64,000 nt of DNA, from positions 124,001 through 188,000 of the forward strand of contig NZ_PGGM01000006.1 of NCBI RefSeq assembly GCF_003010965.1, written 5' to 3'. How positions within the stretch are numbered: position 1 is the stretch's first letter; each line of letters opens with the position of its first letter. Positions 1-64,000 of the stretch are shown piece after piece. Both the position numbers and the translations under genes were made by a program. Under the pieces are notes generated by a model. The model did not search any database. It was given only the letters and a program-made list of their open reading frames with translations, and was not told the DNA's origin. Source of the DNA: Phyllobacterium sophorae (GTDB lineage Bacteria; Pseudomonadota; Alphaproteobacteria; Rhizobiales; Rhizobiaceae).

Positions 1-497
1 AACCCGTCAGCCTTGAGCGGAGTTGTTTCGACACCCGTGAATGGCCCTTTGCCGTAACGTATCGCCACGTCGATCTCGCCCGGCTGCAGCCTCACGATCG
101 TTTCGGACGCATGCAGGCGGAGGTCGAGTTCCGGAAGAACCCGCCGGATTTCACCGAGGCGCGGGACCAGCCAATGGCTCAGAAATGCCGTGGTTGCAGA
201 AAGGGTCAATGCCCTCGAATTCTGGATTTCACGAAGCCGGACGACGGATTGCCGGATTTCGGAGAATCCCGACACGGTCGCTTCGTATAGTTCCCTGCCT
301 TTTGATGTGAGACTTACATTGCGTGGTGATCGGTCGAGCACGCGTACTCCCAGATATTCCTCAAGCTGACGGATCTGATGACTAATAGCCGTGGGTGTGA
401 CGAAGAGCTCTGCAGCCGCCGCTTTAAAGCTGCTGAGCCGGGCGGTGGCCTCGAAGGCCCGCAAAGCCGCCAGAGGTGGCAAATCTGATCCAGCCAT
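1..497 (-). CDS. LysR-type regulator, GcvA-like (3' end outside window)
   Basis: DNA-binding transcriptional regulator; only the N-terminal 165 or so residues lie in the window. The start is the ATG at 497, because the same frame has a stop just upstream (510-512). The N-terminus reads MAGSDLPPLAALRAFEA and is followed by a winged helix-turn-helix with the TPTAISHQIRQLEEYLG recognition segment and the VSLTSKGREL wing, typical of the GcvA branch of LysR regulators. The start of the effector-binding domain follows (FLSHWLVPRLGEI). It is divergent from the PhzF-like gene at 616, the usual LysR arrangement, so it probably controls that gene and itself. The inducer cannot be predicted. Confidence 0.85.
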   Translation of the reverse strand, partial: MAGSDLPPLAALRAFEATARLSSFKAAAAELFVTPTAISHQIRQLEEYLGVRVLDRSPRNVSLTSKGRELYEATVSGFSEIRQSVVRLREIQNSRALTLSATTAFLSHWLVPRLGEIRRVLPELDLRLHASETIVRLQPGEIDVAIRYGKGPFTGVETTPLKADG

Positions 498-615
498 GAT
501 GAATCCAACTCATCGAAAGCATGAGAAATACGATTTTGCCAAGCCAATGTCACCAGCATATTCTGCAGATGCATCAGTAACTTCAGCTCATTTCCTACAA
601 AGGCGCACGCAACTC

Positions 616-1491
616 ATGGTCAATCTTGTCTCAGGTATGGTCGATGTTTTCGCCGACACTCCGTTGAACGGCAATCCTCTTGCCGTGGTCGAAGGGGCCG
701 GCCATCTGGAGGACAGCATACTTCGCCGCATCGCGCGCGAGTTCAACCAGTCGGAAACAACCTTTGTTCTGCAGAGCGATCGAGCCGACTGGAAGCTTCG
801 GTCGTTCACCGCCAGCGGATCGGAGGTATTTGGTGCTGGGCACAATGCTCTCGGTGCCTGGTTATGGCTCGGATACGCCGGACACCTTGGCGATCTGAGT
901 ACACCGAAAACATTCCGGCAAGAGATCGGCGCCGACATATTGCCTATCACGATGGAGACGCGTGGTGGCCGCATCCATGGCCGGATGAAGCAATCGCCGC
1001 TGAAGCTGTCAGCCCCGCTGCGCTCATTGGACGCCTTGGCAGAAGCGCTTGGGCTAACCATTGACGATCTTTTGCTCTCACCGGCGCCACGCGCCGCCGA
1101 CACTGGCGCAAGCCATCTCATGGTCCGCTTGCGCGATCGCCAGGCCGTTGATCGCGCCGAACCTTCTGCAGAAAAGCTCATCCAGGTACTTGGTCCAGCT
1201 TCTGCAGAGGGTTGCTATGTCTATGCATTCGAAACTGCCAATCCAACGATGGCTTACGCTCGCTTCTTCAACCCGGCAAAGGGGCTTTGGGAGGATTCCG
1301 CAACCGGGACAGCGGCAGGACCGTTATGCGCATATTTGGGCTCAATGGGCTTGCTGACAAATGGCAACGAACTGTTGATCGAACAGGGTACCCGGATGGG
1401 ACGGCAAAGTTTTCTGCAGGTAAGACTGGATCCGGACCCCGAACTTTCCGGCTCGGGTGTCGTGGTATTTCGCGGTACGCTGCACCTGTGA
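616..1491 (+). CDS. PhzF-family isomerase/epimerase-like protein
   Basis: 291-residue member of the PhzF family, which has the diaminopimelate-epimerase fold and includes phenazine-pathway isomerases and many proteins of unknown substrate. The N-terminus (VDVFADTPLNGNPLAVV) is diagnostic. The SETTF segment holds the family's catalytic Glu (E47), FGAGHNALGAW gives the conserved Gly-His region, and DSATGTAAGPLCAYL is the C-terminal phosphate/anion-binding motif. An open frame extends back to 391, but that part does not resemble the family, so the ATG at 616 is chosen. It is divergent from a LysR regulator and upstream of a Rid-family gene, suggesting a small-molecule catabolic or detoxification unit. 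Substrate unknown. Confidence 0.85.
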   Translation: MVNLVSGMVDVFADTPLNGNPLAVVEGAGHLEDSILRRIAREFNQSETTFVLQSDRADWKLRSFTASGSEVFGAGHNALGAWLWLGYAGHLGDLSTPKTFRQEIGADILPITMETRGGRIHGRMKQSPLKLSAPLRSLDALAEALGLTIDDLLLSPAPRAADTGASHLMVRLRDRQAVDRAEPSAEKLIQVLGPASAEGCYVYAFETANPTMAYARFFNPAKGLWEDSATGTAAGPLCAYLGSMGLLTNGNELLIEQGTRMGRQSFLQVRLDPDPELSGSGVVVFRGTLHL

Positions 1492-1590
1492 TGAAATGCC
1501 CTGGCGGATACACCGCCCTGGTGTTTCGCAATACCCGAATGCGGGTGGTTTTTTCAGCCATGGCTTTGTGGATTGAAGGGAGTCTGGATC

Positions 1591-1980
1591 ATGCAAGGAG
1601 AACGCATCTTTTCGGGATCGCCTTACGAGGAGAAGGCGGGGTATGCGCGTGCGGCCGTCGCCGGGGGCTGGATATTTGTGTCCGGCACGACAGGCTTCGA
1701 CGCACAGACGAAAGAATTTCCCGCAGATGTCGAAGCTCAGTGCGAAAACTGCTTTCGCAACATCGAAATCGCACTTGAGAGGGCAGGAGCGACGCTCAAG
1801 GATCTCGTCCGGGTTCAGATCTTTGTTACAAGTCAGGAAGAATTCGAGCGGATTATTCCGATCATCCGAAAGCATTGCTACGAGGCCCGGCCAGCCAATA
1901 CGACCGTCTTCGCGCAGCTTGTTGCGCCACACATGCGTGTGGAGGTGGAAGCGATTGCGGTCGCTCCTTCGGGCAAGTAG
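1591..1980 (+). CDS. Rid-family (YjgF/YER057c/UK114) protein, non-archetypal
   Basis: 129-residue small trimeric-fold protein of the Rid family. Start ATG 1591 is favoured over the upstream TTG at 1573 because GAAGGGAG lies at proper spacing before it. Family features are the GWIFVSGTTGFD segment, the helix ECEN-like region around residues 49-56, the LVRVQIFVTS strand and the C-terminal VEVEAIAV strand. True RidA enamine/imine deaminases carry an Arg in a P-A-R-S/T context before the last strand; here the corresponding residues are P-A-N103-T. Deaminase activity is therefore not expected, and the protein fits the Rid4-7 type groups. It lies 99 bp after the PhzF-like gene and may be cotranscribed with it. 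Confidence 0.88.
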   Translation: MQGERIFSGSPYEEKAGYARAAVAGGWIFVSGTTGFDAQTKEFPADVEAQCENCFRNIEIALERAGATLKDLVRVQIFVTSQEEFERIIPIIRKHCYEARPANTTVFAQLVAPHMRVEVEAIAVAPSGK

Positions 1981-2120
1981 CAGGTTCGACATGGCGCTGT
2001 TCGTTGCTGTCGCTAGGCACAAAAACTCGCTGCGCGTCATGGCCGGGTTCGTTTGCGTTGCGCGGCGTATCGCAGTCCTGTATCAGCAAATGACCAAGCC
2101 TCTGCGAGCGCCGATAATCA

Positions 2121-3584
2121 ATGCAAGATCCAATAGACTCCGAAGCCCATGTCGAAACATTCGATCTCGCACCAATCTCGCTTTGGCTCGAGGATTTCAG
2201 CAAGGTCCGAAAGCTGTTCGATACCTGGCGGCAGTCAGGCATTACGGATATCAAGGCTTATTTGAGCGAGAATGAAAATCGCATCAAGCAATGCTCCAGC
2301 CTCATCCGCGTCATCAAGGTCAATAAGAGAACACTATCTCTTTTCGAGGCCACCGATGTCGATCATCTCACACAAAATCTTGGATCGATTTTTCGCGGGG
2401 ATATGCTCCAGTCGCACATCCAGGAACTCTCGGCGCTTTGGAATGGCGATACCGAATTCTCAAGCGATACCGTAAACTATACTTTGTCGGGACGGCGGCT
2501 GGATATTCAGCTGCGCGGTACGGTTCTGCCAGGATATGAAAACTCCTGGGAAAGAGTGCTGATCTCCATCGAGGACGTTACTGAACGCGAAGACGCCCGG
2601 CGAGAACAGGTAGAGAGCAAGCGCTACGCTGAGGGGCTGTTCGAGCACTCTCCGGTGTCGCTCTGGGTAGAGGATTTCAGCCGGATCAAACGCTTGCTCG
2701 ATGAAGTGCGGGAGCGGGGCATCACCGATTTTCGGGTGTTCACCGATGTGCATCCGGAATTCGTGCGCCAGTGTGCCAGCGAAATCCGCGTCATCGATGT
2801 CAACCGCGAAACGTTGAAGCTGTTTCTCGCGGCGGACAAGCTCACCCTGTTGCGGCGCCTCCCTGAGATTTTCAGGGACGAGATGAACGCACATTTCCGG
2901 GAGCAGTTGATCGACCTGTGGAACGGTAACCTGTTTCATCAGCGGGAGACGGTCAATTATGCGCTCGATGGCACGGAGCGCCATGTGCTGCTGCAGTTTT
3001 CAGTCCTGCCGGGCCATCAGGACGACTGGGCGTTGGTGCAGATCTCGCTCACCGACATCACGGCCCGCAAAAAGGCCGAAGCCTATCTTGAGTATCTCGG
3101 CAAGCATGATGTTCTGACGAAGCTATACAATCGCGCATTCTACGTCGATGAGTTGAACAGGCTCGAACGCCGCGAGTTTCATCCCGTCTCGATTGTCATA
3201 CTCGATCTGAACGGACTGAAAATGACCAATGATCAATGGGGCCATGCTGTCGGCGATGGTCTGCTGCGGCGGGTAGGGGAAGTTCTCGGGGAGGCAGTCA
3301 AACCACCATGCTATGCGGCCCGGATCGGCGGAGACGAATTTGCTGTTCTCCTGCCTTCGATCGACGAGCTGGGTGCGGCGAGCCTGGTTGAGGAAATTCG
3401 GAGCCTGGTTGAAATCAACAATCAGTATTATTCGAACATACCGCTGAATATCTCCGTCGGATGGGCAACCAGCACCATTGGCGAAAAAATGGAAGCTGTA
3501 GCCAAGCGCGCGGATCTACTGATGTATGAGGACAAGCGCTCGCATTATTCGGCGACCGGCAAGGCGAACGCCAAGGACAAGTAG
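2121..3584 (+). CDS. Diguanylate cyclase with tandem duplicated sensor domain
   Basis: 487 residues. Two PAS-like sensor domains at about 15-156 and 175-316 are copies of each other at an exact 160-residue offset (LWLEDFSKVRKLF versus LWVEDFSRIKRLL; ITD, VNYxL and VLPG recur in register). Each ends in a D[VI]T segment typical of a PAS-to-output linker. The C-terminal GGDEF domain (about 325-480) has an intact GGDEF at 403-407 plus the DLNGLKMTND substrate region, so it should make cyclic di-GMP. The inhibitory I-site RxxD that normally sits five residues before GGDEF reads KPPC here, so I-site product inhibition is probably absent. No membrane segment is visible, so it is likely cytosolic. 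No EAL domain follows. The signal sensed is unknown. Confidence 0.9.
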   Translation: MQDPIDSEAHVETFDLAPISLWLEDFSKVRKLFDTWRQSGITDIKAYLSENENRIKQCSSLIRVIKVNKRTLSLFEATDVDHLTQNLGSIFRGDMLQSHIQELSALWNGDTEFSSDTVNYTLSGRRLDIQLRGTVLPGYENSWERVLISIEDVTEREDARREQVESKRYAEGLFEHSPVSLWVEDFSRIKRLLDEVRERGITDFRVFTDVHPEFVRQCASEIRVIDVNRETLKLFLAADKLTLLRRLPEIFRDEMNAHFREQLIDLWNGNLFHQRETVNYALDGTERHVLLQFSVLPGHQDDWALVQISLTDITARKKAEAYLEYLGKHDVLTKLYNRAFYVDELNRLERREFHPVSIVILDLNGLKMTNDQWGHAVGDGLLRRVGEVLGEAVKPPCYAARIGGDEFAVLLPSIDELGAASLVEEIRSLVEINNQYYSNIPLNISVGWATSTIGEKMEAVAKRADLLMYEDKRSHYSATGKANAKDK

Positions 3585-3876
3585 CGGCGCAACGCTGAAG
3601 CACTCCATTGCAAGGACGATTCCCATCACAAGGCGATACTCCTTGTACGCAAGTGATACCCAATTGTAATTGTCGCTTTCGTGGGGGGAACCCCATTGGA
3701 CCTGGAATTTCCACTCGTAACGACGGTTGGCTCTTATATGCCGGCAACGAGACGCGATGTCTGGAAAAGGCAGAAAATCATGGAGCGTTTTGAAGCAGCG
3801 CCGACAGTTTTTGAACAGAGTTAACGACGTACTATCAACAGGTTAGTCGTAATTTTCCGCAAACGGGTCTGGCCGC
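3585..3876. other. Intergenic region, no supported gene
   Basis: Between the diguanylate cyclase stop and the DUF982 promoter. Short open frames exist but lack ribosome-binding sites and protein-like composition. No strong hairpin was seen. Confidence 0.5.
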
Positions 3877-3901
3877 GGAACAACTGTCATCTTGCAACGT
3901 T
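3877..3901 (+). promoter_or_regulatory. EcfG (general stress sigma) promoter, perfect match
   Basis: GGAAC at 3877-3881, 16-nt spacer, CGTT at 3898-3901. This matches the rhizobial EcfG/RpoE2 consensus GGAAC-N16/17-CGTT exactly. It lies immediately before the DUF982 gene, whose ATG is only 10 nt after the -10 element, implying a very short or absent leader. Confidence 0.7.
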
Positions 3902-3911
3902 ACTGTGCACT

Positions 3912-4199
3912 ATGACCACGCAGTTCCCACGCATCACAATTGAAACGCAGCCCGGCGGAAAGCCCCGAAACATCGGTTCAGTTCCTGAGGCGGCCGAATG
4001 TTTGTTGATGAGCTGGCCAATCCACGACGGAGCGAAACTCAAGGCTGCCAGGCAGAAATGCCTTGATGCGCTGGACGGCAAGGTAACAGTGAGCGAGTGC
4101 CGGTCGGCCTTTATCGAAGCAGCCAAGGAAGCTCGCATTTTCGTTGACTATCCGTCGGCACAGCTGCAATCTCGGCTGCATGGCCTACGTGGTTCGTAA
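3912..4199 (+). CDS. DUF982 family protein
   Basis: 95 residues, no signal peptide or membrane segment. It matches the DUF982 pattern, a small family greatly expanded in Rhizobiales and of unknown function: a short N-terminal strand region, a central IGSVPEAAECLLMSWP segment and a C-terminal helical AFIEAAKEA segment. There is no clear Shine-Dalgarno before the ATG at 3912, and a perfect EcfG-type promoter ends 10 nt upstream. The message is thus probably nearly leaderless and induced by general stress. It is single, with tRNA-Pro downstream on the same strand. Confidence 0.8.
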   Translation: MTTQFPRITIETQPGGKPRNIGSVPEAAECLLMSWPIHDGAKLKAARQKCLDALDGKVTVSECRSAFIEAAKEARIFVDYPSAQLQSRLHGLRGS

Positions 4200-4342
4200 G
4201 GCAACCGCACCAGTTTCCGCTCGACTTTTGCTGGCGAACGTTCCGTTCGCAAAACCATTTGTTCCTTTTTTCACCTTTTCCTGTTTTGAGCTATTGCTTT
4301 CCGGGAACGAAGACTCTAGGGACATCAGCGTTCAAGTCGGAA

Positions 4343-4419
<77 letters not shown>

Positions 4420-4492
4420 CTTCAAAAAAGATGCTGCTGGAGTTCATCAAAAGCCTGTAATATATGCGAATTGCAGACAAAGGGATTCTTCC

Positions 4493-4798
4493 ATGGCAGC
4501 ACGTATCTACCGCCCAGCAAAAACCGCAATGCAGTCCGGCAAGGCCAAGGCCGATACCTGGACACTTGAATTCGAGCCGGAACAGCCACGCAAGGTTGAA
4601 CCGTTGATGGGCTATACCTCGTCGCGTGATATGAAGAGCCAGATTCGCCTTACGTTTGAAACGAAGGAAGAGGCTATCGCCTACGCACAGAAAAACGGCA
4701 TTGCCTATACGGTGTACGAACCCAAGGAAACGCGGCGGCGCGTGGTTTCGTATTCGGAAAACTTCCGATTCGACCGCAAGCAGCCCTGGACACATTGA
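4493..4798 (+). CDS. NDUFS4-like complex I accessory protein (ETC complex I subunit)
   Basis: 101 residues, the usual size for the alphaproteobacterial homologue of mitochondrial NDUFS4, an accessory subunit at the peripheral arm of NADH:ubiquinone oxidoreductase. Diagnostic parts are the N-terminal ARIYRPAKTAMQSGKA, the WTLEFEPEQPRKVEPLMGYTSS core, FETKEEAIAYAQKNGIAY and the C-terminal YSENFRFDRKQPWTH. ATG 4493 is preceded by AAAGGGA at good spacing. It sits alone between two tRNA genes, away from any nuo operon, as is common for this subunit. Confidence 0.92.
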   Translation: MAARIYRPAKTAMQSGKAKADTWTLEFEPEQPRKVEPLMGYTSSRDMKSQIRLTFETKEEAIAYAQKNGIAYTVYEPKETRRRVVSYSENFRFDRKQPWTH

Positions 4799-4845
4799 TT
4801 TTACAGAATTTTGCAATTTACCGGCGAAGTTCCGGAAAACAAAAT

Positions 4846-4922
4846 GGTCCCGTAGCTCAGCTGGATAGAGCACCGGCCTTCTAAGCCGACGGTCACTGGT
4901 TCGAATCCAGTCGGGATCGCCA
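4846..4922 (+). tRNA. tRNA-Arg (TCT)
   Basis: 77 nt with encoded CCA. Acceptor GGTCCCG pairs with CGGGATC (one G-U). Anticodon loop CTTCTAA gives anticodon TCT. T-arm ACTGG-TTCGAAT-CCAGT. Its 3' half recurs in degenerate form at 7301-7349, marking it as the likely integration site of the decayed island that follows. Confidence 0.97.
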
Positions 4923-5273
4923 CCTTTTCAATAGCTTAGCTGCGGTGAAATCCAAAAGTTCAGACTCGGGTCCGAGTGGAGTTTAGACTTTTCGGCCCCA
5001 TTTGTTCTGCTTCGTTGCTCTGTCTGACGCTTTCCGAATCGACCGGTTGGTATTTCTTGTGAATGGCGTTCGCGCCCGAAATGTTGTTTGCCATCTTTGC
5101 AGCTGTCGTGGGTGGAGTAGCCTCGCCGGCGTTGGCCCCGGTCAAACCCACCTCGAGCAACAGCTTGAGGCAGACGGAGATTTATCTCCCAAAAATGTCT
5201 CTCTCTGCATCCTTTGACAGTTGATCGCGTTCTGCACAGATTACAGTATGGTCTTCGACAGGGAGGGCGAGTG
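4923..5273. other. Spacer at the left end of the island, no supported gene
   Basis: About 350 bp between tRNA-Arg and the VOC-fold gene. A 66-codon minus-strand frame at 4960-5160 has no recognisable motif and no convincing ribosome-binding site; it may be debris from the inserted element. Confidence 0.4.
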
Positions 5274-5753
5274 ATGTCAATTGCCAAGAACACGATCTGC
5301 GTATGGTACGACAAGGACGCCGAGGCAGCAGCCAGGTTTTACGCTGAGACTTTTCCAGACAGCTCTGTAAGTGCTGTCCACCGGGCGCCCAGCGACTACC
5401 CATCCGGCAAGAAGGGCGACGTGCTTACGGTTGAATTCACCGTTGCAGGTATCCCATGCATCGGCCTCAACGGTGGGCCAACCTTCAAACATAACGAGGC
5501 GTTCTCATTCCAGATCGCCACCGATGACCAGCAAGAGACTGACCGTTACTGGAATGCCATAGTCGGCAACGGCGGCCAGGAAAGTGCATGCGGTTGGTGC
5601 AAGGACAAATGGGGCGTCTCTTGGCAAATCACGCCGCGCGTGCTGAGCGAAGCGATGGCTGCTGGTGGCGATGAAGCAAAACGCGCTTTTGAGGCGATGA
5701 TGGATATGAAGAAGATCGATGTCGCTGCTATCGAGGCTGCGCGGCGCGGCTGA
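5274..5753 (+). CDS. VOC-fold PhnB-like protein (3-demethylubiquinone methyltransferase-type domain)
   Basis: 159-residue protein of the PhnB-like vicinal-oxygen-chelate group, often labelled 3-demethylubiquinone-9 3-methyltransferase domain although methyltransferase activity is not established for it. Visible features are the N-terminal TICVWYDKDAEAAARFYAETF strand-helix unit, the FNGGP-like GLNGGPTFKHNEAFSFQI segment, GWCKDKWGVSWQITP and the C-terminal RAFEAMMDMKKIDVAAIEAA helix. The start at ATG 5274 follows a GGGAGGG ribosome-binding site; an in-frame extension to 5214 is not needed. It is the only intact gene in the putative island. Substrate unknown. Confidence 0.88.
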   Translation: MSIAKNTICVWYDKDAEAAARFYAETFPDSSVSAVHRAPSDYPSGKKGDVLTVEFTVAGIPCIGLNGGPTFKHNEAFSFQIATDDQQETDRYWNAIVGNGGQESACGWCKDKWGVSWQITPRVLSEAMAAGGDEAKRAFEAMMDMKKIDVAAIEAARRG

Positions 5754-5820
5754 GTTCCATTGTTGGTCTATCAAGTTCTAGGGTTTCCAACATGGAAAGC
5801 GATGCACAAAATTCCGTTTG

Positions 5821-5890
5821 GGGGAGTGGAGCTGGTCTGGTAGCCCGCTCGGCAGATGACCAAGAGGTCGCAGGTCTTGCGTTACTCCGC
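5821..5890 (+). pseudogene. Degenerate tRNA-like sequence
   Basis: Elements of a tRNA are recognisable: GGAGTGGAGC-type 5' acceptor/D-arm start, CTGGTAGCCCGC D-loop, an anticodon-like stem CTCGG/CCAAG (one mismatch) around loop CAGATGA, then AGGTCGCAGG leading to a truncated T-arm and ACTCCGCC that could pair with the start. Position 33 is not T and the T-arm is broken, so it should not be functional. It resembles an eroded initiator-Met or Pro tRNA. Confidence 0.4.
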
Positions 5891-6545
5891 CTTGAAAGCG
5901 AGCCCCACAACGAATGTGTACGGCAGGCGCGAATAACCTTCGCGGACGTGTAGATCGACGGTGTTGAATACCTTGCCTAGCCATGGCGCTCGTTCCTGCT
6001 GCCAGCAGCAGGGCGCCGAGTGCAAACTGCCGGTGATAGTAAAGGCGGACGAGACCCTCGGTGGCCAGGGGAAGCCAAGCCGCAGCCGCGATAAAGGTCG
6101 GGAAGTTAGAAATCGTATAGGTATTCGGGAGGGTCGCGGCGATGGCTGCGCCGCCAATTGAGGCGACAAGGCCTGCTCCGGTCGCTCTAATGAGGCTCGT
6201 CATTGTGATCGAGAAGATCGCGACATGAACGATCACGATGATGTCAGTAGCCTGTGCGGCGGCCGTGGCCGAGCAGAAGTCGAGCCAGCCGAAAAGATAG
6301 AACGGATAGTAGGGAGCTACGTGCGGATTGTAGTTAAGTGCTTCGAAGGTCGACCAGTTCATCAACGGCGACACGCCCGCCATCACACTGCGTGAGATAT
6401 CGCAGAACAGTGGTCCGGTCAGATAGATCGTGTCACCGAACGGTGAGATGGACCAATGCGCTGAAAGGTACGGTGCATAGAGCGCGATGGCACCGCCAAG
6501 GGCGGCGGCAACCAGAAGGATTTGAGTAAGTTCAGGCCGTTTCAT
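5882..6545 (-). pseudogene. Truncated, frame-switched polytopic membrane protein remnant
   Basis: From ATG 6545 (MKRPELTQILLVAAALGG) about 190 residues read like the N-terminal part of a polytopic membrane protein of the YfhO/GT-C type: an initial membrane helix, a periplasmic loop with WSTFEALNYNPHVAPYYPF, and several further hydrophobic helices (IIVIVHVAIFSITMTSL, GALLLAAGTSA). Around 5990 the sensible reading shifts to another frame, which gives LGKVFNTVDLHVREGYSRL then YTFVVGLAFKAE and a stop at 5882. Intact relatives are several hundred residues longer, so most of the gene is missing. The tail may belong to an unrelated protein. Not expected to be functional. Confidence 0.55.
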
Positions 6546-6911
6546 CTTGCACCGGTGTGTCGACGATGAGCGCGACGTGTTGCCGAGCCCTTGAGAGGGA
6601 TGCAACGCCGGAAATCGGCGTCTAATGAGACATGTGAATTGGGAAGGCAAGTGAACACTCTAATAGGGAAATCCACCACTCGTGAATTTCACTATTGTTG
6701 TTTTCGTCCCAAGCCCACCATTGACCATGCTTTTCATCAACCCCGCTGTGATCTTGTTCAGCCAGGATCGCTTCAAACGCAGGCCCGTGGTGCTCGCGTT
6801 CAACATATCCATATGGCAAGAATCATCCCTCAGAACGTCGCCTCTGCTGTTCTGCACGCTCTGCTTGATCAGAAACATCTTTCATCCCAAATCCTGACTG
6901 ACGGTCGCCAT
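6546..6911. other. Island interior, no supported gene
   Basis: Non-coding or eroded sequence. A 65-codon minus-strand frame (6622-6819) has a protein-like composition (EHHGPAFEAIL, QWWAWDENNN) but no identifiable family and no clear start, so it is not called. Confidence 0.35.
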
Positions 6912-7283
6912 ATGATCATGTCTCGCCCGACGCCACCAGAGACCATCACGTCGATTAATGCGACAATGACAGTCTTGCCCGCTTTCGAATTGGCAGGATG
7001 GGCGACAGCAACTTTTTGCGCGGAAGAGGGGAAGCCGTTAAACCCGGATCACTTCCATTTCCGGTCCGCTTCAATCGGGATGCTTTGGTCGCCAACCATC
7101 ATCGGATGGTTCGGCCATGTGCCGGATTTCATCATAACGCTTGATGCCGATCACCCTCAAAATGCTGTGAATGTGGCTCAAGCATATCGGCCTGATCCTT
7201 CGAAAAATTGGGGGGCACGCGCAAAGACGTTCAGACTTTGCCGTTATTGGGCAGGGCTGCCTGCTTTTCTAAATATTCGTTGA
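6912..7283 (+). pseudogene. Phage metallopeptidase-like fragment
   Basis: The frame from the ATG near 6912 contains LNPDHFHFRSASIGMLW and then IIGWFGHVPDFIITLDAD. As I remember the family, these resemble two separate conserved blocks of the putative phage metallopeptidase domain, which normally lie some 40 residues apart and are followed by a zinc-binding HELYH motif. Here the blocks are almost adjacent and no HExxH follows, so an internal deletion and loss of the active site are likely. Its place inside the tRNA-Arg island supports a prophage origin. The family match needs a profile search. Confidence 0.4.
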
Positions 7284-7300
7284 TTTACAATAGGTTGTTA

Positions 7301-7349
7301 CGGCCTTTTAAGCCGCCGGCCACTGGTTTGAACTCAGTCGGGATCGCCT
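7301..7349 (+). repeat. Degenerate copy of tRNA-Arg 3' half (att-like)
   Basis: CGGCCTTTTAAGCCG and the following CACTGGTTTGAACTCAGT plus CGGGATCGCC correspond base for base to the tRNA-Arg at 4846-4922 from the anticodon arm to the acceptor end, with about six substitutions. It is the expected right attachment remnant of an element integrated in that tRNA. The stop codon of the neighbouring SDR gene overlaps its last bases. Confidence 0.75.
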
Positions 7350-8127
7350 ACGAAACCGACCATCCGCCATCGACCAGCAAGTTCAATCCCGTGATAAGGG
7401 AAGCCGCCGGCGACGCCAGGAAGACGACAGCACCCACGACATCATCGGTTTCCCCGATCCGGCCCAAGGGAATATGTCCGAGCGTTCTGTCACGGAAATC
7501 TTTATCGGCCAGCGCGGGTTTCGTTCCATCGGTCCAGATGAATGTCGGTGCAACGGTGTTGACCGTGATACCATACTGCGCCCACTCGCCAGCAAGACAG
7601 CGCATCAGATGATTTATGGCGGCCTTGCTCATACAATAGATTGCCTCCCCACGCAGCGTCACGGTGCCGGCTTGGGAGCTTATGCTTATGATGCGTCCGG
7701 CTTTTTGTGCAATCATTTGCCGGGCAACGGTCTGGGTCATCAGAAATGTGCCCTTGATGTTGACCTGCAGAATCTCGTCAATGTCCGCCTCCGCCACGCG
7801 CTCAGCGAGATCGCCGGGGGCGACGCCGACATTGTTCACCAGAACGTCAATTCGCCCAAAATGCTCAATCGCCTTGGCGACGGATGTTTCAATTTCGCCG
7901 CGATTCGAGATATCGAGCCGGACAGGAAGGGCTTTCCTGCCCATTCCTTCTATTTCCACAATCAACGCCGTGGATGCAGCAATGTCACGCAGGCCGAGAA
8001 CGATATCGGAACCTGCGGCGGCGCATGCGAGGGCGCAGGCCCTGCCAATGCCGCGTGAGGCACCAGTGACCAATGTCACTTTTCCTGCGAGACCAAAATC
8101 CGGTGCGTGTTTGTGCAGACCTTCCAC
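7348..8127 (-). CDS. Short-chain dehydrogenase/reductase (classical SDR)
   Basis: 259 residues from a GTG start at 8127, chosen because GGAGG lies directly upstream at ideal spacing; longer in-frame starts up to 8244 add sequence unlike the family. Rossmann nucleotide-binding motif TGASRGIG, the NNVG structural motif, and the Ser/Tyr-x-x-x-Lys catalytic set (SISSQ, YCMSK) are all intact. The C-terminus has the LASPAASLITGLNLLVDGGW segment usual in FabG-like oxidoreductases. It should reduce or oxidise a carbonyl/alcohol substrate with NAD(P)H; the substrate cannot be read from sequence. It lies just outside the right end of the putative island. Confidence 0.93.
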   Translation of the reverse strand: MEGLHKHAPDFGLAGKVTLVTGASRGIGRACALACAAAGSDIVLGLRDIAASTALIVEIEGMGRKALPVRLDISNRGEIETSVAKAIEHFGRIDVLVNNVGVAPGDLAERVAEADIDEILQVNIKGTFLMTQTVARQMIAQKAGRIISISSQAGTVTLRGEAIYCMSKAAINHLMRCLAGEWAQYGITVNTVAPTFIWTDGTKPALADKDFRDRTLGHIPLGRIGETDDVVGAVVFLASPAASLITGLNLLVDGGWSVS

Positions 8128-8556
8128 GGTATCCTCCGCAATCGCAAGACAGGCTCGTCTGGAGCTTCCCACATAAAGCCCCAGAGTTTTTCGCCGCGCT
8201 GGCTTTTGTCGCGGGGCCGGCGTCAAGATGATGAGGCTTCGCAATAGCTTCGATCAAGCACCGCCAGCAGCGCAAGTACGTTACGGTTACACGCCAGGAC
8301 ATCGGCAATTCTGTATGTGCGCATTCGTGTTTCGATGGAGACCTGCCAATGGCGCATTTTTAACACCAGCGGAGTTGCTGGAATATTCGCCCAGGGAAGG
8401 GGCTTGAAGTGGAATCTAATTTTCAGTTTAGCGTGGAATGGGAATGTCTATTCGTTGCCTAAATATTGGGCGAGCTGCTATTGATTTCATCAGACATTTC
8501 ACTTGCGCGTAAGACAACGCAATCGCAGCCAGACATTCGAACGGGTTTATGCATCG
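8128..8556. other. Divergent intergenic region, SDR / HPP-CBS gene
   Basis: About 430 bp between divergent genes. It should hold both promoters. No EcfG-type GGAAC element, strong palindrome or small gene was found. Confidence 0.4.
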
Positions 8557-9756
8557 ATGCTTTTGAGCTTTCTACGGCGCCTCATGCCCAACGTAGCGCC
8601 GATCAGCAAGACAGAGCGCATGCGGGCTTGTCTTGGCGCACTCGTAGGGATTCTCCTGACAGGCGTGATCAGCAAGCTGGCGCTTGGTCCGGATGTCAGT
8701 CTGCCACTGCTTATTGCTCCCATGGGCGCGTCGGCAGTGCTCCTTTTCGCGGCTCCGACAAGTCCGCTGGCACAACCTTGGTCAATCGTCGGGGGTAACA
8801 TTATGTCGGCGTTCATTGGAGTGACGTTCGCCCTGTTCGTTCCCGACCCTATCATCGCCTCGGCGCTTGCGGTGTCCGCGGCAATTGGGTTGATGCTCGC
8901 TCTCGGCTGCCTGCATCCACCGAGCGGTGCCGTCGCGCTGACGGCGGTATTGGGCGGGCCGGTCGTTCATGCTGAAGGCTATGCCTTTGTTCTTTGGCCA
9001 GTCGGTCTCAATTCGTTGCTTCTGCTGGCGGCGGCATTGTTGTTCAATAATTTGACGGGCCGCCGTTATCCTCATCTCTTGCCAGCGCCACAGGTCAATG
9101 TCCATGGTACGGCTGATCCGGTTCCAACCGAGCGGATTGGATTTGTGCCAAGCGATTTGCAGGATGTACTCGCGCAATATGACGAGATCGTAAACGTAAG
9201 CCCGGACGAACTTGATACCTTGCTGCATCAGGCGCAGATACGCGCCTATGAGCGACGGTCCGGCGAGATCACCTGTTCGCATATCATGTCCAGAGATGTG
9301 GCGACTGTTCGCCCGGCGACGCCTCTGCGTGAGGCGTGGAAACTCCTGATCAGTCACCGGATTAAAGCGCTGCCCGTCACCGCAGAGGATGGCGAATTGG
9401 TTGGTATTGTCACCCAGACGGACTTTATGCGCGCCTCGCTTCTGGCGGAAGACGGCCGGCTTCATCTCGGCTGGCGGGTGCGGGTAGGAAACAAGCTGCG
9501 CCTGGCGCGTCAATCGAAGCATGCCGTGGCCGACATAATGACGTGCCGGGTGCAATCAGCGCTGCCTGAAACCATGATCGCCAAACTTGTGCCCCCGATG
9601 GCCGATATGGGGCTGCATCACATGCCGGTGGTGGACGCAAATAATCGGGTCGTTGGCATCGTCACACAGTCCGACCTGATCGCTGCATTGTTCCGGCGGG
9701 CGAGCGAGCAACCGGATAAACCGCAGGCGGCCTCCGAAGACACGCGCGCAGCTTAG
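8557..9756 (+). CDS. HPP-family membrane protein with tandem CBS domains
   Basis: 399 residues from ATG 8557 (a TTG at 8503 is possible). The N-terminal half is an HPP transmembrane domain: several hydrophobic helices, the APMGASAVLLF motif and LGCLHPPSGAVAL, matching the HPP signature. Bacterial HPP proteins have been implicated in nitrite transport, but the role here is unproven. The C-terminal half has two CBS domains, about residues 245-300 (IMSRDVATVRPATPLREAW, VGIVTQTDFMR) and about 325-385 (DIMTCRVQSALPETMI, VGIVTQSDLI), a nucleotide-binding regulatory pair. It ends before the convergent DUF2270 gene. Confidence 0.9.
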   Translation: MLLSFLRRLMPNVAPISKTERMRACLGALVGILLTGVISKLALGPDVSLPLLIAPMGASAVLLFAAPTSPLAQPWSIVGGNIMSAFIGVTFALFVPDPIIASALAVSAAIGLMLALGCLHPPSGAVALTAVLGGPVVHAEGYAFVLWPVGLNSLLLLAAALLFNNLTGRRYPHLLPAPQVNVHGTADPVPTERIGFVPSDLQDVLAQYDEIVNVSPDELDTLLHQAQIRAYERRSGEITCSHIMSRDVATVRPATPLREAWKLLISHRIKALPVTAEDGELVGIVTQTDFMRASLLAEDGRLHLGWRVRVGNKLRLARQSKHAVADIMTCRVQSALPETMIAKLVPPMADMGLHHMPVVDANNRVVGIVTQSDLIAALFRRASEQPDKPQAASEDTRAA

Positions 9757-9835
9757 ATAAAGCACCTTGCATGGGCAGGTCATCGAGCTTGCCGATCGTC
9801 GATCAGCGTCAGTGGTCAAACTGATATTCACCCAA

Positions 9836-10558
9836 TCAAACACGAACTTCGCTGTGCTCCGTCTCGTCAGGATCGTTGACAAGGAGGGCAGCGTAGGCGA
9901 GCCAGCAGTAGAACAAGATCACCAGCAGGATGATTATCCAGCCTGGTACTGCCCCAAATGCGGCGTTGCCGATGATCTCATGAAACGATCGGGCCACGTC
10001 GAGCCCTACACCCTCATCCTGCAATTTGGGTGTGGATATTTTCAGCACCCAGGCCAAAAGCAGAATGAGGAACATCCACAGGTAGTTGCGCCGCAGTCTG
10101 CGTGACATTGCAGCGCGTATGGAGATCAAGAATTGCGGCTTACGCAAATCTTGACCAAGCAGACGCGTCCAGCTGTTGTCTGCCGCGGGGAGAGGGGCAA
10201 GGATCTGGGCAAAATAGTACTTTTCCAGTCGTCGCACTCGTCCACGGTATACGTCGAAGAAGCGATAGCGCCGCGCCTCGATAAGAAGCAGAAGTTGCAC
10301 CAGCACCATGGCGAAGAGGAGCACGCCGTGATGAGATGTGGGCGTCGACAACGATAGCGACAGCATCGCTGCAACGCCGGTAATTGCCCAGTTGGTTGTT
10401 CGGTCGATCCGGTCGCGCCAGCCCGCCATCCGGCCCATCTCGGCGCGGTGGAAATGCGCCAATACCGTGATGTACTCGGCCGTGGTTGCTGGAAACGGCG
10501 GCGTTGATGATTTCACCGTTGTGTCGCTGCCCAGTTGTTGTTCGTGAACCTCGTCCAT
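9836..10558 (-). CDS. DUF2270 integral membrane protein
   Basis: 240 residues. The TTAEYITVLAHFHRAEMGRMAGWRDRID segment near the N-terminus, two adjacent membrane helices (TNWAITGVAAMLSLSL; GVLLFAMVLVQLLLLIEA), the basic RYRFFDVYRGRVRRLEKYY stretch and two C-terminal helices are characteristic of DUF2270, a family of unknown function seen in stress-associated gene sets. The gene starts at ATG 10558 behind a GGAGG-rich leader. It is convergent with the HPP-CBS gene and downstream, on the same strand, of the trehalose operon, separated by about 200 bp. Confidence 0.85.
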   Translation of the reverse strand: MDEVHEQQLGSDTTVKSSTPPFPATTAEYITVLAHFHRAEMGRMAGWRDRIDRTTNWAITGVAAMLSLSLSTPTSHHGVLLFAMVLVQLLLLIEARRYRFFDVYRGRVRRLEKYYFAQILAPLPAADNSWTRLLGQDLRKPQFLISIRAAMSRRLRRNYLWMFLILLLAWVLKISTPKLQDEGVGLDVARSFHEIIGNAAFGAVPGWIIILLVILFYCWLAYAALLVNDPDETEHSEVRV

Positions 10559-10761
10559 GTCCGCCTCCCGTCCGTATCCTCCCTCCTGTTCCAGCTTTGT
10601 TCCTGTGCCCGTGGCGTGTCAAGGCCGGTGAGACTTGGCCGGAAATCTCAGGATGAACTGGTCGCGCAACGCTGGTCTCCAGCAACGGCTGGAGCCTGAG
10701 GGGGATCGCCGGTCGCCCGGCCAGGCTTTAACGGAAAACCGTCTGCGCCTGCAGGCTTCTG

Positions 10762-11211
10762 TTAAGCCTTGACCGTTTTGTGGCCCGATGTCTCTACAAT
10801 GGAAATACGAAAGTAGACAGGTTCCAGCGGTCGTTCTTGCTCGCGAATGACCGTCTTCACGTAACCGGGCTGCCACCATTCGGCTGACCTGCTCAGGAGG
10901 TCGTGGGCGCTGTTTCTCTCTCCCGCATGTTCAGGAGAATTTGTCAGTTCTTCAAACCTTCCGGTTACAACCACACTTTTCCATTCGTTGGTACCATCGA
11001 TCTCGTCAAATTCCACGCAGACCTTGGGATTTTCCCTCATCCATTCAATTTTCTGCCCCAGCGTTGTAAATGAATAGAGATAAACGCGATTGTAGACGAA
11101 GCGTAGCGGGACAACGTACGGCTGGTTGTTGCTTGCGCATGCCAATCGTCCAATGCTTGCCCGTTCAAGCATTTCCCGAACTTCCTGTTTGGTCATCTCG
11201 TGAATAATCAT
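10762..11211 (-). CDS. Pyridoxamine 5'-phosphate oxidase-like FMN split-barrel protein
   Basis: 149 residues. The N-terminus MTKQEVREMLERASIGRLACASNNQPYVVPLRFVY and the following LGQKIEWMRENPKVCVEFDEI match the flavin-binding split-barrel group that is close to nitroimidazole-reductase-like proteins. It probably binds FMN or a related cofactor and acts as a cytosolic oxidoreductase; substrate unknown. A GGGGCAC ribosome-binding site precedes ATG 11211. It is the third gene in the series otsA, treY-like, this gene, all on the minus strand with a gap of 111 bp, and may share the stress-induced transcript. Confidence 0.87.
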   Translation of the reverse strand: MIIHEMTKQEVREMLERASIGRLACASNNQPYVVPLRFVYNRVYLYSFTTLGQKIEWMRENPKVCVEFDEIDGTNEWKSVVVTGRFEELTNSPEHAGERNSAHDLLSRSAEWWQPGYVKTVIREQERPLEPVYFRISIVETSGHKTVKA

Positions 11212-11322
11212 GCTGTGCCCCGTTTGGCGTCATTGGACTCAACTGGCCGCCTCGCATGGAGGATGGGTGGAGACTGCCTGCGGTCCGATGATAGTTCATG
11301 CAAGATTGTGCGCAAGGTGTGC

Positions 11323-14004
11323 TTAGACACGCTCTGAAATCAGCGTGACCGCGGGAAATTCCCGCAAGCCCTCCACGAGCGGAAACTTGCTGCCTAAAAT
11401 CTGCACATTTCCGGTGATGACATGGCGAAATTCTTTGCCGGCGAGTGCATCGGGTATCTGCAGGAAAGTGTCTTCCCATTCAGGCAGCGGTAGAACCGGC
11501 CTGTTGAACGGTTTCAACATGTCGAAACACAGCCTGGGGACGGCGACCACAGCGTATTGTTGCTGGAATTGGCGATAGAACGCCACGATATGATCGGCCT
11601 GCTTGCCCGTTGCTGTGAGAGGCGTGTAGTCACCTTCTGCAAACAGTTCGGCTCTTTCCTGGCGAACCTGCAGGTGGGACTTTACGATTCGTTGCTTCAC
11701 ACAGCCGGAGTCCCAGTCTTCCAGAAGCAAATTCAGCGGCGATTGATCGGCATAGGCAAGCTGATCCTTCAAATCCTGGAAGTTGACGGGGCGTCGTTTC
11801 AGGGATGGAGAGATCGACAAGTCCCACGTTTCAGCACCGCTATGGACCACCGGAATTCCTGGAGCCGTAAGCTTCAAAACGGTTTGAGAAAAACTGTTCA
11901 GCGCACCAGTCAGCCAAAATGGCTTCATCGTTTCCACAAACTCGGAAAGGAAGACTTTATCCATGAAGATGCGGTCGACATAATTCAGGACCGCCTGTTC
12001 GTAGGGCTTGTTGACGCCCGTCCAGAACGACTGTTTCTCCGATTCTCGAATCGCCCGCTCCACGAATGCAATCAGATCCTCGCGGACTGAAGTCATGCCG
12101 GCTTCATCGTCAATACGCAATGAAACTGGCCAGATTGCCGCCAGAGTTTGATAGATCAGCCATTCGGTCCTTGGGTCGGGAACGATCATGTCTTCAATCG
12201 TCGCCAGATTGCCAGCGTGGTGCCGCCGCCAACGATCGACCGCTCCTGCCCAAACATCTGAGGCTTCTGAAAGGGCCAGCAGACGCATCCGTGCGTCTTC
12301 TCCAAACTTCGTTGCGTAAGAAAATGATGTCGCAAGCATACCGGACGGAACTTTGACCGCTCTCTCGATCATCTTTTGATGAAAGGCGCCAATCGGATCA
12401 GCCGTGGCGCCCGCATTCAACATCAATTCGTCAAGGGCAATCGGACCACGCGCATACCGGTACGACTTCTGTATGGCTTGCGCCATTACGGCGGCAGTTA
12501 ACTGCTGGAAGCGAACTGTAAATGATCTCGCCGCTTCGGGGCTGGAGGCCGTTTCCTCTGAACTCATGATGCGAAGAATAAATGCGAGTGTCTCGCGCTC
12601 GTTGGCCGGTTGTCCGTCGCGATCGGAAATTTGCTCCGCCGCGGATTGGAGTGTGTCGAGATAGAAGGGGGAAAACGTGCCATCCTTGGAGTAGGTGCGG
12701 TATATCGGCAATTCTGCGACGAGTTCTGCGACTGCGCGGCGCAACAGCAACTCGTCGGCGTGAGGCGGTTCCAATTCAGTCAATCGTTGAGCCAATTTAT
12801 CGAGTTCGTCTGCGAATGAGCTGTGCAGAATAGTGGCTTTCGCATACCGGTAGTCGCCGGGAAACTCAGTGCTGGTTTCCAGTTCTGACTGGTACATTTG
12901 CTGCAGCTTGGCGAGTCCGCCATGGTCGATGAAAAGATCCGCGACGGTGGAGATGAATTCATAGCCCGCAGTGCCGTTCACGTTCCAATCGTCCATGTAT
13001 TTTTCGCCGTCCAGCAAGATCTTGTCAGTGACCACGAATGTGTCGTCACCGGCCTGGAGCCGCAGCTGCCTGGTGTATCCTGCCGGATCCGCCAGTTCGT
13101 CGATGCCGTTGACTCTGAATCCCCGGATCTGGGTCTGATCCAACAATGCCAGCGCTAACTTGTGGTAATCAGCGAAAACGTCCTTGTCTTCAATCCGCAG
13201 ACCGACAGTGCGTTTCGAATCGGCAGAGTGCCGGTAGCTGATGGCTTCGGCAGCGCCCTTGGCGACCCCCAATCGCCAATTCTGCAAACACATCAGCTCT
13301 GTCAGCCGGTTCGCATCACTGGAAATATCGTTCAGGCCCGCCGCTATCTCGAGCCGCTCGGTGACATCGGCATCGTCAAGTTCTCTCAATACGTCAGAGT
13401 GAAAATCGCCCGGCGCAGCGGGAGTTGCATCGTTCGCCGTTGCGATCAGGGCTTTGGCAGCCTTGTTGGCGACGCCCTCAAGTGCTTTGCGGTAACTGGA
13501 TGGCGTCAGGGGATAGAACTGGCCTCCATAAGAAACGCCGAGACTCGCATGTTCCCGTTCGAATGCCAGCTGAAATTTTCCGGCCTCTACTTCCTCGCCA
13601 ATCGGGCGATCCAGCACTGGAAGTGTAATTGGCCTTGTCCAATCGATGTCAAAATGGTTGGCGTACCTTGCGCTGCCGCCCCATTCCAGCACATCAAACC
13701 ACCATGCATTCTCATGCGATGCGGGCATATGGTTGGGATTCAGATCGACAATAAGATGCATGTCTGCTCTTGAGAGCTCGGAATTCAGCTCGGCGAAACC
13801 GCTCTCGGCACCCATTTGCAGGTCAAGTCCTGTCGGAACAGTTGCTGTCAGGTCACTCTCACCAAGCTGGACGGACTGGAACGGAGAGGACACGCTGAGG
13901 GCATCGATCCCAAGCGCCTTCAGATATGAAATCGCATCAGTAGTCTCTTTGAATGTCGTGTCAGTGTGCAACTGGATTCGATAGGCTGAATTGGGGATAT
14001 ACAT
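11323..14004 (-). CDS. Maltooligosyltrehalose synthase (TreY)-like protein with degenerate active site
   Basis: 893 residues, full length for TreY, the GH13 enzyme that isomerises the terminal linkage of maltooligosaccharides to trehalose. Family landmarks are present: N-terminal SAYRIQL, VDLNPNHM, HFDIDW, a GFRV...ID..ADPAGY block, HGGLAKLQQMY, a LTAPGIP block and the C-terminal half. All three GH13 catalytic carboxylates are changed. The nucleophile in GLR[IV]DHIDGL is N299 (GFRVNGIDEL), the acid/base in VVEKIL is D327 (VVTDKIL), and the third Asp in LATSTHDTKRSED is Y563 (LATSFSYATKFGED). PDVYQG reads PVVHSG and YRRFF reads YRHSA. The frame is intact over 2.7 kb, so the protein looks maintained but not a normal trehalose synthase. 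It follows otsA by 50 bp. No treZ is in the window. Confidence 0.88.
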   Translation of the reverse strand: MYIPNSAYRIQLHTDTTFKETTDAISYLKALGIDALSVSSPFQSVQLGESDLTATVPTGLDLQMGAESGFAELNSELSRADMHLIVDLNPNHMPASHENAWWFDVLEWGGSARYANHFDIDWTRPITLPVLDRPIGEEVEAGKFQLAFEREHASLGVSYGGQFYPLTPSSYRKALEGVANKAAKALIATANDATPAAPGDFHSDVLRELDDADVTERLEIAAGLNDISSDANRLTELMCLQNWRLGVAKGAAEAISYRHSADSKRTVGLRIEDKDVFADYHKLALALLDQTQIRGFRVNGIDELADPAGYTRQLRLQAGDDTFVVTDKILLDGEKYMDDWNVNGTAGYEFISTVADLFIDHGGLAKLQQMYQSELETSTEFPGDYRYAKATILHSSFADELDKLAQRLTELEPPHADELLLRRAVAELVAELPIYRTYSKDGTFSPFYLDTLQSAAEQISDRDGQPANERETLAFILRIMSSEETASSPEAARSFTVRFQQLTAAVMAQAIQKSYRYARGPIALDELMLNAGATADPIGAFHQKMIERAVKVPSGMLATSFSYATKFGEDARMRLLALSEASDVWAGAVDRWRRHHAGNLATIEDMIVPDPRTEWLIYQTLAAIWPVSLRIDDEAGMTSVREDLIAFVERAIRESEKQSFWTGVNKPYEQAVLNYVDRIFMDKVFLSEFVETMKPFWLTGALNSFSQTVLKLTAPGIPVVHSGAETWDLSISPSLKRRPVNFQDLKDQLAYADQSPLNLLLEDWDSGCVKQRIVKSHLQVRQERAELFAEGDYTPLTATGKQADHIVAFYRQFQQQYAVVAVPRLCFDMLKPFNRPVLPLPEWEDTFLQIPDALAGKEFRHVITGNVQILGSKFPLVEGLREFPAVTLISERV

Positions 14005-14054
14005 GCTTCCACTCAGTTGTTTGTTTCAGAATCTCACAGGAAATCTCACAAGAG

Positions 14055-15491
14055 TTAATGCCGGGAACTTGGCACGTTCCAGTTTTGGCGCGACGGCCCG
14101 GCGGATCGCGGAGCGTCTGTTTGCACCGATCGAAGCGCAGCAAGATATTCGTCCTGCCACAGCTGTGCGTCATGGTCGGAAATCTGGCTGATAAGATTGC
14201 CGTATCGCGTTCTGCGTTCTTCCATGGGCATTATTGCCGCTCTTCTTATGGCTTGTGCCACTTCATTTGTATCGTAGGGATTGACGATGAGCGCATCCTC
14301 CAACTCCTCCGCGGCACCGGCAAATTTTGACAATATGAGTATCCCCGGATCTTCGGCGTCCTGGGCGGCGATGTATTCCTTTGCCACCAGGTTCATTCCG
14401 TCGCGTAGCGGGGTGATGAGACCGATGAGACTGCATCGAAACAACAACGCCAGTTTTTCTCGAGGGATGTTCCGGTTGATGTATTGTATCGGCGCCCAGT
14501 TGAAGTCCGCATATTTGCCATTGACTGCGCCCGTCAATTGCTCCAGTTCCGCACGAATGTCGGCATAAGCCGTGACATCCTCACGCGACGGCGAAGCGAT
14601 CTGCAGATACTCTGCGCGACCCAGATATTCGGGATAGGAATCCAGGAATTTTCTGAACGCCTTCATACGTTGAGGAAGTCCCTTGGAGTAATCGAGGCGA
14701 TCTGCCGAGATAACCTGGAAGCGCTTGAGGCGGCTGCGCCGCGTGCGCTCAAATTCTATCCCGTCATCGCTCTCGTGCGACATGGCGGAGAACCGGCCCG
14801 CGTCGATGCCGATCGGAAAATTGCCAATGCTGATCATGCGGCCCTTCCATTTTATCAGATTTGGCGAAAGAAATTTGGCTTCGGAGTGCTCCTTCAGATA
14901 TCGGCAAAAATTTTGGACATCATTCTTGGTCTGAAAGCCGATCAGGTCGTACTGCAACAGGCATTCTCGCAGCCATCCGTGACGCGGCACTGCCGAAAAC
15001 ACATCAACGGAAGGAAAGGGAATGTGCAGGAAGAAGCCAATTCGGTGCGCGCTTCCCTGCCGCCGCAATTCCGAAGCGAGTGGAATGAGGTGATAATCAT
15101 GCACCCAGATCAGATCATCGTTGCGCAAATGCGGGAGAATTGTATCGGCAAATTTCCGGTTCACCGCCGCATAGCATTTGGCGAACTCGGTCCGGTAATC
15201 CATGAGGTCCAGACGATAGTGGAAGGAGGGCCAAAGCACCTTGTTGGCAAAGCCGAGGTAATAATTCTCATGCTCTTGAACTGACAATGATACTGTCAGG
15301 GAGGTCACGTTCTCATATGTTTCCAACTGCGCGTTTGATGCATCTGCATCGTCGGCAACTTCACCACTCCATCCAACCCACATCCCGCCGCTGCTCTTGA
15401 GAGCGTCGACGATGCCGACGGCAAGGCCCCCGGTTTGTGTTTTCCTTCCCAAATCGCCAGTGCGATTTGAGACTGCAACCAGGCGTCCCAT
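14055..15491 (-). CDS. otsA: Trehalose-6-phosphate synthase
   Basis: 478-residue GT20 enzyme joining UDP-glucose and glucose-6-phosphate to trehalose-6-phosphate in the cytosol. The start is ATG 15491, because AAGGA sits seven bases upstream; an ATG at 15512 would add seven residues. Visible landmarks are VAVSNR with TGGLAVG (phosphate/sugar loop), WVHDYHLIPLASELR, GFFLHIPFPS, the RLDYSKGLPQRMKAF nucleotide-sugar region and GMNLVAKEYIAAQ. A GGAAC-N16-AGTT element at 15525-15549 suggests EcfG control, in line with otsA being a general-stress gene in rhizobia. otsB is divergent at 15633, so both steps of the pathway are here. Confidence 0.96.
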   Translation of the reverse strand: MGRLVAVSNRTGDLGRKTQTGGLAVGIVDALKSSGGMWVGWSGEVADDADASNAQLETYENVTSLTVSLSVQEHENYYLGFANKVLWPSFHYRLDLMDYRTEFAKCYAAVNRKFADTILPHLRNDDLIWVHDYHLIPLASELRRQGSAHRIGFFLHIPFPSVDVFSAVPRHGWLRECLLQYDLIGFQTKNDVQNFCRYLKEHSEAKFLSPNLIKWKGRMISIGNFPIGIDAGRFSAMSHESDDGIEFERTRRSRLKRFQVISADRLDYSKGLPQRMKAFRKFLDSYPEYLGRAEYLQIASPSREDVTAYADIRAELEQLTGAVNGKYADFNWAPIQYINRNIPREKLALLFRCSLIGLITPLRDGMNLVAKEYIAAQDAEDPGILILSKFAGAAEELEDALIVNPYDTNEVAQAIRRAAIMPMEERRTRYGNLISQISDHDAQLWQDEYLAALRSVQTDAPRSAGPSRQNWNVPSSRH

Positions 15492-15524
15492 TTCAAATTC
15501 CTTAGTTTTCATCGAGTAGGGTCT

Positions 15525-15549
15525 AACTTCCCGATTGGGCTTTTGTTCC
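15525..15549 (-). promoter_or_regulatory. EcfG-type promoter upstream of otsA
   Basis: On the minus strand GGAAC (15549-15545), 16-nt spacer, AGTT (15528-15525). One base from the GGAAC-N16/17-CGTT consensus. It ends 34 nt before the chosen otsA start. Confidence 0.55.
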
Positions 15550-15632
15550 GTTCAAATTTTCACAAGGGATTGATTGGTCGTGCGCAAGGGGCAACAATTC
15601 GCTCGAGTATGCTGAGCGAGTGATGGGAAACA

Positions 15633-16394
15633 ATGAACAAAATCAATGAGCCGCTGCCAACCGAACTCAACTCCTCGGCGTTGTTCCTGGATATTGATGG
15701 CACGTTGATCGATATTGCCGAAACACCCAGCGAAGTGATCGTGCCACCTGGGCTGCCTGACCAGCTCGCTGCAATTTCGTTGCGCATGGGTGGCGCACTG
15801 GCACTTGTCAGCGGCCGCTCGATACGTTCCATCGATGAACTCTTCGACCCGTATCGATTTCCGGCAGCCGGGTTGCACGGAACGGAAATACGACACGAGA
15901 GAAACGGTGAAATCGATCGCAGCGCTGTCGATAAGAACGCGCTCGACGGCGCACGGCGGGAACTGGGCGGCCTTGCGAGGAAATGGCCTGGTATGATTGT
16001 GGAGGACAAGGGAATTGCTATCGCCGTCCACTACCGGCAGGCACCGGAAGCCCGTCCAGACGTCGATCACCTTGTTGAGACAGTTCTGACGCAACTTGGC
16101 CAGGGCTGGGCGCGGCAGGATGGAAAGATGGTCGTCGAGATTCATCCGGGCGCATCCAGCAAGGGCACTGCCATTGCAAGATTGATGGCCGTTGCGCCGT
16201 TCAAGGGGCGCAGGCCTATCGCCGTAGGGGATGATCTTACCGACGAGAAGATGTTCGAATTTGTCAATATGACGGCCGGCAGATCGATCAGGGTCGGGAC
16301 GCTGGCGCACGCAAGCGTGGCGAGATCCAGCGTGGATTCTGCAAATTCCATTCGGCGTTGGATTTCGCAACTCGCTCAATCGCGCCCCGATTGA
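15633..16394 (+). CDS. otsB: Trehalose-6-phosphate phosphatase
   Basis: 253-residue HAD-superfamily phosphatase releasing trehalose from trehalose-6-phosphate. HAD motif I is FLDIDGTLIDIA (nucleophile and acid Asp), motif II is LVSGRSI, the Lys motif lies in EIHPGASSKGTAI and motif IV is VGDDLTDEKMFE. Length is normal. It is divergent from otsA across 141 bp. Its last 19 bp overlap the 3' end of the convergent LacI-family gene, so the two transcripts can form an antisense pair. Confidence 0.95.
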   Translation: MNKINEPLPTELNSSALFLDIDGTLIDIAETPSEVIVPPGLPDQLAAISLRMGGALALVSGRSIRSIDELFDPYRFPAAGLHGTEIRHERNGEIDRSAVDKNALDGARRELGGLARKWPGMIVEDKGIAIAVHYRQAPEARPDVDHLVETVLTQLGQGWARQDGKMVVEIHPGASSKGTAIARLMAVAPFKGRRPIAVGDDLTDEKMFEFVNMTAGRSIRVGTLAHASVARSSVDSANSIRRWISQLAQSRPD

Positions 16395-17371
16395 GCAATC
16401 GATATTAGCCGGGGTTTCCACGATTCTGTTTCTATGGCGGCATTGACGTCCATCATCCGAATAGTCTGTTGAGCAACCCGTTTCGCCGCTTCGCGAATGG
16501 GAAATGAGGTCATGGTCATTCGCGGCAGTATGTTTTTTGGGCTGAGATAGGGAACGCCATTGTCTTGCGTGACGACCGCAATCCTTTCTTGTTTACCCAG
16601 CTCGCGGATCGCTCGACCTCCCCCAATCGCACTGAGCAGTGAACCATAGACAAAGGCCGTCGGCGGTGAGGCCTGCCTGAGCAGGCGCAGCGTGTGCTCA
16701 TATCCCGTATAGTCGCAGAACGTGTCGTTTATTATGCACGGCGGCAGCTCGAATTGGTCGAAGGCCCGCCGGATGCCTGCCATTCGCTCTTCCGCAAAGG
16801 CAAATTGCACGGGGCCTTCGATAGCCGCAATCTTTTCATGTCCACGCTCGAACAGAAATGCAGTGGATCGAAATGCGGCGTCCCTGTGGTCGATATCAAC
16901 CCACGTATGGGCGACGGGCGTGCGCGACTTGCCATAGACGACAAATGGAAAATTGGCGTCGGCCAAGAAGCGGACTCTGCTATCAACGGGGGCGGGGTAG
17001 CAAATTATGATAGCGTCCGCCCGCCGGCTTTCAATGATATTGCGGCAGGTTTCCAGGCTTTCATCCCGGGAGGATTGAACCAGCAAAATGTCTTGTCCTG
17101 CCGGAGCGAGGACTTCCGCGATACCCACAAGAAACTCGATGGTATCCGGGTCGAGATAAGACGTGGACTCTTTGGGCACCATGACCGCAATTGCGCCGAT
17201 CTCACCGACAGCTAGTCCCCTCGCGATGATATTCGGCTGGTATCCCACCCGGTCCGCAACCCGCTTGACACGGGCGCGAGTATCATCGCTGACCTCGGGA
17301 TAGTTATTCAAGGCTCGGCTAACGGTGGTCAGGGAAAGTCCCAGTTCGCGTGCCAGATCTTTTAGCTTCAT
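16376..17371 (-). CDS. LacI-family transcriptional regulator
   Basis: 331 residues. N-terminal LacI helix-turn-helix MKLKDLARELGLSLTTVSRAL with the NYPEVSDDTRARV hinge-proximal segment, then a periplasmic-binding-protein-like effector domain (IGAIAVMVPKES, DAIIICYPAP, FPFVVYGKS). Such regulators usually bind a sugar or sugar phosphate. Its place tail-to-tail with otsB makes the trehalose genes a candidate target, but no clear LacI-type operator was recognised in the otsA-otsB gap, and a sugar uptake or catabolic operon elsewhere is equally possible. Confidence 0.92.
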   Translation of the reverse strand: MKLKDLARELGLSLTTVSRALNNYPEVSDDTRARVKRVADRVGYQPNIIARGLAVGEIGAIAVMVPKESTSYLDPDTIEFLVGIAEVLAPAGQDILLVQSSRDESLETCRNIIESRRADAIIICYPAPVDSRVRFLADANFPFVVYGKSRTPVAHTWVDIDHRDAAFRSTAFLFERGHEKIAAIEGPVQFAFAEERMAGIRRAFDQFELPPCIINDTFCDYTGYEHTLRLLRQASPPTAFVYGSLLSAIGGGRAIRELGKQERIAVVTQDNGVPYLSPKNILPRMTMTSFPIREAAKRVAQQTIRMMDVNAAIETESWKPRLISIAQSGRD

Positions 17372-17421
17372 TCAGTTTCAGGCTCTGTTTCTGGGCTCAT
17401 CGCTCTCAGATCGAGAACGAC

Positions 17422-17456
17422 AAAAAGAAGCCGCTGCGCGAAACAGCGGCTTCTTT
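17422..17456 (-). terminator. Rho-independent terminator behind the PRC-barrel gene
   Basis: Inverted repeat AGAAGCCGCTG / CAGCGGCTTCT (11-bp stem, 7-nt loop). Read on the minus strand it is followed by a T-rich run. It lies between the PRC-barrel gene end and the LacI-family start. Confidence 0.85.
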
Positions 17457-17467
17457 GTCAGAGGCGA

Positions 17468-18019
17468 TCATTTCGCCGGTGTTTCCGGTGCGGCTGGAGC
17501 TGTGGTTGCGCCTGTCTTCATGGGATCAGCGACACCGTCGGTAAAATTGGCCGATCTTTCGAATGCGGGGGCAGCGCTCAACTGATCTTTTGTCGTGTTC
17601 AGGACCAGCCAGCTATTGCCGTCACTTCGCGTGGACAGCTTGAGCTGATTGGGAGCAACCGCGACATCCTTTTCGCCGACACCAAGGAAACCGCCGACCC
17701 CAATCACAGCTGCCTGAACCATTCCGTCAGGCCCTATGACGAGGTCGTTGAGCTTTCCTATTGTCTCCGCATTGTCCCCGTCACCGTTATAGACCGGCTT
17801 CCCAATGAATCCGGAAGCTAGGATCTGCCCTTCCAAAGCCTTGGTAAGAGCGGCGGCATCCTGCGCTGCCGCAGGTGCTCCCGCAGCTGGCTTGAACAGC
17901 TCCTTATTCGTGACGGTTAGCGGTACAGTATTTTCGGCGGGTGCCGGAGCAGTCTGGCTCAACGCTGTGCCCGACATGAAGGCCACACATGCGGCGGCCG
18001 CAATGAGTTTCTTCATCAT
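17468..18019 (-). CDS. Secreted PRC-barrel domain protein
   Basis: 183 residues. ATG 18019 is preceded by AAGGAG and opens a Sec signal peptide (KKLIAAAACVAFMSGTALSQ). After an Ala/Pro-rich linker, residues about 65-130 form a PRC-barrel-like domain (GFIGKPVYNGDGDNAETIGKLNDLVIG, VIGVGGFLGVGEKDVAVAPNQL). Such proteins are common periplasmic stress proteins in Rhizobiales; a molecular role is not known. The C-terminal tail is again Ala/Pro/Thr-rich. A GGAAC-N16-TGTT promoter lies 71 nt upstream and a strong terminator follows, so this is a monocistronic, probably EcfG-regulated gene. Confidence 0.88.
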   Translation of the reverse strand: MMKKLIAAAACVAFMSGTALSQTAPAPAENTVPLTVTNKELFKPAAGAPAAAQDAAALTKALEGQILASGFIGKPVYNGDGDNAETIGKLNDLVIGPDGMVQAAVIGVGGFLGVGEKDVAVAPNQLKLSTRSDGNSWLVLNTTKDQLSAAPAFERSANFTDGVADPMKTGATTAPAAPETPAK

Positions 18020-18089
18020 CTTGCGTACTCCTTTTCGTTGACACCGAGAGTTTTCATGATCTTGCTTGAAGACTCTCACTCCCTGACTG

Positions 18090-18114
18090 AACAAAGAAGC
18101 AGGCTGTAGGTTCC
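18090..18114 (-). promoter_or_regulatory. EcfG-type promoter of the PRC-barrel gene
   Basis: Minus strand GGAAC (18114-18110), 16-nt spacer, TGTT (18093-18090). One base off the EcfG consensus, placed about 70 nt before the start codon. Confidence 0.6.
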
Positions 18115-18355
18115 CAAGAACGCGAAAAAATTCAGGAAAATGGCATCTTTTTCACCACCGGCAGCCCAGCATGATCCTCGCTCTCAAGCAACCGCATTTC
18201 AGGCGGGCCGTCTTTCCTCTGCGAGCATTGAAGCAAATTGAAATGCGCGAGATGACTGCTCAAGTGAGCGACACTGAGAAAGTGCGTTGGTTGCGTATTG
18301 GGGGCCGGGAACACGCAATCCCTTCGAGGTACTGCACATTCCCGGAATCCCTTGA

Positions 18356-18646
18356 TTATCGCGCCAAATATACGACCTTGCGATCCCTTTTTGAAACGAT
18401 GATGGGCTGCTTGTCGACGTAAACGTAGGCATAATCCGGACTGTCGGGGATCTCTACCAGATCCACATCTTCCGGAATGACGGTGCCGACCGCAACATCG
18501 CCCTCGATGACGACAGGATCTGACGGATGAGCGATCACATACTCCCGTGCAGGTTGCGGAACTTCGACTATCACCGTGTCTTGCGCAAAGGTGTACCCTG
18601 CGCCTGCCATCATCATTGCTGCGGTTAAGAGAAGTATCCGTTTCAT
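18356..18646 (-). CDS. DUF1236 family secreted protein
   Basis: 96 residues from ATG 18646 after GGAGGAAGAACC. Signal peptide KRILLLTAAMMMAGAGYTFAQ. The mature part GDVAVGTVIPEDVDLVEIPD followed by YAYVYVDKQPIIV and the C-terminal RKVVYL is the DUF1236 signature, a short periplasmic module of unknown function abundant in Rhizobiales. A GGAAC-N17-AGTT promoter-like element lies about 40 nt upstream. It is separated from the PRC-barrel gene by about 330 bp with no supported gene between them. Confidence 0.85.
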   Translation of the reverse strand: MKRILLLTAAMMMAGAGYTFAQDTVIVEVPQPAREYVIAHPSDPVVIEGDVAVGTVIPEDVDLVEIPDSPDYAYVYVDKQPIIVSKRDRKVVYLAR

Positions 18647-18686
18647 GGTTCTTCCTCCTGTGGTTGACGCCTCCTCCAGCATCCCA

Positions 18687-18712
18687 AACTGATGATATGT
18701 TCATTTTGTTCC
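18687..18712 (-). promoter_or_regulatory. Possible EcfG-type promoter of the DUF1236 gene
   Basis: Minus strand GGAAC (18712-18708), 17-nt spacer, AGTT (18690-18687). One mismatch to the consensus; position and target fit the general-stress regulon. Confidence 0.5.
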
Positions 18713-18772
18713 AGATATTGCGGCTTGGTGGGGCGGCTGGCCTTGCACGGGGGGCAAAGTCTGCGCCCTCAA

Positions 18773-19672
18773 TCAGCGGTCCCAGTAGGCCGGATTTCCA
18801 AACGCATTCTGCAGATGGCCGGCAAAAGCCCTCAGCTTGGCAGAGGGCATGCGTCCCTCCGGATGGGCGACGTAGATGTATTCCACCTCGGCCTCTAGCC
18901 CAACATTGATCACTTGCAGCTGACCAGACCTGATCGCAGCGCCGGCGATGAAGGTGGGCAACAGCGCAATGCCGAGACCCGCAATAGCAGCGTCCCGCAT
19001 CATGTCGCCATTGTTGACGTTGAGCCCTGTTCGTCCACGTACCAGAGTGGCGCCGTTTGCCGTGGCAAAGCTCCAGTCGGCGACACCGCGGTTGGCGTAG
19101 AATATCCCTTTGTGGCGGTCGAGCTCGTCGATGGAAACCGGGCTGCCATTCAGGTCGAGATAGGCAGGCGAAGCGACCAGAACGCGGTGGCTCGACGCGA
19201 GACGCCAGGTCATCAGCCGTGAATCGGCGATGGCACCATGGCGGACGACAGCATCATAGCCGCCAGCGGCCACATCGACGCGGCGGTCGTCGAGATCGAG
19301 TGTTAGTTCTATATCGGGGTGGGCAAGAAGAAACGGATAGAGGGCAGGGCCCAGGTGCATGCGTCCGAATGTGACAGGCGCAGAGATCCGCAGCGGTCCG
19401 ACCAGCTTGCCACGGCGCTCGCCCATGTCGGCGGCCGCTTCCTCGACATCGCGTGTGATCCGCCATGCGCGTTCGAGAAATGCCGCCCCATCTTCAGTCA
19501 GGGTAAGCTTGCGCGTTGTCCGATGCAGCAGGATTGCTCCGATTTGCCTCTCCAGCTCGGCAAGCCGCTCGCTGACGACGGATTTCGACAGACGCAGGCG
19601 TCGGGCGGCCTCGCTGATTGACCCGGCTTCTGCCACGGCCACAAAGGTGTAAATTCCCTCAAGCTTCATCAT
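18773..19672 (-). CDS. LysR-type transcriptional regulator
   Basis: 299 residues, normal length. N-terminal MMKLEGIYTFVAVAEAGSIS and SKSVVSERLAELERQIG form the winged helix-turn-helix; the remainder is the LysR effector-binding fold (GPLRISAPVTFGRMHLGPAL, DGAAFLERAWRI). The GPLRISAPVTFG segment is typical of the large CrgA/PA0477-like branch. The next gene, the MCE protein at 19876, is divergent, but nothing links it functionally. Target unknown. Confidence 0.93.
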   Translation of the reverse strand: MMKLEGIYTFVAVAEAGSISEAARRLRLSKSVVSERLAELERQIGAILLHRTTRKLTLTEDGAAFLERAWRITRDVEEAAADMGERRGKLVGPLRISAPVTFGRMHLGPALYPFLLAHPDIELTLDLDDRRVDVAAGGYDAVVRHGAIADSRLMTWRLASSHRVLVASPAYLDLNGSPVSIDELDRHKGIFYANRGVADWSFATANGATLVRGRTGLNVNNGDMMRDAAIAGLGIALLPTFIAGAAIRSGQLQVINVGLEAEVEYIYVAHPEGRMPSAKLRAFAGHLQNAFGNPAYWDR

Positions 19673-19875
19673 CGTTCGAATATTCCGGATAGGGGCTGGT
19701 AAACCATCAGGCTAACCCGAACATCCTGCAATCACCATACCGTCCCGTAAAATCACATCGCTGCAATCGGTCTCGTCAAACCCGGAGCGTTGCCCTGTTC
19801 GCCATTGATTTGCCGCAGGTTAAGGCGGTAATGAGGGGTGTTGATCCCCAGATGCGGAGTCGTTCCGGAAAACCA

Positions 19876-20862
19876 ATGGAAACCAAAGCCAACTATATGC
19901 TCGTAACGGTTTTCTGCTTGGTGGTCTGTCTCCTTGCATTCGGCTTCTTTTACTGGATCGGCCGCTACGGCGAGACGCGCGAAACCACCACGCTGGAGAT
20001 CCGCGTTCCAGGATCGGTTACCGGCCTCGCAGCAAAAAGCCCGGTCTATTTCAATGGTTTGAAGGTCGGGGAAGTACGTCGTCTTTTTGTCGATTCGACC
20101 AATCCAGACGCCGTCATCGTCCAGACTGATATCGACTTGACCACACCGATCACCCGATCCACTGTCGCCACGCTGGCATTTGAGTTACTCGCCGGGCGCG
20201 CCTATATCGAGTTGAAAGGCGGCAAGGCCTATGAGCCGAAATTGCTGGAAGAGGCGGAAAAGGAAGACACAGTCGCCCGTATGGATATTGATCCAACATC
20301 CTTGAAGACGCTGGTCGAAACCGCGCAGGACTGGATTGAACGAGTCGATCAGGCGACGGCTGCCACGGAAAAATATGTGGCCGATACCAGGGGGCCTTTT
20401 ATGGAAAGTATCAAGCAGGCCAAGGCCGCGACCGACCGGCTTGCGGCCAGCACTGGCTTGATCGATGACTATGGCCAGAAAGCGCGAAGCGTCGCAGACG
20501 TCATGGAGGACGCACGCGAGGTGATCGCACGCGTCAATTCTGCTTCGGTCAAGATCGATGACGGCCTTGCCAGGGCCGACAAACAGCTATCCAATGACAA
20601 GGACAGCATTGTGAGCGAAGTCCAGGCCAAGCTTCGATCGTACCAGGTGCAGGCGAAGGATCTCAACGCTCAACTCGTGGCCGTCATGAACAATCTCGCC
20701 AACCTGACCGGCGACAAACTTCGCGAGGCGCAGAAGTTTGTTTCCGCCAGCCGCCGTTCTGTTCAGCGCCTTGAAAGAGGTGTTTCGGACATCGAGGATA
20801 ATCCGCAAAAACTGATTTTCGGTAGCGATTACAAAGTCCCGGAATACGAAGCTCCGCGCTAA
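19876..20862 (+). CDS. MCE/MlaD-family protein
   Basis: 328 residues from ATG 19876, where METKANYMLVTVF begins as in typical proteobacterial MCE proteins; upstream in-frame ATG/GTG codons are not needed. One N-terminal membrane anchor (LVTVFCLVVCLLAFGFFYWIG), then an MCE domain (residues about 40-120: VTGLAAKSPVYFNGLKVGEV, ELLAGRAYIELKGG), then a long C-terminal helical region with coiled-coil character (residues about 155-300). Such proteins form periplasmic lipid-transfer hexamers with an MlaE permease and MlaF ATPase. No mlaE or mlaF is adjacent, so this is an orphan in this window. Confidence 0.88.
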   Translation: METKANYMLVTVFCLVVCLLAFGFFYWIGRYGETRETTTLEIRVPGSVTGLAAKSPVYFNGLKVGEVRRLFVDSTNPDAVIVQTDIDLTTPITRSTVATLAFELLAGRAYIELKGGKAYEPKLLEEAEKEDTVARMDIDPTSLKTLVETAQDWIERVDQATAATEKYVADTRGPFMESIKQAKAATDRLAASTGLIDDYGQKARSVADVMEDAREVIARVNSASVKIDDGLARADKQLSNDKDSIVSEVQAKLRSYQVQAKDLNAQLVAVMNNLANLTGDKLREAQKFVSASRRSVQRLERGVSDIEDNPQKLIFGSDYKVPEYEAPR

Positions 20863-20870
20863 GCGGAATG

Positions 20871-21062
20871 TCAGGAAGCGAAATACATTCCGACCAGATA
20901 GCTGGCTATGGATATCGCAAGCAAGACGGCCGCCAGCGGCCAGTAGAGATAGGCTTTGAATTCATTGTCGATTGAGAACGCGCTTTCGTCATTCGACTCG
21001 TTAAATGTAGTTGCCGCGGGGTTTCTCACCCTCTTGATCAAGCCAGTATACGACACAAGCAA
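20871..21062 (-). CDS. Small single-pass membrane protein
   Basis: 63 codons from a TTG whose T directly follows the TAG of the 43-residue gene upstream, suggesting translational coupling. A GTG two codons later is better spaced from GGAAGG. There is a polar N-terminal half and one C-terminal membrane helix (YLYWPLAAVLLAISIASYLVG). No known family. Function unknown. Confidence 0.5.
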   Translation of the reverse strand: MLVSYTGLIKRVRNPAATTFNESNDESAFSIDNEFKAYLYWPLAAVLLAISIASYLVGMYFAS

Positions 21063-21194
21063 CTACCTTCCGAACTGACGGCCCAAGTACAAAACGATCG
21101 GTATGATGATCAAAAAGATTATGAGGTAGCCCCAAATCGAAGTGAGATATGGCGTGTAATCCCCTTTTTCCTTTCTGTCATCCTCCTCTTCCAT
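21063..21194 (-). CDS. 43-residue membrane protein
   Basis: ATG 21194 preceded by GGGAGG at ideal spacing. The protein has an acidic/basic head (MEEEDDRKEKGDYTPY) and one membrane helix (IWGYLIIFLIIIPIVLYLG) ending in RQFGR, i.e. a probable bitopic inner-membrane microprotein. Its stop abuts the next small gene. No known family. Confidence 0.6.
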   Translation of the reverse strand: MEEEDDRKEKGDYTPYLTSIWGYLIIFLIIIPIVLYLGRQFGR

Positions 21195-21373
21195 TGGTGC
21201 CTCCCTACATCTGCCAATGAAAACAGTGATTAAGAGGACTTTGAGCCTAGAAATACATGCGGCTCAGGTCGCATCAGGCCACAGCGGCAGTTCGAAAACA
21301 ACTCAACAATTCAGGCTATAGAACTAGCTCGAAAGTTCGAAAATACCATTAACCGCCGGGAGCGCAGGGATGC

Positions 21374-21454
21374 TTAGCGCCGCCAATGGGGCGTTGCCTG
21401 GTATGCAAGCAAAGCAACCACGATTATGGCGAGAATAAAATCAAGATCACGCAT
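21374..21454 (-). CDS. Possible 26-residue membrane microprotein
   Basis: ATG 21454 with GTGAGG upstream. It encodes MRDLDFILAIIVVALLAYQA followed by TPHWRR: one hydrophobic helix with charged ends. Very short, so coding status is uncertain. Confidence 0.3.
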   Translation of the reverse strand: MRDLDFILAIIVVALLAYQATPHWRR

Positions 21455-21607
21455 ATCCGTAACCTCACCGATTTTTGAGGGGATATTGTATCGCCAAACA
21501 GCCAGACGCGCAAACCGGTACAGCGCAATCAAGCTGTGCGGCAAGCGACGTCGCAGCGCTGTCCGGCGCTTGGCCGGCTAATACGGCTTGGCGAATTCAA
21601 TCGCCAA

Positions 21608-21784
21608 TTATGCGGTATGTTGTTTAAACCGGCGGTGCGTAAATCCACCTTTGGCACGTCTCAGTATATCCGAAAGCTTATTCGGGCTGGACGGCTTCTT
21701 TGGCATTTCCTCGCGGACTTTTTGTAGTATTTGCGGCGTCGCGCAGCTTGCATTATGGGGGGTATGAAGCGTCACGTCTCCCAT
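21608..21784 (-). CDS. 58-residue basic protein of unknown function
   Basis: ATG 21784 is preceded by AGGGAG at seven bases. The product is soluble and basic: it has a His/Asn-rich N-terminus (MGDVTLHTPHNAS), a charged helix (ILQKVREEMPKKPS) and a basic tail (ILRRAKGGFTHRRFKQHT). No family recognised. The strong ribosome-binding site is the main support. Confidence 0.45.
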   Translation of the reverse strand: MGDVTLHTPHNASCATPQILQKVREEMPKKPSSPNKLSDILRRAKGGFTHRRFKQHTA

Positions 21785-21979
21785 TTGGTCACTCCCTGGA
21801 GAAGAGCAATACCTCCCGGTCTATACCGGAAGGCCGAAACCTAACAATTCGCTAAGCTGATAGGTGTACGCCTAGTTTCGCGTTTATTCAACTAAGATTG
21901 ATGCTTTCCGCTTCGGGATTGCGGTTGTCTGATGATCAAACTGCCGTGAGAAGGTGTACTAGGCGCACTATCCTTTATC

Positions 21980-22474
21980 TTATGCCGCTAAAGTACGGAG
22001 CGGATGAAAGCGCCGGAGAGAAAGATACGCGGCATAGACAAACAGCACGAGAACCACACCCTGCACAACCGCAAATGGCGGTTCAGACCCCGTCGGCGCA
22101 AGGGCATTGAACGCCGGTATCTTTTGAAACGACTGAACAACCAGCACGAAGACGTTCAGATAAAGCGAGACGATTGCGCTCACCACATAGATCCAGCGCC
22201 AGGCGCCGGCGAGGCGGCAGACGTAAAGCGCGATGATCGCCGTGATGAGGAAGACCATGGAGATAATCCCGAATCCGATAGCCGGGGTAAAACCTCCGAA
22301 CGGAAACAGGAAGCCCGTCACGCTCGTACCGACGGTTGTTATCAGAAAGATCAAGGTCCAGCCTTCTTTTCTGTCGGAAGCCAGCATACCCGCCAGAACA
22401 ACCAAGCCGGAAACGATACCAATCAAGCTCAGAATCACGTGGAATAAAGTAAACGGTGTCATACCCAAGATCAT
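21980..22474 (-). CDS. Integral membrane protein, unknown function
   Basis: 164 residues from ATG 22474 (GGGGGC upstream), with an in-frame extension to 22537 rejected. Four or five hydrophobic helices are visible: TLFHVILSLIGIVSGLVVLAG, WTLIFLITTVGTSVTGFLFP, IGFGIISMVFLITAIIALYV, IYVVSAIVSLYLNVFVLVV and VVQGVVLVLFVYAAYL. It resembles small polytopic membrane proteins common in Rhizobiales genomes but no named family was recognised. It is monocistronic, without visible regulatory site. Confidence 0.75.
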   Translation of the reverse strand: MILGMTPFTLFHVILSLIGIVSGLVVLAGMLASDRKEGWTLIFLITTVGTSVTGFLFPFGGFTPAIGFGIISMVFLITAIIALYVCRLAGAWRWIYVVSAIVSLYLNVFVLVVQSFQKIPAFNALAPTGSEPPFAVVQGVVLVLFVYAAYLSLRRFHPLRTLAA

Positions 22475-22721
22475 GTTGATGCCCCCAATTGCATTGCGTT
22501 CGATTCCATTTGGAGTCGGATGATCAATACGAAACAACGTTTAAAGCCCGTTGTAAATCGGTCATTTCAACAAGCAATCATATTGTTTGCTGCAAGAATG
22601 TCAGTATTTCTCGTGTGGTCACCGAGCGCCAAATTGCACGCACAATGGCTAATTGTGCGAGGAGCGGCGGAAGCTGCAGCTGGCTGGGCGGCAGTGGCTC
22701 TCTTTCACCCAGTACGATGAC

Positions 22722-23048
22722 TTAACCAGCGCACTTCCTGCGGTCGATAGACCGGCCCATGGAATCGACCTGCCCCTGCAATGCGCCAGCCTTCTTTTGA
22801 TTGGCGGTGCGATAGTCGGGTAGAACTGGCCCTAAACCGGTAATGACGTTTGGATCTTGATAGCCGGCGCCATTTGTCAGGCGGCTGATTTCGGCGGCAG
22901 CCTGGTTGCGTTGTGCGACAAGTGCCGGACACTCGACCGTGTCATAACGCAGCGACGAAATTTTCTCACTGTCGAGCTGGCCCTGAATATTACCGCAACC
23001 GGTGAGCAGGGCGGTGAGCATGATCACCTGGAGGTGCCGTTTCGTCAT
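22722..23048 (-). CDS. Putative lipoprotein
   Basis: 108 residues from ATG 23048, preceded by GGGGAC. The lipoprotein signal peptide MTKRHLQVIMLTALLTGCG has an L-T-G-C lipobox, so Cys18 should be lipidated. The mature protein is small and mostly helical with Cys residues at CPALVAQ and RRKCAG. No known domain. The open frame extends upstream to 23222, but that part is not signal-like. Confidence 0.7.
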   Translation of the reverse strand: MTKRHLQVIMLTALLTGCGNIQGQLDSEKISSLRYDTVECPALVAQRNQAAAEISRLTNGAGYQDPNVITGLGPVLPDYRTANQKKAGALQGQVDSMGRSIDRRKCAG

Positions 23049-23282
23049 ATGTTCAATGTCCCCGGTCGCGCAGTGCAAAATCCCAAATCGGATTTGGTTT
23101 TCATGGTGGGACATGAATGGGCCAATGGCGCTGCTTTGGCAAGGTCGATCAGAAAAATGTCGAGTGAGATTGCGGCCGGATCTGCCTATGCGTTCGTCAT
23201 GGTGACTGCGCATATCGTGCACTTGAATCTACTGAGGATGCAGCAACACCGCGAATCTGCGCGTCGCGTCGAATCGCCAGCA

Positions 23283-24116
23283 TCAATCGATGAGAAGAAC
23301 TCGGATTCTGCCTCGATCCAGCGGAATTTTCGACACACTGATGACGTGCCGCGAGGGATCATCAAGCACGACGCAACGATGATAGTAGGTGGCCAGATAG
23401 CGAATGAGGCTCGAGCCTTGATCCGCGTGATACCAATCCGGCGAAAGCACCGCATGGATCGGCACCCCTTGCGCCATTATCTCGGTCATGGCCAGGCAGG
23501 CAATCGCCTCATACCCTTCGATATCGATCCAGATCAAGGCAACTTCATCCGGCGCAATGCCGGTATCCTGCAAAATCGTACTGACCGTGCTCATTGCAGT
23601 TCTGACCATCAAATCAGTACGCTGCTTGATACTGCTTCGCTGCCTGTCTTCTCGATTGACATAGAAATTCGTCATGCCGTCGATGATGCCGACAGCACAT
23701 GGAAGGCAGCAGACAACATCCGTCAGCTCGTTCTCGTCCATTTTTCGTTGCAATGCTGAAAAATTGTCCGCTTCCGGTTCGACAGCGACGACAAGCGCAA
23801 ACGCGCCGCACGTGGCGATTTCCACTGTTTGCACGCCGGATCCTGCGCCCAGTTCGAGCACGGTTGCGTTTTCCCGGAATACGCCCGCGGAACGAAGAAT
23901 ACGGCAAATGCTGCCGACATAGCTGGGCTGCGGGATATCGGGACCGACGTCATCGCCATCAATAATATTCAAATCGCTTGGGGAGGCGTTTCCCAAAAAC
24001 GGAAGCTGCGGCAATTTCACGAAAGGCCGGAAAGTCAGGAAGCCGCTCAAACGCTTGACTGCATCAGTAAGAAGGTTCGGCCGGGGCTCAAATCCGGCGC
24101 GCTCAAAATAAGACAT
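23283..24116 (-). CDS. FkbM-family SAM-dependent methyltransferase
   Basis: 277 residues. The SAM-binding glycine-rich motif is VLELGAGSGVQTVEIA, followed by VVAVEPEADNF (acidic loop) and the FkbM landmark IWIDIEGYEA. FkbM enzymes methylate hydroxyl groups of sugars, polyketides or polysaccharide side groups. No glycosyltransferase cluster adjoins it, so the substrate is unknown. It is preceded by a notably AT-rich 360-bp gap. Confidence 0.88.
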   Translation of the reverse strand: MSYFERAGFEPRPNLLTDAVKRLSGFLTFRPFVKLPQLPFLGNASPSDLNIIDGDDVGPDIPQPSYVGSICRILRSAGVFRENATVLELGAGSGVQTVEIATCGAFALVVAVEPEADNFSALQRKMDENELTDVVCCLPCAVGIIDGMTNFYVNREDRQRSSIKQRTDLMVRTAMSTVSTILQDTGIAPDEVALIWIDIEGYEAIACLAMTEIMAQGVPIHAVLSPDWYHADQGSSLIRYLATYYHRCVVLDDPSRHVISVSKIPLDRGRIRVLLID

Positions 24117-24505
24117 TGAAATAAGGTCCAGTTCAAAAAATAAATCGGATAATATGGCGTGATGCTAACCCGCGTAACTCCAGCAGTCAAACCGCCGCAA
24201 CGCGATCATTTTGGGCTGTGACCGGTTGACCGGCCGGCGATTCGGCAATTATTCCGCTTGCCTATCTCCCCTGACCCTTTGTAGAGAAACAAATAAAACG
24301 TTTAATATTCAACAATATAATCGAGCATATCAATGCAATGGATTAATAATGAACGTTAAAACTATAGCTAAAACTCGATTTAATCCCATATGTCTAGTTA
24401 AATAGTATGGTATCGCAGTTTGCGCTTGCTGAAACCGCCATTCCGCCCTTATGATTCCATTTCCGGGAGCCCCCGGCAGTGCGACGAAAGAGTGAGGAGA
24501 CAGGA
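24117..24505. other. AT-rich intergenic region, no supported gene
   Basis: About 390 bp, clearly AT-richer than its surroundings (24250-24420), between divergent genes. No open frame beyond 18 codons with a ribosome-binding site, and no clear palindrome. Confidence 0.45.
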
Positions 24506-24844
24506 ATGCCTGGTTTGCTGCACCCACTTCATGACGGCCATGCGCCTATCATATTGCATAATGCCTTTCAGGACGCGATTGACGCCTTGGAGGATTGGGA
24601 ACTCGGTAACGATGAACCCGTAATTGACGTCAATGACAGGCAGGTCGCGATCAGCACCGTGTTCCGGCGGCTGTGGACGTGCACGGATATTCTTCCGTCA
24701 CGCACGCTCGATGTCGTCGAAGATTTGTTGCCATTGCGCTCGGCCGAGTTCAAGGCGGGAACGTCGACCTATGCCGACGCCGCTCACAGTCTCTGGCAGT
24801 TGTGCCTGCAAAAGCGGGCCGCCAGCCATGAAATGAGCCAGTAA
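24506..24844 (+). CDS. Hypothetical protein, 112 residues
   Basis: Start ATG 24506 behind GAGGAGACAG. Soluble, acidic, mostly helical protein with no signal peptide; visible segments are HNAFQDAIDALEDWELG, VDVND-like IDVNDRQVAISTVFRRLW and a C-terminal AAHSLWQLCLQKRAA helix. No known family recognised. It is monocistronic and followed by a strong terminator. Confidence 0.65.
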   Translation: MPGLLHPLHDGHAPIILHNAFQDAIDALEDWELGNDEPVIDVNDRQVAISTVFRRLWTCTDILPSRTLDVVEDLLPLRSAEFKAGTSTYADAAHSLWQLCLQKRAASHEMSQ

Positions 24845-24865
24845 GGTTCCTATGCGAGTTTAGTG

Positions 24866-24896
24866 TTCACCCGCCGGCCGCAAACCGGCGGGTGAA
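24866..24896. terminator. Strong bidirectional terminator-like hairpin
   Basis: TTCACCCGCCGG / CCGGCGGGTGAA, a 12-bp perfect stem with a 7-nt loop, between the convergent hypothetical and DUF305 genes. The following T run (ATTTTG) is short. Confidence 0.75.
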
Positions 24897-24907
24897 CCAT
24901 TTTGCAA

Positions 24908-25294
24908 TCAGCCGTCGTTTTTCTGCAGCCAGTCTTTCATCTGTCTGATTTCACTTTCCTGGGCGGCGATGATTTCTTCCGCCAGTTTGCGGATTTCCGC
25001 CTCCTTGCCGTATTCGAGTTCGATCTTTGCCATATCGATCGCGCCCTGGTGATGCGCGATCATGCCAAGCACGAAGTCCCTGTCCGGCTTACCGGTGAAC
25101 GTGATCGCCATATCCGTGTGCATCTTGGCGTTGGCTGCAGCAAATGCCTTCGACGAAGCACTCTGATCACCGGCTGGCGCGGCTGTCATATCATGCTTCA
25201 TGGTCTCATGCGACGTGTGGTCCTGTGCCATGGCTGTCGAGGCGAGGGCGACGGCGCAGATCAAGGCTGCGCTGTGAAGCAATGTCATTCTCAT
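24908..25294 (-). CDS. DUF305 periplasmic protein
   Basis: 128 residues from ATG 25294. Signal peptide MRMTLLHSAALICAVALAST-AMA, then a His/Met-rich stretch (HTSHETMKHDM) and the DUF305 core with the diagnostic VLGMIAHHQGAIDMAK and AQESEIRQMKDWL segments. DUF305 proteins are ferritin-like four-helix proteins, often beside copper-resistance genes. The adjacent upstream gene on the same strand encodes another secreted His/Cys-rich protein, so a metal (possibly copper) role is an inference for both. Confidence 0.9.
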   Translation of the reverse strand: MRMTLLHSAALICAVALASTAMAQDHTSHETMKHDMTAAPAGDQSASSKAFAAANAKMHTDMAITFTGKPDRDFVLGMIAHHQGAIDMAKIELEYGKEAEIRKLAEEIIAAQESEIRQMKDWLQKNDG

Positions 25295-25375
25295 TGTCGT
25301 GATCTTTCCATGGGCCAATAATCTGCGCGCAGGTTCGGGCCCGGCTCACCTGTGCGTGAAAACGAACGAGACACA

Positions 25376-25735
25376 TCAAGGACGGGGAGGCCGCGGAAGG
25401 GGCTTGGGTGCTTGCGCAACGAGCGGCAACGCGTTGCCGCGCGGGATGAAGGTCTTGGGTTGTTCGGTGACCAGTGCCTGAAGCGGGACTGCAGGTACCC
25501 CGATACAGGCAGCGCACATCGTGGGATGCTGCTGTTTGGCAGCTCCAGGGCAATGGTGCTGTTGGCCCGCACAGGCACGGGCATGGTGCATTTGGATCGC
25601 TGCCGGTAAGGCCTCAGCCGCAACGGCATTGTGCGGATCGATTGCTGCGGCCAGACCGCCGGGTGCCGCCAGCACGGGCACCCACCCTATGCTCAGTGCG
25701 GCCAGAAACGCAATGATTGCGGCAAACCTGTTCAT
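25376..25735 (-). CDS. Secreted Cys/His-rich protein, unknown
   Basis: 119 residues. Signal peptide MNRFAAIIAFLAALSIGWVP. The mature part carries HHARACAGQQHHC and HPTMCAACIG, a pattern suitable for metal or heme binding, then a Pro-rich basic tail. It loosely resembles DUF2946-type small secreted proteins. It lies 81 bp upstream of the DUF305 gene on the same strand and is probably co-expressed with it. Confidence 0.6.
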   Translation of the reverse strand: MNRFAAIIAFLAALSIGWVPVLAAPGGLAAAIDPHNAVAAEALPAAIQMHHARACAGQQHHCPGAAKQQHPTMCAACIGVPAVPLQALVTEQPKTFIPRGNALPLVAQAPKPLPRPPRP

Positions 25736-25793
25736 TGGGCCTTCATAGCAAGGACGATGCCCGGATTGAAGTCACCTTCTGTTCATTTGAGTT

Positions 25794-26960
25794 CTAGACT
25801 GCCTTGGCGGCGGCAAGTGCATTTTTGATATCGGCGATCAGGTCGGCTGTATCCTCAAGACCGATCTGCAGTCGAATCAGCGGGCCGGCATAGTTCTGTC
25901 CCGTAATGACCCTGCCACCCAGATGGACATGCAGAGCGAGGCTTTCATAACCGCCCCACGAATAGCCAAGGCCGAAAATTCGCAGTGCGTTCAAGAATGC
26001 ATGCGCCTGTTTTACGCTGCCGTCGATAACAATGGAGAACACGCCGCCGGCGCCGCTGAAATCGCGTTTCCACAATGCGTGACCAGCGTGGCTTTCAAGT
26101 CCGGGATGCAACACTTCGACAACGCCGTCCTGGCCTTCCAGCCATTTGGCGATTTCGAGCGCATTCTGCGCATGCCGTTCCATGCGCAGTCCCATGGTGC
26201 GCAGACCGCGCAGGATCTGATAGGCATCATCGCCGCTTACGCAAAGGCCAAGCGCCGTATAGGCAGCATCGAGCTTCTTGAAGCATTTTTCGTTGGCGGA
26301 GATCGTGCCCATTAAAATGTCGGAATGGCCGGATGGATATTTTGTCGCCGCGTGGATCGAGATATCGACGCCAAAATCCAGCGCCTTGAAATAGATTGGC
26401 GTTGCCCAGGTGTTGTCCATCATGACGATTGCCCCTGCGGCATGCGCCTTTTCGACAATGGCGGGAATGTCCTGGACTTCGAACGTGTTGGATCCCGGCG
26501 ATTCAGTGAAGACGACGCGGGTGTTCGGCCGGATCAGTTTTTCAATATCTGCCCCGATCAGCGGATCGTAATATTCGACCTCGATACCGAACTGCTTCAG
26601 CATCGTGTTGCAGAAGTGCCTTGTATTGCCGTAGCAGCAGTCAACCATCAAAAGGTGATCGCCCGGAACGAGGAAGGCAAGGAGGGGAACTGTCACTGCC
26701 ACGAGGCCGGACGGGACGAGGAGTGTTCCGGCTGACCCCTCCAGCTCGTCGATCGCGCGGCAAAGCGCGTCTGTTGTCGGCGTCCCGTGCGTCGCATAGG
26801 TGTATTTCTGCTTGTGGCTCGCCATGGTTTCGGCGTCGGGAAACAATACGGTCGACGCATGAACGACGGGCGGATTGACGAAACCGTGATAGTCGCGCGG
26901 GTCATAGCCACTATGGGCAAGCCTGGTATTGATACCAAGTTTCGCCGGTTGCTTATCCAT
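25794..26960 (-). CDS. metC: Cystathionine beta-lyase
   Basis: 388-residue PLP enzyme of the Cys/Met metabolism family, expected to split cystathionine into homocysteine, pyruvate and ammonia in methionine synthesis. ATG 26960 (MDKQPAKLGINTRLAHSGYDP) matches family N-termini; the open frame continues to 27227 but the extension is not protein-like for this family. The Schiff-base Lys is in SIHAATKYPSGHSDILMG, preceded by VMMDNTWATP. The downstream C-terminal SLALHVHLGG-RV segment is also typical. It is divergent from the PAP2 gene. metC next to aapJQMP is, to my knowledge, a recurring rhizobial arrangement. Confidence 0.93.
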   Translation of the reverse strand: MDKQPAKLGINTRLAHSGYDPRDYHGFVNPPVVHASTVLFPDAETMASHKQKYTYATHGTPTTDALCRAIDELEGSAGTLLVPSGLVAVTVPLLAFLVPGDHLLMVDCCYGNTRHFCNTMLKQFGIEVEYYDPLIGADIEKLIRPNTRVVFTESPGSNTFEVQDIPAIVEKAHAAGAIVMMDNTWATPIYFKALDFGVDISIHAATKYPSGHSDILMGTISANEKCFKKLDAAYTALGLCVSGDDAYQILRGLRTMGLRMERHAQNALEIAKWLEGQDGVVEVLHPGLESHAGHALWKRDFSGAGGVFSIVIDGSVKQAHAFLNALRIFGLGYSWGGYESLALHVHLGGRVITGQNYAGPLIRLQIGLEDTADLIADIKNALAAAKAV

Positions 26961-27059
26961 GAGGTCGTCTCCACATCTTGTATGCACTGGGAGAAGTCGA
27001 TAATGCCACCGCGTGCCGGTTGCAACAGGAGAGAATGTTTGCTGACTCGGAATGAGAAG

Positions 27060-27872
27060 ATGACGAAGACAGCTCAAGCGCAATCCGCTTTGCGGCGCGC
27101 TGGCCGTTCCATTGCGCGTTTTCTGCGTCGCATGCAGGTTCCCGCATATCCCGGTTCGCCGCCAGCTTGGACGAACGGCATGTCCATGGCCGCTGTCCTG
27201 ATCTTCTTCCTGATCCTGCTGCTTCATCCTTATGATGAACCGCTTTCGCGAAACCTGTCATCCTATGGTCCGCTGAGCCGTGTGCGACACCTGACCGATA
27301 TTGGTCTGTCGCAATGGTATCTCATCCCGGCTTTTGCAATTGCCGTGTGCCTTATCGGTATCGATTGGAGCAATATCGCCCGGCACAGACGCATCCGATT
27401 CGGTCTGGTCTATGCGCAGGCCACGTTTGCTTTCTGGGCAATCGCGTTGTCGGGGATTCTGACGAATATTGCGAAGTTCCTCATTGGCCGTGCCCGGCCG
27501 AAGTTTATCGATACGCTGGGGGCAACCAGTTTTTCCCCGCTTGAGGCGGGATATAACTTTGCCAGTTTCCCGTCCGGTCATTCGACGACGATGGGTGCCG
27601 TGGGCGCCGTCCTTGCCCTGTGGTTTCCGCGCTGGCGCGCGCCGGTCATCCTTGGCACAATGTTCATCGCATTTACCCGCATCATAGCGCGCGCGCATTA
27701 TCCGACTGATGTGTTGGCTGGGTACACCGTCGGCTTTCTGTGCTCGGTGGCGCTTGCCAGATTCCTGGCCGGACGCCGTACGGCATTTCTTTTCGACGGG
27801 ACGCGATTCTGGCCGACTTTGCGTTTTCGCGAGCGTTTTTGGCGGCCTGAGAGCAATCTGAACAAGAAATAA
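27060..27872 (+). CDS. PAP2-family phosphatase (membrane)
   Basis: 270 residues from ATG 27060. Five to six membrane helices with the three PAP2 motifs: KFLIGRARP (KX6RP), FPSGHST (PSGH) and TRIIARAHYPTDV (R-x5-H-x3-D). All catalytic residues are present. Such enzymes dephosphorylate lipid phosphates (phosphatidic acid, undecaprenyl pyrophosphate or lipid A) on the periplasmic face. A basic N-terminal region of about 40 residues precedes the first helix. It is divergent from metC and upstream of the aap operon on the same strand. Confidence 0.9.
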   Translation: MTKTAQAQSALRRAGRSIARFLRRMQVPAYPGSPPAWTNGMSMAAVLIFFLILLLHPYDEPLSRNLSSYGPLSRVRHLTDIGLSQWYLIPAFAIAVCLIGIDWSNIARHRRIRFGLVYAQATFAFWAIALSGILTNIAKFLIGRARPKFIDTLGATSFSPLEAGYNFASFPSGHSTTMGAVGAVLALWFPRWRAPVILGTMFIAFTRIIARAHYPTDVLAGYTVGFLCSVALARFLAGRRTAFLFDGTRFWPTLRFRERFWRPESNLNKK

Positions 27873-28078
27873 TCGAAAATTAAGCCCCGGTGCAGCCGCG
27901 GAGAGCTTCGTGATGCAATATTGAGCAAAGATTATCCCTTGACCAAAGAGACAGAATGGCCTTCGATGCAGGCGTGAATGGGAGAGGTATTGGACCCTTT
28001 TCGGGGTGAGGGGTTACCCGCCAATATCGAGTTTTCCTCTCTGGGAACTACGGGCAACAACCAAAGGGTACATTTGTG

Positions 28079-29107
28079 ATGAAAAATCTTGTTTTGAAGG
28101 GCGCGCTGGCTGCCTCGGCGCTGGTTCTCCTGGCGACCGCAGCCTCTGCTGGTACACTTGACGACGTCAAGAAGAAGGGCTTTCTCCAGTGCGGTGTCAA
28201 TACCGGTCTCCCGGGATTTGCGTCACCGAACGATAAGGGCGAATGGTCCGGGTTCGACGTCGATTATTGCCGCGCTGTCGCTGCTGCAATTTTTGGAGAT
28301 CCAACCAAGGTAAAATACACCCCTCTGTCAGCGAAGGATCGTCTGCCGGCTCTCCAGTCCGGTGAAATTGACGTGCTGATCCGTAACACCACCTGGACGC
28401 TGAGCCGCGATACGCAGGGCTTCGATTTCACGGGCGTGAATTATTATGACGGCCAAGGCTTCATGATCAATTCGAAGAAGCTGTCGGGTATCAATTCCGC
28501 TCTGCAGCTGTCGGGGGCTTCCGTTTGCGTGCAGGCCGGCACCACGACTGAGCTGAACCTCGCCGATTACTTCAAGTCGAACAAGATGGAATACAATCCG
28601 GTCGTGTTCGAGAAGGTTGAAGAGGTCAACGCGGCCTATGATTCGGGACGCTGTGACGTCTATACGACCGATCAGTCGGGCCTTTATGCTTACCGGCTGG
28701 CGCTGTCGGCACCTGCCGATCATGTTGTGCTTCCGGAGATTATCTCGAAGGAGCCGCTGGGACCCGTCGTTCGTCAGGGTGACGCACAATGGGCCGACAT
28801 TATTCGCTGGACGCATTATGCGATGCTGACGGCAGAGGAACTCGGCATCACCCAAGGCAATGTCGAAGAATTGAAGACGAGCGACAACCAGGAAATCAAG
28901 CGCATTCTCGGTCAGGAAGCCAACACCAAGCTCGGAACGGACCTCGGCCTGACCAATGATTGGGTCATCAACATCGTCAAGGCCGTTGGCAACTACAGCG
29001 AAGTGTTTGAACGTAACATCGGCTCGGGCAGCCCGCTCAAGATTGCGCGCGGCATCAATGCGCAATGGAGCAAGGGCGGTCTGCAATACGCAATGCCGAT
29101 CCGCTAA
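28079..29107 (+). CDS. aapJ: General L-amino acid ABC transporter, periplasmic binding protein
   Basis: 342 residues from ATG 28079 (a GTG directly before it is possible). Signal peptide KNLVLKGALAASALVLLATAASA. The type-2 periplasmic binding domain has the AapJ/BztA features: KKGFLQCGVNTGLPGFA, WSGFDVDYCRAVAAAIFGD, LIRNTTWTLSRDTQGFDFTGVNYYDGQGFM and the C-terminal GLQYAMPIR. It binds a broad set of L-amino acids. First gene of aapJQMP; a hairpin follows it, likely raising its relative expression. Confidence 0.95.
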   Translation: MKNLVLKGALAASALVLLATAASAGTLDDVKKKGFLQCGVNTGLPGFASPNDKGEWSGFDVDYCRAVAAAIFGDPTKVKYTPLSAKDRLPALQSGEIDVLIRNTTWTLSRDTQGFDFTGVNYYDGQGFMINSKKLSGINSALQLSGASVCVQAGTTTELNLADYFKSNKMEYNPVVFEKVEEVNAAYDSGRCDVYTTDQSGLYAYRLALSAPADHVVLPEIISKEPLGPVVRQGDAQWADIIRWTHYAMLTAEELGITQGNVEELKTSDNQEIKRILGQEANTKLGTDLGLTNDWVINIVKAVGNYSEVFERNIGSGSPLKIARGINAQWSKGGLQYAMPIR

Positions 29108-29136
29108 TCGCTCAAGCGATAATCAGAGAATCGGGT

Positions 29137-29156
29137 GAGGGGGCTTCTGCCCCCTC
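29137..29156 (+). terminator. Intra-operon hairpin between aapJ and aapQ
   Basis: GAGGGGGC / GCCCCCTC, 8-bp GC-rich stem with a TTCT tetraloop, no T run. It is probably a 3'-end protecting or partially terminating structure that keeps aapJ mRNA in excess. Confidence 0.65.
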
Positions 29157-29211
29157 CTCTCCAAAAAAACAAATAATAATAAGAACAAACGTTTAAAAGA
29201 AACGAGGGGTT

Positions 29212-30408
29212 ATGGCATCGCAGGATATTACGCCTGTCGGCAGAGACAGCGCAAAAGCATCACTTTTGTACGATCCGAAATTTCGCGGTTATATTTTTCA
29301 GGCCGTGACCGTCCTTGTGATTGCGGGTCTGGTCTACTGGATCGTCAACAACACCATTGCCAATCTGCAGCGCGCGAACCTTGCATCGGGCTTCGGCTTC
29401 CTGGATGGGCGAGCCGGGTTCGATATCAGCAGCAGTCCATATCTGAGCTACACGAGCGATTCGACCTTTATCAAGGCTTTGTCAGTCGGCATCCTCAACA
29501 CCCTGACGGTTGCCGTCGTTGGCATCATCACGGCAACAATCATCGGCTTCATTGTCGGGATAGGTCGCCTTTCCCACAATTGGCTCATTCGCAAGCTTTG
29601 CACCGTCTATGTCGAGGTGTTCCGCAATATCCCGCCCTTGCTGGTCATTTTCTTCTGGTATCTGGGCGTCTTGTCGGTTCTGCCGCAAGCGCGCGAAAGC
29701 ATCAAATTGCCATTCAGCACGTTCCTCAACAATCGAGGCCTGTTTTTCCCGGCACCCGTATTCGGTGAAGGCGCCTGGCTGGCGGCTGCAGGTCTCGTTG
29801 CCGGTATTGTCGGGACTTTCCTCGTTCGGCGTTGGGCATACAAGCGGCAGATGGCGACCGGTCAGCAGTTTCCGGTTGGCTTGACGGCGCTCGGCCTAAT
29901 CCTCGGGCTTCCGCTCCTGGCTCTGATTGTCAAGGGTTTCCCGATTTCATTCGACTATCCGGTTCTGGGCGCGTTCAATTTGAGGGGCGGCACGCTGATT
30001 GGTCCGGAGTTCATGTCGCTCTATCTGGCTTTGTCGTTCTATACCGCGTCGTTCATTGCCGAGATTGTCCGGGCCGGCATTCGCGGTGTCGGCAAGGGCC
30101 AGAGCGAGGCGTCGCACGCACTTGGATTGCGGGCGGGACCGACGACGCGGCTGGTAGTGGTGCCGCAGGCGATGCGCATCATCATCCCGCCGCTCACGAG
30201 CCAATACCTCAACCTCACCAAAAACTCCTCCCTGGCGGTCGCGATCGGCTATCCTGATCTCGTTGCTGTCGGCGGGACGATCCTCAACCAGACGGGCCGT
30301 TCAATCGAAGTGGTGGCCATCTGGATGGTCGTTTATCTCAGCATCAGCTTGCTCACATCCATCTTCATGAATTGGGTAAACGCCAAGATGGCACTGGTGG
30401 AGCGCTGA
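29212..30408 (+). CDS. aapQ: General L-amino acid ABC transporter, permease
   Basis: 398 residues, ATG 29212 behind GAGGGG. About eight hydrophobic helices. The permease module includes [16 protein letters not shown] and, near the C-terminus, the EAA-type loop ([23 protein letters not shown]) that contacts the ATPase. The long N-terminal extension with several helices is typical for AapQ/BztB as opposed to HisQ-type permeases. It overlaps neither neighbour; aapM follows within 2 bp. Confidence 0.95.
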
Positions 30409-30410
30409 TC

Positions 30411-31565
30411 ATGGATAACAACCTCAGTTTCGTCCGTACCGAAATGCTCCAGGGCCAGACCCCGCCGCTCGGCGAGAGGGGTGCCATCCGGTGGATGCGC
30501 ATCAATCTCTTTGCCACGCCGCTTGATTCGGCCCTGACTCTTCTGGCCATCCTGGCGCTCGCCTGGTTTCTGCCGGGTATGATAAACTGGCTGTTCGTCA
30601 ATGCGGTATGGTCGGGACCAGATCGATCCGTCTGCTCGACGGTAGCCCAGGGCGGCATCCAGCCAGATGGCTGGTCCGGCGCCTGCTGGGCCTATGTGAA
30701 TGCCAATTTCAACCAGTTCATGTACGGTCCCTATCCAGTGGACCAGCACTGGCGCGTCAACCTCGTCGCGATCATATTCGTTTTGCTGTTGATTCCACTG
30801 CTCATCCCCAAAGCACCCTACAAGGTGCCGAATGCGGTCGTGTTTTTCTTCATTTTCCCGATTGTCGCGTTCATCCTCCTGGTCGGTGGCTGGTTCGGCC
30901 TCCCTTATGTCGAGACCTCGTCATGGGGCGGATTGCTCGTCACCCTGACACTTTCCTTTGTCGGCATCTCCGTATCGCTGCCGCTTGGCATCGTGCTGGC
31001 ACTCGGGCGCCGGTCCAGGATGCCGGTGATCAAGATGCTCTGCGTCATCTTCATCGAAACGATCCGCGGCATCCCGCTGATCACGGTTCTGTTCATGGCG
31101 AGCTACATGCTGCCCCTGTTCCTTCCTCCGGGCGTATCCTTCGACAGGTTCTTGCGCGCGTTGATCGGCGTGGCACTTTTCGCGTCGGCCTATATGGCCG
31201 AGGTGGTGCGTGGCGGACTCCAGGCCATTCCAAAGGGGCAATATGAAGGTGCGGATTCCCTTGGGCTCGGCTACTGGCAGAAAACCGGGTTGATCGTCCT
31301 GCCACAGGCGCTGAAACTGGTGATTCCCGGTATCGTCAATACGTTCATTGGCCTCTTCAAAGATACGAGCCTCGTGACGGTGATCAGCATGTTCGATCTT
31401 CTCGGGACGGTGAAGCAGCACTTCTCCGATGCGAACTGGATCTCTCCGCAAACGCCTATATCCGGCCTGATCTTCGCCGGTTTCGTCTTCTGGATTTTCT
31501 GTTTCGGTATGTCGCGTTATTCCATCTTCATGGAAAACAGGCTCGATACAGGACATAAACGCTAA
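30411..31565 (+). CDS. aapM: General L-amino acid ABC transporter, permease
   Basis: 384 residues from ATG 30411, two bases after the aapQ stop. Hydrophobic helices, the [21 protein letters not shown] and [20 protein letters not shown] segments and the C-terminal EAA loop ([23 protein letters not shown]) identify AapM. It forms the second half of the membrane pore with AapQ. Confidence 0.95.
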
Positions 31566-31579
31566 GGAGTATTCCTACC

Positions 31580-32383
31580 ATGACAACCGAAAACGTTGTT
31601 GATCCCAATGAAATCCACGTCGACCGCTCGCTATTGCATGTCTCCAAGACAGACGTAGCCGTCGAAATCATCAACATGAACAAGTGGTATGGTGATTTTC
31701 ATGTCCTGAAAGATATCAACCTGAAGGTGATGCGCGGTGAGCGTATCGTCATCGCCGGCCCGTCCGGCTCGGGCAAGTCCACCATGATCCGCTGCATCAA
31801 TCGGCTGGAAGAACATCAGAGCGGCAAGATCCTCGTTGATGGGATTGAACTCACCAACGATCTGAAGAAGATCGACGAGGTGCGCCGCGAGGTCGGCATG
31901 GTGTTTCAGCACTTCAATCTTTTCCCGCATCTGACCATTCTGGAAAATTGCACTCTGGCACCGATCTGGGTGCGCAAGATGCCGAAGAAGAAGGCCGACG
32001 AGATCGCGATGCACTATCTTGAGCGCGTCAAGATCCCCGAGCAGGCCAACAAGTATCCGGGCCAGCTTTCCGGCGGTCAGCAGCAGCGCGTGGCGATTGC
32101 GCGGTCACTCTGCATGAACCCGCGCATCATGCTGTTCGATGAACCGACATCGGCGCTCGATCCGGAGATGATCAAGGAAGTGCTGGATACGATGGTTCAG
32201 CTTGCCGAAGAGGGCATGACCATGGTCTGCGTCACCCACGAGATGGGCTTCGCCCGTCAGGTTGCCAACCGGGTGATCTTCATGGATCAAGGCCAGATTG
32301 TCGAGCAGAACGCCCCCGCGGAGTTCTTCGACAATCCGCAGCATGAGCGCACCAAGCTGTTCCTCAGCCAGATACTGCATTAG
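31580..32383 (+). CDS. aapP: General L-amino acid ABC transporter, ATP-binding protein
   Basis: 267 residues. Walker [11 protein letters not shown]-loop [13 protein letters not shown] signature LSGGQQQR, Walker [13 protein letters not shown] and switch His in VCVTHEMGF are all intact. It powers AapQM. AAGGAG precedes the ATG at 31580. Last gene of the operon; a terminator follows. Confidence 0.96.
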
Positions 32384-32410
32384 GTTTTTTCTGGCAGCAT
32401 AAATATAGCG

Positions 32411-32436
32411 GTGGCCCTCGCGGCCACTGTCTTTTT
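32411..32436 (+). terminator. Terminator after aapP
   Basis: GTGGCC / GGCCAC hairpin with a 5-nt loop followed by TGTCTTTTT. It closes the aapJQMP transcript. Confidence 0.8.
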
Positions 32437-32484
32437 CAGATTTGATTTTCAAATTTTAACGAAGTCATTTTTAATAGAGATTTC

Positions 32485-32775
32485 ATGACCGAAAATCTTC
32501 AAGAAACTACCCGCGCGCAACGTGACGAGTTTATTGCAGCGGAGAAAGTACGAAGTAACGAAATCCAGAAATACGTGGCCGCAGCAATCGACAGGCTGTC
32601 TACTGCTGTCGCTGTCGTGGGTTTTCTCGGCCCTATTGTCAGCATGGCAAACTCCGAAATTGATCACAGATCATCTTTTTACATTGTGCAATCAACCATC
32701 ATGACCAGCAGCGTGGTTCTCTCGTATGGCCTCCATTTATATGGTAGAATCCAATTGACACGAGGATTGGAATAA
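32485..32775 (+). CDS. Small membrane protein, unknown function
   Basis: 96 residues. A charged N-terminal helix (residues about 1-35) is followed by two hydrophobic stretches (LSTAVAVVGFLGPIVSMA; IMTSSVVLSYGLHLYG). Its stop TAA overlaps the ATG of the next gene (TAATG), so the two products are translationally coupled. There is no recognised family. It lies directly after the aap terminator, so it probably has its own promoter. Confidence 0.65.
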   Translation: MTENLQETTRAQRDEFIAAEKVRSNEIQKYVAAAIDRLSTAVAVVGFLGPIVSMANSEIDHRSSFYIVQSTIMTSSVVLSYGLHLYGRIQLTRGLE

Positions 32776-32936
32776 TGTGGGCAGATGCACTTTTCATAAT
32801 ACTTTGGATGACGTTTGTCAGCGTTGGCGCGATTTTGGTTGCCCGGCATGAATTCAATCAGAATGAAAAGGAAACGAAGGCGCGCATCGCTGAAATCGAC
32901 CGCAAATTCAAGCGCCGTGCCGCAGCTGCAGAATAA
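32775..32936 (+). CDS. 53-residue membrane protein coupled to the preceding gene
   Basis: ATG overlaps the upstream stop by one base. It encodes MWADALFIILWMTFVSVGAI followed by LVARHEFNQNEKETKARIAEIDRKFKRRAAAAE: one membrane helix then a highly charged coiled-coil-like tail. Probable partner of the 96-residue protein. Below the size most automatic annotations retain. Confidence 0.6.
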   Translation: MWADALFIILWMTFVSVGAILVARHEFNQNEKETKARIAEIDRKFKRRAAAAE

Positions 32937-32942
32937 TCCACG

Positions 32943-34214
32943 CTATTTGTTCTCTTTCTCCGCATCATATCCATAAAGCCAGTCAAACCCCTTGACGAAC
33001 TTCTCAACGGGCCGGTTGCGCAGGAGAATGTTGCGTGCCACGGCCACCGGCCCTTTGGCGTGATAGGCGAGGTGATTCAAAGCGCCGCGCCTCACGACCG
33101 CGCCGACACGTTTCGTCCGAACCTTGCTGAACTGCTCAAGCGCCGATGGCCACATTGTGCCGTTCACACTCAGTGCGGAGGCGAGCGCGCAAGCGTCCTC
33201 GATGGCCATGGCGGCACCCTGTGCTGCGTAGGGCGTCATGGCATGGGCGGCATCGCCGATCAAAACCAGGCGGTCTTCGATCTGAAACCGGCATTTCTTC
33301 ATCTCGAACAACCGCCAGGCAGTCCAGGGCCGGGCGATGAGCATCACGTCGTGGATGCCTCGGTGCCAGCCAGCAAATTCCCGGATGAAGTTCTGGTTGA
33401 GGCTATCGGGATTCGTCTGCACGTCCCAGCGGCGGCCATTTTGCCGGTCGGGCGCAACAGCAACAAAATTGATCATCTGCCCGGATCGGATCGGATAGGC
33501 GATCAGGTGGGCGTTGGCGCCTGTCCAGGCCACGACATTCGTTCCTGGGGGCAGGAGCGCCTTGAAGCTTGCTGGCAAATGCTCGACGGCTATGGATGAC
33601 CGCCATGCGACGGTGCCGGTATAGCGCGCGCGCTCCGCATCCGACGTGGCGGTACGCATGTTCGACCAGACGCCATCCGCCCCGACAAGCAGCGCGCCCC
33701 GGTGTTCCTCAATGCGGTCGTGATACTGTACGCGCACCAGAATCCCGGCGGCATCGGCTCCATGCTGGGTCACGGCCGATTGCAGCTGGATGGCGATGTT
33801 CGGGTGGCTGCGCGCTTCGTTAAGCAGGGCGTCCTGCAGGTCGGCGCGATGGCAGACGATATAGGGCGCGCCCCAGCGTTCCTTCGCCCGATTGCCGATC
33901 GGGAAATGCAGCAGCCTTTCACCGCTCGCGCCATCCTGCAGGCAAATAGCCTCCGGCTCGACGGATGAATATTTCAATCGTTCGAGCACGCCGAGCCGGT
34001 CAAGCAGCCGGGTGGCGTTGGGAGAAATCTGCAAACCGGCGCCGATCTCAGCCAGCGTCGCGCTTTTCTCAAAAATTTGGACGGCGAAGCCTTTTTTACT
34101 CAGTGCGAGTGCAAGGGTCAGGCCGGCAATGCCGGCGCCGGCAATGATGATCTGATCAGGATTGGGAACTCGCCTGTTTCGTTCTGTTTTCAGATCGATG
34201 AGCGCTGCGTTCAA
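32943..34214 (-). CDS. FAD-dependent aromatic-ring monooxygenase-like protein
   Basis: About 423 residues. Dinucleotide-binding motif IIIAGAGIAGLTLALALSKKG, the DG motif region (LLVGADGVWSNMR) and the second FAD motif (LVLIGDAAHAMTPYAAQGAAMAIEDA) place it with class A flavin monooxygenases such as salicylate/3-hydroxybenzoate hydroxylases and UbiH relatives. There is no ATG near the N-terminus. The best start is the TTG at 34214, which overlaps the stop of the upstream zinc-finger gene (TTGA), indicating coupling; a longer frame reaches 34241. Substrate unknown. Confidence 0.88.
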   Translation of the reverse strand: MNAALIDLKTERNRRVPNPDQIIIAGAGIAGLTLALALSKKGFAVQIFEKSATLAEIGAGLQISPNATRLLDRLGVLERLKYSSVEPEAICLQDGASGERLLHFPIGNRAKERWGAPYIVCHRADLQDALLNEARSHPNIAIQLQSAVTQHGADAAGILVRVQYHDRIEEHRGALLVGADGVWSNMRTATSDAERARYTGTVAWRSSIAVEHLPASFKALLPPGTNVVAWTGANAHLIAYPIRSGQMINFVAVAPDRQNGRRWDVQTNPDSLNQNFIREFAGWHRGIHDVMLIARPWTAWRLFEMKKCRFQIEDRLVLIGDAAHAMTPYAAQGAAMAIEDACALASALSVNGTMWPSALEQFSKVRTKRVGAVVRRGALNHLAYHAKGPVAVARNILLRNRPVEKFVKGFDWLYGYDAEKENK

Positions 34215-34459
34215 GCGGCGGCCTTGTCCACGTAAATGCAACCTTCCGGAATGGTAGCGTTCGCGGCGAGCGACGCATCATAGCGATAGAGCGTTGAGCA
34301 GTAGGGGCAGACTTTCTCATTGTCATCGCCCAGATCAAGGAACACGTGCGGATGGTCGAAGGGAGGGTTGGCGCCAACGCACATGAATTCCTTCACGCCG
34401 ATCGAGATGATCGCATGACCAGCGCTGTTCTGGAAATGAGGGATGCTGTGTCCAGCCAT
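34211..34459 (-). CDS. Zinc-finger (zf-CHCC, NDUFS6-like) protein
   Basis: 82 residues. The C-terminal half carries the CHCC zinc site of the NDUFS6/complex I 13-kDa family: C27, His at 36 or 38, C51 and C54 (VCPYCSTLYRY). Alphaproteobacterial homologues are accessory subunits of NADH:ubiquinone oxidoreductase. Its stop overlaps the putative TTG start of the flavin monooxygenase, so the two are one transcript. Together with the NDUFS4-like gene at 4493 it is the second complex I accessory gene in the window. Confidence 0.85.
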   Translation of the reverse strand: MAGHSIPHFQNSAGHAIISIGVKEFMCVGANPPFDHPHVFLDLGDDNEKVCPYCSTLYRYDASLAANATIPEGCIYVDKAAA

Positions 34460-34638
34460 TATTCGCTCCTGAAGGCTCTTAACTCAACGCGCTCACCACG
34501 CAATTGACTTCTCTTTCGTCCCGGTTTGTATCATCCTGATTACGATTTCAAGACGATTGCTATCAAACTGTCAAAAGACTTCTCTATGGTGCGCTGTTAG
34601 GTCCGCTTTTGACGGATGTTTTTAGTTGGAGAACTACG

Positions 34639-36834
34639 ATGAACGATCAGTCACCCGCGATTCCGGAACCTGTCGAAAAAGTCGACTTGCCGGATCTGCA
34701 CACCAGTGTCGACCGTTTCGTCAATCGTGAGTTTTCCTGGTTGCAGTTCAATCGGCGCGTGCTTGAGGAAGCGGAAAACAAGCACCAGCCGCTGCTGGAA
34801 CGTCTGCGCTTCCTGTCTATTTCCGCGGCCAATCTCGATGAATTCTTCATGGTGCGCATTGCCGGACTTGCCGGTCAGGTCCGCGCAGGCGTGTCCGATC
34901 GCAGCGATGATGGACGCACTCCGCAGGAGCAACTCGAATTCGTTCTCGAGGAGGTTGGAAAGCTCCAGGCAGCCCAGCAGGTGAGACTGAATGAGCTGCG
35001 GGCTGAAATGCTCGAAGAGAATATCGAGATCGTCCGCCCGGATAGACTGACCAGGACAGAACAGGCATGGCTCGAAGATCACTTCCTCGAAACGATCTAT
35101 CCTGTCCTGACCCCGCTCGCCATCGATCCGGCCCACCCGTTTCCCTTCATTCCCAATCTGGGCTTCACCATTGCCATGCTCCTCAACCGGAGCACTGACA
35201 ACCGTCCGATGACCGCCTTGCTGCGCCTGCCGCAAGCCCTGAAGCGCTTTATCCAAATTCCGGACGAGGGTGGCCGTTTCCGCTTCCTCACCCTTGAGGA
35301 TGCCATCAGCCTTTTCACCGGGCGGCTGTTTCCGGGCTATGAGGTCAAGGGCGCCGGTACGTTCCGCATCATCCGTGACAGTGATATCGAAGTCGAGGAA
35401 GAGGCGGAAGATCTCGTGCGCCTGTTTGAGAGCGCGCTGAAGCGCCGCCGCCGCGGCCAGGTGATCCGCATTGAGTTCGACGATGAAATGCCGGAATCGC
35501 TGCGCACTTTCGTTGCGACGGAACTTGGCGTTCCCGACAACCGCATCAGCGTTCTTGACGGCCTTTTGGCGTTGAACATGATCTCCGAGATCGTCAGCAT
35601 TCCGCGCGCGGATCTGAAGTTCGTCCCCTACAATCCCCGTTTCCCCGAGCGCGTGCGTGAGCACGGCGGCGATTGTTTTGCTGCCATCCGCGAAAAGGAT
35701 ATCGTCGTTCACCACCCGTACGAATCCTTCGACGTCGTCGTGCAGTTCCTGCGACAGGCTGCCGCCGACCCGGACGTTGTGGCGATCAAGCAGACGCTTT
35801 ACCGCACCTCGAATGACAGTCCCATCGTGCGTGCCTTGATCGACGCGGCGGAAGCCGGCAAGTCGGTGACGGCGTTGATCGAGTTGAAAGCCCGGTTTGA
35901 CGAGGAAGCCAATATCCGCTGGGCACGCGATCTGGAACGGGCTGGCGTACAGGTGGTTTTCGGCTTCATCGAGTTGAAGACTCACGCCAAGATGTCCCTG
36001 ATTGTCCGCCGCGAGGAAAGCAAGCTGCGCAGCTACGTGCATCTTGGGACAGGCAATTACCACCCGATCACCGCCAAGATTTATACCGATTTGTCATTTT
36101 TCACGTGCGAGCCTGCAATCGGCCGTGATGTCGCGCAGATATTCAACTATATCACCGGCTATACGCCGCCGTCCGGCGAGATGCAGATTGCCGTTTCCCC
36201 GCTCACGCTGCGCCCTCGCATTCTGCAGCATATCGCCGAGGAGATTGCACACGCCAGGGCCGGCCGCCCGGCGTCGATCTGGATGAAGATGAATTCGCTG
36301 GTCGACGCGCAAATCATTGATGCGCTCTATGAAGCCAGCGCCCACGGCGTGGATATAGACCTTGTCGTGCGCGGTATTTGCTGTCTGCGCCCGCAGGTGC
36401 CGGGCCTATCCGAAAATATCCGGGCAAAATCCATCGTCGGCCGGTTCCTGGAGCACAGCCGGATTTTCTGCTTCGGCAATGGCGAGGGCCTGCCATCGGA
36501 AAAGGCGCTGGTGTATTTCGGTTCCGCCGACATGATGACGCGCAATCTGGACCGGCGGGTCGAGACTTTGGTTCCCATTACCAATCCAACTGTGCATCAA
36601 CAGGTTCTTTCACAGATTATGCTGGCCAACCTTCTCGACAACCAGCAGAGTTATGAGTTACTGGCAGACGGAACGTCGCGCCGTATCTCACCGGCTGACG
36701 GGGAAGAGTCGTTTAACGCACAGGAATATTTCATGACAAATCCCAGCCTTTCAGGCCGTGGCAAGTCGCTGAAGTCCTCAGCCCCCCGTTTGATCGCTCA
36801 TCGCAAGCGGTCAAAAAGAAGCAAGGCTGCATGA
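34639..36834 (+). CDS. ppk: Polyphosphate kinase 1
   Basis: 731 residues from ATG 34639 (a TTG at 34609 would add ten). It makes polyphosphate from ATP. The N-terminal [68 protein letters not shown], the catalytic-His segment [19 protein letters not shown] and the second phospholipase-D-like half ([19 protein letters not shown]) are all present. The 3' end overlaps ppx by four bases (ATGA), so the polyphosphate-making and polyphosphate-degrading enzymes are cotranslated. Confidence 0.96.
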
Positions 36835-38342
36835 TCTCGGCTGCACAGGGGCGTGTACAGGGGCGTCAACCGGCTGCTGTTATCGATATCGGTTCGAACT
36901 CGGTACGCTTGGTGGTCTACGAAGGCGTGAACCGGTCACCGACGGTTCTTTTTAACGAAAAGATATTGTGCGGCCTCGGCAAGGGGCTGGTGAAAACCAA
37001 AAAGCTGAATGCAAAGGCCGTTCATAGCGCGCTTCGCGCCCTGCGCCGGTTTCGCGCGCTGGCCGATCAGGCTGGCGCGGTCTCCCTCGACGTGCTGGCG
37101 ACAGCTGCCGCGCGCGAGGCGGAAAACGGCTCGCAATTCATCAAGGAGGCCGAAGCGCTGCTCAAGGAGCCGATCAAGGTCCTGTCTGGCAGGGAAGAGG
37201 CCTACTATTCGGCACTCGGCATTATCTCGGGCTTTCACGATCCAGATGGCATCGCCGGTGATCTTGGCGGCGGCAGTCTCGAACTTGTCGACGTGAAGGG
37301 CCGCACGATCGGCGATGGCATCACGCTGCCTCTGGGCGGTCTGCGCCTGCAGGATATGTCGGACGGCGACCTGACCGAAGCGGTCAGTATTGCCAGGAAA
37401 CATCTGTCGTCGGCTAAGCTTCTCGCCAATGGCAGGGGCAGGACTTTCTATGCGGTCGGCGGCACCTGGCGAAATCTCGCCAAGCTGCATATGAGCGCCA
37501 CGCACTACCCGCTCCATGTCATGCACCACTACGAAATCCCCTTCGACGAGGCCCAGCGCTTCCTGAAACTCGTTGCCGCTGGCGATCTCGATTACATGCG
37601 CGGCATCGAGGATGTTTCCAAGAACCGCCGGTCGCTCCTGTCCTATGGCGCTATCGCGCTTCTCGAAACCATCAAGCTGATGCGGCCGTCAAGGCTTGTG
37701 TTTTCGGCGCTCGGCGTGCGTGAAGGCTTTCTCTACTCGCTCCTGCCGGAAGGCGAACAGCTCGAAGATCCACTGATCTCGGCAGCCGACGAACTGGCCG
37801 TGCTTCGTGCCCGCTCGCCGGCCTATGCGCGCGAACTGGCCGATTGGACCGGCGAAGCCTTTGCGGCGCTGGGCTACGACGAAACCGAAGATGAAAAGCG
37901 CTATCGCCGTGCCGCTTGTCTTGTGGCCGATATCAGTTGGCGTGCCCATCCGGATTATCGCGGCAGCCAGGCGCTGAACATGATCTCCAATGCAGCCTTT
38001 GTCGGCATCGATCATCCCGGCCGCGCCTATATCGCTCTCGCCAATTTCTTCCGGCACGAAGGCATTACCAACAGCGTGGCCGACCCGGAGCTTGCCGCCA
38101 TCGCCAGTCCGCGATTGCTCGAATATTCGAGGATACTGGCCGCGATCATGCGCATCACCTATCCGTTCTCTGCGTCCATGGCCGGGGTTGTTCCCAATCT
38201 CTCCTGGAAGCCGACTTCCGAGGGTATCGATCTGGTGGTCAACAAGACGAAGGCCGATCTGATCGGCGACGTTCCCGAGGGCCGTCTGCAGCAGCTGGCA
38301 AGGCTTACCGGCAAGACACTGAGAATGACTGTCGGCCAATAG
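36831..38342 (+). CDS. ppx: Exopolyphosphatase / guanosine pentaphosphate phosphatase family
   Basis: 503 residues, ASKHA-fold phosphatase. [16 protein letters not shown] is phosphate motif 1, [13 protein letters not shown] and the Glu-bearing [11 protein letters not shown] follow, and [13 protein letters not shown] is motif 2. The C-terminal HD-like region (about residues 320-500) is of normal length. Start ATG 36831 overlaps the ppk stop. It removes terminal phosphates from polyphosphate and possibly pppGpp. Confidence 0.95.
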
Positions 38343-38436
38343 GCCAGCCGATGCGAGGGGCAGCGGCCGGGGTAGGGTTGCAGCTTGGGGTACTTTACCG
38401 TGAAATGAGATAGCGGGTCATCCGCTGCCGTGGAAT

Positions 38437-39933
38437 CTATTTTATAACCTGAACAGTCGGGTTGATTATTACCAGCGAAGCCGGCCCCGTGATCTTTGGA
38501 TCAGGCCGATCATTGTTTTTGTATATGATAACCGATCCAGCCGTTTTGAGTTTTTCGGTTTTGATATTGTAAGTCTTTGGTCCCCAGTCCGAACGACTTG
38601 AAACGACATCGGCAACAAGCGGGCTTGTTGCCCTTGCGTGATTATAAGCCACCCGCTGGCCCACATCTGTATTGTAGGATTCATCTTTACCTGTGTCTGT
38701 GCTCGTAACGAACCATATTGGCGTCTGGTTGCGAAGATACGAATTAAGATCGGGCGAGGTGTTCTTGCCTTCGTACAGGCCCGTCGAACTGACTACGATT
38801 GGCTTATCTTTGTTTGCGACAATTGTCGGCAAAGTCTCGGCGCTGGTGATCAGCGTGCTTGCTGGTTCGAGTTTGGACGGGTCGTTCAAAAACGCGGCAA
38901 TATATTGCGAAAGAACAGTGTTACCACCCGCAGAGGGGTGGTAGGAATTGGCAAAAGCACTCTCATATTGCTCAGGCGTGTCTACTCCGTAAAAACTGCC
39001 TGTAGTGGCACCCGGTAGGCAGACGTCCTCGTATGGCCCGCAGGCGTTGAAGTAATCTTTAAGTGTTTTCTTCGTGCCCAGATTCGATATATCAGTAGTA
39101 GAATATGGTATCTGTTTGCCTCTATCGAGATCATAATGCAGTTGAGAAAAGAATGTGTTTATATCGATAAGGTATATTGTCGCTCCATCTTCAGTAAGAG
39201 GTGACAATTGGCCTTTAAGGGACTCGAAGAAGGATTTGGAAATGGTTTGCCCTTCTTTGAAGATCCCTGGCTCGACTATAGAGGTGACTCCAAAATAATT
39301 CGGAACGAAATCAACGCCATTGAATGCGTTGAAAACGATGGTTTTCGCACCCTTGTCAATAATTCTTTTCATCTGCAAAGCAGCTTTGGCTGCCAAACCC
39401 TTACCATCCTGATCCAGTATGGCATCCTCGCTGCCTTTGTGCTTCACGCTCAGATTCTTGACATCGTGCAGCCCGATGCTGACGATCACAACGTCTTCCG
39501 CAGTCAGTGCAACCGGAGGTACGGGCAAGGAGAAAAGGGATCCAGGTATACCAGCAAGCGCATTGTTCAACTGTTGGCTCAGATCGGGCCGGTTGCTCAT
39601 TTTTTCGCTGGGAGTTTCATTTGTGCTGTCAAGCAGCGCCCCGCTCCATCCATAGACGTCCATTCCGCTTGGCGGCTTTCCAAGCGCCTGATAGAGCGTC
39701 CATGGCAGCGGGTAGTATCCGCCTTTGAATTGATAAGGCTCCATCCATTTTGATGGATAGGTTACCTGATACTCCGCAATCAAGGCCCCCGTATTTACAT
39801 AGCTGTCGCCGAAGGCATAGAGATGCCCGAATGGGCGTGCCTGTGCACCATAGGATCCGGTAAGCACAAGCGGCATGGTCAAAGCTGCAAGAAGATTGCG
39901 TATGGTTTTGGAAGGTGCCGTTTTCAGAAACAT
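38437..39933 (-). CDS. Secreted GDSL/SGNH hydrolase-like protein (copy 1)
   Basis: 498 residues from ATG 39933, preceded by GGGGAAT. Signal peptide region RNLLAALTMPLVLTGSYGAQA. Block I AFGDSYVNTG carries Ser44; block II Gly is in DVYGWSGAL. Block III, normally GxND, reads GLHD, and block V, normally DxxHP, reads NSYHPS, so the oxyanion Asn and the catalytic Asp are replaced. A C-terminal stretch of about 120 residues has no recognised domain. It is paralogous to the next gene upstream, sharing FLNDPSKL-PASTLIT and SQYIA, and even the ribosome-binding site context. Probably secreted; substrate unknown. Confidence 0.8.
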   Translation of the reverse strand: MFLKTAPSKTIRNLLAALTMPLVLTGSYGAQARPFGHLYAFGDSYVNTGALIAEYQVTYPSKWMEPYQFKGGYYPLPWTLYQALGKPPSGMDVYGWSGALLDSTNETPSEKMSNRPDLSQQLNNALAGIPGSLFSLPVPPVALTAEDVVIVSIGLHDVKNLSVKHKGSEDAILDQDGKGLAAKAALQMKRIIDKGAKTIVFNAFNGVDFVPNYFGVTSIVEPGIFKEGQTISKSFFESLKGQLSPLTEDGATIYLIDINTFFSQLHYDLDRGKQIPYSTTDISNLGTKKTLKDYFNACGPYEDVCLPGATTGSFYGVDTPEQYESAFANSYHPSAGGNTVLSQYIAAFLNDPSKLEPASTLITSAETLPTIVANKDKPIVVSSTGLYEGKNTSPDLNSYLRNQTPIWFVTSTDTGKDESYNTDVGQRVAYNHARATSPLVADVVSSRSDWGPKTYNIKTEKLKTAGSVIIYKNNDRPDPKITGPASLVIINPTVQVIK

Positions 39934-40031
39934 GATATTCCCCAATTATTTATCAGCAATCATTTTCGTACTATCGCAAAGGCCAGCCGATGCGTGGAAA
40001 GCAACGGCTGGCTGCGGGTTTTCAGACCGGA

Positions 40032-41909
40032 TTATTTTTTGGACAGGGTGAGATAAACGTTACCGAACGCGTCATACGACGTGAATCCGCTGAAATTGCC
40101 GTCTGTTTCCGCCGTGCTCAAAATGCGCATGGTGGGACCATTTCCCCATCCGCCCGCTGCGCTGAAAACCGTGTGACGAGACGCTTTGGCATCGAGATTT
40201 TCTGTCGAGAGGATATTGAACAGGGGGCCGTTCATTGTAGCCTTGCCGTCAATTTTCAGCGGGTCAATTGTGCCGTCCGCATCTGCTTTCAAATAGATGC
40301 GGCTCTGATCGTCAAAGGTCGCATCCCCGCGTATTTTCAACGCGCCGGCCTCATCGTTCAGGATAATCGCACCGCCTTTTTCGACGATAAGAGTCTGGAT
40401 GGCGCCGTTAACAGCAAGCCCACTTTCGGCGATATGCGTGTCGCCCGTATAGTCATTGTCTCCACTCAAAGTCAGTCCGCCCGGCCCGGTCTTGAAAAGG
40501 GAGACATTGCCAAAAATTTTCTTGTCGAAAGTATACTTCCCGTCTTCATACACAACGACCGTACCCGGTTTCGAGGTTTGCGCTGGCGCGGCGGCAGCCG
40601 GTTTGTCGAGGTTGATCGTGATCGCCCCATCGGAATTCACGGGCGTGCTGCCGGCCGCAGTGACGATCTCATTCTCTCTCGCATTGGTAATTACCCCATT
40701 GCCGTATGTCGTGGCGATCTCAGTCAAACCCTCGCTGGTGGTGATCAGCGTGCTTGCTGGTCCGAGTTTGGACGGATCGTTCAAGAATTCGGCGATGTAT
40801 TGGGAAAGAACCGTGAACCCGCCGGTCGAGGGATGAAGTCTCTCGGCCAAGACGTGACTTCGTTCCCATTCGTCATTAAGTGCGCTCCTGAGGTTGAACC
40901 CGCACATAAAGGGATAACCTGACCTGCAGAGAGGTTCATATTGTTCAAATTTCGTCGTCGTACCATCGATATATTTGTACTCTAGTGCGCCATAAGATAA
41001 CTGCTCCCTTTTTGATGTGAAAAACGTGTTCATGTCGATCAGGTAAATTTTTGTACCATTGGCCGTGGCCAGTGCCAGTTCTGTCTTGAGAGCGGCGAAA
41101 TAGGTTTGGGCCAATTGGTTAGCGCGTGGCAAAAACCCTTGGTTTTTTTCATCCACGTAGTTGAATGTAGCCCCGACGAAATCGACACCGCTGAATGCAT
41201 CAAAAACGATTGTTTTGGCGCCCGCATCAGCAAGCCTCTTGACCTGCATGCCAGCTTCTTTGGCTAATTCGACACCGTCAAGGTATGGCTGGTTACTGGC
41301 CGCACGAAAGAATGGCGTGTCATAATACTTGGCAATCTGGTACACGTCCGAGAGACCGAAATTGACCAGCACGGCATCGTTGTCTGCCAACTTAACCTTC
41401 GGCGATGGGGGCAGGACAAAAGGCTTGCCAGGATAGCCATTTAAGGCCGAGTTCACCTGTTCAGACAGTGTCGGTTTGTCCAATGGCAGAAATGCGTCCG
41501 ACATCTTCCGGGCCTTGTCCGTCATGGTCGCGCCACTCCAACCATATACGCTCAGATTGGATAGGGTCCATGGCTCCGTCCATGAATTCAATGGGTTTGT
41601 TGGTTTCGCCTCTGGTTTTTCATCCATTTTAAGAATTCTGAAAAGTACCCAAGGCAGCGCGACATAAGGACCGTTGAAAATGTCAGGCGTTACCCACTGG
41701 GATGGGTAATAATACCCTTGGGTATCTCCAAGGGTAGGGAAGGGTTGGCCATTATTTGTATAACTGTCGCCGAAGGCATAGAGCTTGTCGAACACGCGTG
41801 TTGCGGACGGTGTGTCGGCAGCTGAAGCGGCCGATGCTGCAAGTACAAGCGGTACCGTTAAAGCGGCAAGGATTTTTCGTATTTCAAGCGTGGTCTTCTT
41901 AAGAAGCAT
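40032..41909 (-). CDS. Secreted GDSL/SGNH hydrolase-like protein with autotransporter-type repeat (copy 2)
   Basis: 625 residues. Signal peptide KILAALTVPLVLAASAASA. Block I AFGDSYTNNG (Ser49), block II SVYGWSGAT, block III GLSD in place of GxND, block V ERLHPS in place of DxxHP. After the hydrolase-like part (to about residue 430) comes a beta-helix-type segment with GGLTLSGDNDYTGDTHIAESG, the passenger-associated repeat found in autotransporters. The protein ends at YLTLSKK with no room for the 12-strand translocator barrel, so surface export would need a partner or has been lost. Paralogue of the 38437 gene. Ribosome-binding site GGGGAAT as in copy 1. Confidence 0.8.
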   Translation of the reverse strand: MLLKKTTLEIRKILAALTVPLVLAASAASAADTPSATRVFDKLYAFGDSYTNNGQPFPTLGDTQGYYYPSQWVTPDIFNGPYVALPWVLFRILKMDEKPEAKPTNPLNSWTEPWTLSNLSVYGWSGATMTDKARKMSDAFLPLDKPTLSEQVNSALNGYPGKPFVLPPSPKVKLADNDAVLVNFGLSDVYQIAKYYDTPFFRAASNQPYLDGVELAKEAGMQVKRLADAGAKTIVFDAFSGVDFVGATFNYVDEKNQGFLPRANQLAQTYFAALKTELALATANGTKIYLIDMNTFFTSKREQLSYGALEYKYIDGTTTKFEQYEPLCRSGYPFMCGFNLRSALNDEWERSHVLAERLHPSTGGFTVLSQYIAEFLNDPSKLGPASTLITTSEGLTEIATTYGNGVITNARENEIVTAAGSTPVNSDGAITINLDKPAAAAPAQTSKPGTVVVYEDGKYTFDKKIFGNVSLFKTGPGGLTLSGDNDYTGDTHIAESGLAVNGAIQTLIVEKGGAIILNDEAGALKIRGDATFDDQSRIYLKADADGTIDPLKIDGKATMNGPLFNILSTENLDAKASRHTVFSAAGGWGNGPTMRILSTAETDGNFSGFTSYDAFGNVYLTLSKK

Positions 41910-42158
41910 AATATTCCCCGATAATTATAAAGCGGGAGAATATGATGAGCAAAAATATGAAAAGGATATTGGCAATTAGTCTTAGTAGAAAAAGCGAAAA
42001 TAGTTCCTGGCATGCACCCGCGAGTTGTTGAATCCATTCATTATTCGGACTGCGAGGTCAGTCGCAGTGGCGGGCGATTATTGAAGGCGGTCACTCGATC
42101 ACGCCCATGTGAGACGTTGTGTGTTGATGTGCCTCGCTGCCATCGTCACTCTCGGCTG

Positions 42159-43226
42159 ATGAAAAACAGCCCGTTGAAGATCGATCGCCGCGCATTCCTG
42201 TTGGCGTCCGTTGCCGGCGCAGCCTATACCCTGGCGCGACAGCCAGCTCTGTCCCAGTCAACCGCGGCGGCTGCGTCTTTCGATGCGGGTGCCGTTGATG
42301 ATATTGTCGGGCAGGCAGCGCTGCTCCCCGCATTGCACACCTTCATCGTTTCCCGGCAAGGCAAGATCCAGATGCAGCGCACATTTCGCGGACCGCCTGC
42401 GGATCGTCCTGTCAACGTGAAATCGGTGTCCAAGACAATCATCGCAACGCTCGTCGGCATTGCCATCGATCGCAAGATTTTCGATGGACTCGATCAGCCG
42501 ATTGCGCCGCTTCTGGCAGACAAGCTCCCCCGCAATGCCGATCCGCGGTTGCAGCGTGTGACCATCGGCAACCTCCTGTCGATGCAGGCAGGCCTTGAGC
42601 GAACCTCGGGGCCGAATTATGGGAGCTGGGTCGAAAGCAGTGACTGGGTGCGTTATGCGTTGTCGCGTGAGTTTGTCGATGAACCGGGCGGCGGGATGCT
42701 CTATTCAACCGGCAACTCTCATCTTCTATCCGCATTGTTGACCGCTAAAACCAGACGGTCGACGCTGCAAAATGCAAGGGACTGGTTGGGGAAACCCCTC
42801 GATATCAGCATTCCTCCGTGGCCGCGTGATCCGCAGGGAATTTATTTTGGTGGAAACGATATGCTGTTATCGCCGCGCGCAATGCTGATCTTTGGCGAAA
42901 TGTTCCTGAATGCGGGTCAAAGCGACGGCCAGCAGATTGTGCCGAAATCCTGGATCGAGGAATCCTGGAAGCCGAGAACCAGCTCGCCGTTTACCGGCGA
43001 TTCCTATGGTCTTGGATGGTTCGTTTCCAGCGCCGCCGGCGGCCAGCCGGTCTATTATGCCTGGGGCTACGGCGGACAGATGATCTATGTGGTGCCCCAC
43101 GCTTCTCTTGTCGTTGTCATGACATCGGATCCCGGCGCGCCTTCCGGACGCTCCGGCTATGTGCGCCAGCTGCATGATCTGGTCAGCCAGCGCATTGTCC
43201 CCGCCGCCGAGGCACTAAACGGTTAG
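42159..43226 (+). CDS. Tat-exported serine hydrolase (class C beta-lactamase-like)
   Basis: 355 residues from ATG 42159. N-terminal twin-arginine signal (KIDRRAFLLASVAGAAYTLA). The penicillin-binding/beta-lactamase fold has the S-x-x-K motif S89-V-S-K92 (NVKSVSKTIIATLVG), a Tyr-motif counterpart in MLYSTGNSH and a C-terminal GWGYGGQMIYV segment. Such proteins are esterases, D-amino-acid hydrolases or beta-lactamase relatives; true beta-lactamase activity cannot be assumed. It is divergent from the GDSL pair and convergent with the EamA gene. Confidence 0.88.
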   Translation: MKNSPLKIDRRAFLLASVAGAAYTLARQPALSQSTAAAASFDAGAVDDIVGQAALLPALHTFIVSRQGKIQMQRTFRGPPADRPVNVKSVSKTIIATLVGIAIDRKIFDGLDQPIAPLLADKLPRNADPRLQRVTIGNLLSMQAGLERTSGPNYGSWVESSDWVRYALSREFVDEPGGGMLYSTGNSHLLSALLTAKTRRSTLQNARDWLGKPLDISIPPWPRDPQGIYFGGNDMLLSPRAMLIFGEMFLNAGQSDGQQIVPKSWIEESWKPRTSSPFTGDSYGLGWFVSSAAGGQPVYYAWGYGGQMIYVVPHASLVVVMTSDPGAPSGRSGYVRQLHDLVSQRIVPAAEALNG

Positions 43227-43234
43227 CTCGAAAC

Positions 43235-44152
43235 TCAGGCGGTGACAGCCAACTTCCTGCGCGACGGAAACGTCATGGCCGCAACGCCCGCAATCACGCA
43301 GAGCAGACCGAGCCAAGCTGTTGAGGTCAGGCTTTCGCCGAGGAAGACAACGCCGATGCCGACGCCGATCGGCACCCGCAGATAAGCTTGTGATGTGGTG
43401 CTGACCGACCCCAATGTGTGGATGAGCCTGAAATAGATCACGAAGGCGAGGGCCGTCGAAAAGATCGACAAACCGAGCAAAGCCAGGATCGAATACGCCG
43501 AGGGCGCGATCGTCCAGGGCTGGTCGACGACGAGGCTGACCGGAATAAGCAGCACTGCGCCGCAGATGAGCGAGCCTGCTGCCGGCATCATCGGATCGAG
43601 CCCCTTGAAGCCGCGCCCGAAAATCGCGGCGCAGGCATAGGAGATCGTCGCGACGACAATCGCCAGTTGCGAAACCAGTCCTTTGCCCAGGCCATTGAAG
43701 GCTTCAAGGCCGATGATCAGACTGATGCCAATGACGCCTGCGACAACGCCGAAAAGTTTTCGCGTCGTCACCGCCTCATGCCGCGTGATCAGGACCGTGA
43801 GCAGGAAGGTGAAGATCGGCGTCGTCGAGTTGAGTATGGTCGCGAGCCCGGCGTCGACGGTCAGCTCGGCCCAGGCGATCAGCGTGAACGGAATGACGCT
43901 GTTGATGCCAGCCTGAATCAGGAACCGCTTCCAGATGGCCGGGTCGCTTGGCAGCGACAGTCCCCGCATTTTGATGATTGCCAGAAGCAGTCCGCCGGCG
44001 ATCAGGGTTCGCGCCGCGATGAACGTGATCGGCGGGATGGTCTCGACGCCGATCTTGATGAACGTATAAGACGCGCCCCACAGCGTGGCGAGGACGGCGA
44101 GGAGTGCGATTTCTTTGGCGAGGGCCGGTGCCTGTGCTGCGGGAGCGGACAT
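43235..44152 (-). CDS. EamA-family (DMT) permease
   Basis: 305 residues from ATG 44152. Ten predicted membrane helices in two EamA repeats; typical segments are LATLWGASYTFIKIGVETIPP at the start and a GVVFLGESLTSTAWLGLLCVIAG end. Likely a metabolite exporter in the inner membrane; substrate unknown. It ends 8 bp from the convergent serine hydrolase gene. Confidence 0.9.
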   Translation of the reverse strand: MSAPAAQAPALAKEIALLAVLATLWGASYTFIKIGVETIPPITFIAARTLIAGGLLLAIIKMRGLSLPSDPAIWKRFLIQAGINSVIPFTLIAWAELTVDAGLATILNSTTPIFTFLLTVLITRHEAVTTRKLFGVVAGVIGISLIIGLEAFNGLGKGLVSQLAIVVATISYACAAIFGRGFKGLDPMMPAAGSLICGAVLLIPVSLVVDQPWTIAPSAYSILALLGLSIFSTALAFVIYFRLIHTLGSVSTTSQAYLRVPIGVGIGVVFLGESLTSTAWLGLLCVIAGVAAMTFPSRRKLAVTA

Positions 44153-44389
44153 GATTGGTTTCCATCGAGAGGTGATCAATGCGTTCAGGGTAGCGGCGAG
44201 AATGCTGCCCATGCTTCGATCCCGGCCGAACTATAATTCGCGAACAGGACGGCGGCCAGCTCCTACACCGATTGCGCAAAAAGGGTGAATTATTGCCGAA
44301 TAATCTCCGATTCTCGCCCAAGAATTGTCGATTCTGACCCAAGATTCTAAATCTTGGGCTGCAAATCGGTTGTGCACGGTTGAATTGCG

Positions 44390-45550
44390 CTACTCAGCTG
44401 GCCACAGCACCGCACGGATTTTTTTGTTCTCGAATTTCAGGCAAAGCTCGCCATTGATCAGCTGCAGGGCCTTCTCGCCGAAGACCTCGCGCCGCCAGCC
44501 CTGGAGCGCCGGAATGTCTTCTGCGTCGCCTTCGGCCGCGATTCTGTCGATCTCGTCGGAGGTTGCGACGACCTTGGCGGCAACGCCGTGCTCCTCAGTG
44601 ACAAGCCGCAACAGCACCTTCAACAATTCAGCCGCAGCGCCTGCACCTTCCGGTGATTGCACTGATTTCGGCAAGCGCGGCATATCTTCCTTGGGCAGGT
44701 CAAGTGCCAGATTGACCGCATTGAGCAGGCCGGTAGCCATGCTGGAGCGTTCCCAACCTTTTGGAATCGTTCGCAAACGCGACATGGCTTCCGCATCGCG
44801 CGGCTGCTGCTGCGCGACCTCGTAGATGGCATCGTCCTTGATAACGCGGCCGCGCGGCACATTGCGTTCCCGCGCTTCCCGTTCCCGCCAGGCGGCGACG
44901 CTACGCAGTACGGCGAGTTCCACTGGCTTGCGCAGGCGCATTTTCAGCCGTTTCCACGCATCGTCCGGATGCATGTCATAGGTCTCACGCGCCGTGAGGA
45001 TCTTCATCTCGTCCAGCACCCAGTCCGTCCGGCCATCCTCTTCGAGACTGGCTTTCAGGTGCAGATAGATGTCACGCAAATGAGTCACGTCCGCCAGTGC
45101 GTAATCCAGCTGCTTTTCCGAAAGGGGCCGGCGCCGCCAGTCGGTGAATCGAGAGGATTTGTCGATTTGCGCTCCGACGATCCGCTGCACGAGCTGGTCG
45201 TAGGCGATTGCATCGCCAAAGCCGCAAACCATTGCCGCAACCTGTGTATCGAACACTGGATGCGGGATCAGATTGCCAAGATGGAAGATGATTTCGATGT
45301 CCTGCCGCGCGGCGTGGAAAACCTTGACGATCTTTTCGTCGGCCATCAGCCTGAAAAACGCAGCAAGATCAAGGCCTGGCGCCAAAGCGTCCACGATTGC
45401 CGTATGATCGGGCGACGCGAGCTGGATAACGCAGAGCTCCGGCCAGAACGTGGTCTCCCGGATGAATTCCGTATCGACGGTCACGAAATCGGATTGCGAA
45501 AGGGCGGCAACAGCCTGTTCAAGCTGATCTGTGGTTGTAATCATGGTCAT
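44390..45550 (-). CDS. rnd: Ribonuclease D
   Basis: 386-residue 3'-5' exoribonuclease of the DEDD group. The N-terminal exonuclease domain shows FVTVDTEFIRETTFWPELCVIQLA (first D and E), KVFHAARQDIEII (second D region) and LDYALADVTHL (Y/D motif III). The C-terminal HRDC domain is seen around RERNVPRGRVIKDDAIYEVAQ. It trims tRNA 3' ends. Alternative start two codons later. It is divergent from aspS, an arrangement I recall as usual in rhizobia. Confidence 0.95.
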   Translation of the reverse strand: MTMITTTDQLEQAVAALSQSDFVTVDTEFIRETTFWPELCVIQLASPDHTAIVDALAPGLDLAAFFRLMADEKIVKVFHAARQDIEIIFHLGNLIPHPVFDTQVAAMVCGFGDAIAYDQLVQRIVGAQIDKSSRFTDWRRRPLSEKQLDYALADVTHLRDIYLHLKASLEEDGRTDWVLDEMKILTARETYDMHPDDAWKRLKMRLRKPVELAVLRSVAAWREREARERNVPRGRVIKDDAIYEVAQQQPRDAEAMSRLRTIPKGWERSSMATGLLNAVNLALDLPKEDMPRLPKSVQSPEGAGAAAELLKVLLRLVTEEHGVAAKVVATSDEIDRIAAEGDAEDIPALQGWRREVFGEKALQLINGELCLKFENKKIRAVLWPAE

Positions 45551-45708
45551 GAAATTTCTATAGCGAATGGATAAGCGTTTGTCTTGGCCCTCAATCCTGA
45601 TCTTGACAAATCACCCTCAAAATGCGCTTGTCCGCCCAAATTCTCGGGCTTTGCCGGGGCTTATCCCACGCTGTCCGGCCACCAGCATACATATCAGAGG
45701 CACATATC

Positions 45709-47499
45709 ATGCACCGTTACCGCAGCCATACCTGCGCCGCCTTGCGTAAATCGGACGTTGGTTCGACAGTTCGTCTTTCCGGCTGGGTTCACCGCGTCCG
45801 TGACCATGGCGGCATTCTCTTTATCGATATCCGCGACCATTACGGCCTGACGCAGATCGTCGCGAGTCCGGATTCGCCGGCATTCGAATTGGCGGAGACC
45901 GTGCGCGGTGAATGGGTTATCCGTGTGGACGGCGAGGTGAAGGCCCGCACGGACGATACCGTCAACCCCAACATGCCGACCGGCGAAATCGAGGTTTTTG
46001 CGCGCGAAATCGAAGTCCTGTCCGCCGCCAAGGAATTGCCCTTGCCAGTGTTCGGCGAGCTCGATTATCCGGAAGATATCCGTCTAAAGTACCGCTTCCT
46101 CGATTTGCGCCGTGACACCCTGCATAAGAACATCATGTCGCGCACCAGGATCATTGCCGCGATGCGCCGCCGCATGACCGAAATTGGCTTCACTGAATTC
46201 TCAACCCCGATTTTGACGGCTTCTTCGCCGGAAGGCGCGCGAGACTTCCTTGTGCCGAGCCGTATCCATCCCGGCAAGTTCTACGCGTTGCCGCAGGCAC
46301 CGCAGCAATACAAGCAGCTGATCATGATGTCCGGTTTCGATCGCTACTTCCAGATCGCGCCGTGCTTCCGCGACGAGGACCCCCGCGCCGACCGTCTGCC
46401 GGGTGAGTTCTACCAGCTCGACCTGGAAATGAGCTTTGTCGAGCAGAATGATGTTCTGTCGACGATGGAACCGGTTCTGCGCGGTGTTTTCGAGGAGTTC
46501 GCCGACGGCAAGCCGGTGACGCAGGAATTCCCACGGATCACCTATGACGACGCCATGCGCCGATTTGGTTCGGACAAGCCTGACTTACGCAACCCGATCG
46601 AGATGCAGGCGGTAACCGAGCATTTCGCCGGATCCGGCTTCAAGGTTTTCGCCAACATGATCGCCAATGATCCGAAGGTTGAAGTCTGGGCGATTCCGGC
46701 CAAGACTGGCGGTTCGCGCGCCTTCTGCGATCGCATGAATTCATGGGCGCAGGGGGAAGGGCAGCCGGGCCTCGGCTATATCTTCTGGCGCAAGGAAGGT
46801 GAAAACCTTGAAGGGGCAGGACCTCTCGCGAAGAATATCGGCCCGGAACGGACCGAAGCGATCCGTACGCAGCTCGGCCTCGACGAGGGCGATGCGGTGT
46901 TTTTCGTTGCCGGCGATCCGAAGAAGTTCGTCTCGTTTGCCGGAGCAGCACGTACGCGCGCAGGTGAGGAACTGAACCTCGTTGATCGCGACCAGTTCAA
47001 GCTGTGCTGGATCGTCGATTTCCCATTCTTCGAATGGCTCGAAGATGAGAAGAAGATCGATTTCGCCCACAACCCGTTCTCTATGCCGCAGGGTGGCATG
47101 GATGCCCTGGAGAACCAGGATCCATTGACGATCAAGGCGTTCCAGTATGACATGGTCTGCAATGGCTTCGAGATTGCCTCAGGTGGTATCCGCAACCATC
47201 TGCCGGAAACCATGGTCAAGGCATTCGAGGCTGTCGGTCATTCGCGGGAGACCGTAGAAGAGGATTTTGGCGCCCTCTACCGCGCTTTCCAGTATGGTGC
47301 ACCTCCGCATGGCGGCATGGCAGCTGGTATCGACCGTATCGTGATGCTGCTTGTCGGAGCGAGGAACCTGCGCGAGATCACCATGTTCCCGATGAACCAG
47401 CAGGCTCATGATCTGCTGATGAACGCCCCGTCGGATGTATCGCAAGCTCAGTTGCGCGACCTGCACATCCGGCTTAATCCGGTGAAGAAAGAGGATTAG
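45709..47499 (+). CDS. aspS: Aspartyl-tRNA synthetase
   Basis: 596 residues, bacterial-type class II synthetase. ATG 45709 ([13 protein letters not shown]) is chosen over the in-frame extension to 45622. The N-terminal OB-fold anticodon domain is seen ([23 protein letters not shown]), followed by class II motif 2 ([13 protein letters not shown]), the GAD insertion region and motif 3 ([13 protein letters not shown]). Alphaproteobacteria of this type may also charge tRNA-Asn, but this was not tested here. A strong terminator follows. Confidence 0.97.
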
Positions 47500-47528
47500 A
47501 AACCTCTGCTAACCGACACCGAATAAAC

Positions 47529-47558
47529 AAAAAGCCCGGCGTCGCTGCCGGGCTTTTT
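47529..47558. terminator. Bidirectional terminator between aspS and the convergent secreted-protein gene
   Basis: AAAAAGCCCGGC / GCCGGGCTTTTT, a 12-bp stem with a 6-nt loop; A and T runs on both sides serve both strands. Confidence 0.92.
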
Positions 47559-47576
47559 GTTAGAATCCCTGCCCGA

Positions 47577-48773
47577 TCATTGGCTGGCGGTGACCGTAAC
47601 GCCAAGCGTTTTGATCAGCGATTTCGGATCGGCCATGCCACCCGCGGCGATGATGGCGAAAGGAACCGGCTTGGCTGGAGCGGCCTTGATCTCGATGGTT
47701 TTCGGATTGTCGAGATAGGTGTTCACCGCCGCTCCGAGCGACTGCGCGAATTCTGCATTGCCGAGCTGGGCAGCTGCCATCGGAAGGATTGCCTTGGCCT
47801 GGTTGATCAGATCACCACGCTTGGCTCCCTGTTGCTTGGCGACATAGTCAAGCGCCTTGTATGTGACCGACGCGTCGTCGAAACGGATGGACGCACCCGT
47901 GAAGCTCAACTGCTGCATCAGGCCAAGCATCGCCATGCTCTGTGCATCGTCAGGCTTGCCTTCCATGTTCTTGGTCGCTTCCTGCAGACCTTTGATGAAA
48001 TCGAGCGTATAGCCGGAAATATCGAACTTCAGGCCAAGCGTTCCAGCATTGTCGGCAACGAAGTCCATCTTTTCGAAGTTGAGACGGCCATCGGACACGT
48101 TCCATGTTCCGTTTATGTCTATCTTTCCCGAAATGGTCTCGTAGCCAAGCGCCTTAAGCGCATCCTTGGTCTTCGGGTCTTCGATGTCGGAGAGATCCGC
48201 CTTGAAGCTCTCGACATTGGTTGTGAATGCGACGGGACTGGTTTGGGTGAGCGGCGAAATTGTTGCAGTCACATTGTCGGCGGTGAATACATCCTTGCCC
48301 TTCGCGTTGACATTGAGATGCTTAACTTCCGCCTTCTCGTATTGCAGGATTTTTGCCAGAGGCTCGGTTGCGCCTTCAGCGGGAAGGGTGATGCCTTCGA
48401 GGCTTATTCCGTCGACGCTTATCTTGTTGTCCGGTTCGCGTTCCGGGCTGAAATCGATATCGGGCATCGTCAACGACCCGATCTTGAAGCCGCCGCCAGA
48501 AACATCGCTGACATCGTTCAATGTTACATCGCCGGCGTTGAAGCTTTCCTTTATCCCGGTCGTGGAGACCTTCGTGTCCTTGAGAATGACCGTCGAGCCG
48601 TTGGTTTCGACACTGCCATACTCGATTGTGCCGCCCTGTTCGGCATAAACTGCCTTCAATCGTGCGGCCACCGCGTTGCCATCCACCGCATAGGCTGAAC
48701 CGGCAAACACGACGAGAGCTGAGGTTGCAGCGAGAACGCGCAAACCGGACTTCAGAGGGTGGATTGGAGGCAT
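47577..48773 (-). CDS. Conserved secreted protein, unknown function
   Basis: 398 residues from ATG 48773 (AGGGA upstream). Signal peptide region LRVLAATSALVVFAGSAYA. The mature protein is rich in beta-strand repeats of the type VxLxDVxxVSGGGFKIGSLTMPDI, suggesting an elongated periplasmic or outer-membrane-associated fold, with a helical C-terminal third (LINQAKAILPMAAAQLG). It resembles a rhizobial conserved hypothetical family; no named domain was recognised. It is convergent with aspS. Confidence 0.75.
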   Translation of the reverse strand: MPPIHPLKSGLRVLAATSALVVFAGSAYAVDGNAVAARLKAVYAEQGGTIEYGSVETNGSTVILKDTKVSTTGIKESFNAGDVTLNDVSDVSGGGFKIGSLTMPDIDFSPEREPDNKISVDGISLEGITLPAEGATEPLAKILQYEKAEVKHLNVNAKGKDVFTADNVTATISPLTQTSPVAFTTNVESFKADLSDIEDPKTKDALKALGYETISGKIDINGTWNVSDGRLNFEKMDFVADNAGTLGLKFDISGYTLDFIKGLQEATKNMEGKPDDAQSMAMLGLMQQLSFTGASIRFDDASVTYKALDYVAKQQGAKRGDLINQAKAILPMAAAQLGNAEFAQSLGAAVNTYLDNPKTIEIKAAPAKPVPFAIIAAGGMADPKSLIKTLGVTVTASQ

Positions 48774-48999
48774 GATTTGATCCCTGTTATTTTCAACATT
48801 AGAAGCTATTGCATGGGGCGCGGCAAAACTATGACGGGCGCTGATCAATGGGCAATAATTGCAACTTGTGCGCTAGAAAGTCAGATTTGCGGATTGAACG
48901 CAAGCTTCCAGCCGTTCATCGCTCCAAATGGCAATAACTGCCTGTGATCTTGGCGAATCATCGCTTGCCCGGGATTCCCCGAATTGATAGTTCATTGAC

Positions 49000-51279
49000 A
49001 TGGGAAAAAGCCTGATTCCGCCAGACAATGGCGATGATAATGTAGAACCGGTTGATCTGAAGGCGGCTCTGGAAGAACGCTATCTTGCTTATGCGCTTTC
49101 AACGATCATGCACCGTGCCTTGCCGGATGTGCGCGACGGATTGAAGCCGGTCCACCGCCGCATCATGCATGCCATGCGCCTGCTTCGGCTGTCGCCTGAC
49201 CAGTCCTATGCAAAATGCGCGCGTATTGTCGGCGAGGTGATGGGTAAGTTCCATCCGCATGGTGACCAGTCGATTTATGACGCGCTGGTGCGGTTGTCGC
49301 AGGATTTTGCTGTACGATATCCCGTTGTCGACGGGCAGGGGAATTTCGGCAATATCGACGGCGATAATCCAGCTGCGATGCGTTACACTGAAGCGCGGAT
49401 GACCGATGTCGCCATGCTGCTTCTGGAAGGCATCACCGAGGATGCGGTCGATTTCCGCCCTACCTACAACGAGGAAGACGAGGAGCCGATCGTCCTTCCT
49501 GGCGCTTTCCCCAATCTGCTTGCCAATGGTTCATCGGGCATTGCCGTCGGCATGGCGACGTCGATCCCGCCGCACAATGTTTCGGAACTCTGCGCCGCGG
49601 CGCTGCATCTGATCAAGCATCCCGATGCTACGGTCGAAGAGCTGATGTCGCAGGCCGAGGATGAGGATCCGCTGAAGACCAAAGTTCGCGGCCCGGATTT
49701 TCCGACGGGCGGCATCATGGTCGAAACGCCGGATGCCATTCTCGAAGCCTACAAGACCGGTCGCGGTGGTTTTCGGCTGCGCGCTCGCTGGCAGGTGGAA
49801 GAGCAGGGCCGTGGCACATGGATCATCATCATCACCGAAATTCCCTACCAGGTACAGAAATCCCGGCTGATCGAGAAGATTGCGGAGCTGCTGATCGCCA
49901 AGAAGCTGCCGCTGCTCGAGGATGTTCGCGACGAATCCACTGAAGACGTTCGTTTGGTGCTTGAGCCGAAGAGCCGCAGCGTCAATCCCGACATTCTGAT
50001 GGAATCGCTGTTCAAGCTTACCGAGCTTGAAACGCGCTTTCCCTTGAATATGAACGTGCTTTCCGCCGGCAAGGTGCCGAATGTCCTTTCACTGCGCGAT
50101 GTTCTGAAGCAATGGCTGGAGCACCGCAAGGACGTGCTCATTCGTCGCTCGCGCCATCGCCTCGGCGAAATTGAGCGCCGTCTCGAAATACTTGGCGGCA
50201 TGTTGATCGCCTACCTTAATATCGATGAGGTCATCCGCATCATCCGCGAGGAAGATGAGCCGAAGCAGGAGATGATTCGCCGCTTTGAACTGACGGATAA
50301 TCAGGCTGAAGCCATCCTCAACATGCGCCTGCGGTCCTTGCGTAAACTCGAGGAGTTCGAGATCCGCAAGGAGTTCGATGGGCTTACCGCGGAAAAGCAC
50401 GAAATCGAGCAGCTCCTCGGTTCAGAGCCCAAGCAGTGGCAGACGATCTCCTGGCAAATCTCGGAAATGCAGAAGAAATATGCGCCGGACACTTTGCTCG
50501 GCAAACGCCGCACGACCCTCGCCGATGCCCCCCAGCATGATCTGACCGACATTCATCACGCCATGATCGAGAAGGAACCGGTCACGGTTGTCGTTTCAGA
50601 GAAGGGTTGGCTGCGTGCAATGAAGGGTCACTTGGCGGACTTCTCTTCGCTGACCTTCAAGGAAGGTGACAAGCTGAAGCTTGCTTTCCATGCGGAGACA
50701 ACAGATCGCATTCTTGTCCTTACGACAGGCGGCAAGTTCTACACGATCGGCGCCAACAGCCTGCCAGGCGGCCGTGGCCATGGCGAGCCGATTCGCATCA
50801 TCGTCGACATGGAGAACGACCAGGACATTGTCACGGCCTTCGTGCACAACCCCGAGCGCAAGCTGCTTCTGTCATCGCATGTCGGTAACGGCTTCATCGT
50901 GCCCGAGGCGGATGTCATCGCCAATACCCGCAAGGGTAAGCAGGTGATGAACGTCAAAACGCCGGACGAGGCGCGTCACTGCATTCCGGTCGTTGGTGAC
51001 TCGGTGGCGATCATCGGCGAGAACCGCAAGATGCTGGTGTTCCCGCTCACCGAAGTTCCGGAACTCGGCCGGGGCAAGGGCGTTCGCCTGCAGCGCTACA
51101 AGGACGGTGGTGTTTCTGATATTCGCATCTTTACGTTGGAGCAGGGGCTGACCTGGCAGGACGCATCGGGCCGTAGCTTCACGCGCGGCAAGCTGGAATT
51201 GCTCGAATGGGCTGGACCAAGAGCCACGGCCGGCCGCATGGTGCCAAAGGGCTTCCCGCGTTCAGGCAAGTTTTCGTGA
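49000..51279 (+). CDS. parC: DNA topoisomerase IV subunit A
   Basis: 759 residues. N-terminal breakage-reunion domain with the active-site Tyr129 in [10 protein letters not shown] and the helix-turn-helix region [23 protein letters not shown]. The C-terminal domain has degenerate beta-propeller blades ([20 protein letters not shown]). At the site of the quinolone-determining Ser (E. coli ParC S80, GyrA S83) the residue is Q90. It decatenates chromosomes together with ParE, whose gene is not here. Confidence 0.95.
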
Positions 51280-51307
51280 TCGTCTGAAATAGTATCGCCG
51301 AGTCGAA

Positions 51308-51335
51308 CAATACGAGAATGATCATTCTCGTATTG
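51308..51335. promoter_or_regulatory. 28-bp perfect palindrome, probable TetR operator
   Basis: Arms CAATACGAGAATGA and its exact reverse complement meet without spacer at 51321/51322. It lies just upstream of the TetR gene and the RND operon, so is likely the autoregulatory operator. Confidence 0.75.
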
Positions 51336-51360
51336 ACGAATTCGGGTCTTTGCCGTAAAT

Positions 51361-51380
51361 GAGAGAGAACGTTCTCTCTC
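51361..51380. promoter_or_regulatory. 20-bp perfect palindrome, second probable operator
   Basis: GAGAGAGAAC / GTTCTCTCTC. It shares the GAGAA...TTCTC half-sites with the first palindrome but with a shorter centre. It overlaps a potential upstream ATG (51359), which argues for a regulatory rather than coding role. Confidence 0.6.
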
Positions 51381-51394
51381 TTATTGCTGCCGCC

Positions 51395-52105
51395 ATGGTT
51401 GATAACATCCTGCCCAAACAGCCAGCGAGCATTGCCGACGAGGAATCGGATGGTTCCCGGCATTGTTTCGTCGCTAAACTATTCGGAAAACGGGCACGCA
51501 ATCGTGAAGCGCAGGAAGAGCGCATACTGAATGCCGCGATGACCTGCTTTATCCGCTCTGGATTTCGCGGTGCATCCATGAATGAGATCTGCTCCGAAGC
51601 GGGCATGAGCCCTGGCGCGCTCTACCGCTATTTCCCGTCGAAAGAAGCGATAATCGAGAAGATATCGGCGGCGCACCGGCAGCAAAGCGCTGAAATCCTT
51701 GATCGTATGTTGAGCTCCAGCAATATCATCGATGCCGTAACACAGGTCGGTATCGACCATGTGCGGAAGATGTCGCTGAACACAACCGGACCCGGGCCGC
51801 GCGATTCCAGCGCACGTCTTTTCGTTGAAGTCCGTGCCGAATCGATGCGCAACGAGGGCGTTGCCGCAATCTGTGAGCTCCACGAAGGCTTGATGCGCGA
51901 GAAGCTTCTCGCTGCGTTTACGGCTGCCAAGGAACGCGGAGAGATCGATCCGGTGACGGATATGGAGCTCCTTGTGGCAACGCTGGCGGCAATGGGCGAG
52001 GGGATCATCATGCGTAATTTCCCCGCGCAAGGTGTTCCGGTTGAAGCACTGGAGCCAGTGTTCCACGCCCTCGCTGAGGCCATGTTGCGCCCGACAAACA
52101 AGTGA
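51395..52105 (+). CDS. TetR-family repressor of the RND operon
   Basis: 236 residues from ATG 51395; an ATG at 51359 would lie on a palindromic operator and is disfavoured. After a polar 40-residue lead comes the TetR helix-turn-helix (RILNAAMTCFIRSGFRGASM, then NEICSEAGMSPGALYRYFPSKEAI), and a C-terminal ligand-binding helical domain of usual length. It probably represses itself and the efflux genes that follow 27 bp later; the inducer is likely a pump substrate. Confidence 0.92.
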   Translation: MVDNILPKQPASIADEESDGSRHCFVAKLFGKRARNREAQEERILNAAMTCFIRSGFRGASMNEICSEAGMSPGALYRYFPSKEAIIEKISAAHRQQSAEILDRMLSSSNIIDAVTQVGIDHVRKMSLNTTGPGPRDSSARLFVEVRAESMRNEGVAAICELHEGLMREKLLAAFTAAKERGEIDPVTDMELLVATLAAMGEGIIMRNFPAQGVPVEALEPVFHALAEAMLRPTNK

Positions 52106-52132
52106 ATAATTGCTCTCACCCCGGATTTTCCA

Positions 52133-53341
52133 ATGAGCCACTACCGCAAAAAAGTTCTGTTCTCCCTGGCTCTCTCCCTGAGCCTGGTGTCGTCGTTGAG
52201 TACCAGCGGGTTTGCTGAAGAGAATGCAGTTCCCGCATCGCAGGAAGCAAAGGCGCCGATTATCAACGTCACGCCAGCCAGCAAAGCCGAAATGGTGGCG
52301 ACAATCACTGTGACTGGAACAATCGTGCCCCGTCAGGAGGTTGCTGTTGGAACTGATGTCGCAGGGCTGCTCGTTCTTGAGCTCAATGCCGATCAGGGCG
52401 ATGTCGTCAAGGAAGGCGATATTCTCGCCCGTCTAGACAAGTCCTCGCTGGAAATCCAGCTGGCTCAGATCGAAGCGCAACGTGCCCAGGCCGACGCATC
52501 CATCGCCCAGTCCGAAGCACAGATTGTTGATGCCGAGATTGCCGTTCGCCAGGCCCTGGAAGCGCTTGATCGCGCTCGTGCCTTGTCGGCCAAGGGCATC
52601 AACTCGAAAATGGAGCTGGATAACGCTACAAATGCGCATGACAGCGCCAACGCACGTCTCAATACGTCCCGGCAGGCGCTTGTCGCCACCAAATCCCAAT
52701 TGCAGCTGGTTGCTGCGCAAAAGCGCGACGTGCTGCTGCGGCTGCAAAAAGCCGACGTCAAAGCGCCTGCAAGCGGTGTTGTGCTGAGCCGCAACGCGCT
52801 TCTTGGCGGCATTGTCTCGTTCAATGCGGGCCCGTTGTTCCGGATCGCGCGCGACCAGGATTTCGAACTGGCGGCCAACATTCCTGAAGTCGATCTGCCG
52901 CGCCTGAAAGAGAACATGCCTGTTGCCGTTCGGGTGTCAGGGATGGATGAGCCGGTTGCTGGTCGGGTCCGGCTTATATCGCCGGAAATCACCGCAAGCT
53001 CTCGTCTCGGCTCCGTAAAGATTGCGCTCGACAGAAATCCCGCGATCCGGCCCGGCAACTTTGCCCGCGCGGTCGTCGAATTGACACGCCGCGAGGGGAT
53101 CAGCGTTCCCCTTTCGGCAGTCGTCTATCACGGCCGGTCTGCATTGGTGCAGGTCGTCAAGGATGGCGTCGTCGATAGCCGCAAAATTGAGCTGGGCATC
53201 CGCAACGACCGGGCAGTGGAAGTGCTGAAAGGATTGGCTGAAGGCGAAGACGTCGTTGCCCGCGCCGGAACCTTCGTCGCCAATGGCGACCGCGTCACGC
53301 CGGTTCGCGTGACGGATGAGGCTACGGGGGCCGTCCAATGA
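52133..53341 (+). CDS. RND efflux periplasmic adaptor (membrane fusion protein)
   Basis: 402 residues with an N-terminal signal segment (KVLFSLALSLSLVSSLSTSG). Lipoyl halves GLLVLELNADQGDVVKEGDILARLD and ADVKAPASGVVLSRNALLGGIV flank a coiled-coil hairpin (residues about 100-200), followed by beta-barrel and membrane-proximal domains. It links the inner-membrane RND pump to an outer-membrane channel, which is not encoded here. The last four bases overlap the pump gene (ATGA). Confidence 0.94.
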   Translation: MSHYRKKVLFSLALSLSLVSSLSTSGFAEENAVPASQEAKAPIINVTPASKAEMVATITVTGTIVPRQEVAVGTDVAGLLVLELNADQGDVVKEGDILARLDKSSLEIQLAQIEAQRAQADASIAQSEAQIVDAEIAVRQALEALDRARALSAKGINSKMELDNATNAHDSANARLNTSRQALVATKSQLQLVAAQKRDVLLRLQKADVKAPASGVVLSRNALLGGIVSFNAGPLFRIARDQDFELAANIPEVDLPRLKENMPVAVRVSGMDEPVAGRVRLISPEITASSRLGSVKIALDRNPAIRPGNFARAVVELTRREGISVPLSAVVYHGRSALVQVVKDGVVDSRKIELGIRNDRAVEVLKGLAEGEDVVARAGTFVANGDRVTPVRVTDEATGAVQ

Positions 53342-56300
53342 ACTGGAACATTTCCGCGTGGTCGATCCGCAACCCGGTTCCGTCGATCCTTCTTTTTGTC
53401 GTGCTCGTCGTACTCGGCTTGATGGCCTTTGCCAAGCTGCCGATCACGCGCTTTCCGAACATCGATGTGCCGCTGATTTCTGTCTCGGTCACGGACCCCG
53501 GTGTCGCTCCCACCGAACTAGAAACGCAGATTGCCAAGCGCGTCGAAGATTCGGTCGCCAATATTACCGGCGTCAAGAATGTCACCAGCAATCTGACTGA
53601 AGGCAATTCGACGACCCTCGTCGAGTTTCGCCTGGAAGTTGATACACAAAAGGCGCTTAACGACGTCAAGGACGCCGTTTCGCGTATCCGCGACGATCTT
53701 CCGGCGACAATCAAGGAGCCGATCATCAACTCTGTTGATGTGGAAGGTTCGGCGATTCTGACCTATGGCGTCTCGGCACCGGCAATGACGTCAGAAGAGC
53801 TTTCCTGGTTCGTCGATGACAAGATCCTCCGCGACATCCAGGGGCTGAAAGGCGTCGGCCGCGTCGAACGCTATGGCGGTGTAACCCGTGAGGTCCGCGT
53901 CGCGCTCGATCCAGACCGCTTGACTGCGCTCGGAGTGACGGCCGCGGATGTCAATCGTGCGCTGAAATCCATGAACGCCGACCTGACCGGCGGGCGCGGC
54001 GACCTTGGTACGACCCAGCAGACGATCCGTACGCTCGGCGCGTCGCGGACGCTCGATGATCTGCGAGCCGTGGAAATTCCACTGGCAGGCGGACGTTCGG
54101 TACGGCTGGATGCGCTTGGAACTGTAAGCGATTCCTATGAGGAGCCGAAATCCTTTGCCCGGGTGAACAATCAGACCGTCGTCTCACTCGGCGTGTTCCG
54201 CGCCAAGGGCGCCAGCGATGCCGACGTCTATGCGCTGGTGCAGGCGCGCATGGACCAGCTGCAGCAGAAATATCCTGACGCGCGTTTCAATATCATCGAT
54301 AATTCGGTGAACTACACCTATGGCAACTATGAATCGGCCATGAGTTCACTGGTCGAAGGCGCGCTGCTGTCGATTGTCGTCGTCTTTCTGTTCCTGCGTA
54401 ACATTCGCGCGACCTTGATCGCCGCGGTTGCATTGCCACTGTCGGCCATCCCCACGTTCTGGGCGATCGATATGCTCGGCTTCTCACTCAATCTCATCAG
54501 CCTGCTCGGCATCACACTGGTGACTGGTATCCTCGTAGACGATGCGATTGTGGAGATCGAGAACATTGTCCGGCACATGCGGTCGGGCAAATCGCCGTAC
54601 CGGGCTTCCCTGGAAGCTGCCGACGAGATTGGTCTGGCGGTCATCGCCATTTCCGTAACCATCATTGCCGTCTTCGCGCCCGTCAGCTTCATGAGCGGAA
54701 TTGCCGGTCAGTATTTCAAACAGTTCGGCCTGACTGTGGCGGTGGCCGTGTTCTTCTCGCTTCTCGTCGCTCGACTGATCACGCCGATGATGACGGCTTA
54801 TCTTCTGCGTGATCGCAAGAGCCTGCATCATGGCGACCAGGAAACCGGCTGGATTCGCGCCTATACGCGGTTTCTGACTGTGACTTTGCGTTATCGCTGG
54901 CTTACGCTGATCAGCGGCGTCGCCATATTTGCTGTGGCGATCTGGGCAATGGGCTTCCTGCCTTCCGGCTTCGTGCCGCCGCAAGATGAGGCGCGCGTTG
55001 CCGTCAGTCTTGAATTGCCGCCTGGTGCGCCGATCGAGGAAACTCGCCGGGTGACCGATCAGGCGGCATCGCTTATGCGCGAAATCCCGGAAGTGCAGCA
55101 GACCTACGTTACTGGCGGATCGTCGCCGACCGGGTCGCTTGACACGCGGCGCGCCACGATGATCGTCAAGCTCAGTCACAAGAGTGAGCGCGACCGGACG
55201 CAGAAGCAGGTTGAGGCCGACATTTTCAACAAACTCTCCGAAGTACCTGATTTGCGTGCGAATTTCGTCAATGATCGCGGCGAGCGCGAGTTCGCTGTCG
55301 GCGTTATTGGCAGCAACGGCGACAAGGTGAATGAACAGGCGCGTCTGCTCCAGAGCGCGATGACGGCAACCGGCAGTTTCCAGGCGGTGTCCTCGACCGC
55401 TGCGCTCGACCGGCCCGAAATCATTGTCACGCCGCGTATGGACAAGCTGGCCGAACTCGGTATTTCAACGACCGCACTGTCGGACGCATTGCGCGTGGCA
55501 ACACTGGGTGACCTCGATCCTAACCTTGCCAAATACACGGTTGGCGATCGCCAGATACCGATTAGGGTTCAATTGACGGAAGAGTCCCGCCGCGATCTTT
55601 CCATTCTCAGCACGCTGACCGTAACGGCTCCTTCCGGTGTCGTCGTGCCACTGGAATCGATTGCCGAAATCAGCTTTGGGCAGGGTCCATCCTCGATCGA
55701 GCGCTTCAATCGCGAACGCCGCATCGTTGTCGGTGCCAATATGGCGGGCGGCAAGGAGATCGGCGAGGGGCTCTCGATCGTCAAGAATCTGCCCGAGGCC
55801 AAATCCATGCCGGATGGCGTGCGCATTCAGGAAACAGGTGATGCGGAAGTCATGGGCGAAGTCTTTGCCGGCTTCCGTGACGCGATGATCATGGGGCTCA
55901 TGCTGGTCTTCGTCGTGCTGATCCTGCTGTTTGGCAGTATCTTCCATGCCTTCACTATCCTGATGTCCTTGCCGTTGTCGATTGCCGGCGTTGCAGTTGC
56001 CCTTCTGCTGACCAACAACTCGGTCTCGATGGCGGTGGTCATCGGAATTTTGATGCTGATGGGTATTGTTACGAAGAACGCCATCATGCTCGTCGATTTT
56101 GCCATTGAAGAAGTGAAACATGGCATACCGCGAAACGAGGCCATCATCGATGCCGGCCGCAAGCGCGTCCGCCCCATCGTCATGACGACAATTGCGATGT
56201 CAGCCGGTATGCTGCCAGCGGCCATGGCTTTCGGCGATGGCGGTGAATTCCGCGCGCCAATGGCCATTGCGGTGATCGGCGGCCTGCTGGTCTCCACTGT

Positions 56301-56481
56301 TCTTTCACTGGTTTTCGTACCGTCCTTCTATACGATCATGGACGATGTGAGCCACTGGATGGGCCGGGCCTTCTATTGGTCGTTCCGGCCGAACAGTCCG
56401 GATGAGGCTACCAAAAACTCCGGCACGCGTACTGTTCCGCTGCATCCCTCGAGCGGGCCTATCGCCGAAGCAGCCGAATAG
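53338..56481 (+). CDS. RND-family multidrug efflux transporter
   Basis: 1047 residues, full AcrB/MdtC length. Twelve helices; the pump features are FPNIDVPLISVSVTDPGVAPTELE near the N-terminus, the TM4 proton-relay pair in GILVDDAIVEIENI, and repeat-2 segments (AIMLVDFAIEEVKHG, IVMTTIAMSAGMLPAAMAFG). The MNWNISAWSIRNPVPSILLF start and general pattern are closest to the HAE-1/MdtBC-like group. Drug or metabolite spectrum cannot be predicted. It is translationally coupled to the adaptor gene and probably controlled by the TetR repressor. Confidence 0.95.
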   Translation: MNWNISAWSIRNPVPSILLFVVLVVLGLMAFAKLPITRFPNIDVPLISVSVTDPGVAPTELETQIAKRVEDSVANITGVKNVTSNLTEGNSTTLVEFRLEVDTQKALNDVKDAVSRIRDDLPATIKEPIINSVDVEGSAILTYGVSAPAMTSEELSWFVDDKILRDIQGLKGVGRVERYGGVTREVRVALDPDRLTALGVTAADVNRALKSMNADLTGGRGDLGTTQQTIRTLGASRTLDDLRAVEIPLAGGRSVRLDALGTVSDSYEEPKSFARVNNQTVVSLGVFRAKGASDADVYALVQARMDQLQQKYPDARFNIIDNSVNYTYGNYESAMSSLVEGALLSIVVVFLFLRNIRATLIAAVALPLSAIPTFWAIDMLGFSLNLISLLGITLVTGILVDDAIVEIENIVRHMRSGKSPYRASLEAADEIGLAVIAISVTIIAVFAPVSFMSGIAGQYFKQFGLTVAVAVFFSLLVARLITPMMTAYLLRDRKSLHHGDQETGWIRAYTRFLTVTLRYRWLTLISGVAIFAVAIWAMGFLPSGFVPPQDEARVAVSLELPPGAPIEETRRVTDQAASLMREIPEVQQTYVTGGSSPTGSLDTRRATMIVKLSHKSERDRTQKQVEADIFNKLSEVPDLRANFVNDRGEREFAVGVIGSNGDKVNEQARLLQSAMTATGSFQAVSSTAALDRPEIIVTPRMDKLAELGISTTALSDALRVATLGDLDPNLAKYTVGDRQIPIRVQLTEESRRDLSILSTLTVTAPSGVVVPLESIAEISFGQGPSSIERFNRERRIVVGANMAGGKEIGEGLSIVKNLPEAKSMPDGVRIQETGDAEVMGEVFAGFRDAMIMGLMLVFVVLILLFGSIFHAFTILMSLPLSIAGVAVALLLTNNSVSMAVVIGILMLMGIVTKNAIMLVDFAIEEVKHGIPRNEAIIDAGRKRVRPIVMTTIAMSAGMLPAAMAFGDGGEFRAPMAIAVIGGLLVSTVLSLVFVPSFYTIMDDVSHWMGRAFYWSFRPNSPDEATKNSGTRTVPLHPSSGPIAEAAE

Positions 56482-56487
56482 GTGATA

Positions 56488-57387
56488 TCAGATTGGATGG
56501 CGGAGAGCCGCCATCCGCACCCGCTTTCGAGCGTGGTACATTTGCCAGAGTGAGTGGCAGATGAGGGCAGTGATGATGATGACGCCGCCCACAAGAGTTG
56601 GATCGCTTGGTCTTTCGGCGAAAACCAGCCAGACCCATATGGGCGTTAGCACCGTTTCCAGCAGATAGAACATCGCCACTTCCGGACCGGAGATGAATCG
56701 AGGGCCCGTGGCGAGACACAGGAAAGCGATGGTCGTCACCACCGCGCCGTTGAAGATGATCCATCCGGGCACGGCGACAGTGTAGCCATGCTGTGACACC
56801 ATGAAGGCGGCAACCAGCATTGGCAGCGCCGTTCCCATGATCGCGGCGAAACCCATATCCTTGCCTGACGAGCGAGTGACGGTAATCGCCAGGGAAAGTA
56901 TGAACGTAGATAGGAGTGCGACAAGATCGCCAAATACGTGACCGGAGGATAGCCCTTCACGCACAATGATTCCAACTCCGATCAGCATGAAAAACATGGC
57001 GACGAAGGTAATTGTCTTTGGCCGCTCCTTCAGGAAAACCCACGACAGCAGGGCCGAGAAAACCGTGTTGAACGCAAGGATAAAGACGAGGTTTGCCGTC
57101 CTCGTGTTGTAGACAGCGATCATGAAGGTAATGGACGCAAGGCCGTAGAGCCCGGCCACGACGAACCCGATGCGGCCCGGGACGATTGTGCGCAGTCTGC
57201 CGGTTGCAAGACTCCAGACCGCCCAGATGATGAGCGCGCTGATGAATGTTGTGACACTGCGCAACAGCAAGGTTGACCAGGTCTCACCCTGGCCAAGCCG
57301 GAGCAGAGGTATATCGGCGGAAAGGACAAGCCCGCCAATGCCCGTGATGAGCAGGCCCTTGCGGTGATCGAGCTGTAATTGGGACAT
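56488..57387 (-). CDS. EamA-family (DMT) permease
   Basis: 299 residues with ten helices in two EamA repeats (ITGIGGLVLSADIPLLRLG start; FAERPSDPTLVGGVIIITALI end). Probable inner-membrane metabolite exporter. It ends 6 bp from the convergent RND gene. A GGATGGCGG / CCGCCATCC hairpin (56495-56516) sits in its last codons and may help terminate both transcripts. Confidence 0.9.
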   Translation of the reverse strand: MSQLQLDHRKGLLITGIGGLVLSADIPLLRLGQGETWSTLLLRSVTTFISALIIWAVWSLATGRLRTIVPGRIGFVVAGLYGLASITFMIAVYNTRTANLVFILAFNTVFSALLSWVFLKERPKTITFVAMFFMLIGVGIIVREGLSSGHVFGDLVALLSTFILSLAITVTRSSGKDMGFAAIMGTALPMLVAAFMVSQHGYTVAVPGWIIFNGAVVTTIAFLCLATGPRFISGPEVAMFYLLETVLTPIWVWLVFAERPSDPTLVGGVIIITALICHSLWQMYHARKRVRMAALRHPI

Positions 57388-57469
57388 GCGGCGTTTCCGG
57401 AATTTTTATTATTATACCGCGTGGTCTAGCGGGGATTGATATTGTCGTCCAGAGCGACCATTGCTGACC

Positions 57470-58216
57470 TCAGTCGCGACGCTCCCAGCCCTTGGGTCCC
57501 AGATGTTCTTGTGGCTTGTAGCGGATCTTGTATTGCATCTTGCGTGATCCCTCGACCCAGTAGCCCAAATAGACATGCGGTAGTCCCGCCGCCGCGGCGC
57601 GCTGGATATGATCGAGAATCATGAAGGTACCGAGCGAGCGGTTCGCATGCTCCGGATTGAAAAACGAATATACCATGGATAGTCCATCGCCCATCACATC
57701 CGTCAGGGCCACGGCGATGAGCTCGCCTTCGCCTTTCTTGGTGATGAAGGAATCCGGTCCGCGACGCCGGTACTCGATGATCTGGGTTGGCACATGGGTG
57801 TCCTCGATCATCATCGCATAATCGAGCACAGTCATTTCCGACATGCCACCCTTGTTGTGGCGAGCATCAAGATAGTGGCGGAACAGGGAATATTGCTCAG
57901 TCGAAGGTTCGGCATGGTGGATATTGCCGATCAGGTCGCGATTTCGGTTCCAGACGCGACGCATCGATTTGTCCTGCCGGAACTCACCGGCGAGAATACG
58001 CACCGATACGCATGCACGGCAGTTCTCGCAGGCCGGACGATAGGCGATGTTCTGCGAACGGCGAAATCCACCCTGCGTCAGGAGATCATTGAGTTCGCTC
58101 GCTCGGCCGCCAACCAGATGCGTGAAGACCTTTCGCTCAAGCTGGCCCTCCAGATAGGGACAGGGCGAGGGGGCTGTCAGGAAGAACTGCGGTGACTGCT
58201 GTGGTTGGTGCGTCAT
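57470..58216 (-). CDS. bpt: Aspartate/glutamate leucyltransferase
   Basis: 248 residues. The ATE-family N-terminal CPYL and [14 protein letters not shown] cysteine motifs are intact, as is the C-terminal domain ([32 protein letters not shown]). Bpt adds Leu to N-terminal Asp or Glu and so feeds the N-end rule degradation pathway (ClpS/ClpAP). Start ATG 58216. Confidence 0.93.
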
Positions 58217-58317
58217 TCAAGGTCCTGGAACGGTCTGCAATGCCTATAGAATCGTACGACCGCTTCAAACGTCAATTCAATTATATTGCATTCAGCTGTG
58301 AATGTCTTCGTTGAGAC

Positions 58318-58740
58318 TTATCTCAAGGAAAGACTGGTGCAGCGTGTCCCGTTCCAGGTGTGACTGGCTGCATCGAACCTGCCATTGTTCGAACCGCCCC
58401 AGCGTGCCTTGAATTCCTTATAGTCATCGGAAAAATCGAGTTCGAGTAATCCGGTGCCGTACTTGTCGGTCCACACCAGCGTTCGCGACGTACCGGTACC
58501 TGGTTCCTTTTCCGTCACCGTGCCCTCGACACGGCCGTCCGGTTCGTCGAGTTCGTACGTGCCCGTTATGCGGCCGTCCTTATCCACATTCAGCATGGTT
58601 TCCACGTCTTGATAGTCACCACTGGAAATCACCTCACCGCAAAAGCGGCCAGCTGGCGACGCGGCCATGCTGCTTGCAGTTCCAAAACCAAATAACGCAA
58701 GCGCCACCAGAGCGAATGCAATTGAACGTATATTCATCAT
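58318..58740 (-). CDS. Small secreted protein, DUF2147-like
   Basis: About 140 residues; ATG 58740 or 58737 are both possible. Signal peptide IRSIAFALVALALFGFGTASS. The mature protein (SPAGRFCGEVISSGDYQD, then alternating strands ITGTYELDEPDGRVEGTVTE and LLELDFSDDYKEFKARW) looks like a small lipocalin-like beta-barrel, similar to but not a certain match for DUF2147. It has one disulphide pair candidate (the Cys in RFCGE and TRCTS). Confidence 0.6.
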   Translation of the reverse strand: MMNIRSIAFALVALALFGFGTASSMAASPAGRFCGEVISSGDYQDVETMLNVDKDGRITGTYELDEPDGRVEGTVTEKEPGTGTSRTLVWTDKYGTGLLELDFSDDYKEFKARWGGSNNGRFDAASHTWNGTRCTSLSLR

Positions 58741-58757
58741 AATCAAGCCGAATGAAG

Positions 58758-58781
58758 AAGGGCTCCAGATCGGGAGCCCTT
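58758..58781 (-). terminator. Terminator-like hairpin behind the RDD gene
   Basis: AAGGGCTCC / GGAGCCCTT, 9-bp stem and 6-nt loop, followed on the minus strand by a weak T-rich stretch (CTTCATT). Confidence 0.65.
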
Positions 58782-58785
58782 GGGA

Positions 58786-59256
58786 TCAGTTGTAAGCGCG
58801 GACAACCACTGTGCCCAGAAGCAGGTCATGCACAGTCCGCTTGCGGTCAAGAAACAGCGTTGCCAGCAGAATAAGTGGTGTCAGCACCACATTCAGCCCC
58901 CAGAAAAGGACCGTGTGCACGACAGCAAGCAGGCTATCGACTTTCTGCCCGTCGAGCCGCTCCAGCCTTAGCCCCATCATCTGCATGCCCTTCGTCGCCT
59001 GGCGTGGTCCGCCCATTGTCGTCGCGACATAGGCAAGGGCAACTGCAGGAAACATGATGCCGTAGAGCATCCAGCCGACGCCAAGCGTTGCCACGCCGAG
59101 GATTGCAATCAGGAGCGCCACGGGAATACAAAGAAAGAACACGATCAGGTAGTCGATCAGGAAAGCGAAGACGCGGCTGGTCCGCACACCCTGATACATC
59201 CGCCAATCATCCAGGCGGTTGGTGATGATTTCGCCATCAAGGGTCTTCGCGTTCAT
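58786..59256 (-). CDS. RDD-family membrane protein
   Basis: 156 residues. The RDD start is represented by SRVFAFLIDYLIVFFLCIPV; further helices and the C-terminal NVVLTPLILLATLFLDRKRTVHDLLLGTVVV (with the RDD-type H-D-L-L-x-G-T-V ending) are characteristic. It is an integral inner-membrane protein of uncertain, perhaps transport, function. It lies downstream of hemB on the same strand with 80 bp between. Confidence 0.9.
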   Translation of the reverse strand: MNAKTLDGEIITNRLDDWRMYQGVRTSRVFAFLIDYLIVFFLCIPVALLIAILGVATLGVGWMLYGIMFPAVALAYVATTMGGPRQATKGMQMMGLRLERLDGQKVDSLLAVVHTVLFWGLNVVLTPLILLATLFLDRKRTVHDLLLGTVVVRAYN

Positions 59257-59336
59257 TTCGTTTCCTGTTTCAATGGGACGGGCACATTGCCGCCCTCCAG
59301 AAATTGGGAATTCCAGAACGATAATTCAAGAAGAAA

Positions 59337-60374
59337 TCAGGAGCCGGCTTTCAACCGCTCTGCGACCGTCGGTGCGAAGTAGGTCAAGATACCGTCACAG
59401 CCGGCCCGCTTGAAGGCGAGCAGGGTTTCCATCATAACCCGTTCCTCATCGATCCAGCCATTGGCGCCCGCTGCCTTGATCATCGTGTATTCACCTGACA
59501 CCTGATAGGCGAAGGTCGGCATCGCAAATGTGTCTTTCAAGCGGCGGATGATGTCGAGATAGGGAAGTCCCGGCTTTACCATGAGCGAGTCCGCGCCCTC
59601 GGCCAGATCCTGTCCGGCCTCGCGCACCGCTTCATCGGCGTTCGCCGGGTCGATATAGTAGGTCTTCTTGTCGCCCTTCAGCCGCCCTGAAGTGCCTATA
59701 GCCTCGCGGTATGGACCATAAAACGCCGAAGCGAACTTGGTCGCGTAGGCCATGATCGCGACGTCCTGGAAGCCATTCTGGTCTAGCGCGTCGCGAATGG
59801 CGCCAATTCGTCCATCCATCATGTCCGAAGGCGCAATAATGTCGGCACCTGCAACAGCTTGAAGCACCGCGCCCTTGGTAATCTGTTCGACGGTTTCATC
59901 ATTGACGATGATGCCGTCGCGCAGGATGCCGTCATGACCATGGCTGGTGAAGGGATCGAGCGCAACATCGGTGATCATGCCGATTTCCGGTACCGCATCC
60001 TTGATTGCTCGTGTGGCGCGATTGATGAGGTTATCCGGATCGAGTATGCCCGAGCCTGCATCGTCCCGCCGGGCGGGATCAATGTTGGCAAAGGTGGCAA
60101 TGGCGGGGATACCAAGTTTGGCCGCACGCTCGGCCTCGCGCACGGCCATGTCCACGGAAAAGCGCTGAACTCCCGGCATGGCACTGATGTCCTCACGCCG
60201 GTTGGTGCCCTCGCACAGGAATATTGGCCAGATCAGATCATTCACCGTCAGCTGATTTTCCTGAACCAGACGCCGTGACCAATCAGCCTTGCGCATACGC
60301 CGCAGGCGGCGGCTCTGCGTGATTTCATCGACAGATCTCGGCGCGCGGGCCTGAAATGCGGGGTGTTTGTTCAT
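59337..60374 (-). CDS. hemB: Porphobilinogen synthase (delta-aminolevulinic acid dehydratase)
   Basis: 345 residues. It condenses two aminolevulinate molecules in tetrapyrrole synthesis. The two active-site lysines lie in AYATKFASAFYGPYREA and MVKPGLPYLDII. The N-terminal RRMRKADWSRRLVQENQL is typical of the alphaproteobacterial form. Start ATG 60374. Confidence 0.96.
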   Translation of the reverse strand: MNKHPAFQARAPRSVDEITQSRRLRRMRKADWSRRLVQENQLTVNDLIWPIFLCEGTNRREDISAMPGVQRFSVDMAVREAERAAKLGIPAIATFANIDPARRDDAGSGILDPDNLINRATRAIKDAVPEIGMITDVALDPFTSHGHDGILRDGIIVNDETVEQITKGAVLQAVAGADIIAPSDMMDGRIGAIRDALDQNGFQDVAIMAYATKFASAFYGPYREAIGTSGRLKGDKKTYYIDPANADEAVREAGQDLAEGADSLMVKPGLPYLDIIRRLKDTFAMPTFAYQVSGEYTMIKAAGANGWIDEERVMMETLLAFKRAGCDGILTYFAPTVAERLKAGS

Positions 60375-60533
60375 GATTGCTGCCTTGTCCGCCGATCGCA
60401 GACATTTTTCCTGTTGTTTGGAATGGTTTTAACAGGGATCGCGCTGTGGACCAAGATGCCAGCCAATATATGTGATCCATTGACGCGGTGCGCCGGAGTT
60501 TCCTAACCTCCGGCAGGAATCCTGGAGGGGTGC

Positions 60534-61589
60534 ATGGAAATCGATTTTGGCGGGCAGGGCGAAATCGTGTTCGAACGGCGGGGCAAGGCCGGCCTGGTGC
60601 GTCTGACGCGACCCAAGGCGCTGAACGCATTGACCCGAACCATGGTCAATGCATTTCACCGGGCGCTCATCGCCTGGTCGACCGATCCCGACGTTCATTG
60701 TGTTGTTGTCGAGGGTGAGGGCCGCGCCTTTTGCGCCGGCGGTGACATCCTTGCTGTCTTTCACGCTGGCCGGTCGGGTAGCCCACTCTATGAATTCTTT
60801 GCGGACGAATACCGGCTTAACGCCTATATCAGGCACTTTCCAAAGCCCTATATTTCCTTGATTGATGGTATCTGCATGGGTGGCGGCGTTGGCATTTCTG
60901 TTCATGGCTCGCATCGAGTCGTAACGGAAAACATCATGTTCGCCATGCCGGAGGTCGGTATCGGCTTCTTTCCGGATGTCGGTGGCAGCGCCTTTCTGCC
61001 GCATCTGCCTGAGCACTTCGGCACCTATCTTGCCTTGACCGGCAATCGCATCCGGCAAGGGGATTGCCTGCAAAGTGGCATCGCCACCCATGCGATCAAG
61101 GCCGAGGACAAGGAAAGGGTGCGGCGGAGTCTGATCAGAACCGGCAATCCCGACATAGCTTTGCGGGGCAAAATCATTAATCCAGACTTTGAAACGCCCG
61201 AGAAAATCCGCGATATGATAGGTGTTCTGTTCGATTCGCGCACACTTGGTGGTTGTCTTATCCGCCTTGCGGCCGCAGGAGTGAACGGGAACGAGTGGGC
61301 GCAGCAGGTTCTTGATCTCATTAATGCGCGCTCCCCGACCAGTCTGCACGTGACGTTCAGACAGATCGAGGAGGGACGTGATCTCGAGATGGATCAATGC
61401 ATGCAGATGGAGTACCGGATTTTGTCACGCATGCTCGAGAATCACGACTTCTACGAAGGCGTACGCGCTCTTCTCGTCGACAAGGACAATGCACCTGCAT
61501 GGCAGCCTGCGAGTATTGACGACGTTACGCCGGAAATGGTGAATGCCTATTTCGCGTCACTGGGCGAGCGGGAACTGCAATTGACATGA
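60534..61589 (+). CDS. 3-hydroxyisobutyryl-CoA hydrolase-like protein (crotonase superfamily)
   Basis: 351 residues, longer than enoyl-CoA hydratases and matching the HIBCH type. The oxyanion-hole region is GRAFCAGGDILAV and GICMGGGVGISVHGSHRVVT, followed by FAMPEVGIGFFPDVGGSAFL, the extended HIBCH-type loop. It likely acts in valine breakdown on 3-hydroxyisobutyryl-CoA; a simple enoyl-CoA hydratase role is less likely. Start ATG 60534 behind TGGAGGGG. It overlaps the next gene by four bases. Confidence 0.9.
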   Translation: MEIDFGGQGEIVFERRGKAGLVRLTRPKALNALTRTMVNAFHRALIAWSTDPDVHCVVVEGEGRAFCAGGDILAVFHAGRSGSPLYEFFADEYRLNAYIRHFPKPYISLIDGICMGGGVGISVHGSHRVVTENIMFAMPEVGIGFFPDVGGSAFLPHLPEHFGTYLALTGNRIRQGDCLQSGIATHAIKAEDKERVRRSLIRTGNPDIALRGKIINPDFETPEKIRDMIGVLFDSRTLGGCLIRLAAAGVNGNEWAQQVLDLINARSPTSLHVTFRQIEEGRDLEMDQCMQMEYRILSRMLENHDFYEGVRALLVDKDNAPAWQPASIDDVTPEMVNAYFASLGERELQLT

Positions 61590-62014
61590 ACGAAAGACCA
61601 ACGCACCTGCCATTCGACCCGACGATGGCCCAGATGGGCTTTGTCTGGTTCCTGCGGCTTGTTTCAATCTATTGTCTTGTCGCGGGTGTCGGTTATTGGG
61701 CGCAACTCAGTGGCTATTACGAGGGGATGCTGTGGCGCTTCGACCTCATGCCCTGGCAGTGGAAAGTCGCTTCAGTGTCGCTCGCAATGCTTTATCCCGT
61801 GGCTTCCACCGGGCTATGGATGATGGTTTCCTGGGGGCCGGTCATCTGGTTTGTTGCTGCACTGGGTGAAACGTTGATGTTCACGGTCTTCTCCAATTAT
61901 TTCTTCTACAGACCACAGATCGCCATCGTGCATGGCTGCGTGGCTTTTCTTTATATCTGCTTCCGCGCCGTAATTTTTCTGCAGAAACGCCAGCAGGCGA
62001 AGCCGGTGCGATAG
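61586..62014 (+). CDS. Four-helix membrane protein (DUF6163-like)
   Basis: 142 residues with four hydrophobic helices (GFVWFLRLVSIYCLVAGVGYW; VASVSLAMLYPVASTGLWMM; GPVIWFVAALGETLMFTVF; IVHGCVAFLYICFRAVIFL). Its ATG overlaps the stop of the hydrolase gene (ATGA), so the two are coupled. It resembles a small rhizobial membrane family that I recall as DUF6163; function unknown. The tandem repeat starts in its final stop codon region. Confidence 0.75.
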   Translation: MNERPTHLPFDPTMAQMGFVWFLRLVSIYCLVAGVGYWAQLSGYYEGMLWRFDLMPWQWKVASVSLAMLYPVASTGLWMMVSWGPVIWFVAALGETLMFTVFSNYFFYRPQIAIVHGCVAFLYICFRAVIFLQKRQQAKPVR

Positions 62015-62225
62015 AGCAAAGCCAGGAAAAGTGGGCACCGGTTTTCCGTCCGGTTTTGCGGCAGGCGATGAGCAAAGCCAAGAAAAGTGGGCACCGGTTT
62101 TCCGTCCGGTTTTGCGGCAGGCGATGAGCAAAGCCAGGAAAAGTGGGCATCGGTTTTCCGTCCGGTTTTGCGGCAGACGATGAGCAAAGCCAGCACCGGT
62201 TTTCCGTCTGGTTTTGCGAATGGCG
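62014..62225. repeat. Tandem 56-bp repeat, three full and one shortened copy
   Basis: Units begin at 62014, 62070, 62126 and 62182. Copies 1-3 are nearly identical (one or two substitutions); copy 4 lacks about 12 nt and diverges. Each unit contains GTGGGCACCGGTTTTCCG and then CGGTTTTGCGGCAGGCGA, resembling the dispersed intergenic palindrome-type elements of rhizobial genomes. As 56 is not a multiple of three, it is not a coding repeat. Confidence 0.9.
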
Positions 62226-62377
62226 TGACTGCCGGGTAAGTCTTCATTAAGATTGAATTTGATTCATTCACGGTAAGGTACTGTTAAGTCTGTGTTTTAA
62301 GTCGAATTTTATGCGTATTGGATAGTGTTGCCTCAACGGTGAGAAAAATACACCGAAACAACAGTGAGGCAGGTAAT

Positions 62378-62893
62378 ATGAACAACACACAAAGAAAGTC
62401 TGGCGCAAGCTCGCATTCAACACCACGTGACACAGCATTGCGGACACTTTATCTTGAGGCGCTTCAGTTGGTCGAACGGTTACATCGCCGTTTGCTTGAT
62501 GTGGTCAAGGATGAATTTGACCGCAATGGCCGCAGCGACATCAATGCAATTCAGGCATTGCTGCTTTTCAACATCGGCAATGCAGAATTGACCGCCGGTG
62601 AATTGCGCAGCCGCGGATACTATCTGGGTTCGAACGTTTCCTACAATCTGAAGAAACTCGTTGAACTTGGCTTCATATCCCATGAGCGTTCACGCACCGA
62701 TCGCCGCTCGGTTCGGGTCAGTCTGACCGAAAAAGGTTCTGAGGTCGCGGAACTGGTTGCGGGTCTGTACGAACGTCACATTGCTTCGATCGAACACGTC
62801 GGGGGCATCAAGGCGGAAGAATTCCAGTCCATGAACAAGGCTCTTCAGCGTCTCGATCGTTTCTGGAACGACTCCATCGCCTATCGCATGTAG
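62378..62893 (+). CDS. ldtR: MarR-family transcriptional regulator LdtR
   Basis: 171 residues from ATG 62378 (GAGGCAGG upstream). A winged helix-turn-helix is present at about residues 55-120 (LTAGELRSRGYYLGSNVSYNLKKLVELGFI, then SRTDRRSVRVSLTEKG wing) with dimerisation helices on both sides. The N-terminal TALRTLYLEALQLVERLHRRLLDVVKDEF is characteristic of the LdtR group, known from Liberibacter and widespread in Rhizobiales, where it controls an L,D-transpeptidase gene and envelope stress traits. The target promoter is not in this window. Confidence 0.85.
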   Translation: MNNTQRKSGASSHSTPRDTALRTLYLEALQLVERLHRRLLDVVKDEFDRNGRSDINAIQALLLFNIGNAELTAGELRSRGYYLGSNVSYNLKKLVELGFISHERSRTDRRSVRVSLTEKGSEVAELVAGLYERHIASIEHVGGIKAEEFQSMNKALQRLDRFWNDSIAYRM

Positions 62894-63007
62894 GGGATGG
62901 CGCCCTGTAATTGCATCACTGCGGAATTTAAAGTGCTACGGAAAGGCGTAACGATGTATGAGATTGCATACCGGTGCACCCGTTTTCGTGGCACTTCCGT
63001 CCCCGCC

Positions 63008-63727
63008 CTAGAATGGGATTTCGTCATCCAAATCCCGGTTAATCTTCGGGCCTTCAATTTGCTTGCGCGGCGCTTCGAGCTTTTTTTGCTCTTCGGGGGC
63101 AGGTAGCTGCTGCTGTTCCGGCTCTTTTTCCTTGGCAGAGCCCATTAGCTCGTTGATGCTGTTCACAAGCTCAGTAACGGGTTTTACGGCCTCGCCAAGC
63201 TTCTTTGCAAGGTTCGCTACGTCAATTCCCATTAGATACGCGTTGTCGAACCGTGTGCGGGCTTTATCTACATCAGCGGCGAACGCATTGAGCTTCTTGA
63301 ATAGCGAGTTCTTTTTCCGCTCTTCGATATCGATGTTCTCAAGAGCTTCGCGTATCTGCCCGACTAGGAAATGAATGCGCTTCTTGTCTGCCGGTGCCAG
63401 GGCAACCGAGTAGACTTTCCTCCGCCTTGATTTTCGGATTTTCAGGCTGGTCAGGTAGCGTTCTACCGAAAGCGCGAATTCGTCAAACTCATCGAATATG
63501 CGCCCTCGCGGGGGCACTGCCCATGCCGCAAAAGGTTCGATATTGAACGCTTCTGCAGCACCTATAACCCTGTTCATAAATGTTATGTGGGCCTGCGTGG
63601 TGTCTGTATTTTGATCGGCATGATTGAGATAATCGTCCAGGTCTCCCTGATAGCGATGCACCAACTCCGCGAAAGCTATTTCGTCGTCGTCATCAAGCTC
63701 ATTGAATTCATCCAGAATAGAAGCCAT
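63008..63727 (-). CDS. Hypothetical protein with SSB-like C-terminal tail
   Basis: 239 residues from ATG 63727 (GGTGAGGG upstream). Soluble and mostly helical, with an acidic N-terminus (LDEFNELDDDDEIAF), a long central region with no recognised family and a Gln/Glu/Pro/Lys-rich low-complexity linker before the end. The last residues are DLDDEIPF, nearly the same as the acidic tip of bacterial single-stranded DNA-binding protein (DDDIPF) that docks DNA-repair and replication partners. No OB-fold is visible, so it is not SSB itself. It could be a phage, plasmid or defence-related protein. Confidence 0.6.
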   Translation of the reverse strand: MASILDEFNELDDDDEIAFAELVHRYQGDLDDYLNHADQNTDTTQAHITFMNRVIGAAEAFNIEPFAAWAVPPRGRIFDEFDEFALSVERYLTSLKIRKSRRRKVYSVALAPADKKRIHFLVGQIREALENIDIEERKKNSLFKKLNAFAADVDKARTRFDNAYLMGIDVANLAKKLGEAVKPVTELVNSINELMGSAKEKEPEQQQLPAPEEQKKLEAPRKQIEGPKINRDLDDEIPF

Positions 63728-63883
63728 CGACACCCTCACCATTTACAAAAGAAATAGTGGGGTTTGGACGCTGCTACAATGGCAGGGCGGTCTAGCGTAG
63801 GAATTTTCCCATTCTATCCACATAATCGACAAGTCTAGGCTTGTATAAGTCGCAAGAAATGGCCAAGTACCAGCGATCGATTT

Positions 63884-64000
63884 TCAGAGCTTGGTAATAA
63901 CCGTACCATCAAACTGCATCGACACTGTTTGGGCGTGGCCGCTCATTGGCGGACTTTCCACTGAGATATGCAAGGAATTTGCAATTGACTGGTTGGAAGG
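63884..64000 (-). CDS. C-terminal end of a gene running off the window
   Basis: The last 38 codons of a minus-strand frame that stays open to the window end and stops at 63884-63886. The visible part reads HISVESPPMSGHAQTVSMQF followed by DGTVITKL. Too short to identify; composition is protein-like but coding status is tentative. Confidence 0.3.
   Translation of the reverse strand, partial: PSNQSIANSLHISVESPPMSGHAQTVSMQFDGTVITKL

Follow-up and report, generated by a model that had tools for sequence, protein, structure and literature searches.

A candidate mimic of the SSB C-terminal tip encoded by an accessory gene of Phyllobacterium sophorae

The C-terminal tip of the single-stranded DNA-binding protein (SSB) is a hub at which bacteria assemble the enzymes of replication and repair, and RecQ, PriA, RecO and Pol III chi are among the partners that dock on it. 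As set out in PMC10164576, most of the SSB partners studied dock on this C-terminal end, its last phenylalanine being buried in a hydrophobic pocket flanked by a basic lip and ridge, as described there for RecG; deletion of that phenylalanine abolishes docking. Phage recombinases of the RecT type are described as reading approximately seven residues at the C-terminus of SSB, seemingly in a host-specific way (PMC10711431). This contact can also be obstructed, as a phage-satellite protein, Stl2 of SaPI2, is described as binding and blocking the domain of the phage recombinase Sak that meets the SSB tail (PMC11846896).

Here we analyse a protein encoded within a 64,000-nucleotide stretch of the Phyllobacterium sophorae contig NZ_PGGM01000006.1; the whole of this stretch is referred to as the window. 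The protein resembles SSB (PF00436) in its last nine residues and in the flexible linker ahead of them, but differs in that it has no OB-fold, its body is predicted to be all-helical and its charged, proline-rich linker carries a motif of its own. DdrB of Deinococcus differs in that it binds and anneals single-stranded DNA. Stl2 is likened here by description only, in that a protein of a mobile element obstructs the part of a recombinase that meets the SSB tail; it is not portrayed there as a tail mimic (PMC11846896). We consider the window protein to be, with moderate confidence and on the basis of sequence comparison, a mobile, single-gene mimic of the SSB tip that would capture SSB partners through docking of its tail. 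The features of the locus, in window coordinates, are:

62893 to 64000, continuing to about 64214 of the contig: accessory insert between the ldtR-like gene and an L,D-transpeptidase-like gene, defined by comparison with congeners.
63008 to 63727, minus strand: gene for a 239-residue protein of an unnamed family, a candidate SSB-tip mimic (open reading frame list; homologues L003 and L010).
63742, minus strand: alternative ATG start giving 244 residues (five more); the inner ATG gives 239.
63110 to 63727, minus strand: helical body, residues 1-206, without an OB-fold (AlphaFold2 model).
63068 to 63106, minus strand: linker motif, residues 208-220 (LPAPEEQKKLEAP), conserved in the family alignment A4.
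63011 to 63037, minus strand: SSB-type tail, residues 231-239 (RDLDDEIPF), the same nine residues that end the host SSB.
63008 to 63010, minus strand: stop codon.

The protein ends in KQIEGPKINRDLDDEIPF, preceded by the charged, proline-rich linker, and the SSB of the same genome (G000, contig 22) ends in NFSRDLDDEIPF, so that the last nine residues of the two are identical. Only 4 of the 9 codons and 21 of the 27 bases encoding these residues are shared between the two genes. Because five of the nine tail codons differ, what has been kept appears to be the protein sequence rather than a fresh DNA copy; capture of the 3' end of ssb is therefore unlikely if recent, while an old copy is possible. 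The pattern [DE]-I-P-F-stop occurs at two sites in the 6.35-Mb assembly, which are ssb and the 63008-63727 gene, and the reversed control pattern matches once in the same assembly.

The window protein has no SSB match (PF00436) at E≤1, and none was found in any of 33 aligned family members at E≤0.05, where 20 Pfam families are listed. Searches of Pfam, PHROGs, NCBIfam and PADLOC for the window protein, and of Pfam, PHROGs and PADLOC for the 33 members, gave no convincing Pfam, NCBIfam, PADLOC or PHROG family for the window protein. The matches that did appear were judged to be noise from helical sequence: Avs2 (E 0.0055) and DUF6063 (E 0.036) for the window protein and, over the 33 members, TBCA_PH as the best Pfam family (E 2e-4, two members), PDC-M55C as the best PADLOC profile (E 4e-4, one member) and phrog_9783 as the best PHROG (E 0.0017, three members). 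The anti-phage profiles of PADLOC-DB 2.0.0 gave weak, scattered matches to 20 families, each in at most 3 of the 33 members. A weak match of two members to phrog_4477 (best E 0.0023), in which residues 171-239 of the window protein align to the very end of the profile, suggests that this phage family may share the tail. No DdrB-named family is among the Pfam matches of the 33 members, in a library that may lack a DdrB model. A literature search of titles and abstract openings, with subscription journals and preprints mostly outside its coverage, returned no description of such a family.

AlphaFold2 modelled the window protein from seven sequences with a mean pLDDT of 72.4 and a pTM of 0.47. 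Helices are predicted at residues 4-10, 15-36, 44-60, 74-103, 112-130, 136-153 and 160-201, and from residue ~203 onwards there is no predicted structure, the linker and tail being disordered in the model. A separate model of a prophage relative, L162, is also helical (mean pLDDT 73.5, pTM 0.49). These two almost wholly helical models, together with the database searches, bear out the description in the earlier note of a non-SSB protein with an SSB-type tail and no OB-fold. The same note had called the architecture exactly that of SSB, which holds for the tail and fails for the linker: in the host SSB this is rich in Gly and Ser and here it is rich in Lys, Glu and Pro. The linker has its own motif, L-P-x-P-...-K-x-[LI]-x-x-P at residues 208-220, which is alike in members with and without the tail; across the alignment L208 is found in 31 of 33 members, L or I at position 217 in all 33 and P220 in 29.

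Structure comparison of the body was not diagnostic. Residues 110-206 resemble many four-helix bundles, with VIA-align Z scores of up to 11.9 over residues ~110-206, although many of the rows are designed or unrelated bundles and helical bundles reach such scores through arrangement alone. Among the VIA-align rows are two bacteriocin immunity proteins, PedB and EntA-im, which we did not count as relatives. Foldseek of the model against the PDB and BFVD gave no match at E≤0.001, and six PDB sequences matched the profile weakly, led by two designed helical proteins (E 0.0013 and 0.0064).

The homologues are sparse accessory genes. L003 (51% identity) and L010 (45%) match the window protein over nearly its full length, and a single-protein scan of genome contigs returned L003 as the one relative. 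Within the same bacterial family 16 of 297 genomes match at E≤0.001, or 12 after removal of the window itself (G000), two matches that are not body homologues (G056 and G295) and a partial one (G181). With a profile, 12 of 397 genomes from the order and 6 of 398 from the phylum gave a match; each count includes the own genome, G329 is in both, and the matches in G466, G712 and G783 are partial or weak. There are five matching plasmid records, all from genera of Alphaproteobacteria, and a second family query of plasmids found two records, both already in the set. Phage records gave no match for the window protein or for one prophage relative. Scans of viral contigs found relatives with queries A3 and A5 and none with P0001, A2, A6 or A7, and prophage contigs yielded members L162-L165 and L169.

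Alignment A4 comprises 33 members with 17-51% identity to the window protein. It leaves out the sequences that repeat the window locus (L001, L002, L009 and L118), the partial sequences L022, L132 and L134, the other-body match L023, weak matches to other proteins (L024, L129 and L133), near copies or members from the same contigs (L165-L168 and L170) and L169, a tailed later find. Also omitted is L007 of plasmid pCMU01, which is nearly the same as L005/L006 but frameshifted, with its tail in another frame.

The tail is retained in 24 of these 33 homologues, down to ~21% identity, which answers the concern raised at the outset that it might not be conserved. These members end in [DE][IV]PF (11 EIPF, 10 DIPF and 3 DVPF), the P and F being invariant by definition of the class. 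An acidic residue is found at position -6 in 22 of the 24, at -5 in 23 and at -4 in all, with L at -7 in 16; at positions -9 to -25 even the commonest residue is shared by at most 8 of the 24. The other nine members lack the tail, among them L126, scored as tailless since its stop codon falls just ahead of the I-P-F codons, and some of them have acidic ends without I-P-F. Because these nine homologues exist, the body presumably acts in some way without the tail. In a tree from which the tail columns were excluded, tail presence requires four changes against a mean of eight after shuffling (0 of 500 shuffles as low), and the well-supported branches alone require one. The tail would thus be old, or gained a few times, and missing in places.

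The tail also follows the SSB of its host. The residue before I/V-P-F, either D or E, is the same as in the main SSB, taken as the best-scoring one, in 17 of 17 genomes: 16 in which both proteins were read (10 E, 6 D) and the genome of L003. In G1028 both proteins end in DDLDDDVPF and in G640 both end in FDDEIPF. Over the 16 genomes identity in the last six residues is 88/96 against a shuffled-host mean of 78.9 (p 1.5e-4), and in the last nine it is 117/144 against 97.6 (p 5e-5). A partial Mantel test controlling for divergence of the body gave r 0.50 (p 0.001) for the last six residues and r 0.45 (p 0.006) for the last nine, and independent pairs agree in direction in 4 of 4 cases, few contrasts with a sign-test p of 0.125. 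This comparison leaves aside the plasmid and viral members (L004-L006, L008, L162-L165 and L169), the third SSB-like gene of G386 and the second of G017.

The match is less uniform at the neighbouring position and among secondary SSBs. The family protein of G926 has I where the SSB has V, and that of G386 has I where one SSB has V and another I. The L003 genome contains a second SSB-like protein (L232) ending in FDDEIPF, with E against the D of the family protein, and two further ones (L233 and L234) without such a tip. The reading frame of the second SSB-like gene of G189 continues past IPF, and no tip was read for the second SSB-like match of G027 (L200).

For comparison we scanned for D-[DE]-[DE]-I-P-F-stop, which matches at least 186 of 199 genomes. 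Among the matches listed, 53 sites from 28 genomes, mainly those with two or more, were fetched as a sample rather than a census, and SSBs and SSB-like proteins make up the majority of the ones read. The remainder include a deoxyribosyltransferase-like protein of G010 (L155; PF05014, E 4e-6, just below the curated cut-off), a HerA-type ATPase of G106 (L156; PF01935), phage-type SF2 helicases of G016 and G178 (by eye), and proteins of G057, G174 (L158), G080 and G129 (L157) that match no Pfam family at E≤0.01. As a control, these eight non-SSB proteins match the host SSB at the D/E residue in 5 of 8 cases by eye (G057, G016, G178, G010 and G106, with mismatches in G174, G080 and G129). The host match of the family, in 17 of 17 genomes, goes beyond convergence on an acidic end, with some probability left to shared ancestry, since the match rests on few independent contrasts and joint inheritance could produce it.

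The window gene lies between an ldtR-like gene (named by eye) and an L,D-transpeptidase-like gene. Three congeners (G063, G149 and G266) have ~100-140 nt at this slot against ~1.3 kb here, and a fourth, G212 (L202), has different cargo. By eye this cargo resembles a C-terminal fragment of a polymorphic toxin with a candidate immunity protein. Of 29 other ldtR loci, 27 have an L,D-transpeptidase match in the 1500 nt that follow ldtR, the exceptions being L202 and L230. G295, from another genus, has a DUF4062 protein (L117, 7510-8625) at the same ldtR site and in the same orientation. We take the ldtR site to be an accessory slot because the congeners are empty or have other cargo there and G295 has the DUF4062 protein, in keeping with the earlier note, which had placed the gene in a seemingly accessory position beside ldtR. 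The end of the G295 protein resembles the window linker (54% over 39 residues, in a match that crosses one stop) and looks like a decayed linker and tail, either from a body swap that retained the 3' end or as a remnant. The linker and tail alone, used as a tblastn query, gave no match in plasmids or phages, so sharing of the linker by another body has L023 as its one case. Separately, a 56-bp unit is repeated in tandem at window positions 62008-62193 (3.3 copies, 96% matches), between an ORF for a 142-residue membrane-like protein and the ldtR-like gene.

Elsewhere few neighbour genes recur across loci. On prophage contigs the gene is found by eye downstream of a tape-measure-like ORF (L162), near large-terminase-like and HNH-like ORFs (L163) and downstream of tail-fibre-like ORFs (L164). 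On two Methylobacterium plasmids and one Methylorubrum plasmid (L005-L007) it is followed directly by genes annotated as a DNA methyltransferase and a PLD-family protein, a pair that is possibly a restriction-modification-like unit; the Methylorubrum copy is frameshifted. An annotated recombinase-family gene comes after the family gene on a Methylosinus plasmid, and G263 and G640 have an integrase-like gene nearby (by eye). The tailless members of G017, G034, G180 and G247 (L147-L150) are single genes between sufB- and sufC-like genes, their reading frame overlapping the start of sufC in G180 and G247, and that of G634 lies among pyruvate-dehydrogenase genes; by eye, then, five of the nine tailless members are in suf or pyruvate-dehydrogenase operons. 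Of the suggestion that the protein is a phage, anti-phage or repair factor, it is the phage or accessory setting that stands, given the prophage contigs, plasmids and chromosomal slot.

In the mechanism that we favour, the helical body bears a disordered linker of ~35 residues that finishes in a copy of the host SSB tip. As a copy of the host tip, the tail should therefore enter the same pockets as the SSB tip, and we infer docking in the hydrophobic, basic-rimmed tip pocket of SSB partners. The captured partner could be a host repair or replication protein or a phage recombinase, the choice being a guess, and capture would either draw the partner to the body or withhold it from SSB-coated DNA. 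The benefit, again a guess, could be interference with, or by, other mobile DNA. Confidence in tip mimicry is limited by the nine tailless members of 33, the thin phylogenetic control, the 5 of 8 matches in the control proteins and a body with no recognisable function.

A sharper form of tip mimicry is that the protein acts as a decoy against incoming phages, its tail soaking up annealing proteins of the RecT, Red-beta or Sak type and so giving resistance to superinfection. This would account for the match to the host SSB, as such recombinases are described as reading the tip host-specifically (PMC10711431), and for the gene being a passenger of prophages and plasmids, and the satellite protein reported to block the SSB-meeting domain of a recombinase sets a precedent (PMC11846896). 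Jamming of a phage recombinase fits well with the occurrence of the gene as a mobile orphan and with its match to the host. However, the anti-phage profile matches are weak and scattered (each family in three of the 33 members at most, with a best E of 4e-4) and by eye many copies are solitary and outside defence islands, and we regard this specific role as somewhat unlikely. An adaptor that brings a host helicase or nuclease to the carrier plasmid or prophage, for replication or DNA processing, is less probable still. The HerA-type ATPase and the phage-type SF2 helicases (the latter by eye) among other tip proteins are consistent with it, as is the position of the Methylobacterium and Methylorubrum plasmid homologues ahead of a methyltransferase and PLD-family gene, but few neighbours recur between loci and the window gene stands alone between core genes. 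It is very unlikely that the family consists of helical proteins of another function whose acidic tail is a charge or solubility feature resembling SSB by convergence, for although some tailless members have acidic ends without I-P-F and four persist between suf genes (by eye), charge does not account for a terminal [IV]PF, a host-matched D/E and nine residues identical to those of the own SSB.

We tentatively suggest, with rather less confidence than for tip mimicry itself, that Alphaproteobacteria harbour mobile, single-gene SSB-tip decoys whose tails evolve to match the SSB tip of the current host and which, where mobile elements compete, capture phage recombinases or repair proteins of the host, and that other bodies, here counting the DUF4062, deoxyribosyltransferase-like and HerA-type ATPase proteins outside the family, have also taken up this kind of tip. 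If this is true, a mobile family that copies the SSB tip host by host would let phages, plasmids and their rivals tap or jam the hub, and non-SSB proteins that end in an SSB tip matched to their host would share a marker by which similar accessory proteins could be found.
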